Part shown: positions 1 through 41,038 of the stretch, piece by piece | Layout: the number at the start of each line of letters is the position of its first letter | Position numbering within the stretch: the stretch's first letter is position 1 | NCBI GenBank assembly: GCA_021783235.1 | Contig: JAJXUD010000039.1 | Location: forward strand, 1-41,038 | Origin: Myxococcales bacterium | Lineage (GTDB): Bacteria; Myxococcota; Myxococcia; Myxococcales; JAKAPL01 | Reading direction: 5' to 3' | Length of the DNA stretch: 41,038 nt | Program-made: the position numbers and the translations under genes | Notes under the pieces: generated by a model | Databases searched by the model: none | Seen by the model: only the letters and a program-made list of their open reading frames with translations | Told to the model about the DNA's origin: nothing

Positions 1-88
1 CCAGGAAGATCGAAAAGCGCGGCAACTTTCTGCGAAGGAGCGTTTCGTCCTGTGATCGCGAGGGGTTGCGATGTCGCCGACGAGCGCG

Positions 89-445
89 GTCGCCGACCAC
101 GGGCGCGCGGTCGTGGACCACTGGTGCCCGGTCGCCGACCACGGGCGCATGGTCGCCGACCACTGGCGCGTAGTCGCCGACCACTGGCGCATGGTCGTGG
201 ACCACTGGCGCGCGGTCGCCGACCACTGGCGCATGGTCGTGGACCACTGGCGCATGGTCGCCGACCATTGGCGCATGGTCGTGGACCACTGGCGCATGGT
301 CGCCGACCACTGGCGCATGGTCGCCGACCACTGGCGCATGGTCGCCGACCACTGGTGCATGGTCGCCGACCACTGGTGCATGGTCGTGGACCACTGGCGC
401 ATGGTCGCCGACCACGGGCGCATGGTCGTGGACCACTGGCGCGCG
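89..445. repeat. 21-bp minisatellite array, about 17 copies
   Basis: Seventeen contiguous 21-bp units follow one another without spacers. Each unit begins GTCGCCGACCACTGG or GTCGTGGACCACTGG and usually ends GCGCATG. Variation is concentrated at unit positions 5-6 (CC or TG) and at the last three bases (ATG, GCG, GTA, CCG). A decayed unit precedes the array (73-88) and another follows it (446-466). Because 21 is a multiple of three, all frames stay open. One frame starting at 71 would encode a heptad such as VADHWRM or VVDHWRM. I see no ribosome binding site, signal or recognisable domain, so I treat it as repeat DNA rather than a gene. Confidence 0.93.
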
Positions 446-1156
446 GTCGCAAGTCACTTTGGGCGCTCAGGCGGCGCGGGCGCCGACCTCGGCGCGGCGG
501 CGGCCCCATTCGCTTGCGGCCCAGGCGATCTCGATCGACGCGACGGCCTCGGGCGCGTGCTCTTCGCCCGCTCTGGACTCCAGACCTCGCGCTGGCGCGC
601 AGCAGGTCGTTGCGGCGTCGCCGTCACTTCGAGGACTTGAACTGGCGTCACCCGCCGCCAACCGTAACCGGAGAGGGGGCACGGTACCACGCTCGGTGGG
701 GCGTGGTCGGGCTTCGCTTCGAGAGAGCGTCCGGCGCAGGACCTCGGCAAAGTCGCGAGGGACCCCTGCACCCGCGCTCGCTTCGGTGCCATGGGGAGGA
801 GGAGGGGGTTTTCTCCACGAGGGCGTGCAGCCCCCGCGCGCCCCCCGGTGCCTCGGCGACGGGATTGCGTGCGACCGGAGCCGTGTGGGCCCCGGGGTTG
901 GACGACCGGGGTGGGGCGGCGGGGGGTGGGCCCCGAGCTTTGCCTCCCAGGCGAGCCGTGCCGGCCCGTCGGGGCAGTGGACGGACGGGAGGGGCCCACC
1001 GCCCTCACCCATCCCCCGTTCCACCTCAGAAGGGGGGACTCGGGAGGGGGTGCGGAAAGCTGACTTTGTCCGTCGCCCTGGGCAGGGAAGCCCCCGGTCT
1101 GTCCCCCGACCGCCCGCGGGGGTAGCATCGCGGACGCTCTCCCCGGGGGCCTTCCC
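446..1156. other. Non-coding stretch with a G-quadruplex motif
   Basis: About 710 bases lie between the minisatellite and the next gene. Open frames exist on both strands, but none shows a domain, signal peptide or ribosome binding site, and they are Arg/Pro/Gly-rich as expected for shadow frames in GC-rich DNA. The plus strand at 908-930 carries four G-runs (GGGG, GGGG, GGGGGG, GGG) separated by T, CGGC and T, a textbook intramolecular G-quadruplex pattern. A TAGCAT at 1123-1128 could be a -10 element for the gene at 1157, but I see no matching -35. Confidence 0.5.
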
Positions 1157-4100
1157 ATGCCGACGCTCTTCCTCATCGCCGCCCTCGCCGCCGCGCCGGC
1201 GGACGTCCCCGCGCCGCTCGTGCCCTGGATCCCGTGGGTGATGCACGGCCGCCCGGAGGCCGGTTGCCCGTTCCTCGCGGGCGGCGACGGCGCCGCTCGC
1301 TGCCTCTGGCCGTCGCGGCTCGCGCTCTCGGCGGACGATCGCGGGGGCGGCTTTCGGCAGGAGTGGGCGGTCTACGACGCGCGCGGCGCGGACGTGGCGC
1401 TGCCGGGCGATGAGAAGGCCTGGCCGCGCGAGGTGAAGGTCGACGGCGCCGCCGCGCCCTTGCTCGGCGGGGTCGGCCCGCGCGTCCACCTCGCGCCGGG
1501 CAGCCACGTCGTCACGGGCTCGTTCGCCTGGGCGAGCGCGCCCGACTCGGTCGCCGTCCCCGCGGAGACCGGTCTCGTGGCGCTGACCTTGCGGGGCAAG
1601 GCCGTCGCCGAGCCTTCCTGGGAGGGCGGCAAGCTCTTCCTCGGCCGGCCCGAGGCAGGGGAGCGGGAGGCCAACCGGCTCGAGCTGTCGGTCACCCGCG
1701 AGCTCGACGACGGCATCCCGGCGATCGCGACCAGCCGCATCGAGCTGTCGGTCGCCGGCAAGAGCCGCGAGGAGCTGATCGGGCCGGTGCTTCCCCAGGG
1801 GTTCGTCGCGACCGCGCTGGAGGCGCCCTTGCCGGTGCGGCTCGATCCCGACGGGCGGCTCCGCGTCCAGGTCCGGCCGGGGGTGTGGGACGTGACGCTC
1901 GCCGCGCGCTCCCTCGGACCCGTCTCCGAGCTGACCGAGCGGGCGCTGCCCGCCCCCTGGCCGCCCGAGGTCGTCTGGGCCTTCCGCCCGGAGAGCGACC
2001 TGCGCCAGGTGGCGGTCTCGGGGGAGCAGGTCGATCCAAAGGAGACCCGGCTCCCGGACGAGTGGCGCTCGCTCGCGGCTTACCGGTTGAAGGCGGGCGA
2101 AGCGCTCCGCCTCACGCAGACGCGGCGCGGCGACGAGACGCCCGCCCCCGATGAGCTCGAGCTCGCGCGGCACCTCTGGCTCGACGAGAACGGCCGGGGC
2201 TACAGCTTCCGCGACGAGGTGACCGGCCGGATGCACGAGGGCTGGCGGCTCGAGCTGCCGCCGCCCGAGGAGCTCGGCAGCGTCTCGGTGAACGGGAGGG
2301 CCCAGCTCGTGACGCGCCTCGCGGGCGGCGTGCCGGGGGTCGAGATCCGCGAGGGGAAGCTCGCGCTCGAGGCGGACGGGCGGATCGAGGGAGGCGTGGG
2401 CCGACTGCCCGCGGTGGGCTGGAGCCACGGCATGCGCCGCCTCTCGGCGACGCTCTCCTTGCCGCCGGGCTGGCGGCTCTTCCACGCGGGCGGCGTCGAC
2501 CGGGTGAGCCAGAGCTGGTTGACCGACTGGACCCTCTGGGACCTCTTCTTCGTGCTCGTGACCGCGCTCGCCGCCGGGCAGCTCCTCGGCGCGTGGGCAG
2601 GAGCGATCGCGATCGGGGCGCTCGTCCTGACGCACGCCCAGCCGGAGGCGCCGAGCTGGCTCTGGCTCCTGCTCATCGGCGCGGCGGCGCTCGTGAAGGC
2701 GCTGCCGGCGGGACGGGTCGCGAGGCTGGCGAAGGTCGTCCAGGGCGCGATCGCGATCTGGCTCTTCGTCGCGGCGGCGGGCTTCGCGGTGCAGCAGCTC
2801 CGGCAGGCGATGTACCCGGTGCTGGAAGGAGCTGGCGGCGCGCGCGGGGAGGCGGGCGGAGGAGTCTTTGGCGCCGAGCGGCCGCTGCCTGGCGCCACCG
2901 TGGACGCGCTCGGAGGAGCTACGGCGGAGGACCGGGAGGCGCTCAAACGAAAGTCGCTCGTGAACTTCGCCGCCGAGGCCGCGGCGCCGTCGCCGACGGA
3001 GCCCGTGAGGGGGCATCCGCTGACGCAGGAGCGGCGGGGGATCCTCGGGCTGCTCGGAGGCGGCTCGGCGAGCGTCTCCGCCGCCAAGGGATCTTCGAGC
3101 GGCGAGTCCGCGAGCGTCTACAGCGCCCTCGCCGACCCGAACGCGGTCGTCTCCACCGGGCCGGGCGTCCCCGACTGGAGCTGGCGGACGATCGCGCTCT
3201 CGTTCAGCGGCCCGGTCGATCAGAGCCAGACGATCCGGCTCTGGCTCGTGCCGCCCTGGATCGAGCGGGGCCTCGCGGTCCTGCGCGTGCTGCTCGTCGC
3301 TCTCCTCTTCCTCGTGCTCCTCGGGGTCGACCCGCGGCGGCTCCTCCCGGCGGCGGCCCGGGGCGCCGCGCCGGCGGCGCTGCTCGCCCTCTGCTGCCTC
3401 GCGGGCGGGAGGGCGCGCGCGTCGGACTTCCCTTCGAAGGAGCTGCTCGACGGGCTCGGCGATCGGCTGGTCGAGAAGCCGACCTGCGCCCCCGATTGCG
3501 CCTCGTTCGACCGGCTCGCGCTCTCCGCAGACGGGCGGCTCCTGCGGCTCGAGCTCGAGGCGGGCGCCGCGGCCCCGACCGCGCTGCCCCTGCCCGCGAG
3601 CCCCAAGGAGTGGCGGCCCTCGACGGTGACGCTCGATGGCAAGCCGGCTCCGTCGCTCGCCCGGGGCGACGACGGCACGCTCTGGATCGCGCTCGCCCCG
3701 GGCCGCCACCGCCTCGTCCTCGAGGGGCCGCTCCCCGATCGGGACACCGTGAGCCTCTCGCTGCCGAAGACGCCGCACGCGGTGACGGCGGCGCTGCGCG
3801 GCTGGACGCTCGTGGGCGTCGGCGAGAACGGGGCTCCCGAGGGCAGCCTCGAGCTGACGCGGACCGAGAGGCCCACCCCGGGCGAGGCGGCGGGGCTGCA
3901 GGCCGGCACGCTGCCGGGCTTTGCGCGGGTCGAGCGGACGCTGCGGCTCGGCCTCGAGTGGAGCGTCGACACGCGGCTCGTCCGCACGACTCCGCCGGGC
4001 TCGCCGCTCCTGCTCTCGGTGCCGCTCCTCCCGGGCGAGGAGGTCACCAGCGCCGACGCCCGCGTCCTCGGCGGCGCGGTGCAGGTGAACCTCGCGCCGG

Positions 4101-5269
4101 ACGCCACCGAAGCGTCGTGGAGCGGCAAGCTGCCCGAGGGCTCCCTGATCGCGCTGGTGGCGCCGAACGGCGTGCCCTGGGTCGAAGATTGGCGGCTCGA
4201 CGCCTCGCCGATCTGGCACGCCACGGCGCGCGGGATCCCGCCCATCCACCGCGAGGACGCGAACGGGGCGCGGCTCGTGGAGTGGCGCCCCTGGCCGGGC
4301 GAGGAGGTCCGGATCGCGGCCGAGCGCCCCGCGGGTGTGCCCGGGCCGACGCTGACCGTCGACGAGAGCGACCTCACGGTGGCGCCGGGCCTTCGCTCCT
4401 CGTCGGCGACGCTCGCGCTGACGCTCCGGTCGAGCCGCGGCGGCGAGCACGCCATCCTCTTGCCGGAGGCGGCGAAGCTCGAGTCGCTTCAGGTCGACGG
4501 GCGCGATCTTCCGGTGCGCCAGGAGGGGCGGAGGGTGGTCGTGCCGCTCGCGGCCGGCGCCGAACGGCTCCGGCTCGCCTGGCGGGATCCCGAGCCGGCT
4601 GGGCTGCTCTTCCGGGCCCCGGCGGTCGATCTGGGCGTTTCGAGCGTCAACGCGAGGACGACCATCGACGTCCCCGAGGACCAGTGGATCCTCGCGGTGA
4701 GCGGGCCCCGGGTCGGGCCGGCGGTCCTCTTCTGGGGAGCCCTCGGCGCGCTGCTGCTCGTCGCGCTGGCGCTCGGGCGGCTCGGCTGGGCGCCGCTGGG
4801 AGTCCGCGACTGGTTCGTGGTCGGCCTCGGCTTCACGCAGTCGAGCCCCTGGGCCTTCGCGCTCTTCGCGGGCTTCTTCCTCGCCCTCGGGCTGCGCGAG
4901 AGGCGCCAGCCCGAGGGGCGGCGGGCCTTCGACTTCGTCCAGATCCTGCTCGCCGGCCTCGCGGTGGCGGCCGTCGTCGCGCTCGCCCTGGCCGTGCAGG
5001 CGGGCCTGCTCGGCCGCCCGGAGATGCAGATCGCCGGCAACGGCTCCTACGCCGACGCGCTCCACTGGTACCGGGATCGGGCCGGGTCGGTGCTGCCGCG
5101 CCCCCGGGTGATCGCGGCGCCGCTGTTCGCCTACCGGCTGCTCATGCTCGCCTGGGCGCTCTGGCTCGCCTCGTCCTGCGTCGCCTGGGCCCGCTGGGGC
5201 TGGTCGGCCTTCTCGAAGGGCGGGCTCTGGCGCCCGCGCGCCGAGGCCCCCGCGCGCGCGGCTCCGTGA
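1157..5269 (+). CDS. Very large multi-segment membrane protein, function unknown
   Basis: This is a 1370-residue protein that I cannot assign to a named family. The N-terminus (about 1-16, MPTLFLIAALAAAPAD) looks like a short signal peptide. Beta-rich, probably extracytoplasmic sequence follows to about residue 450. Three hydrophobic segments lie near 457-551 and a Gly/Ala/Ser-rich linker near 555-680. A further hydrophobic stretch near 703-755 ends in a signal-peptide-like ARASDF, after which a second beta-rich region resembles the first. A last cluster of about four hydrophobic helices occupies about 1185-1350. The layout suggests two similar exported halves joined and anchored by membrane segments, possibly an ancient fusion. 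No clear Shine-Dalgarno precedes the ATG; the start was chosen because the signal begins there. Its partner is unknown; the aminopeptidase gene follows 56 bp downstream. Confidence 0.85.
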   Translation: MPTLFLIAALAAAPADVPAPLVPWIPWVMHGRPEAGCPFLAGGDGAARCLWPSRLALSADDRGGGFRQEWAVYDARGADVALPGDEKAWPREVKVDGAAAPLLGGVGPRVHLAPGSHVVTGSFAWASAPDSVAVPAETGLVALTLRGKAVAEPSWEGGKLFLGRPEAGEREANRLELSVTRELDDGIPAIATSRIELSVAGKSREELIGPVLPQGFVATALEAPLPVRLDPDGRLRVQVRPGVWDVTLAARSLGPVSELTERALPAPWPPEVVWAFRPESDLRQVAVSGEQVDPKETRLPDEWRSLAAYRLKAGEALRLTQTRRGDETPAPDELELARHLWLDENGRGYSFRDEVTGRMHEGWRLELPPPEELGSVSVNGRAQLVTRLAGGVPGVEIREGKLALEADGRIEGGVGRLPAVGWSHGMRRLSATLSLPPGWRLFHAGGVDRVSQSWLTDWTLWDLFFVLVTALAAGQLLGAWAGAIAIGALVLTHAQPEAPSWLWLLLIGAAALVKALPAGRVARLAKVVQGAIAIWLFVAAAGFAVQQLRQAMYPVLEGAGGARGEAGGGVFGAERPLPGATVDALGGATAEDREALKRKSLVNFAAEAAAPSPTEPVRGHPLTQERRGILGLLGGGSASVSAAKGSSSGESASVYSALADPNAVVSTGPGVPDWSWRTIALSFSGPVDQSQTIRLWLVPPWIERGLAVLRVLLVALLFLVLLGVDPRRLLPAAARGAAPAALLALCCLAGGRARASDFPSKELLDGLGDRLVEKPTCAPDCASFDRLALSADGRLLRLELEAGAAAPTALPLPASPKEWRPSTVTLDGKPAPSLARGDDGTLWIALAPGRHRLVLEGPLPDRDTVSLSLPKTPHAVTAALRGWTLVGVGENGAPEGSLELTRTERPTPGEAAGLQAGTLPGFARVERTLRLGLEWSVDTRLVRTTPPGSPLLLSVPLLPGEEVTSADARVLGGAVQVNLAPDATEASWSGKLPEGSLIALVAPNGVPWVEDWRLDASPIWHATARGIPPIHREDANGARLVEWRPWPGEEVRIAAERPAGVPGPTLTVDESDLTVAPGLRSSSATLALTLRSSRGGEHAILLPEAAKLESLQVDGRDLPVRQEGRRVVVPLAAGAERLRLAWRDPEPAGLLFRAPAVDLGVSSVNARTTIDVPEDQWILAVSGPRVGPAVLFWGALGALLLVALALGRLGWAPLGVRDWFVVGLGFTQSSPWAFALFAGFFLALGLRERRQPEGRRAFDFVQILLAGLAVAAVVALALAVQAGLLGRPEMQIAGNGSYADALHWYRDRAGSVLPRPRVIAAPLFAYRLLMLAWALWLASSCVAWARWGWSAFSKGGLWRPRAEAPARAAP

Positions 5270-5272
5270 GCG

Positions 5273-5301
5273 GTGACGGCCAGTCGGCCGGCTGCTAGAT
5301 T
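5273..5301 (+). promoter_or_regulatory. Candidate sigma-70 promoter for the aminopeptidase gene
   Basis: GTGACG at 5273-5278 and TAGATT at 5296-5301 are separated by 17 bp. The -10 fits well and the -35 moderately. The site sits in the 56-bp gap, giving a leader of roughly 15-20 nt that would begin at or just inside the hairpin at 5305-5320. Confidence 0.4.
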
Positions 5302-5304
5302 GCC

Positions 5305-5320
5305 CCTCCCTTTCGGGAGG
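5305..5320 (+). promoter_or_regulatory. Hairpin that buries the Shine-Dalgarno of the aminopeptidase
   Basis: CCTCCC (5305-5310) pairs perfectly with GGGAGG (5315-5320) around a TTTC loop. The right arm is the Shine-Dalgarno sequence of the gene that begins at 5326, so the fold would hide the ribosome binding site. Whether this regulates translation or is chance in GC-rich DNA cannot be told from sequence. Confidence 0.45.
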
Positions 5321-5325
5321 AGCTC

Positions 5326-7949
<2,624 letters not shown>

Positions 7950-7953
<4 letters not shown>

Positions 7954-8303
7954 GCGCGGCGCCGCTTCGGGTGATGGACGGCGTCCGGGACGTCCACCCA
8001 CTTCTCGGCCCACTGGCCGATGGCGTCGACCACGACGCGCAGGGCACGTCCCTTCTCGGTCAGCTCGTACTCGACGCCGATCGGGGCGGCCGTGAGCACC
8101 CGGCGGGCGACGACGCCCTCCGCCTCGAGCTCCTTGAGCCTGGCCGAGAGCATCCGCTCGCTCACGACCTCGAGCGCGGCGGCGAGCGCGCCGAAGCGGA
8201 TGGGGCCCTGGAGCAGGGCGTTCAGGATGAGGCCCGTCCAGCGCTTTCCGAGCAGCTCGACCGCCGATTGGAAGCGCGGGCAGACATCGGGAGCGTAGCG
8301 CAC
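7950..8303 (-). CDS. HxlR-family winged-helix transcriptional regulator
   Basis: The 117-residue product is a typical HxlR-type DNA-binding protein. Near the N-terminus, CPRFQSAVELLGKRWTGLI has the family's conserved cysteine (Cys8) and 'GKW(R)W' signature. Residues RFGALAAALEVVSERMLSARLKELE form the recognition helix region, followed by the wing (VEYELTEKG). In relatives such as YodB and HypR the N-terminal cysteine senses electrophiles or oxidants, so a redox or quinone sensor is a reasonable inference. The start is GTG at 8303; no good ribosome site is visible. It is divergent from yceI with about 108 bp between. Two palindromes there (8354-8370, 8384-8398) are obvious operator candidates, so it probably controls yceI and itself. 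Confidence 0.9.
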
Positions 8304-8344
8304 GGGGGAAAGGATAACGCCGCTGCTTTTGTTTTGCCAGTCGC

Positions 8345-8398
8345 TTGACTTTCGTAAGCCCGAGGCTTACCAAAGGGCCGCTGCTTACCAATCGTAAG
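8345..8398 (+). promoter_or_regulatory. yceI promoter with two palindromic operator candidates
   Basis: TTGACT (8345-8350) and TTACCA (8367-8372), 16 bp apart, form a plausible promoter. A perfect inverted repeat, GTAAGCC-CGA-GGCTTAC (8354-8370), sits in the spacer and -10. A second, CTTAC-CAATC-GTAAG (8384-8398), lies just downstream and merges into the AAGGAG ribosome site at 8397-8402. The same GTAAG/CTTAC half-site occurs four times. HxlR-family proteins bind short palindromes of this type, so binding by the divergent regulator would block transcription and perhaps its own promoter. Binding is inferred; the symmetry is seen. Confidence 0.65.
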
Positions 8399-8411
8399 GA
8401 GAAAGCCAACC

Positions 8412-9017
8412 ATGAAGCGCGCACTCGTCGCCGTCGCAGCCCTCGCCCTCCCGGCGCTCGCCCTGGCCGAGCCCACCAGCTGGAACATCGACCCCGCCCA
8501 CTCCACCGCGAGCTTCGCGGTGAAGCACGCCATGATCTCCACCGTCCGCGGCGACTTCACGAAGGTCGCCGGCACCATCGTCACGGAGGGAGACGACTTC
8601 ACGAAGGCCAAGATCGACGCCAGCATCGACGCCTCGAGCGTGGACACCCGCGTCGCCCAGCGGGACGCCCACCTCAAGAGCCCCGACTTCTTCGACGTCG
8701 CGAAGTTCCCCGCGATCACCTTCAAGTCGACCAAGATCCACAAGAAGGGCGCCCACCTCCTCGTCTCTGGCGACCTCACGATGCACGGCGTGACGAAGCC
8801 CGTGACGCTCACGGCCTCGGTCTCGAAGCCGATGCAGGACCCTTGGGGCAACACCCGCATCGGCGCCGAGGCGACCGCCACGTTGAACCGCAAGGACTTT
8901 GGCCTCGTCTGGAACAAGGCGCTCGACAAGGGCGGCGTGATGGTGGGCGACGAGGTGCAGCTGACCATCGACGTCGAGGCCACCAAGGCGGCGGCCCAGA
9001 AGACCGCGCAGAAGTAG
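8412..9017 (+). CDS. YceI-family periplasmic lipid-binding protein
   Basis: The 201-residue protein starts with a clear signal peptide (MKRALVAVAALALPALALA, cleavage before EP). The mature part opens with the family hallmark WNIDPAHSTASFAVKHAMIS. It continues with the beta-barrel pattern of YceI (FDVAKFPAITFKST, GDLTMHGVTKPV, GAEATATLNRKDFGL). YceI proteins bind polyisoprenoid or related hydrophobic ligands in a lipocalin-like barrel and are often induced by stress or high pH. AAGGAG at 8397-8402 gives good spacing to the ATG. The divergent HxlR gene and palindromic sites suggest redox-responsive control, and a strong hairpin follows the stop codon, so it appears monocistronic. The ligand is unknown. 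Confidence 0.95.
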   Translation: MKRALVAVAALALPALALAEPTSWNIDPAHSTASFAVKHAMISTVRGDFTKVAGTIVTEGDDFTKAKIDASIDASSVDTRVAQRDAHLKSPDFFDVAKFPAITFKSTKIHKKGAHLLVSGDLTMHGVTKPVTLTASVSKPMQDPWGNTRIGAEATATLNRKDFGLVWNKALDKGGVMVGDEVQLTIDVEATKAAAQKTAQK

Positions 9018-9030
9018 CTTTTCCGGCGAA

Positions 9031-9063
9031 CGCGCCGGCGGTGGGCCCCCCGCCGCCGGCGCG
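9031..9063 (+). terminator. Strong hairpin terminator after yceI
   Basis: CGCGCCGGCGG (9031-9041) pairs perfectly with CCGCCGGCGCG (9053-9063), an 11-bp GC stem around an 11-nt loop, beginning 13 nt after the yceI stop. Only a weak T-rich tail follows. It insulates yceI from the promoter that starts six bases later. Confidence 0.6.
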
Positions 9064-9068
9064 CTCGA

Positions 9069-9098
9069 TTGCCACCCGGGCCAGCCGCCGGCTATGCT
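9069..9098 (+). promoter_or_regulatory. Sigma-70-like promoter for the LPP20/FlgT/FecR operon
   Basis: TTGCCA (9069-9074) and TATGCT (9093-9098) are spaced by 18 bp and match consensus at 5/6 and 4/6 positions. Transcription would start near 9105, leaving a leader of about 37 nt before the ATG at 9142. Its position directly after a terminator hairpin supports a real operon start. Confidence 0.6.
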
Positions 9099-9141
9099 CG
9101 CTTCGTCACCGGGGGTGGAGATCTCCCCGAGCGAGGCTCGC

Positions 9142-9924
9142 ATGGCGACGCGGTTTCTGGTGGGGGTGGCGGTCGGTTGCCTGGCGCTGGCCCCGACGGC
9201 CGGCGCGATGCCCGGCGCGGGCATCGATTGGGAAAAGCGGGTCGTCGTCGCTCACGGGCAGGGGGCGCCGGATCTGAACGCGCCGAACCCCGCGGCCGCG
9301 CGCATCGGCGCCGAGCGGGCGGCGGAACTCGACGCCTTCCGCAACCTCCTCGAGGCGCTGGGGGGCGTGAAGGTCGAGGGGGGCCGGACCGCGGCCAATC
9401 TGATGGCGAAGGACGACGCGCTGAAGGCGTCGGTCGAAGGGGTCCTGCGCGAGTTCACCGTGGTCGAGCGCCACTACTTCTCGGACGGCGGCGTCGAACT
9501 CGTCGTCTCGATGCCGCTCGACGGCCGCGTGGCCGCGCTGCTCGTCCCCGCGGCCGGCGGCGCGCGGGCCGAAGCGCCCCGAGGCAAGGAGGACGTCGGC
9601 TCGGGGCTCGTCGTCGTGGCGCGCGGGCTCGCGGTGACGCCGGCGCTCGCGCCCCGGCTGCTCGATCCCTCGGGCCGAGAGCTCTACGGGCCGGGCTTCG
9701 TCCAGGTGCAGTCGCTGCGGTCGAACGGCATCGCCGGCTACCTCCACGACCTCGCCGCCGCCGAGAAGAGCGCCCGCGTCGGGGGGAAGCCGCTGACCGT
9801 GCACGCCATCGAGGCCCACGGCAGCGATCTCGTCCTCTCGGCCGCCGACGCCAAGCGGCTGGCCGATCCCGCCGCGAACCTCGGCTTCCTCGCCGAGGGC
9901 AAGGTGATCATCGTCGTCGATTGA
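9142..9924 (+). CDS. LPP20-like exported protein
   Basis: The 260-residue product has a signal peptide (MATRFLVGVAVGCLALAPTAGAMPGAG). Its central region, AARIGAERAAELDAFRNLLEALGGVKV followed by VLREFTVVERHYFSDGGVELVVSMPLDG, resembles the LPP20 lipoprotein fold shared with flagellar FlgO/FlgP-type proteins. The leader carries a cysteine, but without a convincing lipobox. I chose the ATG at 9142 because the signal peptide begins there; an ATG at 9094 falls within the predicted promoter and would add 16 non-signal residues. It opens an operon and lies 25 bp ahead of an FlgT-like gene, the same pairing seen in Vibrio flagellar clusters, though no flagellar genes are present. An envelope-assembly role is only inferred. 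Confidence 0.8.
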   Translation: MATRFLVGVAVGCLALAPTAGAMPGAGIDWEKRVVVAHGQGAPDLNAPNPAAARIGAERAAELDAFRNLLEALGGVKVEGGRTAANLMAKDDALKASVEGVLREFTVVERHYFSDGGVELVVSMPLDGRVAALLVPAAGGARAEAPRGKEDVGSGLVVVARGLAVTPALAPRLLDPSGRELYGPGFVQVQSLRSNGIAGYLHDLAAAEKSARVGGKPLTVHAIEAHGSDLVLSAADAKRLADPAANLGFLAEGKVIIVVD

Positions 9925-9949
9925 ACCCGCCCGTTCTCCCGGGGAACCC

Positions 9950-11152
9950 ATGACCGCCTCGCTTTTGACGCACTGCCTCGTCGCCGCGCTCGCCGCCGCG
10001 CCGTCGACCCCCGCGACCGAGACCGTCGAGGCCCAAGGCGAGGCCGCGGTGGTGAACGGCGACGAAGGGGCGGCCGTGGAGCAGGCGCGCGAGGCGGCGC
10101 TGCGCGAGGCGGTCTCGAGGGTCGCCGGTACGCTGGTGGGCGGCGACACGCTGACCGACGGCAACATCCTCGTGAGGGACCGCGTCTATGCCCACAGCGC
10201 GGGCTACGTGAAGAAGTGGCGCTACCTGGACAAGCCGCGGGTCTCCGACGGAGCCGCGAGCGTCCACGTCGAGGCGGTCGTCGGCACGGGCGATCTCGAC
10301 CGGGACCTCGAGGCGGTGCGCGCGCTGCTCCAGCGCAAGGACAAGCCCCGCGTGGTCCTCCTCGTCTCGGAGCAGAACGTCGGGACGGCCCAGCCCTTCG
10401 CCTGGTGGACTCGCGGCCAGAAGAGCGCCCAGGGCGGGCTCGTCTCGATGGATCTCGGGACCTTCGAGAACGGCTTCGTCTCCGCCCTCCAGAAGTTCGG
10501 CTGGAGCTTCGTCGACCACCAGGTCCTCGAGGGCAAGATCGAAGTCCAGCGGGCCGTGACGACGGATCTCTCGACCGCGGTCGCGGCCTCCTTCGGCAAG
10601 CTCGCGAGCGCCGAGGTGGCGATCTACGGCAAGGTCGTCGCCCAGAGCCCCGGGCAGAGCGAGCTCGCCCCCGGGATGTTCGCGGCCCACGCGAACGTCT
10701 CCCTGCGCGCGGTCGACTGCGACGACGGCGCGATCCTCGCGACCGTGGACGAGAGCGTGGGCGACCCGACGACCCTCGACGTGAGCGCGGAGAACGCCGG
10801 CGTCAAGGCCATCCGGCTCGCGGCGAGGAGGGCGGCGCTCGAGATGCAGCAGAAGATCCTCGAGCGCTGGAAGGGCGAGGTCGGTGGCACCCGGGGCGTG
10901 ACGCTCAAGGTCTCCGGCCTGCCGAACTACCGGGTGCTACGCGAACTCGAGGGCGTTCTCGGCAGCTCCGTCCGCGGGATCCGCGCCGTGCGGGAGCAGA
11001 CGGTCGACGGGGCCGACGCCGTCGTTCAGCTCGACGTCGAGGGCGATTCGCACATGCTCGCCGCCCAGCTGGACGGCCGCACCATCAAGGGAATGTCCAT
11101 CGACGTTCGCCGCGTGAGCGCCAATGAGCTCGACGTCCGCCTGGCGAAATAG
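9950..11152 (+). CDS. FlgT-like periplasmic protein
   Basis: The 400-residue protein has a short signal sequence (MTASLLTHCLVAALAAAPSTPA) and then a region resembling the N-terminal domain of flagellar assembly protein T. The pattern is a VEAQGEAAVVNGD strand, EQAREAALREAVSRVAG helix, RVYAHSAGYVKKWRYL and a SVHVEAVVGTGDL strand. A middle domain (about 120-290) has the FlgT/TolB-like pattern (RVVLLVSEQ..., FGWSFVDHQVLEG). The C-terminal part (about 300-400) looks like an LPP20-type alpha/beta unit. In Vibrio, FlgT shapes the H ring around the motor, but nothing else flagellar is here. I infer an envelope protein built from the same modules. Its end overlaps the next gene by 29 bp. Confidence 0.8.
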   Translation: MTASLLTHCLVAALAAAPSTPATETVEAQGEAAVVNGDEGAAVEQAREAALREAVSRVAGTLVGGDTLTDGNILVRDRVYAHSAGYVKKWRYLDKPRVSDGAASVHVEAVVGTGDLDRDLEAVRALLQRKDKPRVVLLVSEQNVGTAQPFAWWTRGQKSAQGGLVSMDLGTFENGFVSALQKFGWSFVDHQVLEGKIEVQRAVTTDLSTAVAASFGKLASAEVAIYGKVVAQSPGQSELAPGMFAAHANVSLRAVDCDDGAILATVDESVGDPTTLDVSAENAGVKAIRLAARRAALEMQQKILERWKGEVGGTRGVTLKVSGLPNYRVLRELEGVLGSSVRGIRAVREQTVDGADAVVQLDVEGDSHMLAAQLDGRTIKGMSIDVRRVSANELDVRLAK

Positions 11153-11489
11153 CCTGCTCGCCGCCTGCGCCGCGGGCTGCGCCCACGCCGCGCCCCTCTC
11201 CTTCTCCGGGCGCGCCGGGGCCGACCCGGTCGAGCGCAGGCTCGCCCTCGCGCGGCACGGCAACACGCTCGTCCGTTGCCGGCCGGACGACGCCGAGGTC
11301 CTCGTCGACGGCGTCCTGCAGGGGCAGGCGCGCGACTTCGACGGGACCACGCGGCTGCTCGCCCTCTCGCCCGGCCGCCACGAGCTCCTCGTGCGCCGCA
11401 GCGGCTACGGGAGCGTGCGGCTGGAGGTCGTCGCCTCGGCGGACGCTCGCCAGACGCTCGATTTGAGCTTGAACCCGGTCAGCCTGTGA
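11124..11489 (+). CDS. Small PEGA-domain protein, possibly a lipoprotein
   Basis: The 121-residue product has an N-terminal stretch NSLLAACAAGCAHAAP with lipobox-like LAAC and AAGC sites, so it may be a lipoprotein. The C-terminal two-thirds match a PEGA carbohydrate- or surface-associated beta module: VRCRPDDAEVLVDGVLQGQ, a linker, then LALSPGRHELLVRRSGY and VRLEV. PEGA domains often accompany kinases and envelope proteins in myxobacteria. The ATG at 11124 lies inside the end of the upstream gene (29-bp overlap, different frame), implying translational coupling. A start a few codons later cannot be excluded. It lies directly before the FecR-domain gene. Confidence 0.72.
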   Translation: MSSTSAWRNSLLAACAAGCAHAAPLSFSGRAGADPVERRLALARHGNTLVRCRPDDAEVLVDGVLQGQARDFDGTTRLLALSPGRHELLVRRSGYGSVRLEVVASADARQTLDLSLNPVSL

Positions 11490-11503
11490 AGGGGAGAATG
11501 TCC

Positions 11504-12202
11504 ATGGCGCGCCCGTTCTCGCTCCTCGCCGCCGCGGCCCTGCTCGGCGGCGCCTCGCTCGCCCGGGCCGAGCCGAGCGGCAGCGTGACGCTTCTCGCCG
11601 GCCAGGCGAGCGCCTCGCGCGCGGGGGTCCTGCGTGCGCTCCGAGCGGGGTCGGCCGTCCAGTCGGGCGACCTCGTGTCGACGGGGCCGGCGACGCGGCT
11701 CGAGATCGGACTCCCCGACGGCAGCTCGCTGCGCCTCGGGCCGACCTCGAAGCTCCGGCTCGACGAGGCCGTCTTCACGGGGGGCGGCGAGAAGCGCTTC
11801 TCGGGCAAGCTCCTCTTCGGCCGGCTCTGGGCGAAGGTCGCGGCGACGCTCGGGGGGCAGAGTCACTTCGACATCGAGACGGACAACGCGGTCGCTGGCG
11901 TGCGCGGGACGATCTTCCGCGTCGACGCGGGACGAGATCACGCGGTCCTCGTGCGCGTCTACGCGGGCGCCGTGGCCGTCGCCTCGGCGAACCGCCTGCC
12001 GCGCCCCTCGCCCGGCAGCGGTCGCTCCGAGGTGGCGGGCCCCCGGGAGGTCGATCGGGCGGCGTACGAAAAGCTCGTCTCGCGGGCGATGGAGCTGCGC
12101 GTCTCCCCCAAGGGCGATCTCGGCGAGCCCGCCCGCTTCTCGGATGCCGACGAGGCGCAGGACGAATGGGTCTCTTGGAATCGCAACCGCGACGGCCAGT
12201 AG
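11504..12202 (+). CDS. FecR-domain exported protein
   Basis: The 232-residue protein has a signal peptide (MARPFSLLAAAALLGGASLARA) followed by a FecR domain. Diagnostic parts are AGSAVQSGDLVSTGPATRLEIGLPDGSSLRLGPTSKLRL and DIETDNAVAGVRGTIFRV, the 'T..a.agVRGT.f' motif of the family. Classical FecR transmits a periplasmic signal to a sigma factor, but this secreted version lacks the N-terminal cytoplasmic and transmembrane parts. Such proteins in myxobacteria are usually of unknown binding function. AAGGGGAG at 11489-11496 fits the ATG at 11504 better than the one at 11498. Its last 37 bp overlap the transporter gene, so the two are co-translated. Confidence 0.88.
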   Translation: MARPFSLLAAAALLGGASLARAEPSGSVTLLAGQASASRAGVLRALRAGSAVQSGDLVSTGPATRLEIGLPDGSSLRLGPTSKLRLDEAVFTGGGEKRFSGKLLFGRLWAKVAATLGGQSHFDIETDNAVAGVRGTIFRVDAGRDHAVLVRVYAGAVAVASANRLPRPSPGSGRSEVAGPREVDRAAYEKLVSRAMELRVSPKGDLGEPARFSDADEAQDEWVSWNRNRDGQ

Positions 12203-13326
12203 ACGAGCCGCCCGAGGCGCCTCTGGCGCCGAGAGAAGCGCCCCCCGCGCCGGAGCGCGCCACGGCCGACCTCCTCTTCGGCCTCGGGCTCCTCGGGGCG
12301 ACGGCCGTCGGCGTGGCCCTGGTGGTGCTCCTGCGCTCGGTCGCGATCCCCGTGCTGCTCGGCGGCGCCGCGGCGTACACGCTCGGCCCCGTCGTGAGCC
12401 GGCTCGAGCGGCGGGGCCTGTCGCGCGGCGCGGCCACCGTCCTCGTCGGGCTCGCGCTCGGCGCGCTCGTCGTCGTCTTCCTCGCGTTCCTCTTGCCCGC
12501 GCTCGCGCAGGAGCTCGCGCTCGTGCCGGGCGAGCTCAAGGCGCTCGCCCGCGAGGGGCTGCCTCGCCGCCTGGGGCTCGGCCGGATCGCCTCGCGGCTG
12601 CCGGGGTGGCTCGCGAACCCCGTCGGGCTCCTCACCGACCGGACGGCCCGCGTCGCCGACGAGCTGCTCCCCGCGCTCGCCCGGCTCGGCGAGGTGGCGC
12701 TCGCCTCCACCGGCACGGCCGTCACCGTGCTCACCGGGACCATCGTCGCGCCGCTCGTCGCCTTCTACCTGCTGCGCGACTACCACCGGCTCCTCGCCGC
12801 CGCGGAGGCGCTCGTGCCCGGCCGCTACCGGGAGGCGGTGACGGCCCACGTCGGCGAGATCGACCGGGTGATGGCGGGCTTCGTCCGCGGCCAGCTCACC
12901 GTCGGCGCGCTCCTCGCGGCGGCGTACACGATCGTGCTCACCCTCTCGGGCCTCCACCTCGCGCTCCTCATCGGCGTCGTCACGGGCTTCGGCAACATCA
13001 TCCCGTACGTCGGCCTCGCGCTCGGCGCCTCGCTCTCCCTCCTCATGGCGTTGCTCCACTGGAACGGCCCCGGGACGCTTCTCGCGGTGGCGGCCTGCTA
13101 CGGCGGCCTCTCGCTCTTCGACAGCGCCTTCCTCACGCCGCGCCTCGTGGGCAACCGGGTGGGGTTGCCCGCGGCGGCCGCCGTGGTCGCGATCCTTTCG
13201 TTCGGAGCGCTCTTCGGCTTCGCGGGCGTCCTCGTAGCGGTCCCGGCGACGGCGCTCTCGAAGGTGGCCGTCCGGTCGCTCGTGCAGGCCTGGCGCGGCT
13301 CCGCGTGGTACGCTCGCCCGTCGTGA
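12166..13326 (+). CDS. AI-2E/PerM-family membrane transporter
   Basis: The 386-residue protein has the arrangement of the AI-2E exporter (TqsA/PerM/YhhT) superfamily. A cytoplasmic N-terminus rich in Pro and Glu is followed by paired helices (about 38-75 and 86-115) and a long amphipathic middle. The conserved C-terminal core is GVVTGFGNIIPYVG, then LFDSAFLTPRLVGNRVGLPAAAAV and FGFAGVLVAVPATALSKV. Members export small molecules or sodium; the name does not establish an AI-2 substrate, and no luxS-like gene is present. It starts inside the FecR gene (37-bp overlap) and its TGA overlaps the GTG of the next gene, so it is embedded in the operon. About eight membrane segments are expected. Confidence 0.9.
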   Translation: MGLLESQPRRPVDEPPEAPLAPREAPPAPERATADLLFGLGLLGATAVGVALVVLLRSVAIPVLLGGAAAYTLGPVVSRLERRGLSRGAATVLVGLALGALVVVFLAFLLPALAQELALVPGELKALAREGLPRRLGLGRIASRLPGWLANPVGLLTDRTARVADELLPALARLGEVALASTGTAVTVLTGTIVAPLVAFYLLRDYHRLLAAAEALVPGRYREAVTAHVGEIDRVMAGFVRGQLTVGALLAAAYTIVLTLSGLHLALLIGVVTGFGNIIPYVGLALGASLSLLMALLHWNGPGTLLAVAACYGGLSLFDSAFLTPRLVGNRVGLPAAAAVVAILSFGALFGFAGVLVAVPATALSKVAVRSLVQAWRGSAWYARPS

Positions 13327-14183
13327 TCGGAACCCTCTCCCTGTTTTTCGCGCTCGCCGCGGGGCCCGCCGCGCCCCTCGGCGGCGACTGGGCGACGCCC
13401 GCGGGGACCCTCTCCCTCTCGCAGCAGGGCGAGCGCGTGACCGGCATCCTCATGGCGCCAGCCGCGGGTTGCCCCCGCGCCCGGGGGAGCGAGACCTTGC
13501 GGGGCGAGCTGCTCGAGGACAGCCTGAGCGGCGACGTCCAGCTCTGCCTCTCGGGCTGCGCGGCGCCGCCCGGCGGCGTGCCGATCCTGCTCCTGCTCTC
13601 GCCGGACGGAAACCGCCTCGCGGGCGCGCTGAGCCTGCCGACCGGCTGCCGGGCGGCGGGGCTCTCCGGCGCCGCCTTCGTGGCCGAGCGGCTGCCAGAG
13701 GCCCCGGCGTCGTCGCGCCCCGCCCGGGCCCCCGCCACGGCGCCGCGCCGACGGCTCGCCCGCGAGCTTCGGCCCACCGAACCCGACGCTCGTCGGAAGG
13801 CCCAGGCGATGGCCTCGGAGGGCGAAGAGCTCATGCGCGAGGGGCGCTTCGAACGGGCGCGCGAGCGGTTCCTCGAGGCCGTCCGGCTGGATCCCAGCTA
13901 CGGCGAGGGCTTCGACGGCGTCGGCGTCACCTTCCGGGCGCGCAACGACCTGCCCGAGGCGCTGCGCTGGTACAAGCGGGCGCTGGAGGCCGACCCGCGG
14001 CTCGGGGACGCCTACTACAACATCGGCTGCGTCTACGCGCTCGAGGGAGAGAAGGCGCTCGCGCTGCGCTACCTGCGGACGGCCGTGAGGAACGGCTACG
14101 CCTCGCTCGAGACGCTCTCTCGCGACCCCGACCTCGCGCCGCTGCAGGGCGAGCCCGAGTTCCGCGCGCTGGAGCGGCGGTGA
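13323..14183 (+). CDS. Exported TPR-repeat protein
   Basis: The 286-residue product starts with a hydrophobic leader (MIGTLSLFFALAAGPAAP, GTG start). Next comes a beta-rich domain of about 100 residues with five cysteines (GCPRAR, VQLCLSGCAAPP, PTGCRAAG) and an Arg/Pro linker. The C-terminal third is a tandem of TPR motifs, including ARERFLEAVRLDPSYGEGFDGVGVTF, ALRWYKRALEADPRLGDAYYNIGCVYALEGE and ALRYLRTAVRNGYA. TPRs mediate protein-protein contacts. The start is chosen because GTG overlaps the upstream TGA (GTGA) and begins the leader. The stop again overlaps the GTG of the kinase, so transporter, TPR protein and kinase are tightly coupled. The TPR partner could be an envelope complex made by the same operon; this is inference. 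Confidence 0.88.
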   Translation: MIGTLSLFFALAAGPAAPLGGDWATPAGTLSLSQQGERVTGILMAPAAGCPRARGSETLRGELLEDSLSGDVQLCLSGCAAPPGGVPILLLLSPDGNRLAGALSLPTGCRAAGLSGAAFVAERLPEAPASSRPARAPATAPRRRLARELRPTEPDARRKAQAMASEGEELMREGRFERARERFLEAVRLDPSYGEGFDGVGVTFRARNDLPEALRWYKRALEADPRLGDAYYNIGCVYALEGEKALALRYLRTAVRNGYASLETLSRDPDLAPLQGEPEFRALERR

Positions 14184-15112
14184 GCGGGCCCGCCCCCGAG
14201 GCCCCTGGGAGGCGGCTCGGCCGCTTCTCGCTCCAGGCCCGCATCGGCAAGGGCGGCATGTGCGAGGTCTACCGCGCGGTCGTCCGCGAGGGGCCCGACG
14301 CCGGGCGGACTCTCGCCATCAAGCGGCTCTCCCCCGAGATGGCGAAGAACCCCCAGGCCATCGACCGCTTCCTCCTGGAGGCCGACGTCTCGTCGCTCCT
14401 CCGCCACCCGAACATCATCGAGGTCGTCGAGGCGGGCGAGGCGGGCGGCAGCTACTTCATCGCGATGGAGTACGTCGACGGTCGCGATCTCGGCGCCATC
14501 CTCGAACGCTGCCGCGCGAAGGGGATCCTCCTCCCGCCGGACTTCTCGGTCTACCTCGTGGCCTGCCTGCTCGACGCGCTCGACTTCGCCCACGACGCCG
14601 TCGCGCCGACGGGCGATCCGCTCGGCATCGTCCACTGCGACGTCTCGCCGGGCAACGTCTTCATCTCGCGGCTCGGCGAGATCAAGCTCGGCGACTTCGG
14701 CATCGCCCGGGTCCGCGCCGTCGAGCAGGCCGCCGAGGTCGGGGTCTGGGGGAAGCCCTACTACCTGCCGCCCGAGGCCTTCGACGACGCGCCGCCGACC
14801 CCCGCCTTCGACCTCTGGGCCGCGGCCGTGATGCTCTACGAGCTGCTCACGAACCGGCGGCCCTTCACGGGCAGCTCCATCGACGAGGTGGCGGCGGCGG
14901 TGCGGCGCGCGGCCCCGGTGCCCCCCGCGGAGCTCCGGCCCGGTCTCGCCCCCGAGCTCTCGGAGGTGGTGATGAACGGCTTGAGCCGCGACCCGGATCG
15001 GCGTTATGCCACTGCGGGCTGGTTCAAGGCGGCGCTCGGACCGTTCTGGGACGACCGGATCGGAAACCAGATGGCGATCGCCGCGGTGGTGCGCGGGTTG
15101 TTCGGGACCTAG
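14180..15112 (+). CDS. Hanks-type Ser/Thr protein kinase
   Basis: The 310-residue protein is a kinase domain with little else and no membrane segment. The glycine loop IGKGGMCEVYRA lies at 22-33, the ATP-anchoring lysine is Lys48 in LAIKRL, and the catalytic loop is HCDVSPGN (H152-C153-D154). The magnesium motif is DFG at 172-174 and the APE-like segment is LPPEAF. The catalytic Asp and Lys are present, so activity is likely, but Cys153 replaces the usual Arg. It is therefore a non-RD kinase that should not need activation-loop phosphorylation. The 'DVSPxN' version is common in myxobacterial kinases. It starts at GTG overlapping the stop of the TPR gene. An 81-residue protein follows 15 bp later. 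Confidence 0.93.
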   Translation: MSGPAPEAPGRRLGRFSLQARIGKGGMCEVYRAVVREGPDAGRTLAIKRLSPEMAKNPQAIDRFLLEADVSSLLRHPNIIEVVEAGEAGGSYFIAMEYVDGRDLGAILERCRAKGILLPPDFSVYLVACLLDALDFAHDAVAPTGDPLGIVHCDVSPGNVFISRLGEIKLGDFGIARVRAVEQAAEVGVWGKPYYLPPEAFDDAPPTPAFDLWAAAVMLYELLTNRRPFTGSSIDEVAAAVRRAAPVPPAELRPGLAPELSEVVMNGLSRDPDRRYATAGWFKAALGPFWDDRIGNQMAIAAVVRGLFGT

Positions 15113-15127
15113 CGGAGGAGGCGACAC

Positions 15128-15373
15128 ATGGCGGACGACGTGCAGGCGGAGCTCGAGCGGTTGCGAGCCGAGAACGAGGCGCTCAAGCAGCGCGGGGCGA
15201 AGGCGACAGGGCTCAAGGTGAGCGAGAAGGGCGGCGTCTCGGTCTACGGGCTGGGCCGCTTTCCGGTCACCTTGTACAAGGAGCAGTGGGAGAAGCTGCT
15301 CGGCATGGCCGACGACATTCGCGCCTTCATCAAGGAGAACGAGGCCAAGCTGAAGGTGAAGGAGAAGGCCTAG
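15128..15373 (+). CDS. Small coiled-coil protein downstream of the kinase
   Basis: I do not recognise this 81-residue protein. A strong ribosome site (GGAGG, 15115-15119) precedes the ATG. Residues 1-22 form a short leucine-heptad coiled coil (VQAELERLRAENEALKQRG). Next comes a compact segment with several glycines and aromatics (LKVSEKGGVSVYGLGRFPVTLYKEQWEKLLG), then a lysine/glutamate-rich tail. The segment before the tail looks like a small conserved domain that could be phosphorylated or bind the kinase. It is the last gene of the run and sits 15 bp after the kinase stop. A hairpin follows. Function unknown; a kinase partner or substrate is only a suggestion. Confidence 0.85.
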   Translation: MADDVQAELERLRAENEALKQRGAKATGLKVSEKGGVSVYGLGRFPVTLYKEQWEKLLGMADDIRAFIKENEAKLKVKEKA

Positions 15374-15379
15374 GCCACC

Positions 15380-15403
15380 GCGCCGGCCGCCTCGGGTCGG
15401 CGC
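15380..15403. terminator. Hairpin between convergent genes
   Basis: GCGCCGGC (15380-15387) pairs with GTCGGCGC (15396-15403) with one G-T wobble around an 8-nt loop. It sits in the 50-bp gap between the small coiled-coil gene and the oppositely oriented transporter gene, so it could terminate both. No T-tract is present. Confidence 0.5.
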
Positions 15404-15423
15404 CGTCTTCGCTCTCGGGCCCC

Positions 15424-16668
15424 TCAGCCCGTCGCCCAGAGCCAGCCGACGAGCACGGCGCTCGTCGCGAGCGTCACGGGTACGCCCGCCCGGGCGTACT
15501 CCCAGAAGCTGATGCGGTGCCGCCTCGCGGCACCTTCGGCCACGATGAGGTTCGCGACCGAGCCGACGAGGGTGAGGTTCCCCGCGAGGGTGGAGGAGCC
15601 GGCGAGGGCGAGCCACATGAGCGCGGGGCGCGCGAAGCCGCGCATCCAAGGGGCGGCGACGAGTACGAACGGCACGTTCGAGAAGGCGTTCGACGCGAGC
15701 AGGCTGAAGGCCGAGAAGGCGGCCATCTGCCGTCGGGCGCCGGCGCCGAAGAAGGGGAGCGCCGCGCGGAAGGCCTGGTTCGGAATCCCGGTCCGGTCGA
15801 AGCCGTCGACGACGACGAAGAGGGCGGCGAAGAAGAGGAGCAGGGACCAGTCGACCTCGCGGAGGAGCTCCTGGGCCCGCCGGATCGACAGGACGAGGAG
15901 GAAGGTCCCTCCGCCCAGCGCGACGAGCGTCAGCCCTCCGCCGAGGGCAAAGCCGAGCGTCGTCCCCACGAGCGCCACGGCGAGGACCGGGCGGCGGCGT
16001 CGCCAGTAGACGTCGGTCTCGGGGAGCGGCTCCTCCGGTCCGGCCTCCGCGCCCCGCAGCCCGCCTCGGAAGAGCAGGCCGAGGAGGAGCGCGGCCAGCG
16101 CGAGGCCGACCGCCGCTGGAGGGCCAAGCCGAGCGAGAAAGGCGAGGTAGGGCCAGCCCGAGCGGACGCCCACGATCATGTTCTGGGGGTTGCCGGTGAG
16201 CGTCGCCATGCTGCCGACGTTGCTCCCGGTCGCGAGCGCGAGCAGGAAGGGGAGGGGGCGGAGCCGGGCGCGATCGCAGATCGACAGGACGAGCGGCGTG
16301 CCGACGAGGCAGACGGCGTCGTTGAGGAGCAAGGCCGAGAGGATCCCCGCCGAGAGCGTGACGAGCCAGAGGAGGAGCCCCGGCCTCTCGCCGAGGTGGC
16401 CGCCGACCCAGCGGGCCGCGTGGCTCAGCGCCCCCGTTCGGTCGAGCCCTCCCGAGAGCAGCATCATCCCGAGGAGCAGCCCGAGCGTCGCGCCGTCGAT
16501 GGCGCCCCAGGCCTGTCGGGGGGAGAGCGCGCCCACCGCGAGCATGAGGAGCGCCCCGGCGAGCGCCGCGACCGGCCGCGAGCGGGGCCAGGGCGGCAAG
16601 GGGAGGCCGGCGATCGCGAGGTAGGTGGCCGCAAAGACGAGCGAGGTGACGAGCGTCCGGGTCGGCAT
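15424..16668 (-). CDS. ArsB/NhaD/SLC13-like ion transporter
   Basis: The 414-residue protein has about eleven hydrophobic segments and the two internal signatures of the ion-transporter superfamily. These are NVGSMATLTGNPQNMIVG in the first half and SSTLAGNLTLVGSVANLIVAEGA in the second, the inverted-repeat clamshell loops. Relatives export arsenite (ArsB), exchange sodium (NhaD) or import dicarboxylates (CitT). The exact substrate cannot be read, and no arsR or arsenate reductase is nearby. The ATG at 16668 has AAGGAG at a good distance, and only 20 bp separate it from the divergent ATP-grasp gene. The transporter's leader therefore overlaps the ATP-grasp coding start, and promoters must lie inside the genes or overlap. 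Confidence 0.9.
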   Translation of the reverse strand: MPTRTLVTSLVFAATYLAIAGLPLPPWPRSRPVAALAGALLMLAVGALSPRQAWGAIDGATLGLLLGMMLLSGGLDRTGALSHAARWVGGHLGERPGLLLWLVTLSAGILSALLLNDAVCLVGTPLVLSICDRARLRPLPFLLALATGSNVGSMATLTGNPQNMIVGVRSGWPYLAFLARLGPPAAVGLALAALLLGLLFRGGLRGAEAGPEEPLPETDVYWRRRRPVLAVALVGTTLGFALGGGLTLVALGGGTFLLVLSIRRAQELLREVDWSLLLFFAALFVVVDGFDRTGIPNQAFRAALPFFGAGARRQMAAFSAFSLLASNAFSNVPFVLVAAPWMRGFARPALMWLALAGSSTLAGNLTLVGSVANLIVAEGAARRHRISFWEYARAGVPVTLATSAVLVGWLWATG

Positions 16669-16688
16669 CGGGTTAATCTCCTTACACG

Positions 16689-18092
16689 ATGACCCCCAGC
16701 CGGATCCTCCTCGTCGCGACCGCCCGCAGCTATCGGACCGACGAGTTCGCCCGAATCGCGCGGGCGCTCGGCGAGGAGATCGAGCTTTGGCTCGCCACCG
16801 ACCGCTGCCACGTCCTCGCGGGGCTCTGGGGAGAGGAGCCGGGGCCGGCCCGCGCCTGGAGCCTGCCGCTCGATCTCCGCGCCCCCGAGCGCGCCGTGGA
16901 GCAGATCGCGCGGCTCGACCAGACGCTGCGCGCCACGGGCGGGCGCGGGCTCGACGGGATCGTCGGCGAGTGCGACGCCACCGCCTATGTGGCGGCCCTG
17001 GCCGCGAAACGGCTCGCCCTGCCGCACGTCTCGCCCGAGGCCGCCCGTACGGCGAGCGACAAGGGCCGTTCGCGGGAGGCCCTCCAGGCGGCCGGCGTGC
17101 CCGTCCCGCGCTTCGAGCGGGTCCTCGAGGGGGTCGACGCGGTCGCGGTCGCCTCGCGGGTGGGCTTTCCATGCGTGCTCAAGCCGCTCCTCCTCTCGAT
17201 GAGCCGCGGCGTCATCCGCGTCGACGACGCGGCGGGAGCCGCGGTCGCGGCGGCGCGAATCCGGAAGCTCCTCCGTGCCCAGCCGCCGAGCGACGACCCG
17301 GCGGCGCGCCAGCTCCTCTGCGAGGCCTTCGTGCCCGGCGGCGAGGTGGCGGTCGAGGGGCTCGTGCGCGGCGGGCGCTTCGAGCTGCTCGCCATCTTCG
17401 ACAAGCCGGACCCGCTCGACGGGCCGTTCTTCGCGGAGACGATCTACGTGACGCCGTCGCGGCTGCCGGAGGAGGCGCAGCGCGTCGTCGAGGAGACGGT
17501 CGCGCGGGCGGCCGCCGCCCTCGGGCTCGACGAGGGGCCGATCCACGCGGAGCTGAGGATCCCGACCGAGCCTCCTCGCCTCGCTCGGCATGACGGCGGC
17601 GGTCGGAGCGACGTCTCGCCATCCGGCGCGGCGGGGCTCTCTCCCGGCTTCCCGCCCGTCGTCCTCGAGGTCGCGGCCCGCTCGATCGGCGGCCTGTGCG
17701 CGCGCACGCTCCGCTTCGGGGCCGGCATGCCGCTCGAGGAGCTGCTGCTGCGCCACGCGGCCCGCCTCCCGATCCCCCCCCCGCGCCGCGAGCGGAAGGC
17801 CGCGGGCGTCCTCATGCTTCCCGTCCCCCGGGCGGGGGTGCTCCAGGCCATCCGCGGTCTCGAGGCCGCGCGGGCGGTTCCCTTCGTAGAGGACGTCGCG
17901 ATCACCGCCCGGCCCGGCGAGCGGCTGGTCCCGCTGCCGGAGGGGGCGAGCTATCTCGGCTTCGTCTTCTCCCGTGCCCCGGCGCCCGATGGCGTCGAGG
18001 CCGCGCTGAGGGAGGCCGGCCGCTGCCTCGACCTCGATCTCGACGTCGGCCTGCCGCTCACGGGCGAGGTGAATTCGCCGGCTCCCGGGTAG
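16689..18092 (+). CDS. ATP-grasp carboxylate-amine/thiol ligase
   Basis: The 467-residue enzyme has the ATP-grasp architecture: an N-terminal alpha/beta domain and the DKGRSREALQAAGVPVPRF entry to the ATP domain. CVLKPLLLSMSRGV (phosphate loop region), EAFVPGGEVAVEGLV, GPIHAELRI and VVLEVAARSIGG (metal-binding) follow. The C-terminal part (about 365-455) resembles the LAL_C2 domain found in L-amino-acid ligases and related biosynthetic ATP-grasp enzymes. The family joins an acyl-phosphate to an amine, so a peptide-like or modified-amino-acid product is possible, but no partner biosynthetic genes are visible. A Gly/Ser/Pro-rich loop at about 297-318 interrupts the metal site. There is no evident ribosome binding site before ATG 16689. 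Confidence 0.85.
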   Translation: MTPSRILLVATARSYRTDEFARIARALGEEIELWLATDRCHVLAGLWGEEPGPARAWSLPLDLRAPERAVEQIARLDQTLRATGGRGLDGIVGECDATAYVAALAAKRLALPHVSPEAARTASDKGRSREALQAAGVPVPRFERVLEGVDAVAVASRVGFPCVLKPLLLSMSRGVIRVDDAAGAAVAAARIRKLLRAQPPSDDPAARQLLCEAFVPGGEVAVEGLVRGGRFELLAIFDKPDPLDGPFFAETIYVTPSRLPEEAQRVVEETVARAAAALGLDEGPIHAELRIPTEPPRLARHDGGGRSDVSPSGAAGLSPGFPPVVLEVAARSIGGLCARTLRFGAGMPLEELLLRHAARLPIPPPRRERKAAGVLMLPVPRAGVLQAIRGLEAARAVPFVEDVAITARPGERLVPLPEGASYLGFVFSRAPAPDGVEAALREAGRCLDLDLDVGLPLTGEVNSPAPG

Positions 18093-18093
18093 C

Positions 18094-18594
18094 TCAGCGC
18101 GACGCGCCAGAGGCGGCGGCGTCCGCGCAGCGGAGCAGATCGAGCTTGCGACCGCCGAGTTCGAGCTCGGCGACCCCGACGGTCCAGGTCGTGCCGTGCT
18201 CGGCCGCGACGAAATGGTAGGTCGCGTCGCCGAGCGGGCCCGAGACGGGGTAGCGCTCGTTCACGTAGCCGTCATTCGCGTAGCCGCCGTTGCCGCCGCC
18301 GAGGCGGAAGTTGCTGTCGAGGCGCATGGGACCGAACAGGTGGAACCGGATCGGGCTGCCGAGCGCCTTCGCCGCCTCGGGGCAGCCCGAGAGCGCCGCG
18401 TCCATGGCCGGCCCCCAGCCGCCCATGCCGGGGCGAGAGCAGACGAGCCCGCAGGTCGGCCCGAAGATGACCTCGAAGAAGAGCAGGAAGGGCGCGAGCG
18501 TCACGAGCAGCAGGCCGGGGACGAGCGCCTTGTGCACCCCTCGCCGGACGCGATCCTCGAGCTGCTGGGCCTCGGGCCCCGTCGGTCGATTCAT
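18094..18594 (-). CDS. Membrane-anchored protein with a Coa1-like domain
   Basis: The 166-residue product has a single transmembrane helix near 25-47 (VPGLLLVTLAPFLLFFEVIFG), a short cysteine-containing stretch, and a C-terminal domain. In that domain LGSPIRFHLFG... and YPVSGPLGDATYHFVAAEHGTTWTVGVAELEL resemble the cytochrome-oxidase assembly factor Coa1 fold, in which 'VsGPxG' is typical. Such domains occur in many bacterial proteins with no oxidase link. I chose ATG 18594; a GTG at 18612 would add six residues. It lies two bases after, and convergent with, the ATP-grasp gene. Function is uncertain. Confidence 0.65.
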   Translation of the reverse strand: MNRPTGPEAQQLEDRVRRGVHKALVPGLLLVTLAPFLLFFEVIFGPTCGLVCSRPGMGGWGPAMDAALSGCPEAAKALGSPIRFHLFGPMRLDSNFRLGGGNGGYANDGYVNERYPVSGPLGDATYHFVAAEHGTTWTVGVAELELGGRKLDLLRCADAAASGASR

Positions 18595-18658
18595 TGGGGG
18601 AGAGAATCCCACGGCGAGCCCGCCGCCGTCACCCTCCTCGCCCGGACAGGAGGAAGCG

Positions 18659-18688
18659 TTGCGGTCCGGCCCGCCCGCTTGCTAGAAC
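18659..18688 (+). promoter_or_regulatory. Promoter for ispH, likely giving a leaderless mRNA
   Basis: TTGCGG (18659-18664) and TAGAAC (18683-18688), 18 bp apart, match sigma-70 moderately well. The ATG begins only seven bases after the -10, so transcription would start at or next to the initiation codon. No Shine-Dalgarno is seen, which fits. Confidence 0.5.
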
Positions 18689-18695
18689 CTGCGCC

Positions 18696-19550
18696 ATGAA
18701 GGTGACTCTCGCCCGGACCGCCGGTTTCTGCTGGGGCGTGCGCCGCACGGTCGACAAGACGTTCGAGACCATCGAGGCGGCCGCTGGGCCCGTCCAGACG
18801 CTCGGGCCCGTCATCCACAACCCCCAGGTCATCGCGCGGCTCAAGGCGGAAGGGGTCGAGGTGGCCGACCGAGTCGCCGAGGTCTCGGCCGGCACGACGC
18901 TCGTGGTCCGGACCCACGGCACGACGAAGGACGAGCTCGCCGTCGCCCGTTCGCGCGGCCTCGAGGTCGTCGACGGCACCTGCCCGTACGTCAAGGTTCC
19001 GCAGGCCTACGTGCAGCGGATGAGCCGGGACGGCTACCACGTGGTCGTCGTCGGGGACGAGAAGCACCCCGAGATCCGCGGCGTCGTCTCCTACGCCGAG
19101 GGGCCGGTGACGGTCCTCCCCGCCGGCGCGCCGCTCCCCGAGCTGCCCGGCGTCAAGAAGATCGCGGTGGTGGCGCAGACCACCCTCGTCGGCGAGGCGT
19201 TCCAGCGGGTGGTCGGCGAGTGCGCCCTGCGCTTCAAGGAGGTCCGGGCCTTCAACACCATCTGCTACGACGCCGACGAGCGGCAGGACGACGCCCGCGC
19301 GCTCGCGGCCGAGGTCGACGCGGTGGTGGTGGTCGGCGGCCGCGCGAGCGCCAACACCCGCCACCTCGCCGAGATCTGCCAGGAGCTCCAGCCTCGCACC
19401 CACCACGTCGAGACGGCCGACGAGCTGGACCCCAGCTGGTTCTCGGGCGTCGAGGTCGTCGGGGTCTCAGCCGGCGCCTCGACGCCGGACTGGGTCGTCG
19501 AGGGAGTCGTGCGGCGGCTCGAGTCGATGGCGAGCCCCACGGGGGCGTGA
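18696..19550 (+). CDS. ispH: 4-hydroxy-3-methylbut-2-enyl diphosphate reductase
   Basis: The 284-residue enzyme catalyses the last step of the MEP pathway, reducing HMBPP to IPP and DMAPP with a [4Fe-4S] cluster. The three cluster cysteines are visible: Cys12 in AGFCWGV, Cys96 in DGTCPYV and Cys190 in [41 protein letters not shown] and [15 protein letters not shown] are further family motifs. Length and start are standard. The gene appears to have its own promoter (18659-18688) and no ribosome site, suggesting a leaderless message. It lies ahead of rpsO but is separated from it by a strong promoter. Confidence 0.97.
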
Positions 19551-19583
19551 GCGCTCCGTCGCTCAGTCGCCCGCTCGCCTTCG

Positions 19584-19613
19584 TTGACACCCCCCCTCCT
19601 CCGCGACTATAAA
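19584..19613 (+). promoter_or_regulatory. Near-consensus sigma-70 promoter for rpsO-pnp-dut
   Basis: A perfect TTGACA (19584-19589) and TATAAA (19608-19613) are separated by 18 bp. This is the best sigma-70 match I found in the window, as expected for a ribosomal protein operon. Transcription would begin near 19620. A small CCGC-CTTC-GCGG hairpin (19617-19628) lies at the 5' end of the message. Confidence 0.85.
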
Positions 19614-19680
19614 GAGCCGCCTTCGCGGAGGACCCGTGGGGGCGAGTGTCGTCGCGGGCGGCAGAACGGAGAAGAGTTCC

Positions 19681-19950
19681 ATGGCGTTGGTGCAAGAGCG
19701 GAAGGCCGAGCTGATCACGAAGTATCGGACGCACGAGACGGACACGGGTTCGCCCGAGGTCCAGATTGCGCTCCTCACCGAGCGGATCGGCTACCTGACG
19801 GAGCACTTCAAGGGCCACGCCAAGGATCACCACTCGCGCCGCGGGCTCCTCAAGCTCGTCGGTCAGCGCCGCCGCCTGCTCGACTACCTCCGCACGAAGG
19901 ACGGTGGTCGTTACAAGAAGGTCATCGAGGAGCTCGGCATCCGGAAGTAA
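19681..19950 (+). CDS. rpsO: 30S ribosomal protein S15
   Basis: The 89-residue protein is S15, which binds 16S rRNA early in assembly of the 30S platform. The sequence has the family core: [46 protein letters not shown] and [21 protein letters not shown] (19670-19678) precedes the ATG at 19681; an upstream in-frame start at 19636 would add 15 residues not found in S15. The near-consensus promoter gives a leader of about 60 nt. The pnp gene follows after a 289-nt structured region, the classic rpsO-pnp arrangement. Confidence 0.98.
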
Positions 19951-19957
19951 GCCCGGT

Positions 19958-20117
19958 CCCGAGGCGTTTGGCCTCGGGGAGGGAAGTAGGCATGGCCCCC
20001 TCGCGCGTCGTCCCGCGCGAGAGGCCGGCGAACAGGTGAGGGCCCGCGAAGCGGGCGAGGCGGCCGGCGGGAGGTTTTTGGTTTCCGCTCCGACGCCCCC
20101 TGGAGACAGGGGGCGTC
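19958..20117 (+). promoter_or_regulatory. Structured pnp leader with four hairpins
   Basis: Four perfect stems lie in tandem in the rpsO-pnp gap. The first is CCCGAGGC/GCCTCGGG (19958-19978, loop GTTTG), eight bases after the rpsO stop. The second is CTCGCGCG/CGCGCGAG (20000-20021) and the third GCCCGC/GCGGGC (20042-20056, loop GAA). The fourth is an 11-bp stem at 20092-20117 closed by a GAGA tetraloop of the GNRA class. A 14-bp GC palindrome follows at 20202-20215. None has a T-tract. In E. coli the equivalent region is an RNase III-cleaved hairpin through which PNPase represses its own synthesis. Similar processing here is an inference from structure and synteny. Confidence 0.7.
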
Positions 20118-20239
20118 CGACCAGGGATCAAGAGCCTTCCGGCGCGCGACCCTCCGCGGCCCTCCGAAAACGACAGGCTGGAGAGCGCGAGGCGTCCGAA
20201 ATGGCGCCGGCGCCACCGCCCCAGGAAGGGCAGGACCCC

Positions 20240-22372
20240 ATGGAAGCGAAGCGATTCAGCGTCAAGGTCGGCGAGCGCGACCTCATCATCGAGACCGGCA
20301 AGGTGGCGAAGCAGGCGGACGGCTCTGCCTGGATTCGCTACGGCGAGACGGTCGTCCTCGTGACGGCGGTCAGCATGAAGGAGCGGAAGGAAGGCATCGA
20401 CTTCTTCCCCCTGACGGTCGACTACCAGGAGAAGATGTTCGCCGCGGGCCGCATCCCGGGCGGCTACTTCCGCCGCGAGGGGCGCCCGACCGAGAAGGAG
20501 ACGCTCACCTCGCGCCTCGTCGACCGCTCCTGCCGGCCGCTCTTTCCCGAGGGCTATGGGAACGAGACGCAGGTCATCGCCTCGGTCCTTTCGATGGACC
20601 TCGAGAACGAGGGCGACGTGCTCGCCCTGACCGGCGCCTCGGTGGCGCTGACGCTCTCGGACATCCCCTGGGGCGGGCCGCTCGCGGGAATCCGCGTGGG
20701 CCGAAAGAACGGCCAGTTCATCGCGAACCCGACCCTCTCGGAGCGGGCCGAGTGCGACCTCGACGTCGTCATGGCCGCTTCGCGCGACGCCATCGTGATG
20801 GTGGAGGGCGGCGCCAAGGAGGTTCCGGAGAGCGTGATGGTGGAGGCCTTGCTCTTCGGCCACAAGGCGGCCCTGCCGGTGGTCGAGGCGCAGGAGCGGA
20901 TGCGCGCCGAGATCGGCAAGAAGAAGCGCGCCTTCGACGCGCCGAAGAACGACGAGGCGTTCCGCGCGAAGGTGCGCGCCCTCGCCTGGGACCGGATCGC
21001 CAAGGCCTACGCCATCGGCGAGAAGATCGAGCGCTACGCCGCCCTCTCCGAGGTCAAGAAGCAGATCTTCGTCGAGCTGGGCGAGGCGGTGGTGGGGCGC
21101 GAGAAGGAAGCGAAGGGGATCCTCGAGGACCTCAAGTACGAGTACATGCGCGGCATGATCGTCAACGAGGGGCGCCGCATCGCGGGCCGCCGCCACGACG
21201 AGATCCGCAAGATCAGCTGCGAGGTCGGGGTTCTCCCCCGCACGCACGGCTCGGCGCTCTTCACGCGCGGCGAGACGCAGGCGATCGTCGTGACCACCCT
21301 CGGGACCTCGGACGACGAGCAGCGGATCGAGCAGCTGACCGGCCAGTCGTTCAAGAAGTTCATGCTGCACTACAACTTCCCGCCGTTCTCGGTGGGCGAG
21401 GCGAAGCCGCTTCGCTCGGCCGGTCGGCGTGAGATCGGCCACGGCGCGCTGGCGGAGCGGGCGCTCCGGCAGGTGCTGCCCGCCGAGGAGAAGTTCCCCT
21501 ACACGATCCGCGTCGTCTCGGACATCCTCGAGTCGAACGGGTCGTCGTCGATGGCCTCGGTCTGCGGCGGCTGCCTCGCGCTGATGGACGCGGGCGTGCC
21601 GATCCAGTCCCCAGTGGCGGGCATCGCCATGGGGCTCATCAAGGAGGGCGAGAAGGTCGCCATCCTCTCCGACATCCTCGGCGACGAGGACCACCTCGGC
21701 GACATGGACTTCAAGGTCTGCGGGACCAAGGGCGGCATCACCTCGATCCAGATGGACATCAAGATCGCGGGCGTCGACCAGGGCATCCTGTCGCGGGCGC
21801 TCGAGCAGGCCCGGGCGGGCCGCGTCCACATCCTCGAGAAGATGCTCGCCGCGCTCGCGGAGCCGCGCCCCGAGATCAACCAGTACGCGCCCCGGATCAC
21901 GACGATCAAGATCCGGCCGGAGCGGATCAAAGACGTCATCGGACCCGGTGGCAAGGTGATCAAGGACATCATCGCCCGCACCGGCTGCTCCATCAACGTC
22001 GAGGACGACGGATCGGTGTCGATCGCCTCCTCGAACCAGCAGCAGGTGGATCAGGCGATCAAGATGGTGAAGGCGCTCACCCAGGACGCCGAGGTCGGCA
22101 AGGTCTACCTGGGCACGGTCCGCAAGATCGTCGAGTTCGGCGCCTTCGTGGAGATCTTCCCGGGCACCGACGGTCTCATCCACATCTCCGAGCTCTCCGA
22201 CAAGCGCGTCAAGAACGTCACCGACGTCTTGCACGAGGGTGACGAGGTGCTCGTGAAGTGCCTCTCCATCGACCGCCAGGGCAAGATCCGGCTGTCGCGC
22301 AAGGAGGCGCTCGCGGCGGCGGCCGGCGGCGAGGCCCCGAAGCCCGCGGGCGACGAGCCGAAGAGCGCCTGA
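20240..22372 (+). CDS. pnp: Polyribonucleotide nucleotidyltransferase (PNPase)
   Basis: The 710-residue enzyme degrades RNA 3' to 5' by phosphorolysis and is a core of the degradosome. Two RNase PH domains are evident: the first (about 10-145) with [33 protein letters not shown], and the catalytic second (about 320-545) with [22 protein letters not shown] domain ([20 protein letters not shown], about 555-610) and an S1 domain ([33 protein letters not shown], about 620-690) follow. Length and domain order are normal. AGGAAGG precedes ATG 20240; upstream in-frame extension is leader sequence. It is preceded by a hairpin-rich leader and directly abuts dut. Confidence 0.98.
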
Positions 22373-22819
22373 GTGACTCCCCAGGTGAAGGTGCGGCGGG
22401 TCGCCCAGCGCGGCGACCCGCTGCCTCTCCCCCGCTACCAGACCGACGGCGCCGCTGGCGCCGATCTCCACTCCGACGCGGAGCTGACCCTCCGTCCGGG
22501 CGAGCGGCTGCTCGTGCCGACCGGGCTCGCGCTCGAGATCCCGCCCGGCTTCGAGGGGCAGGTCCGGGCCCGAAGTGGTCTCGCGCTGCGGCACGGGCTC
22601 GGACTGCCGAACGCGCCGGGGACCATCGACTCGGACTACCGGGGCGAGCTGCAGATCCTGCTCGTCAACTGGGGAACCGAGCCCGTGACGATCCGGCGCG
22701 GCGATCGGGTGGCGCAGCTCGTCATCGCGCCCGTCGCCCGCGCGCAGTTCGTCCTGGACGACGATCACTCGGAGAGCGCGCGGGGCGCGGGCGGCTTCGG
22801 CCACACCGGCCACCGCTGA
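22373..22819 (+). CDS. dut: Deoxyuridine 5'-triphosphate nucleotidohydrolase
   Basis: The 148-residue enzyme converts dUTP to dUMP, keeping uracil out of DNA. The five trimeric dUTPase motifs are present: [11 protein letters not shown] (1), [11 protein letters not shown] (2), [18 protein letters not shown] (3, with the catalytic Asp), GDRVAQLVI (4) and [10 protein letters not shown] (5). Motif 5 has His where Ser is usual. The GTG start begins at the base after the pnp TGA, so translation is coupled. A short cUUCGg-loop hairpin lies 33 nt downstream. Confidence 0.96.
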
Positions 22820-22851
22820 GGGCTGAACCAGCCGCTGGGTTGCTCGGATCT

Positions 22852-22863
22852 GTCCTTCGGGAC
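22852..22863 (+). terminator. Short UUCG-loop hairpin after dut
   Basis: GTCC-TTCG-GGAC forms a small stem with the very stable cUUCGg tetraloop, 33 nt beyond the dut stop. It may end or protect the rpsO-pnp-dut message, but four base pairs without a T-tract is weak evidence. Confidence 0.3.
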
Positions 22864-22912
22864 GTAGCCGTGCTAAGACGCTGGGGTTTTAGCCTGTCTG
22901 GAGCCCCGACAC

Positions 22913-25252
22913 TTGCTCTGCTACCGCTGCGGCAGCCATGTCCCCGACGGAAGCGAGGCCTGCGGCTCCTGCGGCCAGCGTTTCGACGCCACGCTCCGCG
23001 GCGGCAAGACGGGGACCTTCCAGCGCCGCAAGCTCGCGGAGCTCGAATCGGCGGGCGTCAAGATCGGCGAGCTGCTCGCGGGCCGCTACGAGGTCAAGTC
23101 GCTCGTCGGGCAGGGGCCGCTCGGCGTGGTCGTCCGCGCGCTCGACCGAGAGGTGGACGTCGAGATCGGCCTCAAGCTCGTGGCGCCGCGGCTCCTCCAG
23201 TCCGTCGACGAGCGGAACGAGTTCTTGCGGCTCCTGCGGCAGGCGAAGCGGCTGTCGCACCCGAACCTGGTCCGCGTCTACGAGATGGGCGTGCTCGAGG
23301 GGGAGGGTGACTCCGGTCGCCCCTTCTTCACGATGCAGCTGCTCGACGGGCTGACGCTGCGCCGGGTCATCGATCTGCGGCGGGAGAAGTCGCAGCCGTT
23401 CAACCTCCGGGAGGTCGAGCCGATCGTGGCGCAGATCGCGCTCGCGCTCGAGCACGTCAAGGACGGCGGCCCCCACGGCGACATCAAGCCGGACAACGTC
23501 ATCGTCCTGCCCGACCTGCTCAAGGTGACGGACTACGGCCTCGGGCCCGCGATCCCGCGGTTGCCGTTCGTCGCGGCGCAGCGCGCCCGCAAGGCGGACG
23601 TCTACCTCTCACCCGAACTGCTCGCCGGCAGGGCCATCGACGCGCGGGCGGACGTCTTCTCGATTGGCGCGATCCTGGGCGAGCTGCTCGCCGGCGTGCT
23701 CCCGTCGAGCCAGGGGCCCACCCACGAGCTGCGCTCCCGCAACCCGGAGCTCCCGCCGGCCATCGAGGCGATCTACCGCCGCGCCGTCGCGTCGAACCCC
23801 GACTCCCGCTTTCCGACCGCGGGCGATCTCGCGGGTGAGCTGCTCGCGATCGCCGAGAAGACCGCTCCTCCGCTGCCAAAGACCGCCCCGGCGGCCCCGG
23901 CCGTCTCGCCGCCGCGTCGGCCGGCGCCGCCGCCGCCGCCCTTGGACCTCACGCCCGCGGACGGGGGGCCGGTGCAGCCGCGAGCGGAGGAGCCGACCAT
24001 CCGTGCGGTAAAGCCTCCACCGCCTCCTCCCGAGCCCTCCGTGCCGCCGCCGGCCCAGCAGACGAAGCCGGGCCGGGCGGCGCCGTCTCGCCCGAGCGCG
24101 GCGGGGTCGCTCGCCATCGAGCCGGGGGCCCGGCCGGGACGGAAGGCGCCGCCTCCGCCTCCGCCGGTAGAAGAGCGGGGAAGCCGGCGCGGGATCTGGG
24201 TCGGTCTCGCGCTGGTGGCGCTCGCGGCGACGGGCTTCCTCGGCTACAGCGCCTTCGAGAGCTGGAAGGCGGAGGAGCTGCATCGCCTGCGGGAGAGCGT
24301 GCGCGCGGATCTCGCGAACCGAGGTGCCGACGCGGGCGGCGGGGCGGTTGCCGCCACGGGTAGCGCGGCGCAGCCGGCGGGCACGACGTTGCCGCCTGGG
24401 CCGGCTCCGACGACCGCGGCCCCGGTTCCGGCGGCGCCCTCGGCCGCGGCAGCGCCCGCGAACCCGACCGCGGCCCCGATCTCTCCGGCGAACCCGACCG
24501 CGCCCGTGGCCCCAATCGAGACCCCGATCGCGACCGCGGCCCCGACCCCCGAGAGCTCGCCCGCGGATGCGGGGGCGGGGTCGACCGCCGCCGCGAATCC
24601 GACGGCCGCCGCGACGGCCGTCCAGAGCGCGCCGGCCAGGCGACGGTCCGAGCATTCGGTCGCCGCCGCGGAGTCGGGTGGCACGAGCTGCCCGCCTGGA
24701 ATGCGCTTCATCCGCCCGGGCAGCGCGGTCGTGGGGACTCCGGCCAGCGACGATCTCGGCAACTTCGGCGACCGGCCGGCGCGTCGGGTCTCGGTCCACG
24801 GCTACTGCATCGACCTCTACGAGTACCCGAACCGCGCCGACGCGAAGCCGCTCGTCGGGGTCAGCTACGGCTCGGCGGAGACGGCGTGTGGGCGCGACGG
24901 CAAGCGGCTCTGCAGCGAGGTCGAGTGGGAGAAGGGCTGCAAGGGGCCCGACGACAGCCGGTTCCCGTACGGAGAGCGGTTCGACGGATCCGCGTGCAAC
25001 GACGCCAAGGGCGGGGTTCGCGTGGCCGGGAGCTTTTCTCGCTGCCGCTCGGGCTACGGCCTCTTCGACATGTCGGGCAACGCGGCCGAGTGGACCTCGA
25101 CCCGCTTCGAATCCGGCGTCTCGGACCGGACGGTCAAGGGTGGGGCCTACGACGGGCAGGACTCGGATCTGCGCTGCTCGGCACGCCAGAACCGGCCGCC
25201 GAGCAGCCGCGCGGCGACGGTCGGCTTCCGCTGCTGCGCCGAACCCCGGTGA
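22913..25252 (+). CDS. Zinc-ribbon / kinase-like / transmembrane / FGE-fold fusion protein
   Basis: This 779-residue fusion has four parts. Residues 1-21 are a zinc ribbon (Cys3, Cys6, Cys17, Cys20). Residues about 58-315 form a protein-kinase-like domain with Lys88, HGDIKPDN (His188-Gly-Asp190) and DYG at 207-209 in place of HRD and DFG. A Pro/Ala-rich linker (about 320-420) leads to one transmembrane helix (about 426-448). After a low-complexity segment comes a formylglycine-generating-enzyme/SUMF1-like fold (about 590-778: CPPGMRFI, RLCSEVEWEKGCKG, YGLFDMSGNAAEWT, VGFRCC). The usual first active-site cysteine of FGE appears to be Asp, so this outer domain probably binds rather than oxidises. 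The start is TTG 22913, with GGAG nine bases upstream; no ATG or GTG is available between the preceding stop and the zinc ribbon. purB follows 10 bp later. Confidence 0.88.
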   Translation: MLCYRCGSHVPDGSEACGSCGQRFDATLRGGKTGTFQRRKLAELESAGVKIGELLAGRYEVKSLVGQGPLGVVVRALDREVDVEIGLKLVAPRLLQSVDERNEFLRLLRQAKRLSHPNLVRVYEMGVLEGEGDSGRPFFTMQLLDGLTLRRVIDLRREKSQPFNLREVEPIVAQIALALEHVKDGGPHGDIKPDNVIVLPDLLKVTDYGLGPAIPRLPFVAAQRARKADVYLSPELLAGRAIDARADVFSIGAILGELLAGVLPSSQGPTHELRSRNPELPPAIEAIYRRAVASNPDSRFPTAGDLAGELLAIAEKTAPPLPKTAPAAPAVSPPRRPAPPPPPLDLTPADGGPVQPRAEEPTIRAVKPPPPPPEPSVPPPAQQTKPGRAAPSRPSAAGSLAIEPGARPGRKAPPPPPPVEERGSRRGIWVGLALVALAATGFLGYSAFESWKAEELHRLRESVRADLANRGADAGGGAVAATGSAAQPAGTTLPPGPAPTTAAPVPAAPSAAAAPANPTAAPISPANPTAPVAPIETPIATAAPTPESSPADAGAGSTAAANPTAAATAVQSAPARRRSEHSVAAAESGGTSCPPGMRFIRPGSAVVGTPASDDLGNFGDRPARRVSVHGYCIDLYEYPNRADAKPLVGVSYGSAETACGRDGKRLCSEVEWEKGCKGPDDSRFPYGERFDGSACNDAKGGVRVAGSFSRCRSGYGLFDMSGNAAEWTSTRFESGVSDRTVKGGAYDGQDSDLRCSARQNRPPSSRAATVGFRCCAEPR

Positions 25253-25262
25253 GGTGCTCCAG

Positions 25263-26570
25263 ATGATCGAACGCTACTCCCGGCCCGAGATGGCGGCGCT
25301 CTGGACGGCGGAGGCCCGCTACTCGCGCTGGCTCGAGATCGAGCTCGCGGCCTGCGAGGCGATGGCCGACCGTGGGCTCGTCCCCCGCGCGGCGGCGATC
25401 GCCTGCCGGGCGCGCGCCGGCGCGATCGGGCCGAAGGACGCGCTTCGCATCGAGGAGATCGAGCGGACGGTGAAGCACGACGTCATCGCCTTCCTCACCT
25501 TCATGGAGGAGCGGATCGGGCCCGAGGCCCGCTTCCTGCACCTCGGGATGACCTCCTCCGACGTGCTCGATAGCTCGCTGTCGCTGCAGCTCCAGGCGGC
25601 CGGCAAGCTGCTCCTCGCGGGCCTCGACGCCTCGCGCGAGGCGGTCAAGCGGCGGGCCCTCGAGCACCGGCGGACCCCGATGATCGGCCGCTCTCACGGC
25701 ATCCACGCCGAGCCGATCACCTTCGGCCACAAGCTCGCCATCTGGTACGACGAGCTCGGCCGCGGCCGGCTGCGGCTCGAACGGGCCCTCGAGGCGGTGC
25801 GGGTGGGGAAGATCTCCGGCGCGGTCGGCACCTTCGCGAACGTTCCGCCGGAGGTGGAGGAGGCGGTCTGCCAGCGGCTCGGGCTGAACCCGGCGCCGGC
25901 GAGCTCGCAGATCGTGCAGCGCGACCGGCACGCCGAGTTCTTCTCCGCCCTGGCGCTGCTCGGAGCCTCGCTCGAGAAGTTCGCCGTCGAGATCCGCCAT
26001 CTACAGCGGACCGAGCTGCGCGAGGCCGAGGAGCCGTTCACGGCGGGGCAGAAGGGCTCGTCGGCGATGCCCCACAAGCGCAACCCGATCCTCTCGGAGA
26101 ACCTGACGGGGCTCGCCCGGCTGCTGCGCGGCTACGCCCTGAGCGCGCTCGAGGACGTCGCGCTCTGGCACGAGCGCGACATCTCCCATTCGTCGGTCGA
26201 GCGGGTCATCGCTCCCGACGCGACGGTCCTGCTCGACTTCATGCTCCATCGCTTCGCGCGGCTCGTGGGCGACCTGCGCGTCTACCCGGAGCGGATGCGC
26301 GAGAACCTCGGGATGACGCGCGGGATCGTCTTCTCGCAGCAGCTCCTCCTCGAGCTCGCGCGCCGCGGGATGGCGCGGCAAGAGGCCTACGTGCTGGTCC
26401 AGCGCAACGCGCTCCGGGCGCTCGACGAGGGGATCGACTTCGAGCGGGCGCTCCTCGCCGACGCCGACATCCGCGCCGTCCTCGGAGAGCAGGAGATCCA
26501 TGCCTGCTTCGACGTCGAGCGGCAGCTGCGCCACGTGGACGTCATCTTCCGGCGGGTCTTCGGGGAGTAG
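25263..26570 (+). CDS. purB: Adenylosuccinate lyase
   Basis: The 435-residue enzyme acts twice in purine synthesis, cleaving SAICAR and adenylosuccinate to release fumarate. Fumarase/aspartase superfamily motifs are clear: [39 protein letters not shown] and the signature [17 protein letters not shown] (about 265-281). Length is standard. GAGGTG precedes ATG 25263, ten bases after the kinase-like gene, so they may share a transcript. Its 3' end overlaps the convergent selenoprotein-candidate gene by 29 bp. purC lies about 2 kb downstream on the other strand. Confidence 0.97.
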
Positions 26571-27849
26571 CCGCGGCGAGGTCGGCGAGGGAGCGCTCCG
26601 CCAGCCCGATGTCGCGGCTCGGCCGCTCGGACGGCGGCAGGGTCCTCGCGAAGCCGAGCGCGCTCTCGAGGTCGGCGCGGGCGCCTGCGCGGTCTCCCAT
26701 CCGCTGCCGGGTCTCGGCCCGCTCGCGGAGAAGCCGAACGCGGCGGGGCCCGTGGGCGAGCGCGAGGGCGCGGTCCGAGGCGGCGATCGACTCGCCGTAG
26801 CGCCCGAGCTCGCGGTCGAGCGTCGCGAGCCGCGAGGGCGGCTCGAAGTCGCCGGGCAGCTCCCGCTCCGAGGCCTCGAGCGCCGGGCGGGCGCGCTCTG
26901 GGTCGCCCGCGGCGATCGCGGCCAGCATCCGCTGCTCGTCGAGCGCCGCCCGGGCCCGCGGGCTCTCCGCGCGCAGCGCCTCCGCGTCCAGGAAGGCGAG
27001 CCAGCGGGCGGCGGTCCGCTTGGCCCCGGCGGCGTCGGCTCGCGCCTCGCGGGCGTCGACGAGCAGCTCGAAGAGGCCGGAGCGATCGTCGGCGAGGTCG
27101 TCGCCCCCCCGCGCGAGCTCGTCCTCTGCGAGCGGCTCGAGCCGCGAGAGGGCCCCCGGCCGCCAGGGAGCAGATCCGTCGGCCGAGGTCGCGCAGGCGA
27201 GGCCGGTGCCGACGAGGTCCGCGCGCGAGTGGCCGGGGGGCATGGCCGCGGCGGCGCGCGCGCTCTCCTCGGCGCAGCTCCGCAGCTCGCCGGCATCCTG
27301 CAGGGCCATGGCGAGCGACTCCTCGACGCGAGGCCGCGGGGGCCAGCCGGAGGGAGCGCGCGAGAGCAGGGCGCGGTAGGCGGGCGCCGCCTCGGCGGAG
27401 CGGCCGAGTCCCGAGAGCTGATCGGCGGCGGCGAGAGCGGCCGCGAGCGGATCGGTCTTGCGCCCCCGCATCGTCCGCTCCGCCCCCTCGAGCAGCTCTC
27501 GGAGCTGGCGCGCGGTGACGCTTCCGAGCCAGCGGAGGAGCGGCCGTTCGCTCGTGGGATCGAGCACGAGGAGCACGGGCACCGACGGGGCCTGGTGCGC
27601 GGCGAGGAAGGCGGCGTTGCGCGGCTCCTCGACATCGACGGCGAGCCAGGCGAACCGCCCGGCGAGCGGGGCCAGCGCCGGGTCCTCGAAGACCGTGGCG
27701 CCGAGGGCCCGGCACGTGTGTCACCAGGGGGCCCAGACCTCGACGAAGAGCGGCACCTCCCGCGTCCGTGCCCGAGCGAGCGCGGCCGGGTAGTCGTCGT
27801 GAACGAAGGGCAGCGAGGCGAGCGCCAGGGCCGCGGCGAGGGGGAGCAT
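26542..27849 (-). CDS. Putative selenoprotein: thioredoxin-fold domain (UxxC) plus TPR-like region
   Basis: Read through an in-frame TGA at 27723-27721, this is a 435-residue protein. Residues 1-15 (MLPLAAALALASLPF) look like a signal peptide. The thioredoxin fold runs from about 18 to 110: the strand VPLFVEVWAPW, then TGA at codon 43, then HTCRALG, VFEDPAL, FAWLAVDVEEP and the cis-proline segment APSVPVLLVLDP. The TGA takes exactly the place of the first Cys of the WCxxC redox motif, giving W-Sec-H-T-C. Residues about 130-430 are Ala/Arg-rich helical repeats of TPR type. The frame is open without other stops on both sides, which argues against decay. A stable hairpin lies 17-49 nt after the TGA. 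GGGGA precedes ATG 27849. Conventional gene calling would start near 27582 and lose the active site. A single-base nonsense mutation is the alternative. sel genes are not in this window. Confidence 0.8.
27672..27704 (-). promoter_or_regulatory. Candidate bacterial SECIS hairpin
   Basis: On the minus strand, bases 17-49 after the TGA form a stem: eight pairs (two or three G-U), a small internal loop, then GGUC pairing with GACC around UUCGAG. The apical loop is 31-36 nt from the TGA, within the window used by bacterial SECIS elements. A GGUCU string (27694-27690), like that in the E. coli fdhF SECIS loop, lies at its tip region. A competing smaller hairpin (27715-27698) has a GGCCCU loop but sits closer to the TGA. 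GC-rich DNA folds readily, so this is supportive rather than decisive. Confidence 0.45.
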
Positions 27850-28115
27850 GACGTCCCCATTCTGTCCGAGACGAGGGCGCCGTGCGAGCGAAGGTGGCGG
27901 CAGGTCGACCGGCCGGGTCGCCCGTGCGCGCCGACGAAAGCGGCTCGACCCGCAAACGACGTCCGAGACGAGCGGGTGAAGGAGCGGATGGACGTCGAGG
28001 CCGCCCTCTGCTCTCTTGTGGGCCCGCACCCGCCCATCCCTGGAGATCCGCGAGGTACGGTCTGAAAAGGAGGATGGTGGAGACGGGGCCACGGCCACCC
28101 GCCACCTTTGGACCC

Positions 28116-28760
28116 ATGGCGAAGCCCTCGAGACTCTTCCTCGTCCGGCACGGTGAGACCGACGGCGCGCGCGAGCGCCGCTTCTGCGGCGAGCTCGACG
28201 TGCCGCTCAACGCGGCGGGCCGCCGCATGGCCGAGGAGCTCGGCGAGTTTTACGCCGACCACCCCTGGGCCGCGCTCTACGCGAGCCCCCGGCAGCGCAC
28301 CCGCGACACGGTGGCTCCGCTCGCGGCGCGGACGGGGCTCGAGGTCCGGATCGAGCCCGGCCTGCGGGAGATCGCCTATGGCGCCTGGGAGGGAAAGCTC
28401 GAGGAGGAGCTGCGGCGATCTCACCCCTTGGAGTTCGAGGCCTGGCTCTCGGATCCTGGGCGCAACCGGCCGCCCGGCGGGGAGAGCGGGATCGAGATCG
28501 CCGAGCGGGCGCTGGCGGCGGTCGACCGGATTCGCGCCGCGCAGCCCGAGGGGGACGTGCTCTGCGCGACGCACAAGGCGACGATCCGCGTCCTCGTCTG
28601 CCGGCTGCTCGGGATCGACGTGGGCCTCTTCCGCAGGCGCATCGCCGCGCCCCCGGGCGGCCTCACGGTCTTCGAGCTGCGCGACGAGGGGCCGCTGCTC
28701 CTCGCGCTCGCCGACTGCCGCCACCTCTCGCGCGGGCTGCAGGGCGACTTCGGCGATTAG
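28116..28760 (+). CDS. Histidine phosphatase / phosphoglycerate-mutase-like protein
   Basis: The 214-residue protein belongs to the histidine phosphatase superfamily. The nucleophile is in FLVRHGETDGARERRFCGELDVPLN, with YASPRQRTRDT, EIAYGAWEGKLEEEL and the second catalytic histidine in VLCATHKATIRVLVC. This pattern fits the CobC/GpmB branch, acting on alpha-ribazole phosphate, phosphosugars or other phosphoesters. The substrate is not evident and no cobalamin genes are nearby. I chose ATG 28116, which starts just before the first strand. An upstream ATG at 28074 directly abuts AGGAGG and would add 14 residues. The stop overlaps the convergent purC by 4 bp. The 266 bp upstream, shared with the divergent selenoprotein gene, show no clear element. 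Confidence 0.88.
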   Translation: MAKPSRLFLVRHGETDGARERRFCGELDVPLNAAGRRMAEELGEFYADHPWAALYASPRQRTRDTVAPLAARTGLEVRIEPGLREIAYGAWEGKLEEELRRSHPLEFEAWLSDPGRNRPPGGESGIEIAERALAAVDRIRAAQPEGDVLCATHKATIRVLVCRLLGIDVGLFRRRIAAPPGGLTVFELRDEGPLLLALADCRHLSRGLQGDFGD

Positions 28761-29728
28761 CCGGCCAGCGAGAGGTATCCCTTCGCCCGGAGGTTTCGCT
28801 CGAGGCGGGGCGGGAGTTCCCCGACTTCGCCCGGGAAGGGGTCGCCGGTGAGCTGCTCGAAGGCCGAGAGGTACTTCTGGGCGAGGTCGAGCCGGACGTC
28901 GTCGGGGATCTCCGGCAGCGGGCCGTGGCCCGAGAAGCCGCGCTCCTGGATGAGCCACTGGCGGATGTTCTCCTTGTCGAGCATCCGCTGCGGCTCGCCC
29001 TTGGCGAAGCGCTGCTCGTACTCGCTCTCGACCCAGTAGCGGCTCGAGTCGGGAGTGTGCATCTCGTCGATGACGACGAGCCGATCGCCGTCGAGCCCCA
29101 TCTCGTACTTCGTGTCGACGAGGATGAGCCCACGGCCCCTCGCCCAGGCCTGGCCCCGCTCGAAGAGCGCGAGCGCGATCTCTCGCGCCTCTTCCCAGTG
29201 GCGTGGCTCCACGAGGCCGCGCGAGAGGATCTGCGCCTCCGAGATCGGCAGGTCGTGCTGGCCGTGCTCCGCCTTGGTCGACGGCGTCACGAGGGGGCGC
29301 TCGAACCGCTGATCGCGCCGCAGCCCGCTGTCGAGCGGCTGGTCGTAGCCGGGGTCGCGGCGGGCTTCATAGTCGCGCCAGAGGCTGCCCGTCAGGTAGC
29401 CTCGGACGACGATCTCGACGGGCAGCGGCCGGCAGGCGCGGCAGACGAGGACGTTGGGGTCCGGCCAGTCGAGCAGGTGGTTTGGGGCGACGTCCCGGCT
29501 CTTTTCGAACCAGAACGCCGCGAGGCGCGTCAGCACCTCGCCCTTGAACGGGATCGTCGTGAGCACGTGGTCGAAGGCCGACAGCCGGTCGGTCGCGACC
29601 ATGATGAGGCGGTCGCCGCGCCGGTAGTTGTCTCGGACCTTGCCGCGGTAGAGGCTTCCCAGGCCTTCGAGCTGGGTCTCGCGCAGCGCGTGGGGAAGCT
29701 GGGCTCGGATGGAGTCGGTGGGGAACAT
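28757..29728 (-). CDS. purC: Phosphoribosylaminoimidazole-succinocarboxamide synthase
   Basis: The 323-residue enzyme joins aspartate to CAIR with ATP in purine synthesis, forming the SAICAR that PurB later cleaves. Conserved pieces include LYRGKVRDNYRRGDRLIMVATDRLSAFDHVL, PVEIVVRGYLTGSLWRDY, STKAEHGQHDLPIS, LILVDTKYEMGLDG and DEMHTPDSSRYW. It is the longer (about 300-residue) form typical of many proteobacteria and yeast. GAGGAGG precedes ATG 29728. It follows the endonuclease-fold gene by 14 bp on the same strand and may share its transcript. Confidence 0.97.
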   Translation of the reverse strand: MFPTDSIRAQLPHALRETQLEGLGSLYRGKVRDNYRRGDRLIMVATDRLSAFDHVLTTIPFKGEVLTRLAAFWFEKSRDVAPNHLLDWPDPNVLVCRACRPLPVEIVVRGYLTGSLWRDYEARRDPGYDQPLDSGLRRDQRFERPLVTPSTKAEHGQHDLPISEAQILSRGLVEPRHWEEAREIALALFERGQAWARGRGLILVDTKYEMGLDGDRLVVIDEMHTPDSSRYWVESEYEQRFAKGEPQRMLDKENIRQWLIQERGFSGHGPLPEIPDDVRLDLAQKYLSAFEQLTGDPFPGEVGELPPRLERNLRAKGYLSLAG

Positions 29729-29742
29729 GGGGGCCTCCTCGT

Positions 29743-30399
29743 TTACCAACGGACCCAGACGGCGAGGTGATCGGAGGCGCGGTCAGGCAGCACCTCGGCG
29801 ACGGCCGGCGCCTGTAGATCCGGCGATCGAAAGACATAGTCGATCCGGTCGCGCGGCGCCTCCGCCGGATAGGTGAGGCCCTCGCCCAGGCCCGCCTCCG
29901 CGAAGCAGTCGCGCATCGCGCCGGCCAGGCGCCGGTGGACCTCGCCCCCGGGCGTCTCGTTCAGGTCCCCGAGCAGGAGCGTTCGGGGGCTGCCTTCGAG
30001 CTCTTCGGCCATCGCCGTCACCTGGCGGCGTCGGATCCCGGGATCGAGCCCCAGGTGGACGGCAGCCACCCGAAGGGGCCCGTCGGGCGCCGCGATCTCG
30101 GCGACGAGGAGGATCCGAGGCTCCTCGGCGGAGGGGAGCGGGATCTCCTCGCGCCGGAGGATCGGCCAGCGGGAGAAGAGGGCGTGGCCGTAGTCGCCTC
30201 CCTGGAACTCGGTCGTCCGCGCGAAGGCGAAGCCGAGCCCCAGCGCCGCGGCGAGGAGGGCTGGCTGGTCCGCCCCGCCGCTGCGGGGCGAGGAGCGGTC
30301 GAGCTCCTGAACGGCCAGGAGGTCGGGCTGGCATGGGGCCACGACGGCGGCGATCGCCTCGAGCGAGCTGCACTCGGCGTGGCGGACGTTGTATGTCAT
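29743..30399 (-). CDS. Endonuclease/exonuclease/phosphatase (EEP)-fold protein
   Basis: The 218-residue protein has the EEP (DNase I-like) fold. Motifs are MTYNVRHAE at the start, DLLAVQELDRS with the metal-binding Glu, and RVAAVHLGLDPGIRRRQVTAM. LLLGDLNETPGGEVHRRL, RDRIDYVFRS and ASDHLAVWVRW follow. All acid and histidine ligands of the family appear present, so it is likely an active metal-dependent phosphodiesterase or phosphatase; nucleic acid, lipid or sugar substrates are possible. No signal peptide is visible. I chose ATG 30399; ATG 30414 would add five residues and would share its CATG with the start of the divergent methyltransferase gene. purC follows after 14 bp. Confidence 0.88.
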   Translation of the reverse strand: MTYNVRHAECSSLEAIAAVVAPCQPDLLAVQELDRSSPRSGGADQPALLAAALGLGFAFARTTEFQGGDYGHALFSRWPILRREEIPLPSAEEPRILLVAEIAAPDGPLRVAAVHLGLDPGIRRRQVTAMAEELEGSPRTLLLGDLNETPGGEVHRRLAGAMRDCFAEAGLGEGLTYPAEAPRDRIDYVFRSPDLQAPAVAEVLPDRASDHLAVWVRW

Positions 30400-30412
30400 C
30401 GCGCTCGAGATC

Positions 30413-31126
30413 ATGCCGCTCGGCAACGTCACCTTCGTGCTCCACCGTCCCCGCAGCGTCGACAACGTGGGCGCTGCCGCCCGAGTCGTCAAGAACTTTG
30501 GGATCGGGCGGCTCGTCCTCGTCGATCCGCTCTCGTTCGCCTTCGCGCGCGCGGAGAAGCTCGCGGTGGGCGCGGAGGACGTCCTCGAGCGGATGTTCGT
30601 CCACCGCGATCTGAGAGAGGCGCTCGCGCCCATGGCTTTCGTCGCGGGGACGAGCTCGCGCCTGCTCCGCCGCCGGGGTTCGATCGGCCCCACCGAGCTG
30701 TCGCGCCGCGTCGCCGCGGTCGGTGCGCCGTGCGCGCTGGTCTTCGGCGACGAGAAGCGCGGCCTCTCGGATGACGAGCTCGAGCTCTGTGAGGAGGTCT
30801 GCCGGATCGAGACGGAGCCCGAGCAACCCTCGCTGAACCTGGCCCAGGCGTGCGCGATTCTGGGATTCGCCCTTCACGATCGCGCGGGCGAGCCGGTGCC
30901 GCCGTCGCCACGCGCCACGCAGCGCGAGCTCTGGGAGGCCGAGCGCGAGGCCAGCCGGGCGCTCTCCGAGTGCGGCTTCTTGAACCCCCAGCGGCCCAAG
31001 CTCGTGCTCGGAGAGCTCGTCCGCAGCTGGGCTCGCGCCGGACTGTCGCCTCGCGAAGCAGGGTTGTGGCGAAACGCCTTTCGAAAGCTCGCCGACGAAC
31101 TCGAGCGGCGCCGGCGCGCCGACTGA
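30413..31126 (+). CDS. TrmJ/SpoU-family RNA 2'-O-methyltransferase
   Basis: The 237-residue protein is a SPOUT methyltransferase with a knotted SAM site. The three family motifs are RPRSVDNVGAAARVVKNFGIGRLVLVDP, CALVFGDEKRGLSDDEL and PSLNLAQACAILGFAL, closest in style to TrmJ (2'-O-methylation of tRNA position 32). The helical C-terminal extension (about 165-237), ending in a basic tail, also fits TrmJ, which has an extra dimerising region. ATG 30413 was chosen by motif position; ATG 30389 is possible. It is divergent from the EEP gene, with start regions that touch, so the promoters must overlap the coding sequences. Confidence 0.88.
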   Translation: MPLGNVTFVLHRPRSVDNVGAAARVVKNFGIGRLVLVDPLSFAFARAEKLAVGAEDVLERMFVHRDLREALAPMAFVAGTSSRLLRRRGSIGPTELSRRVAAVGAPCALVFGDEKRGLSDDELELCEEVCRIETEPEQPSLNLAQACAILGFALHDRAGEPVPPSPRATQRELWEAEREASRALSECGFLNPQRPKLVLGELVRSWARAGLSPREAGLWRNAFRKLADELERRRRAD

Positions 31127-31156
31127 AGGGCGCCCCCGCCTCGCTGCGCGGCATCG

Positions 31157-31549
31157 TCAGCGCGGCTCGACGGTGACCAGGGCTCGCGCCGTGGCCGCGA
31201 GCCGGTCGAAGAGCTCGAGCTTGTGGAGGCAAGCGTTCGCTCCCGCGCCGAGGAGCGTCCCGGCGAGCATCGCATCCATCACGGCGGAGACCATGATCAC
31301 CGGCACTTCGGTGCCCGCGGCGCGGATCCGCTCCACCGTCTCCCTGCCGTTCCACGTCGGCATCTGGTAGTCGATGACGAAGAGCGCTGGAGGGTCGCCG
31401 CGCCAGTCGACGGCCTCCGGGCCGGAGCCGACCTCGCGGGTTTCGAAGGCGCCTTCGAGCAGACGCGCGATCGTCCGGCGCACCGTCGGATCGTCATCGA
31501 CGATCAAGACGACCGGTCGGTCGGGCGTTCGAAGTGAAGGAGAGGACAT
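31157..31549 (-). CDS. Stand-alone response-regulator receiver domain
   Basis: The 130-residue protein is a CheY-like receiver without an output domain. The acidic pair is in VDDDP (18-20), the phospho-accepting Asp is Asp60 in VIDYQMPTWNG, and the switch residue is in IMVSA. The conserved lysine is in CLHKLELFD. All catalytic positions are intact, so it should be phosphorylated by a histidine kinase, but none is adjacent. Such single-domain regulators are abundant in myxobacteria and often work in phosphorelays or motility. I chose ATG 31549, which starts just before the receiver; an upstream in-frame start adds an unstructured segment. Confidence 0.92.
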   Translation of the reverse strand: MSSPSLRTPDRPVVLIVDDDPTVRRTIARLLEGAFETREVGSGPEAVDWRGDPPALFVIDYQMPTWNGRETVERIRAAGTEVPVIMVSAVMDAMLAGTLLGAGANACLHKLELFDRLAATARALVTVEPR

Positions 31550-31628
31550 ACCCTGCGTGCATGGTATTACACCGGCTCTCCGGGCGATAGCACGATTCGT
31601 CCGGGCCCGGGGTCGGCCGGGGAGGCGC

Positions 31629-32603
31629 TCAGTTTCCGACGACTTCGCCCCGGTACATCCCCATGCCACAGGCGAACCCGAGGCTGCCCTGGGCGGGGAC
31701 GAGCGAGATCTCCACGGGCTGACCGAGCGGCAGCGGTCGGTCGATGCCGAGCTTCGGGAAGACGACGCGCGTCGCGCAGGTGTGGATCGAGGTCCGGAGG
31801 AACCGAAGGATGAGCGGCTCTCCTGCCCGCGCGGCCACCCGGGACGGGGTGAATCCTCCGTCCGTCACCCGGATCGTCTCCACCGCCGAGCGCGGGGCGT
31901 CTCCCGCGGGCGCGTCGAAGTAGAAATCCATCTCCACGGCAGCGGGGTCGCCGGGGTAGAGGACCCGCGCGTGGACGTCCCACGGCCCGGCCGTCCGCGG
32001 CATGGAGGCGGTCAGGCAGTCGCCCGCTGGAGCGAGAGCGAGAGCGAGCTGCTCGCCGTGCGCCTCCACCGAGAGCGAAGCGCGCACGCCATCGGCCGAG
32101 ACGGGCTGCCGGTAGGCGTCGGTGGGATAGAGCTGCCACTCGAGGCGGCCGCTCGCCGCGGGCGCGAGCGCGAGCTCGAGGTGCCGGTCTCCCGCCATGC
32201 CGACCTGGCCGCCGTGGAACGGGCGGTGGTCGTGGAAGAGGGAGGCGTGCCCGGGTTCGAACCGGAAGCGTGAGGCGCGGGCGCCGCCGGCGTCGTCGAG
32301 CAGCGCGACGACCGTGAAGGCCGCCTCGGTGCCGAGCGGATTCGCCGCCTCCCAGTGGTCGCCCGCCGGGGCGAGCGGGATCTCCGTGCCGTCCGGGGCG
32401 AGCAGGCGGGCGTCTCCCCGGGCGGGCATCCCGCGGAGCGCCGCGTCGAGCGGGAAGAGGGCGATCCGCTCGGGGCCGACCACGAGTTCGAGGTGTCCCT
32501 CTCCCGTGGGGGCGAGCAGGCCGCCGTGCGGCGGCGCATGGCTCCCGGTCTCGACGACGGGGGCAGAGGCGAGCGCGAGGGAGAGCGCGACGAGCGTCGG
32601 CAT
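31629..32603 (-). CDS. Exported cupredoxin-domain protein with two HGG repeats
   Basis: The 324-residue protein has a signal peptide (MPTLVALSLALASAPVV). Two similar units follow, beginning HAPPHGGLLAPTGEGHLELV (about 22) and DHRPFHGGQVGMAGDRHLELA (about 124). The His-rich 'HGG..HLEL' pattern also occurs in heavy-metal efflux adaptor proteins. The C-terminal domain (about 230-324) is a cupredoxin: TSIHTCATRVVFPKLGIDRPLPLGQPVEI and GSLGFACGMGMYRG supply Cys, His and Met ligands. This is like cupredoxins found with copper-exporting ATPases. A periplasmic copper-binding or sensing role is likely, but no copper pump is in the window. No clear ribosome site precedes ATG 32603. Confidence 0.85.
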   Translation of the reverse strand: MPTLVALSLALASAPVVETGSHAPPHGGLLAPTGEGHLELVVGPERIALFPLDAALRGMPARGDARLLAPDGTEIPLAPAGDHWEAANPLGTEAAFTVVALLDDAGGARASRFRFEPGHASLFHDHRPFHGGQVGMAGDRHLELALAPAASGRLEWQLYPTDAYRQPVSADGVRASLSVEAHGEQLALALAPAGDCLTASMPRTAGPWDVHARVLYPGDPAAVEMDFYFDAPAGDAPRSAVETIRVTDGGFTPSRVAARAGEPLILRFLRTSIHTCATRVVFPKLGIDRPLPLGQPVEISLVPAQGSLGFACGMGMYRGEVVGN

Positions 32604-32647
32604 GGACCGGACTCTAACATCCGAGTGGACGAATCGACAGGCGCCGC

Positions 32648-32675
32648 TTGCACCTGATCTTGCTCGCAGAATAGA
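32648..32675 (+). promoter_or_regulatory. Weak candidate promoter for the MshEN gene pair
   Basis: TTGCAC (32648-32653) is followed 16 bp later by AATAGA (32670-32675), in an unusually AT-rich patch for this genome. The -10 match is poor. GGAGAG before ATG 32707 is a good ribosome site. Confidence 0.3.
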
Positions 32676-32706
32676 GTCGAAGCTCCTTCCCGGAGAGAGT
32701 GACTTC

Positions 32707-33462
32707 ATGGCGATGCGGCTCGGCGAGATGCTGGTGAGGGCGGATGCCATCACGGAGAAGCAGCTCCAGGCCGCGCTGGCGGAGCAGCAGCGCTGGGGCG
32801 GCCTGATCGGAGAGATCCTCGTCCGGATGGAGTACGTCCCCGAGGAGACGCTCGTGATCGCGCTCTCGCGCCAGCTCGGCATTCCGAAGGTCGAGCCGGC
32901 TCTCCTCGAGGCCAACGACGAACGAGCCGTCCGCAAGCTGAGCCACGAGGCCGCTCGGAACCTGCGGGCCGTGCCGCTCGCGCTCCAGGACGGAGGGAAG
33001 CTGCTCGTCATCGCGATGGCCGAGCCCCAGAACCTCGCGCAGCTCGACGAGCTCAGGAAGGCCGCGGGCTGCAAGCTTCAGCCGCGCCTCATCGGCCCGA
33101 AGGCGCTGACGAGGGCGCTGGCCCGCGCCTACGGCGGCGCGGACGCGTCGCTCGACGACGAGGGCGACGGCTTCAAGGTGGTCGACGCGCAGGGCCGGAC
33201 GATGATCAAGAGCGTGGACCAGGTCCGGGCCGAGGCCGGCGCGAGCGAGCCGCCGCGTCCGCCCCCCATGCGTCCGCCCCCCGTGCGTCCGGCTCCGGCC
33301 GCTCCCGGGGGAGCCCCTGGCCCCGAGGAGCCACGGGCGCTCCTGCAGCGCCTCGAGGAGGCCCAGCGCAAGGAGGTCGCGGCCTTGCGGGCCATGGTGG
33401 AGATCCTGATCGAGCGCGGAGTCTTCACCCGGGAGGACTACCTCGCGAGGATCCGAAGGTGA
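32707..33462 (+). CDS. Stand-alone MshEN/T2SSE-N domain protein
   Basis: The 251-residue protein is built on the N-terminal domain of type II secretion/type IV pilus ATPases without the ATPase. Residues 4-27 (RLGEMLVRADAITEKQLQAALAEQ) and 34-56 (IGEILVRMEYVPEETLVIALSRQ) match the paired 24-residue motifs that bind cyclic di-GMP in MshE. An alpha/beta GspE-N unit (to about 135), a Pro-rich linker and a coiled helix follow. The C-terminus is LRAMVEILIERGVFTREDYLARI, shared with the next gene. A c-di-GMP or nucleotide-sensing adaptor is likely. The stop overlaps the GTG of the next gene by 4 bp. Confidence 0.85.
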   Translation: MAMRLGEMLVRADAITEKQLQAALAEQQRWGGLIGEILVRMEYVPEETLVIALSRQLGIPKVEPALLEANDERAVRKLSHEAARNLRAVPLALQDGGKLLVIAMAEPQNLAQLDELRKAAGCKLQPRLIGPKALTRALARAYGGADASLDDEGDGFKVVDAQGRTMIKSVDQVRAEAGASEPPRPPPMRPPPVRPAPAAPGGAPGPEEPRALLQRLEEAQRKEVAALRAMVEILIERGVFTREDYLARIRR

Positions 33463-34928
33463 CGGGAGCGGGCCACCGACAGCTCGGCCAGATCCTCCTC
33501 GACGCGGGTCTCCTCGACGACCTTCAGCTCCGCAGCGCCCTCGGACACCAGCGGCAGTGGGGCGGACGACTCGGGCGCATCCTCGTCGAGCTCAGGTTCA
33601 TCGACGAGGCCGCGCTCGCGGAGACGCTCGCGAAGCAGCTCGGCCTCGAGAGCGTCCGGATCACCGGGGATGGGATCGACGCGAAGCTCCTCAAGCTCGT
33701 GCCGCAGGCAGTGGCAGAGCGTTACTGGATCTTCCCCGTCGCCGCCAAGGAAGGCGGTCGCGGCGCCGGTGCGCTGACGATCGCGGTCGCCGACCCGACG
33801 AATCTCGCCGCGGTCGAGGATCTTCGCTTCCACACGGGGAAGCGGATCGAGGTCGTCGTCGCGCCCGAGAGCGACATCGAGTCGGCCATCAGGCGCTACT
33901 ACTACGGTGACGACAGCGCGCCGCTTCCGGGGGCCTCGCCCGATCAGGAGGTCTTCGACCGCTCGTCCGGCTTTCTCGGCGCCCCCGATGGGGACGCGGC
34001 CGAGCTGGAGCCGCCCGCCAAGGCCGGCGCGCCGACCGACGGCAACGGTTCGGATCCGCTCGACTTCTTTGGTGGCCTGCAGGCCCCGTCCGAGGGAGGC
34101 GCCGATCTCTTCGGCACGCCGCCGGCCGAAGGTTTCGGTGGTGACGACCTCTTCGCCGTGCCCGGGACGGCGGCGGCCGTCGCGGTCGATCTGCTCGCTC
34201 CGGCGTCGCCGGCGCCCGCCTCGGTGCTGGAGACACTCGCCGCCTCGGCCCCGGTCGATGCGGTGGAGTTCCCGGAGCTGGTGCCGCTCGCGGAGGAGAC
34301 CGGCGAGCCGCTCCCGCTCGAGCCCGTGGCGGCGGACCCATTCGATTCTGGCCCGGCGGCCTTCCCAACCGAGGCCCTGGGCGCAGCGGAGCCGGCAGCG
34401 GGGGAGCTCGCCCTCGAGCCGATCGCGCCCGAGGAGGCGATCGAGACCGCGATCGAGCCGGTCGCGGCGGTCGCTCCCGCGGTCGAGCCGCAGCAGGCGA
34501 TGGCTGCCGTCGCGCTCGAGCCGGAGGAGCCGGCGCCGGCGGAGGCGCCCCTGCAGACGCCGGTGGCGGCGGTCGCCGAGGCCTCTCCCGAGCCGCCGGC
34601 CGAATTCCCGGACGCGGCCGCTCCCGCGGCGCTGGAGGCGGCGGCGGTGACGCCCCCTTCCGTCGTGGCCGAAGGTTCGGTCGAATCCTCGCCGTCGCCA
34701 GCCGCCGAGCCGCCGGCGATGTCGGCCTTCGATGCGCCGTTCGCCACGCCCCCGCCGGAGGCCGAGCTCTCGGCGCTCGACGGGCTCGAGGCCACCGCGT
34801 CGCAAGAGGCAAACGAGCCGGCGCAGGTCGTCAAGCCGGGGCAGCTGGTTTCGGCGCTCGTGCGGCTGCTGATCCAGAAGGGCTGCTTCACGGAAGCGGA
34901 GCTGATCCAAGAGCTCCAGCGACGGTGA
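33459..34928 (+). CDS. MshEN-domain protein with long acidic Ala/Pro/Glu linker
   Basis: The 489-residue paralogue of the preceding gene starts at GTG 33459 (GTGA overlap). Residues 8-31 (QLGQILLDAGLLDDLQLRSALGHQ) and 36-60 repeat the MshEN motifs, followed by the GspE-N alpha/beta unit ending near 150. About 270 residues of Ala, Pro, Glu and Val form a disordered arm. The protein closes with SALVRLLIQKGCFTEAELIQELQRR, matching the C-terminus of its neighbour. The conserved ends joined by a stretched linker suggest both proteins contact the same partners. No secretion ATPase is in the window; a regulatory role in pili, gliding or secretion is inferred. Confidence 0.82.
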   Translation: MTGAGHRQLGQILLDAGLLDDLQLRSALGHQRQWGGRLGRILVELRFIDEAALAETLAKQLGLESVRITGDGIDAKLLKLVPQAVAERYWIFPVAAKEGGRGAGALTIAVADPTNLAAVEDLRFHTGKRIEVVVAPESDIESAIRRYYYGDDSAPLPGASPDQEVFDRSSGFLGAPDGDAAELEPPAKAGAPTDGNGSDPLDFFGGLQAPSEGGADLFGTPPAEGFGGDDLFAVPGTAAAVAVDLLAPASPAPASVLETLAASAPVDAVEFPELVPLAEETGEPLPLEPVAADPFDSGPAAFPTEALGAAEPAAGELALEPIAPEEAIETAIEPVAAVAPAVEPQQAMAAVALEPEEPAPAEAPLQTPVAAVAEASPEPPAEFPDAAAPAALEAAAVTPPSVVAEGSVESSPSPAAEPPAMSAFDAPFATPPPEAELSALDGLEATASQEANEPAQVVKPGQLVSALVRLLIQKGCFTEAELIQELQRR

Positions 34929-34934
34929 GTCGGC

Positions 34935-35756
34935 ATGTCGTCGGCCTCCCGTCCCCCCGTGCTGGAAGTCGAGCGGCTCTGCGTCGATCTCCCCCCCGGA
35001 CGGCGGGTCGTCGACGGTCTCTCGTTTTCCGTGCCGGAGGGCGGCTCGCTCGGGCTCGTCGGCGAGAGCGGGAGCGGAAAGAGCCTGACCGCGCTCGCGC
35101 TCCTCGGGCTGCTTCCGCCCGGTGCTCGCTCGACGACCGACCGGCTGTCCTTTCGCGGAGAGGATCTCTCCCGCGCCGGCGAGGCCCGATGGCGCCGGCT
35201 CCGAGGGCGTGAGATCGGGCTCGTGCAGCAGGATCCGGCGGCGGCGCTCGATCCGGTCTTTCGGATCGGCGACCTCATCGCCGAGCCGCTGCGGGCCGAG
35301 CTCGGCCTCTCGAGGGCGGCGGCGCACGATCGCGCCATCGGGCTGCTCGCGGAGGTCGGCCTCCCTTCCCCGGAGACCCTGTCGCGCTTTCGGCCTCACG
35401 AGCTCTCGGGGGGCATGCGGCAGCGAGCACTCCTCGCCGCGGCGCTGGCCTGCGACCCGGCGCTGCTCGTCGCGGACGAGCCGACGACCGCGCTCGACGT
35501 CACGGTCCAGTCGCAGATCCTGGGGCTGCTTGCCCGCGAGCGGCGGCGCCGCGGAATGGCGCTCCTGCTCGTCAGCCATGACCTCGCGGTCGTCGCCCAG
35601 CTCTGCGAGGAGGTGGCGGTGATCGAGCGGGGACGCCTCGTCGAGCGGGGTCCGACGGCGGAGATCCTCGGAAGGCCGTCGCAGCCCTACACGCAGCGGC
35701 TTCTGGCGGCGGCGCGGAGGTTCGCGGCTCCGGCGGACGCGAGGGACTCCGCGTGA
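34935..35756 (+). CDS. Oligopeptide/dipeptide ABC transporter ATP-binding protein, OppD type
   Basis: The 273-residue ATPase has Walker A GESGSGKS (about 44-51), the Q-loop QQDPAAALDP, signature LSGGMRQR, Walker B ALLVADEPTTALD and switch His in LLVSHDLAV. The AALDPVFRIGD and PYTQRLL segments are typical of OppD/DppD. It lacks the usual C-terminal extension of about 40 residues with the cysteine motif. The next gene, translationally coupled (GTGA overlap), encodes the OppF partner. No permease or peptide-binding protein gene is adjacent, so the pair serves a transporter encoded elsewhere. Confidence 0.92.
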   Translation: MSSASRPPVLEVERLCVDLPPGRRVVDGLSFSVPEGGSLGLVGESGSGKSLTALALLGLLPPGARSTTDRLSFRGEDLSRAGEARWRRLRGREIGLVQQDPAAALDPVFRIGDLIAEPLRAELGLSRAAAHDRAIGLLAEVGLPSPETLSRFRPHELSGGMRQRALLAAALACDPALLVADEPTTALDVTVQSQILGLLARERRRRGMALLLVSHDLAVVAQLCEEVAVIERGRLVERGPTAEILGRPSQPYTQRLLAAARRFAAPADARDSA

Positions 35757-36700
35757 AGGGCGTGCCCTTGCTCGCGCTCCATGGGCTCGAGGTCACGCAC
35801 CGCTCGGAGGGCGTTCCCGTCCAGGCGTTGCGCGGCGTCGACCTCGAGGTCCACCGCGGCGAGACCGTGGCGCTCGTCGGCGAGAGCGGCTCGGGGAAGT
35901 CGACGCTGGCGCGGGCGGCGGTCCGGCTGCTCCGGCCGACCGCCGGCCGGGTGCTCCTCGGCGGCGAAGATGTGACGCGGCTCTCCGAGCGGCGGCTTCG
36001 ACCGCTCAGGCCGCTCGCGCAGCTCGTCTTTCAGGATCCGCAGGCGTCGCTCGACCCGCGCATGAGCGTCGAGGAGATCGTCGGCGAGCCCTTTCGCGTG
36101 GTGCGGCGGCTCGCCTGCCGTAGCGCCGAGATCGCGAACCGGGTGGCGGCCCTGCTCGAGCGCGTCGGCCTTTCGCCGGCGCTCGCCTCGCGTCGGCCCT
36201 GGGAGCTCTCGGGGGGGCAGCGGCAGCGCGTCGCGCTCGCCCGCGCCCTGGCCGTCGAGCCGGAGATCCTGCTGCTCGACGAGCCGCTCTCCTCGCTCGA
36301 CCTGCCGGTCCAGGCGCAGCTCGTCGATCTGCTCGTCGAGCTCCAGCGCGAGCGCGGCATGGCCTACCTGCTCGTCACGCACGACCTGCGGCTCGCGCGC
36401 CAGCTCGCCCACCGGGTCGCGGTTCTCTACCGAGGCCGGCTGGTCGAGGAGGGAGCCGCGGCGGCGGTCCTCGACGCCCCCAGCCATCCGTACACGCGGC
36501 TCCTGCGCGCCTCGATCCCGTCGCTCGAGCCTCGAGGCGCCCTGCCGCCTCCCGCCGTCGAGCCCGCCCCGGAGTGGCCCGGCGCCGGCTGTGCCTTCCG
36601 GCCCCGCTGTCCCATCGGCGTCGCCCGCTGCGAGGCCACCGAGCCTCCGCTCGTACCCCTCGGCGGGCGTCGCGTCGCCTGTCTCCTCGCGGGGGGCTGA
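35753..36700 (+). CDS. Oligopeptide/dipeptide ABC transporter ATP-binding protein, OppF type
   Basis: The 315-residue partner ATPase has Walker A GESGSGKS, Q-loop FQDPQASLDPRM, signature LSGGQRQR, Walker B ILLLDEPLSSLD and THDLRL. Its C-terminus carries the Opp/Dpp hallmark PSHPYTRLL and the cysteine cluster GCAFRPRCPIGVARCEA, which in relatives can bind an iron-sulfur cluster. Length and start are normal for OppF/DppF. It forms a heterodimeric motor with the preceding gene. The next gene (DUF2085-like) starts six bases downstream and may be co-transcribed. Confidence 0.93.
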   Translation: MKGVPLLALHGLEVTHRSEGVPVQALRGVDLEVHRGETVALVGESGSGKSTLARAAVRLLRPTAGRVLLGGEDVTRLSERRLRPLRPLAQLVFQDPQASLDPRMSVEEIVGEPFRVVRRLACRSAEIANRVAALLERVGLSPALASRRPWELSGGQRQRVALARALAVEPEILLLDEPLSSLDLPVQAQLVDLLVELQRERGMAYLLVTHDLRLARQLAHRVAVLYRGRLVEEGAAAAVLDAPSHPYTRLLRASIPSLEPRGALPPPAVEPAPEWPGAGCAFRPRCPIGVARCEATEPPLVPLGGRRVACLLAGG

Positions 36701-36706
36701 GCACCG

Positions 36707-37120
36707 ATGGACCTCTCGCTCGCGCTCTCCCACCACACGGGCGAGGGGCTCTCCCGCTGCTTTCGGGTCGGTCGCCTGCGGCTCTGCGCGCGCTGCTCCG
36801 GAATCTGGCCGGCGCTTTTGCTTGGGATGGCCCTGCAGCGGCTCTGGCTCCCCCCCCGAGGTCGCGTCGCCCTCGCCGTGGAGCTCGGCCTCCTCTGGCC
36901 GGCGCTCTGGGACTGGGCCCGCGGCCAAGGTCGCCCCGATCTCGGAACGAACCCCGGTCGGCTCGCCGTGGGGCTCGCGTTTGGGCTGGCCCTGTCGCGG
37001 GCGGGGGTGGTCGCGCGGGTCTGGGGTTACTCGTCGCCCGAGGTGGCGGTTCCTTTTCTTCTCTGTTTCTCGTGGCTTGCGCTGGCTGCCCGCCACTCGG
37101 CCATCGGCTCGGCCAGTTGA
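36707..37120 (+). CDS. Small DUF2085-like membrane protein
   Basis: The 137-residue product has a cysteine-bearing N-terminus (HHTGEGLSRCFRVGRLRLCARCSGIWPALLLG) and three or four hydrophobic helices. The RLCARCSGIW segment is the hallmark of DUF2085, a family of small membrane proteins often near metal- or redox-related genes. ATG 36707 follows the OppF stop by six bases, and no strong ribosome site is visible. Function is unknown. Confidence 0.75.
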   Translation: MDLSLALSHHTGEGLSRCFRVGRLRLCARCSGIWPALLLGMALQRLWLPPRGRVALAVELGLLWPALWDWARGQGRPDLGTNPGRLAVGLAFGLALSRAGVVARVWGYSSPEVAVPFLLCFSWLALAARHSAIGSAS

Positions 37121-37175
37121 CGGATGGGACCGATCCGGAGCGCTGGAGTAAGCTCTCGGGCGAGGTCAACGAGCC

Positions 37176-37475
37176 ATGCGAAACGCCCTCAGGATCCATC
37201 GGAAGAAGCGCCGTGGGCAGGCGATGCTCGAGTACTCGATGATGCTCTGGCTGCTGGCGGTGATGTTCATCATGGGCTGGACCTGGAAGACCGGCGGCGT
37301 CCGGACGGGGCCCGCGAACGAGACCCTCACCGACACGAAGCACCATTGGAAAGCGGCCGGCGGCTCGGGCGACATCAATAGCTCGGGCCAGGATTCGATC
37401 TTCGGCCTGATGGTGAACGCCTACCAGGTCTACCAGCAGAGCTACTACTACGCGCTCTGCTCGACGCTTCCGTAG
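37176..37475 (+). CDS. Flp/type IVb pilin-like protein
   Basis: The 99-residue protein has a basic leader (MRNALRIHRKKRRG) ending at Gly14. QAMLEYSMMLWLLAVMFIMGW follows, giving the G/XXXXEY prepilin-peptidase site of Flp (type IVb) pilins and TadE-like pseudopilins. Cleavage after Gly14 would leave an N-terminal hydrophobic helix that packs in a pilus. The rest is a small hydrophilic head with a tyrosine-rich C-terminus (AYQVYQQSYYYALCSTLP). No tad assembly genes are adjacent, so it depends on machinery elsewhere, or is a minor or surface pseudopilin. Confidence 0.8.
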   Translation: MRNALRIHRKKRRGQAMLEYSMMLWLLAVMFIMGWTWKTGGVRTGPANETLTDTKHHWKAAGGSGDINSSGQDSIFGLMVNAYQVYQQSYYYALCSTLP

Positions 37476-37539
37476 GCGAGCCATCGCGTTCTATCGGACG
37501 TCGCGCTAGGATTCAGGCCGCCCGGCCCGCCGGGAGGCC

Positions 37540-39465
37540 ATGCAGACCACGAGCCAATCTCAGAAGCTCCTGCTCGTCGCAGAGGCACACGGCCCGACGC
37601 GCGAGCTGCTGATCGAAGCGCTGACGCAGCAGGGCTACCGCGTGCTCGCGGCGGCCACGCCCGAGCAGGCGGTGGAGTTGACGATGCGCCGGCCCGACCT
37701 CGCGCTCGTCTCCCTCGACCTGCCGAAGCTCGAGCCCGCGGGTCTCCACCTCGTGGCGGCGCTGCGCCGCTCCCCTGGCCTCTCCCGGCTGCCCATCCTG
37801 GCGCTGGACCATGGGCATCTTCGCCCCGCGAAGGGCGTTTCGGCCGTGCTCGGGCTGGACGTCAACGGCTACGTCCCGGATCCCACGAACCGCAAGGACC
37901 TCCTTCGTCGGCTCCTCACGATGCTCGCGAACGCGCCCGGGCCCGAGGAGCTGATGGGCAGCGCGCGGACGCTCTCGAAGTCGCCAGTCCAGGCGGGCGA
38001 GGTCGCGGGTGTCGAGCTCCTCTCTCTCGCCCACGGGCTCTTCCAGCTCCGGCGCAGCGGCATCCTCGCCGTCCGCTGGGAGCAGCTCGAGCGGCGCCTC
38101 TTCTTCCTGGACGGGGCCCCCGTCGCCTACCAGTCGAGCTCGCCCGCCGACCAGTTCGGCCGTTTCCTCTTCGACGCCCGGATCGTCGAGGGCGAGAAGT
38201 ACCAGGCGGCGCTCTCGGTCATGGCGCGCAATCGGCTGTCCGAGATTCAGGCCCTCGTGGCCGTGGGAGGCTTGCCGACGGGAGAGGAGGCCTATGGGGC
38301 GGCGCGTCGTTACCTGCGGGCCAAGGCGGCCCAGCTCCTCTCGATGCGAGGCGGCCACTACTCGTTCCACCCGGGCGACGAGTTCAAGAACGAGATCGAC
38401 GCCGTCGAGGTCCCACCGCTCGGGGCGTTGCGCGACGCGGCGCTCGAGGGCGTGCCGCTCCGATTCCTGGACGAGGCGCTTCGGCCCGTCTCGCAGCGCC
38501 ATCCCGCCCGTTCCGCCGTCTTCGGGGAGCTCCTCCCCTCGCTCGGTCTCTCGGCCGCGGACCTCAAGGTCGTCCTGCGGATCGACGGCCGCCTCTCGTG
38601 CCGCGCGCTCCTCCGCTCGGGGCTCGCCGATCCGCGCCACCTCGCGGCGCTCATCTGGTTTCTCGGGCTCTCGGGCGCGATCGAGCTTGGCGAGCCGGCG
38701 GGGAAGGGCGATCGCGACCCTTCGGGCCGCATGGACGAAGCGCCGTCCGTCCGGCGACGCAAGCCTCTCCCCGACGATCTCGCCCAGGAGCTGCGCGGCC
38801 TCTGCCTCGCCATCGCGCCGGGGAGCTACTTCGCGGCCCTCGGCGTGGACATCGCCGCGACGGGCGAGGAGCTCGAGGAGGCTTTCCGGCAGCGGAGCCA
38901 GAAGCTTCACCCGGAGGCGTACGCGGGCTACGAGCTCGGAGAGCTCGAGGAGATGCTGGCGCAGGCTCGCGACAAGGTCGCCGCCGCGATCCGCGTTCTC
39001 TCGCAGGAGGAGAAGCGGGCGAGCTACCTGCGCTATCTCCTGTCGCGCCACCGCGGAGGCCGCAGCTTCGCGCCCACGGACCCGGAGGCCGAGGTCGAGC
39101 TCAAGCGCGGGGAGAAGCTCATGCGACAGGGGGATCTCGCGGCCGCCCGCGGCTGCTTCGAGCGCGCGGCCGAGCTCGCGCCCCGCGAGCCCGAGATCCA
39201 GGCGCTGCTCGCCTGGGCCACCTTCCAATCGGGCGAGGGAGAGCTCGAGGAGCGCGCCAAGCGGGCGCGTCAGATCGTGAAGAAAGCGCTCGCCCTGAAC
39301 CCCGCGCTCGAGCGTCCGCTCGTCATCGCGGGGATCCTCGAAGAGGCGCTCGGGAACCTCGCTCAAGCGCGCAAGCACTACCTGCACGCGCTCCAGCAGG
39401 GCGGCGACGCCGAGCTCGCCCGGAAGGCGCTCGAGCGGCTGAATGGTCGCGCCGGCGCGGCCTAG
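37540..39465 (+). CDS. Degenerate receiver / PATAN / J-like / TPR signalling protein
   Basis: This 641-residue protein joins several modules. Residues 8-130 are a receiver fold in which the acidic pair is lost (LVAEAH) and the conserved Lys is Asp (YVPDP), though Asp60 remains. Residues about 150-410 resemble DUF4388/PATAN (ELLSLAHGLFQLRRSGILAVRW, RRLFFLDGAPVAYQSS, with a second part further on). A J-domain-like stretch follows (YFAALGVDIAATGEELEEAFRQRSQKLHPEAY, about 430) with HPE replacing HPD. The C-terminus is TPR (about 525-635). Such proteins in myxobacteria organise polar signalling. GGGAGG precedes ATG 37540. No operon partner is adjacent. Confidence 0.82.
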   Translation: MQTTSQSQKLLLVAEAHGPTRELLIEALTQQGYRVLAAATPEQAVELTMRRPDLALVSLDLPKLEPAGLHLVAALRRSPGLSRLPILALDHGHLRPAKGVSAVLGLDVNGYVPDPTNRKDLLRRLLTMLANAPGPEELMGSARTLSKSPVQAGEVAGVELLSLAHGLFQLRRSGILAVRWEQLERRLFFLDGAPVAYQSSSPADQFGRFLFDARIVEGEKYQAALSVMARNRLSEIQALVAVGGLPTGEEAYGAARRYLRAKAAQLLSMRGGHYSFHPGDEFKNEIDAVEVPPLGALRDAALEGVPLRFLDEALRPVSQRHPARSAVFGELLPSLGLSAADLKVVLRIDGRLSCRALLRSGLADPRHLAALIWFLGLSGAIELGEPAGKGDRDPSGRMDEAPSVRRRKPLPDDLAQELRGLCLAIAPGSYFAALGVDIAATGEELEEAFRQRSQKLHPEAYAGYELGELEEMLAQARDKVAAAIRVLSQEEKRASYLRYLLSRHRGGRSFAPTDPEAEVELKRGEKLMRQGDLAAARGCFERAAELAPREPEIQALLAWATFQSGEGELEERAKRARQIVKKALALNPALERPLVIAGILEEALGNLAQARKHYLHALQQGGDAELARKALERLNGRAGAA

Positions 39466-39484
39466 CTGGCGCTGGGGCGGTCCG

Positions 39485-40375
39485 TCAGGGCCACCGAGGC
39501 GAGGGGCGGAGGAGCTCCTCGCCCCACCCCATCTGGGCGGCGACCTCCACGAAGTCCACCGGCGGGGGCGCCTCGAGGCGGAGCGCGTGCCCGTCGTCGG
39601 GATGGGGTAGCTCGAGCAGGGCCGCGTGGAGGAGCGGACGCTGCACGGGCAGCGAGCGGCCGTCGGGTAGGAGAGCGGCGGAGGGGCCACGGTAGCGCCG
39701 ATCGCCGACGAGCGGCGCGCCCAGGTGCGCGAAGTGGACGCGGATCTGGTGGGTGCGGCCGGTCAGCGGACGGACCGCGACGAGCGCCAGGGCGTCGGCC
39801 CGGGCGAGCACGGACCAGTCGGTTCGGGCGGGGACGCCTCCCTCCGAAACCCGCATGCGTCCGGGCGTCGGGCTCGGCGCGATGGGGGCCTCCACGGTGC
39901 CGCGATCGGTGGGAAGCCCGCCGCTGGCCACGGCGAGGTAGACCTTGTGGGGCTTCCCTTCGCGGAAGGCCTGGCCGAGCGACGAGGCCGCGGCCCTGCC
40001 CTTCGCGACGACGAGGATCCCGCTCGTGCCCGCGTCGAGTCGGTGGATCGAGAAGAGCTCGCGGTGGGTCTCGCGGGCCGCCCAGGCGAGGGCGCTCGAC
40101 GCGTCGCTCTGGAGGGTGCCCTGCGACGGCATTCCGGCCGGCTTGTCGAGGGCGAGCAGCCAGTCGTCCTCGTAGAGGATCCTCGGCGCGGCGGCCGCTG
40201 CTTCGTCTCTGGACGAGAGGTGGAGTTCGTAGAACTCGCCGGCCGCGACGGGTCGGGAGAGGCGCCGCACGCGGACGCCGCGCAGCCAGACTCCGCCGGC
40301 GCCGATGGCCTCGCGGCAGAGGCCGCGAGAGAGACCCGAGCGAGCCGCGAGAAACTTGTCGAGCCGCTCGCCCAC
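39485..40375 (-). CDS. RluA-family RNA pseudouridine synthase
   Basis: The 296-residue (or 308-residue) enzyme isomerises uridine in rRNA or tRNA. An S4-like N-terminus (GERLDKFLAARSGLSR) precedes the catalytic domain: ILYEDDWLLALDKPAGMPSQ, SIHRLDAGTSGILVVAKG with the catalytic Asp, KVYLAVASG and VRPLTGRTHQIRVHFAHLGAPLVGDRRY. Target bases cannot be told. The start is uncertain. GTG 40375 is the nearest conventional codon but trims the usual first strand. CTG 40411, two bases after the FmdB stop, would restore LRKLSLRVAAED and give coupled translation. Confidence 0.9.
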   Translation of the reverse strand: MGERLDKFLAARSGLSRGLCREAIGAGGVWLRGVRVRRLSRPVAAGEFYELHLSSRDEAAAAAPRILYEDDWLLALDKPAGMPSQGTLQSDASSALAWAARETHRELFSIHRLDAGTSGILVVAKGRAAASSLGQAFREGKPHKVYLAVASGGLPTDRGTVEAPIAPSPTPGRMRVSEGGVPARTDWSVLARADALALVAVRPLTGRTHQIRVHFAHLGAPLVGDRRYRGPSAALLPDGRSLPVQRPLLHAALLELPHPDDGHALRLEAPPPVDFVEVAAQMGWGEELLRPSPRWP

Positions 40376-40413
40376 GTCCTCGGCGGCGACTCGAAGCGAG
40401 AGCTTCCGCAGGG

Positions 40414-40647
40414 CTAGGCCGCGCTCGTCTGGCGGCTCTTGCGACTCTTCGACCCGCCTTGGTCGGAGGACGGCCGCGCGTAGTCGGTCGCGTACCAGCC
40501 GGAGCCCTTGAGGGTGAAGGAGGTGTTCGAGATGAGCCGGCGCACCGTTTCGCCGCAGCCCTCGTGGCTGCGGAGGGGCGAATCGGTGATCCGCTGCGTC
40601 ACCTCGAACCGGCCGTGCTTGGGGCACTCATACTCGTAGATGGGCAT
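40414..40647 (-). CDS. FmdB-family zinc-ribbon protein
   Basis: The 77-residue protein begins [16 protein letters not shown] and has [12 protein letters not shown], the small FmdB/FmdB-like regulatory zinc ribbon, with a Lys/Ser/Arg-rich tail. The usual second CxxC pair is partly replaced (PKHG and GCG), so metal binding may use Cys and His. The role is unknown; members occur beside varied enzymes. It lies directly before the RluA gene on the same strand. Confidence 0.88.
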
Positions 40648-40795
40648 CGCGAATTCTCCCTGTGCAAAAGGCTAACCAGGGGGGCGGTCCTGTCAAGCGG
40701 TGGAATCCCCTCGAACTTCCCGGCTGGAGCACTGGCTCGCGGGCGACTCGCGCGACCCCGGCGTCGGGAGGTGCCATCCGAGCCCTGGGTCGCTG

Positions 40796-41038
40796 CTCCC
40801 CGCACCCGGACTCGACCTCCCCGCACGCGGACTCGTGCTACCCGCACCCGGACTCGACCTCCCCGCACGCGGACTCGTGCTCCCCGCACCCGGACTCGAC
40901 CTCCCCGCAGGTGGACTCGTGCTCCCCGCACGCGGACTCGTGCTCCCCGCACCCGGACTCGACCTCCCCGCAGGTGGACTCGTGCTCCCCGCACGCGGAC
41001 TCGTGCTCCCCGCACCCGGACTCGACCTCCCCGCAGGT
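40796..41038. repeat. 21-bp minisatellite array running off the window
   Basis: Eleven complete and one partial 21-bp units, each starting CTCCCCGCA (CTACCCGCA once), run to the last base. Three variants occur: A (ending CCCGGACTCGAC), B (ending CGCGGACTCGTG) and C (ending GGTGGACTCGTG). The order is A-B-A-B-A-C-B-A-C-B-A-C, so the second half is a 63-bp higher-order repeat of A-C-B. An open plus-strand frame would encode SPHPDST/SPHADSC-type heptads without a stop to the window edge. The minus strand gives RGARVRV-type heptads. I do not treat either as a gene. Confidence 0.93.

Follow-up and report, generated by a model that had tools for sequence, protein, structure and literature searches.

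A conserved FlgP/FlgT-type gene core and a lineage-specific tail in a Myxococcales operon, with a candidate role in the cell envelope

Gene content and transcription signals

The window, the whole 41,038-nucleotide stretch of Myxococcales JAKAPL01 contig JAJXUD010000039.1 that we analyzed, carries eight tightly packed open reading frames on the plus strand at positions 9142-15373. A first-pass annotation had described eight genes in a row, and we found all of them in their places. The features are as follows.

9031-9063, plus strand: GC-rich 15-bp stem-loop, terminator-like without a T tract, separating a YceI-like gene from the operon (folding energy -40.6 kcal/mol, z -4.68)
9069-9098, plus strand: sigma-70-like promoter, TTGCCA-18-TATGCT (promoter scan)
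9142-9924, plus strand: FlgP/LPP20-like exported protein, with an SHS2/FlgP domain and a second domain like Tp0624 D2 (profile and fold matches)
9950-11152, plus strand: FlgT-like exported protein, with FlgT_N/FlgP-type, CsgG/FlgO-type middle and C-terminal beta-alpha-beta-beta-alpha-beta domains (Pfam, model, folds)
11124-11489, plus strand: PEGA-domain lipoprotein (Pfam PEGA; lipobox in the family)
11498-12202, plus strand: FecR-domain exported protein, LipL45/Lsa33-like (Pfam FecR)
12166-13326, plus strand: AI-2E-family transporter, inner membrane (Pfam)
13323-14183, plus strand: TPR protein with a signal-like N-terminus, GTG start (Pfam TPR_2)
14180-15112, plus strand: cytoplasmic Ser/Thr kinase, non-RD, HCD motif, GTG start (Pfam Pkinase)
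15128-15373, plus strand: highly conserved coiled-coil protein of 81 aa, without a fixed link to the core operon

Four of the junctions between these genes are overlaps (29, 37, 4 and 4 bp) and three are gaps (25, 8 and 15 bp), so that the earlier count of five genes with overlapping ends (4 to 37 bp) was slightly off. For the FlgP-like gene we preferred the start at 9142 because the upstream ATG at 9094 falls in the -10 box. The promoter is the sole sigma-70-like site in 6.8 kb (8900-15700), against a mean of 0.0 in shuffled sequences. The operon had been said to begin at a good promoter after a terminator; the promoter holds, while the terminator is a strong stem-loop lacking a T tract, and our scan of the region found no canonical intrinsic terminator. 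Judged by their N-termini, the LPP20/FlgP-like, FlgT-like, PEGA and FecR proteins are exported, as probably is the TPR protein. The eight-gene row is two things joined, a conserved core at the front and a lineage-specific tail.

Domains and predicted folds of the four core proteins

The window's FlgP-like protein on its own scores below the LPP20 Pfam cut-off (16.9 against 25.9 bits), and 14 of 21 aligned members of its family match LPP20 (best 5.4e-06). A profile of this family matched Campylobacter jejuni FlgP (9hmf; E = 1.9e-13) in an alignment that ran without large gaps through the ring-forming insert, Vibrio-type FlgP (8z5n; 4.9e-9) and, over its whole length, Treponema Tp0624 (5jir; 1.8e-14). 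The 9hmf entry comes from the paper on the C. jejuni motor, in which ring formation across this family was found to correlate with an insert that follows the SHS2 helix and precedes the second strand (PMC12222027). The insert is mostly helical rather than a beta-hairpin in our model of the FlgP-like monomer (pLDDT 88.6), and the FlgT-like model has a hairpin at that place. The FlgP-like model matched the fold of Tp0624 D1-D2 over 255 columns (E = 1.2e-12, TM 0.68).

The FlgT-like protein likewise falls short of the FlgT_N cut-off by itself (E = 1.4e-5; 25.9 against 28.8 bits), and all 30 aligned family members match FlgT_N (best 5.8e-14). The best folds for its model (pLDDT 80.9) were those of FlgT (8z5n and 3w1e, E = 5-6e-10), followed by FlgP and CsgG; whole-chain TM-scores are low (0.3), and only domains of the model therefore superpose on FlgT. 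The N and M domains stand in the order seen in FlgT, and a beta-alpha-beta-beta-alpha-beta unit takes the position of FlgT_C, for which there was no match among the 30 family members. By profile comparison, this protein also aligns with the FlgP/FlgT-type domain through the ring-forming insert, and its middle domain resembles CsgG, GNA1162 and PelC in fold.

The PEGA and FecR assignments exceed their gathering cut-offs (PF08308, 22.5 against 20.8 bits; PF04773, 3.9e-15, 56.5 against 24 bits). We found a lipobox in 23 of 37 PEGA family members, and lipoboxes are absent, with few exceptions, from the FlgT-like and FecR proteins. The FlgT-like family resembles leptospiral LipL46: 28 of 35 members match that profile (NF033164; best 1.9e-21), the window protein reaching 20.8 bits where the equivalog cut-off is 400 bits. 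The FecR protein matches LipL45 (2.5e-15) and Lsa33 (8.4e-14), in both cases far under the cut-offs.

These likenesses bear on the main rival to a scaffold or export ring, namely that the FlgP-like protein and its partners form a passive stabilizer that braces the outer membrane to the cell wall, with neither ring nor export, as has been proposed for Tp0624 (PMC5104382); LipL46/LipL45-like surface proteins may do likewise. The whole-length fold match to Tp0624 and the LipL46 and LipL45 matches are what such a stabilizer would lead one to expect, but a Pfam search of the four core proteins turned up no OmpA-type domain for binding the cell wall, and the CsgG- and PelC-like middle domain of the FlgT-like protein recalls pieces of export systems. 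We consider passive bracing somewhat unlikely.

Conservation and genomic context of the core

The FlgP-like protein is present in 146 of 195 Myxococcota genomes, and the FlgT-like protein was matched in 64 of the 145 genomes of the order. FlgT gene neighborhoods repeatedly showed LPP20 upstream and PEGA, FecR or both downstream; loci from many further families of the phylum are again ordered LPP20-FlgT-(PEGA)-FecR, and this order extends into deltaproteobacterial loci. We collected loci with the FlgP-like alignment, as no part of the full FlgT alignment was conserved well enough for such a search, and obtained 104 non-redundant core loci, 87 with at least 4.2 kb and 74 with at least 7.5 kb of downstream sequence. 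Among the 87, a FlgT-like gene occurred in 76, FecR in 70 and PEGA in 49; FlgT and FecR were both present in 69, both missing in 10 and found singly in 8. These linkage counts are only descriptive because the loci were picked by FlgP-like or FlgT-like matches and related genomes are not independent. An AI-2E gene follows the core in 33 of the 74 longer loci.

In a single family (f2), the FlgP-like and FlgT-like genes are fused at six distinct loci, giving proteins of 529-561 aa. The fusions lie at L020:8464-10110, L015:8318-9949, L023:5342-7024, L026:5630-7234, L018:2545-4161 and L025:8922-10508. Genomes of the Myxococcus/Corallococcus type (L172-L176, L074, L085 and L091) still carry the FlgP-like gene and a PEGA gene, as a rule along with AI-2E, and have lost FlgT and FecR together; because several of them keep the FlgP-like protein in this way, the full core set is not always needed. 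From the kept order, the fusions and the paired loss, the undescribed envelope complex that had been proposed for all eight genes appears to be a good guess for the front part.

The surroundings of the core are also recurrent. A PilZ-domain gene lies beside the core in 41 of 97 loci, on its upstream side. In L035 and 35 further loci it comes immediately ahead of the FlgP-like gene, which suggests a c-di-GMP link that has been separated in the window genome. On the other side, in varying combination, are a CDP-alcohol phosphatidyltransferase, the permease, a uracil-DNA glycosylase and, just downstream of the core in many genomes, thrS-infC-rpmI-rplT-pheS. Because the neighborhood also holds housekeeping genes, some of the linkage may be inertia. 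Taken to its end, this would mean that the core genes stay together through the adjoining thrS-pheS cluster and not through joint work of their products, and the frequent position just upstream of that cluster is in keeping with it. However, in the window genome the core lies on contig C125, thrS on C6 and the PilZ orthologue on C116, so the core was moved away and yet kept whole; this, together with the FlgP-FlgT fusions and the paired loss of FlgT and FecR, makes neighborhood alone an improbable explanation.

Two deltaproteobacterial loci, L082 and L088, carry genes for a TPR protein, a GNA1162-like protein and a CsgG protein with a FlgT_C-like end, all within the operon, and L096 has two CsgG-like genes there. 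The CsgG protein at L082:7182-8165 has a FlgT_C-like C-terminus scoring 26.9 bits against a cut-off of 27. Among the core loci, CsgG (PF03783) was matched only in these three, and there was no match in the window genome.

The permease and the downstream genes

The permease is a clear member of the AI-2E family (PF01594; 1.3e-44, 153.1 against a cut-off of 34.3 bits). We set aside a quorum-sensing meaning of "AI-2E", as the family name does not show the substrate. The TPR protein matches TPR_2 (1.4e-14). The kinase exceeds the Pkinase cut-off (5.4e-35; 121.5 against 31.7 bits) and, with HCDVSPGN and DFG motifs, is a Hanks-type kinase that has the catalytic Asp and is non-RD. The 81-aa protein, which has a KVSEKGGVSVYGLGRFPVTLYKEQW core, reached the cut-off of no family in Pfam or NCBIfam and had nothing in PHROGs; full-length matches in other genomes share 58-82% identity. 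One match, at 62%, lies on an Acidisarcina plasmid (NZ_CP030843.1:120979-121209).

Within the order, the TPR protein is matched in 70 of 145 genomes and the 81-aa protein in 40 of 145, and in the relatives compared both genes are on other contigs than FlgT. Other families of the order have the TPR and kinase genes as a separate pair (L060-L062, L112-L114, L116 and L126), and the kinases of these pairs have a VHCD motif in common. The pair of TPR protein and non-RD (HCD) kinase (13323-14183 and 14180-15112 in the window; L112, L113, L114, L116 and L126) is a possible small signaling unit. An 81-aa gene near the core was found only in the window among the 104 core loci.

The first-pass annotation had placed the whole set in one envelope complex under kinase control. 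The short gaps and overlaps that run throughout the set in the window genome agree with a single eight-gene complex, as does the AI-2E-kinase-coiled-coil order in a sister genome (G039), but there that order occurs without the core, and a second sister genome (G040) has the core with neither permease nor kinase adjoining. In three other FlgT-bearing loci (L153, L159 and L171) a kinase is also found downstream of the core, likely by chance, given three cases in more than 60 loci of kinase-rich genomes. The window genome itself has 42 kinase-domain matches, and a nearby kinase is for this reason weak evidence. From the separate TPR-kinase pair, the arrangements in the two sister genomes and the restriction of the 81-aa gene near the core to the window, we regard the tail as a recent neighbor: the TPR, kinase and 81-aa genes would have joined the transcript only in the window lineage. 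One kinase-controlled complex of all eight products is very improbable, and we ruled it out because relatives show no linkage between the core and the last three genes. Of the gene order that the annotation had asked about, LPP20-FlgT-PEGA-FecR(-AI-2E) is thus kept across Myxococcota, and orthologues of the last three genes lie scattered in relatives, the pattern that the annotation had named as refuting its proposal.

Flagellar genes

No FlhA was found in the window genome, which is 97% complete, in agreement with the statement that no flagellum gene is present. A flagellar remnant was ruled out, there being no FlhA and no flagellar neighbors. Among 63 FlgT-positive genomes, FlhA over the cut-off is absent from 45. 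FlgT presence was associated with FlhA at an odds ratio of 2.9 (p = 0.019), an association to which we give no weight because it is uncorrected for kinship.

Proposed function

We propose that the front four genes, often with the permease, are a conserved, flagellum-independent envelope module of FlgP/FlgT type that serves as an outer-membrane scaffold or export ring, a reading to which we give an even chance. After secretion to the periplasm, the FlgP-type and FlgT-type proteins would assemble into oligomers on the inner side of the outer membrane, much like FlgP and FlgT at the flagellum. Membrane anchoring would come from the PEGA lipoprotein, and the FlgT-like protein may have the FecR-domain protein as its partner. 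The resulting complex would most likely be used as a scaffold or as a ring for export, with a presumptive cargo and phenotype. Between the two, we lean towards export, in view of the CsgG-like middle domain and of the deltaproteobacterial loci that have CsgG and GNA1162 genes within the operon.

The outer-membrane disks of flagella (FlgP, FlgT and FlgO) are regarded as accessories of the motor. A phylum-wide operon of the same domains that is found also in non-flagellates, with FlgP-FlgT fusions and a CsgG version, suggests an older envelope module, which may have been co-opted by flagella. Tentatively, and with the balance leaning somewhat against it, Myxococcota may have a flagellum-independent FlgP/FlgT-type outer-membrane ring or export machine with PEGA and FecR partners, this machine and the flagellar disks being two uses of one older module, to which CsgG-type pores belong in the deltaproteobacterial version. 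The origin of flagellar disks would thereby become testable in laboratory myxobacteria. We found no description of this operon in the open-access literature searched, and the proposal offers an initial idea of function for a gene family that most Myxococcota carry.

Comparison with known systems

A close likeness is to the flagellar rings built from FlgO, FlgP and FlgT, the H ring of Vibrio and the FlgP basal disk of Campylobacter, with whose FlgP-type SHS2 domain the core aligns by profile through the insert, although the model of the FlgP-like protein has mostly helices there. Vibrio FlgT, the best fold match of the FlgT-like protein, has the same order of FlgT_N and a FlgO/CsgG-type middle domain. 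Unlike the flagellar rings, the system described here has no flagellum and no FlgT_C and has PEGA and FecR partners; unlike flagellar FlgP, its FlgP-like protein is not a lipoprotein and carries an extra C-terminal domain. The CsgG, GNA1162 and PelC export lipoproteins share the fold of the FlgT-like middle domain, and deltaproteobacterial loci carry CsgG and GNA1162 genes, whereas the window genome lacks a CsgG match and its FlgT-like protein is not a lipoprotein. Leptospira LipL46 and LipL45/Lsa33 match the FlgT-like and FecR proteins by profile at the level of the family, but the window proteins score far under the NCBIfam cut-offs and, with few exceptions, lipoboxes are lacking. Finally, D1-D2 of Treponema pallidum Tp0624 match the FlgP-like protein over its full length in both fold and sequence; the FlgP-like protein, in contrast, is without the OmpA-like D3, and its operon mates are of FlgT, PEGA and FecR type.
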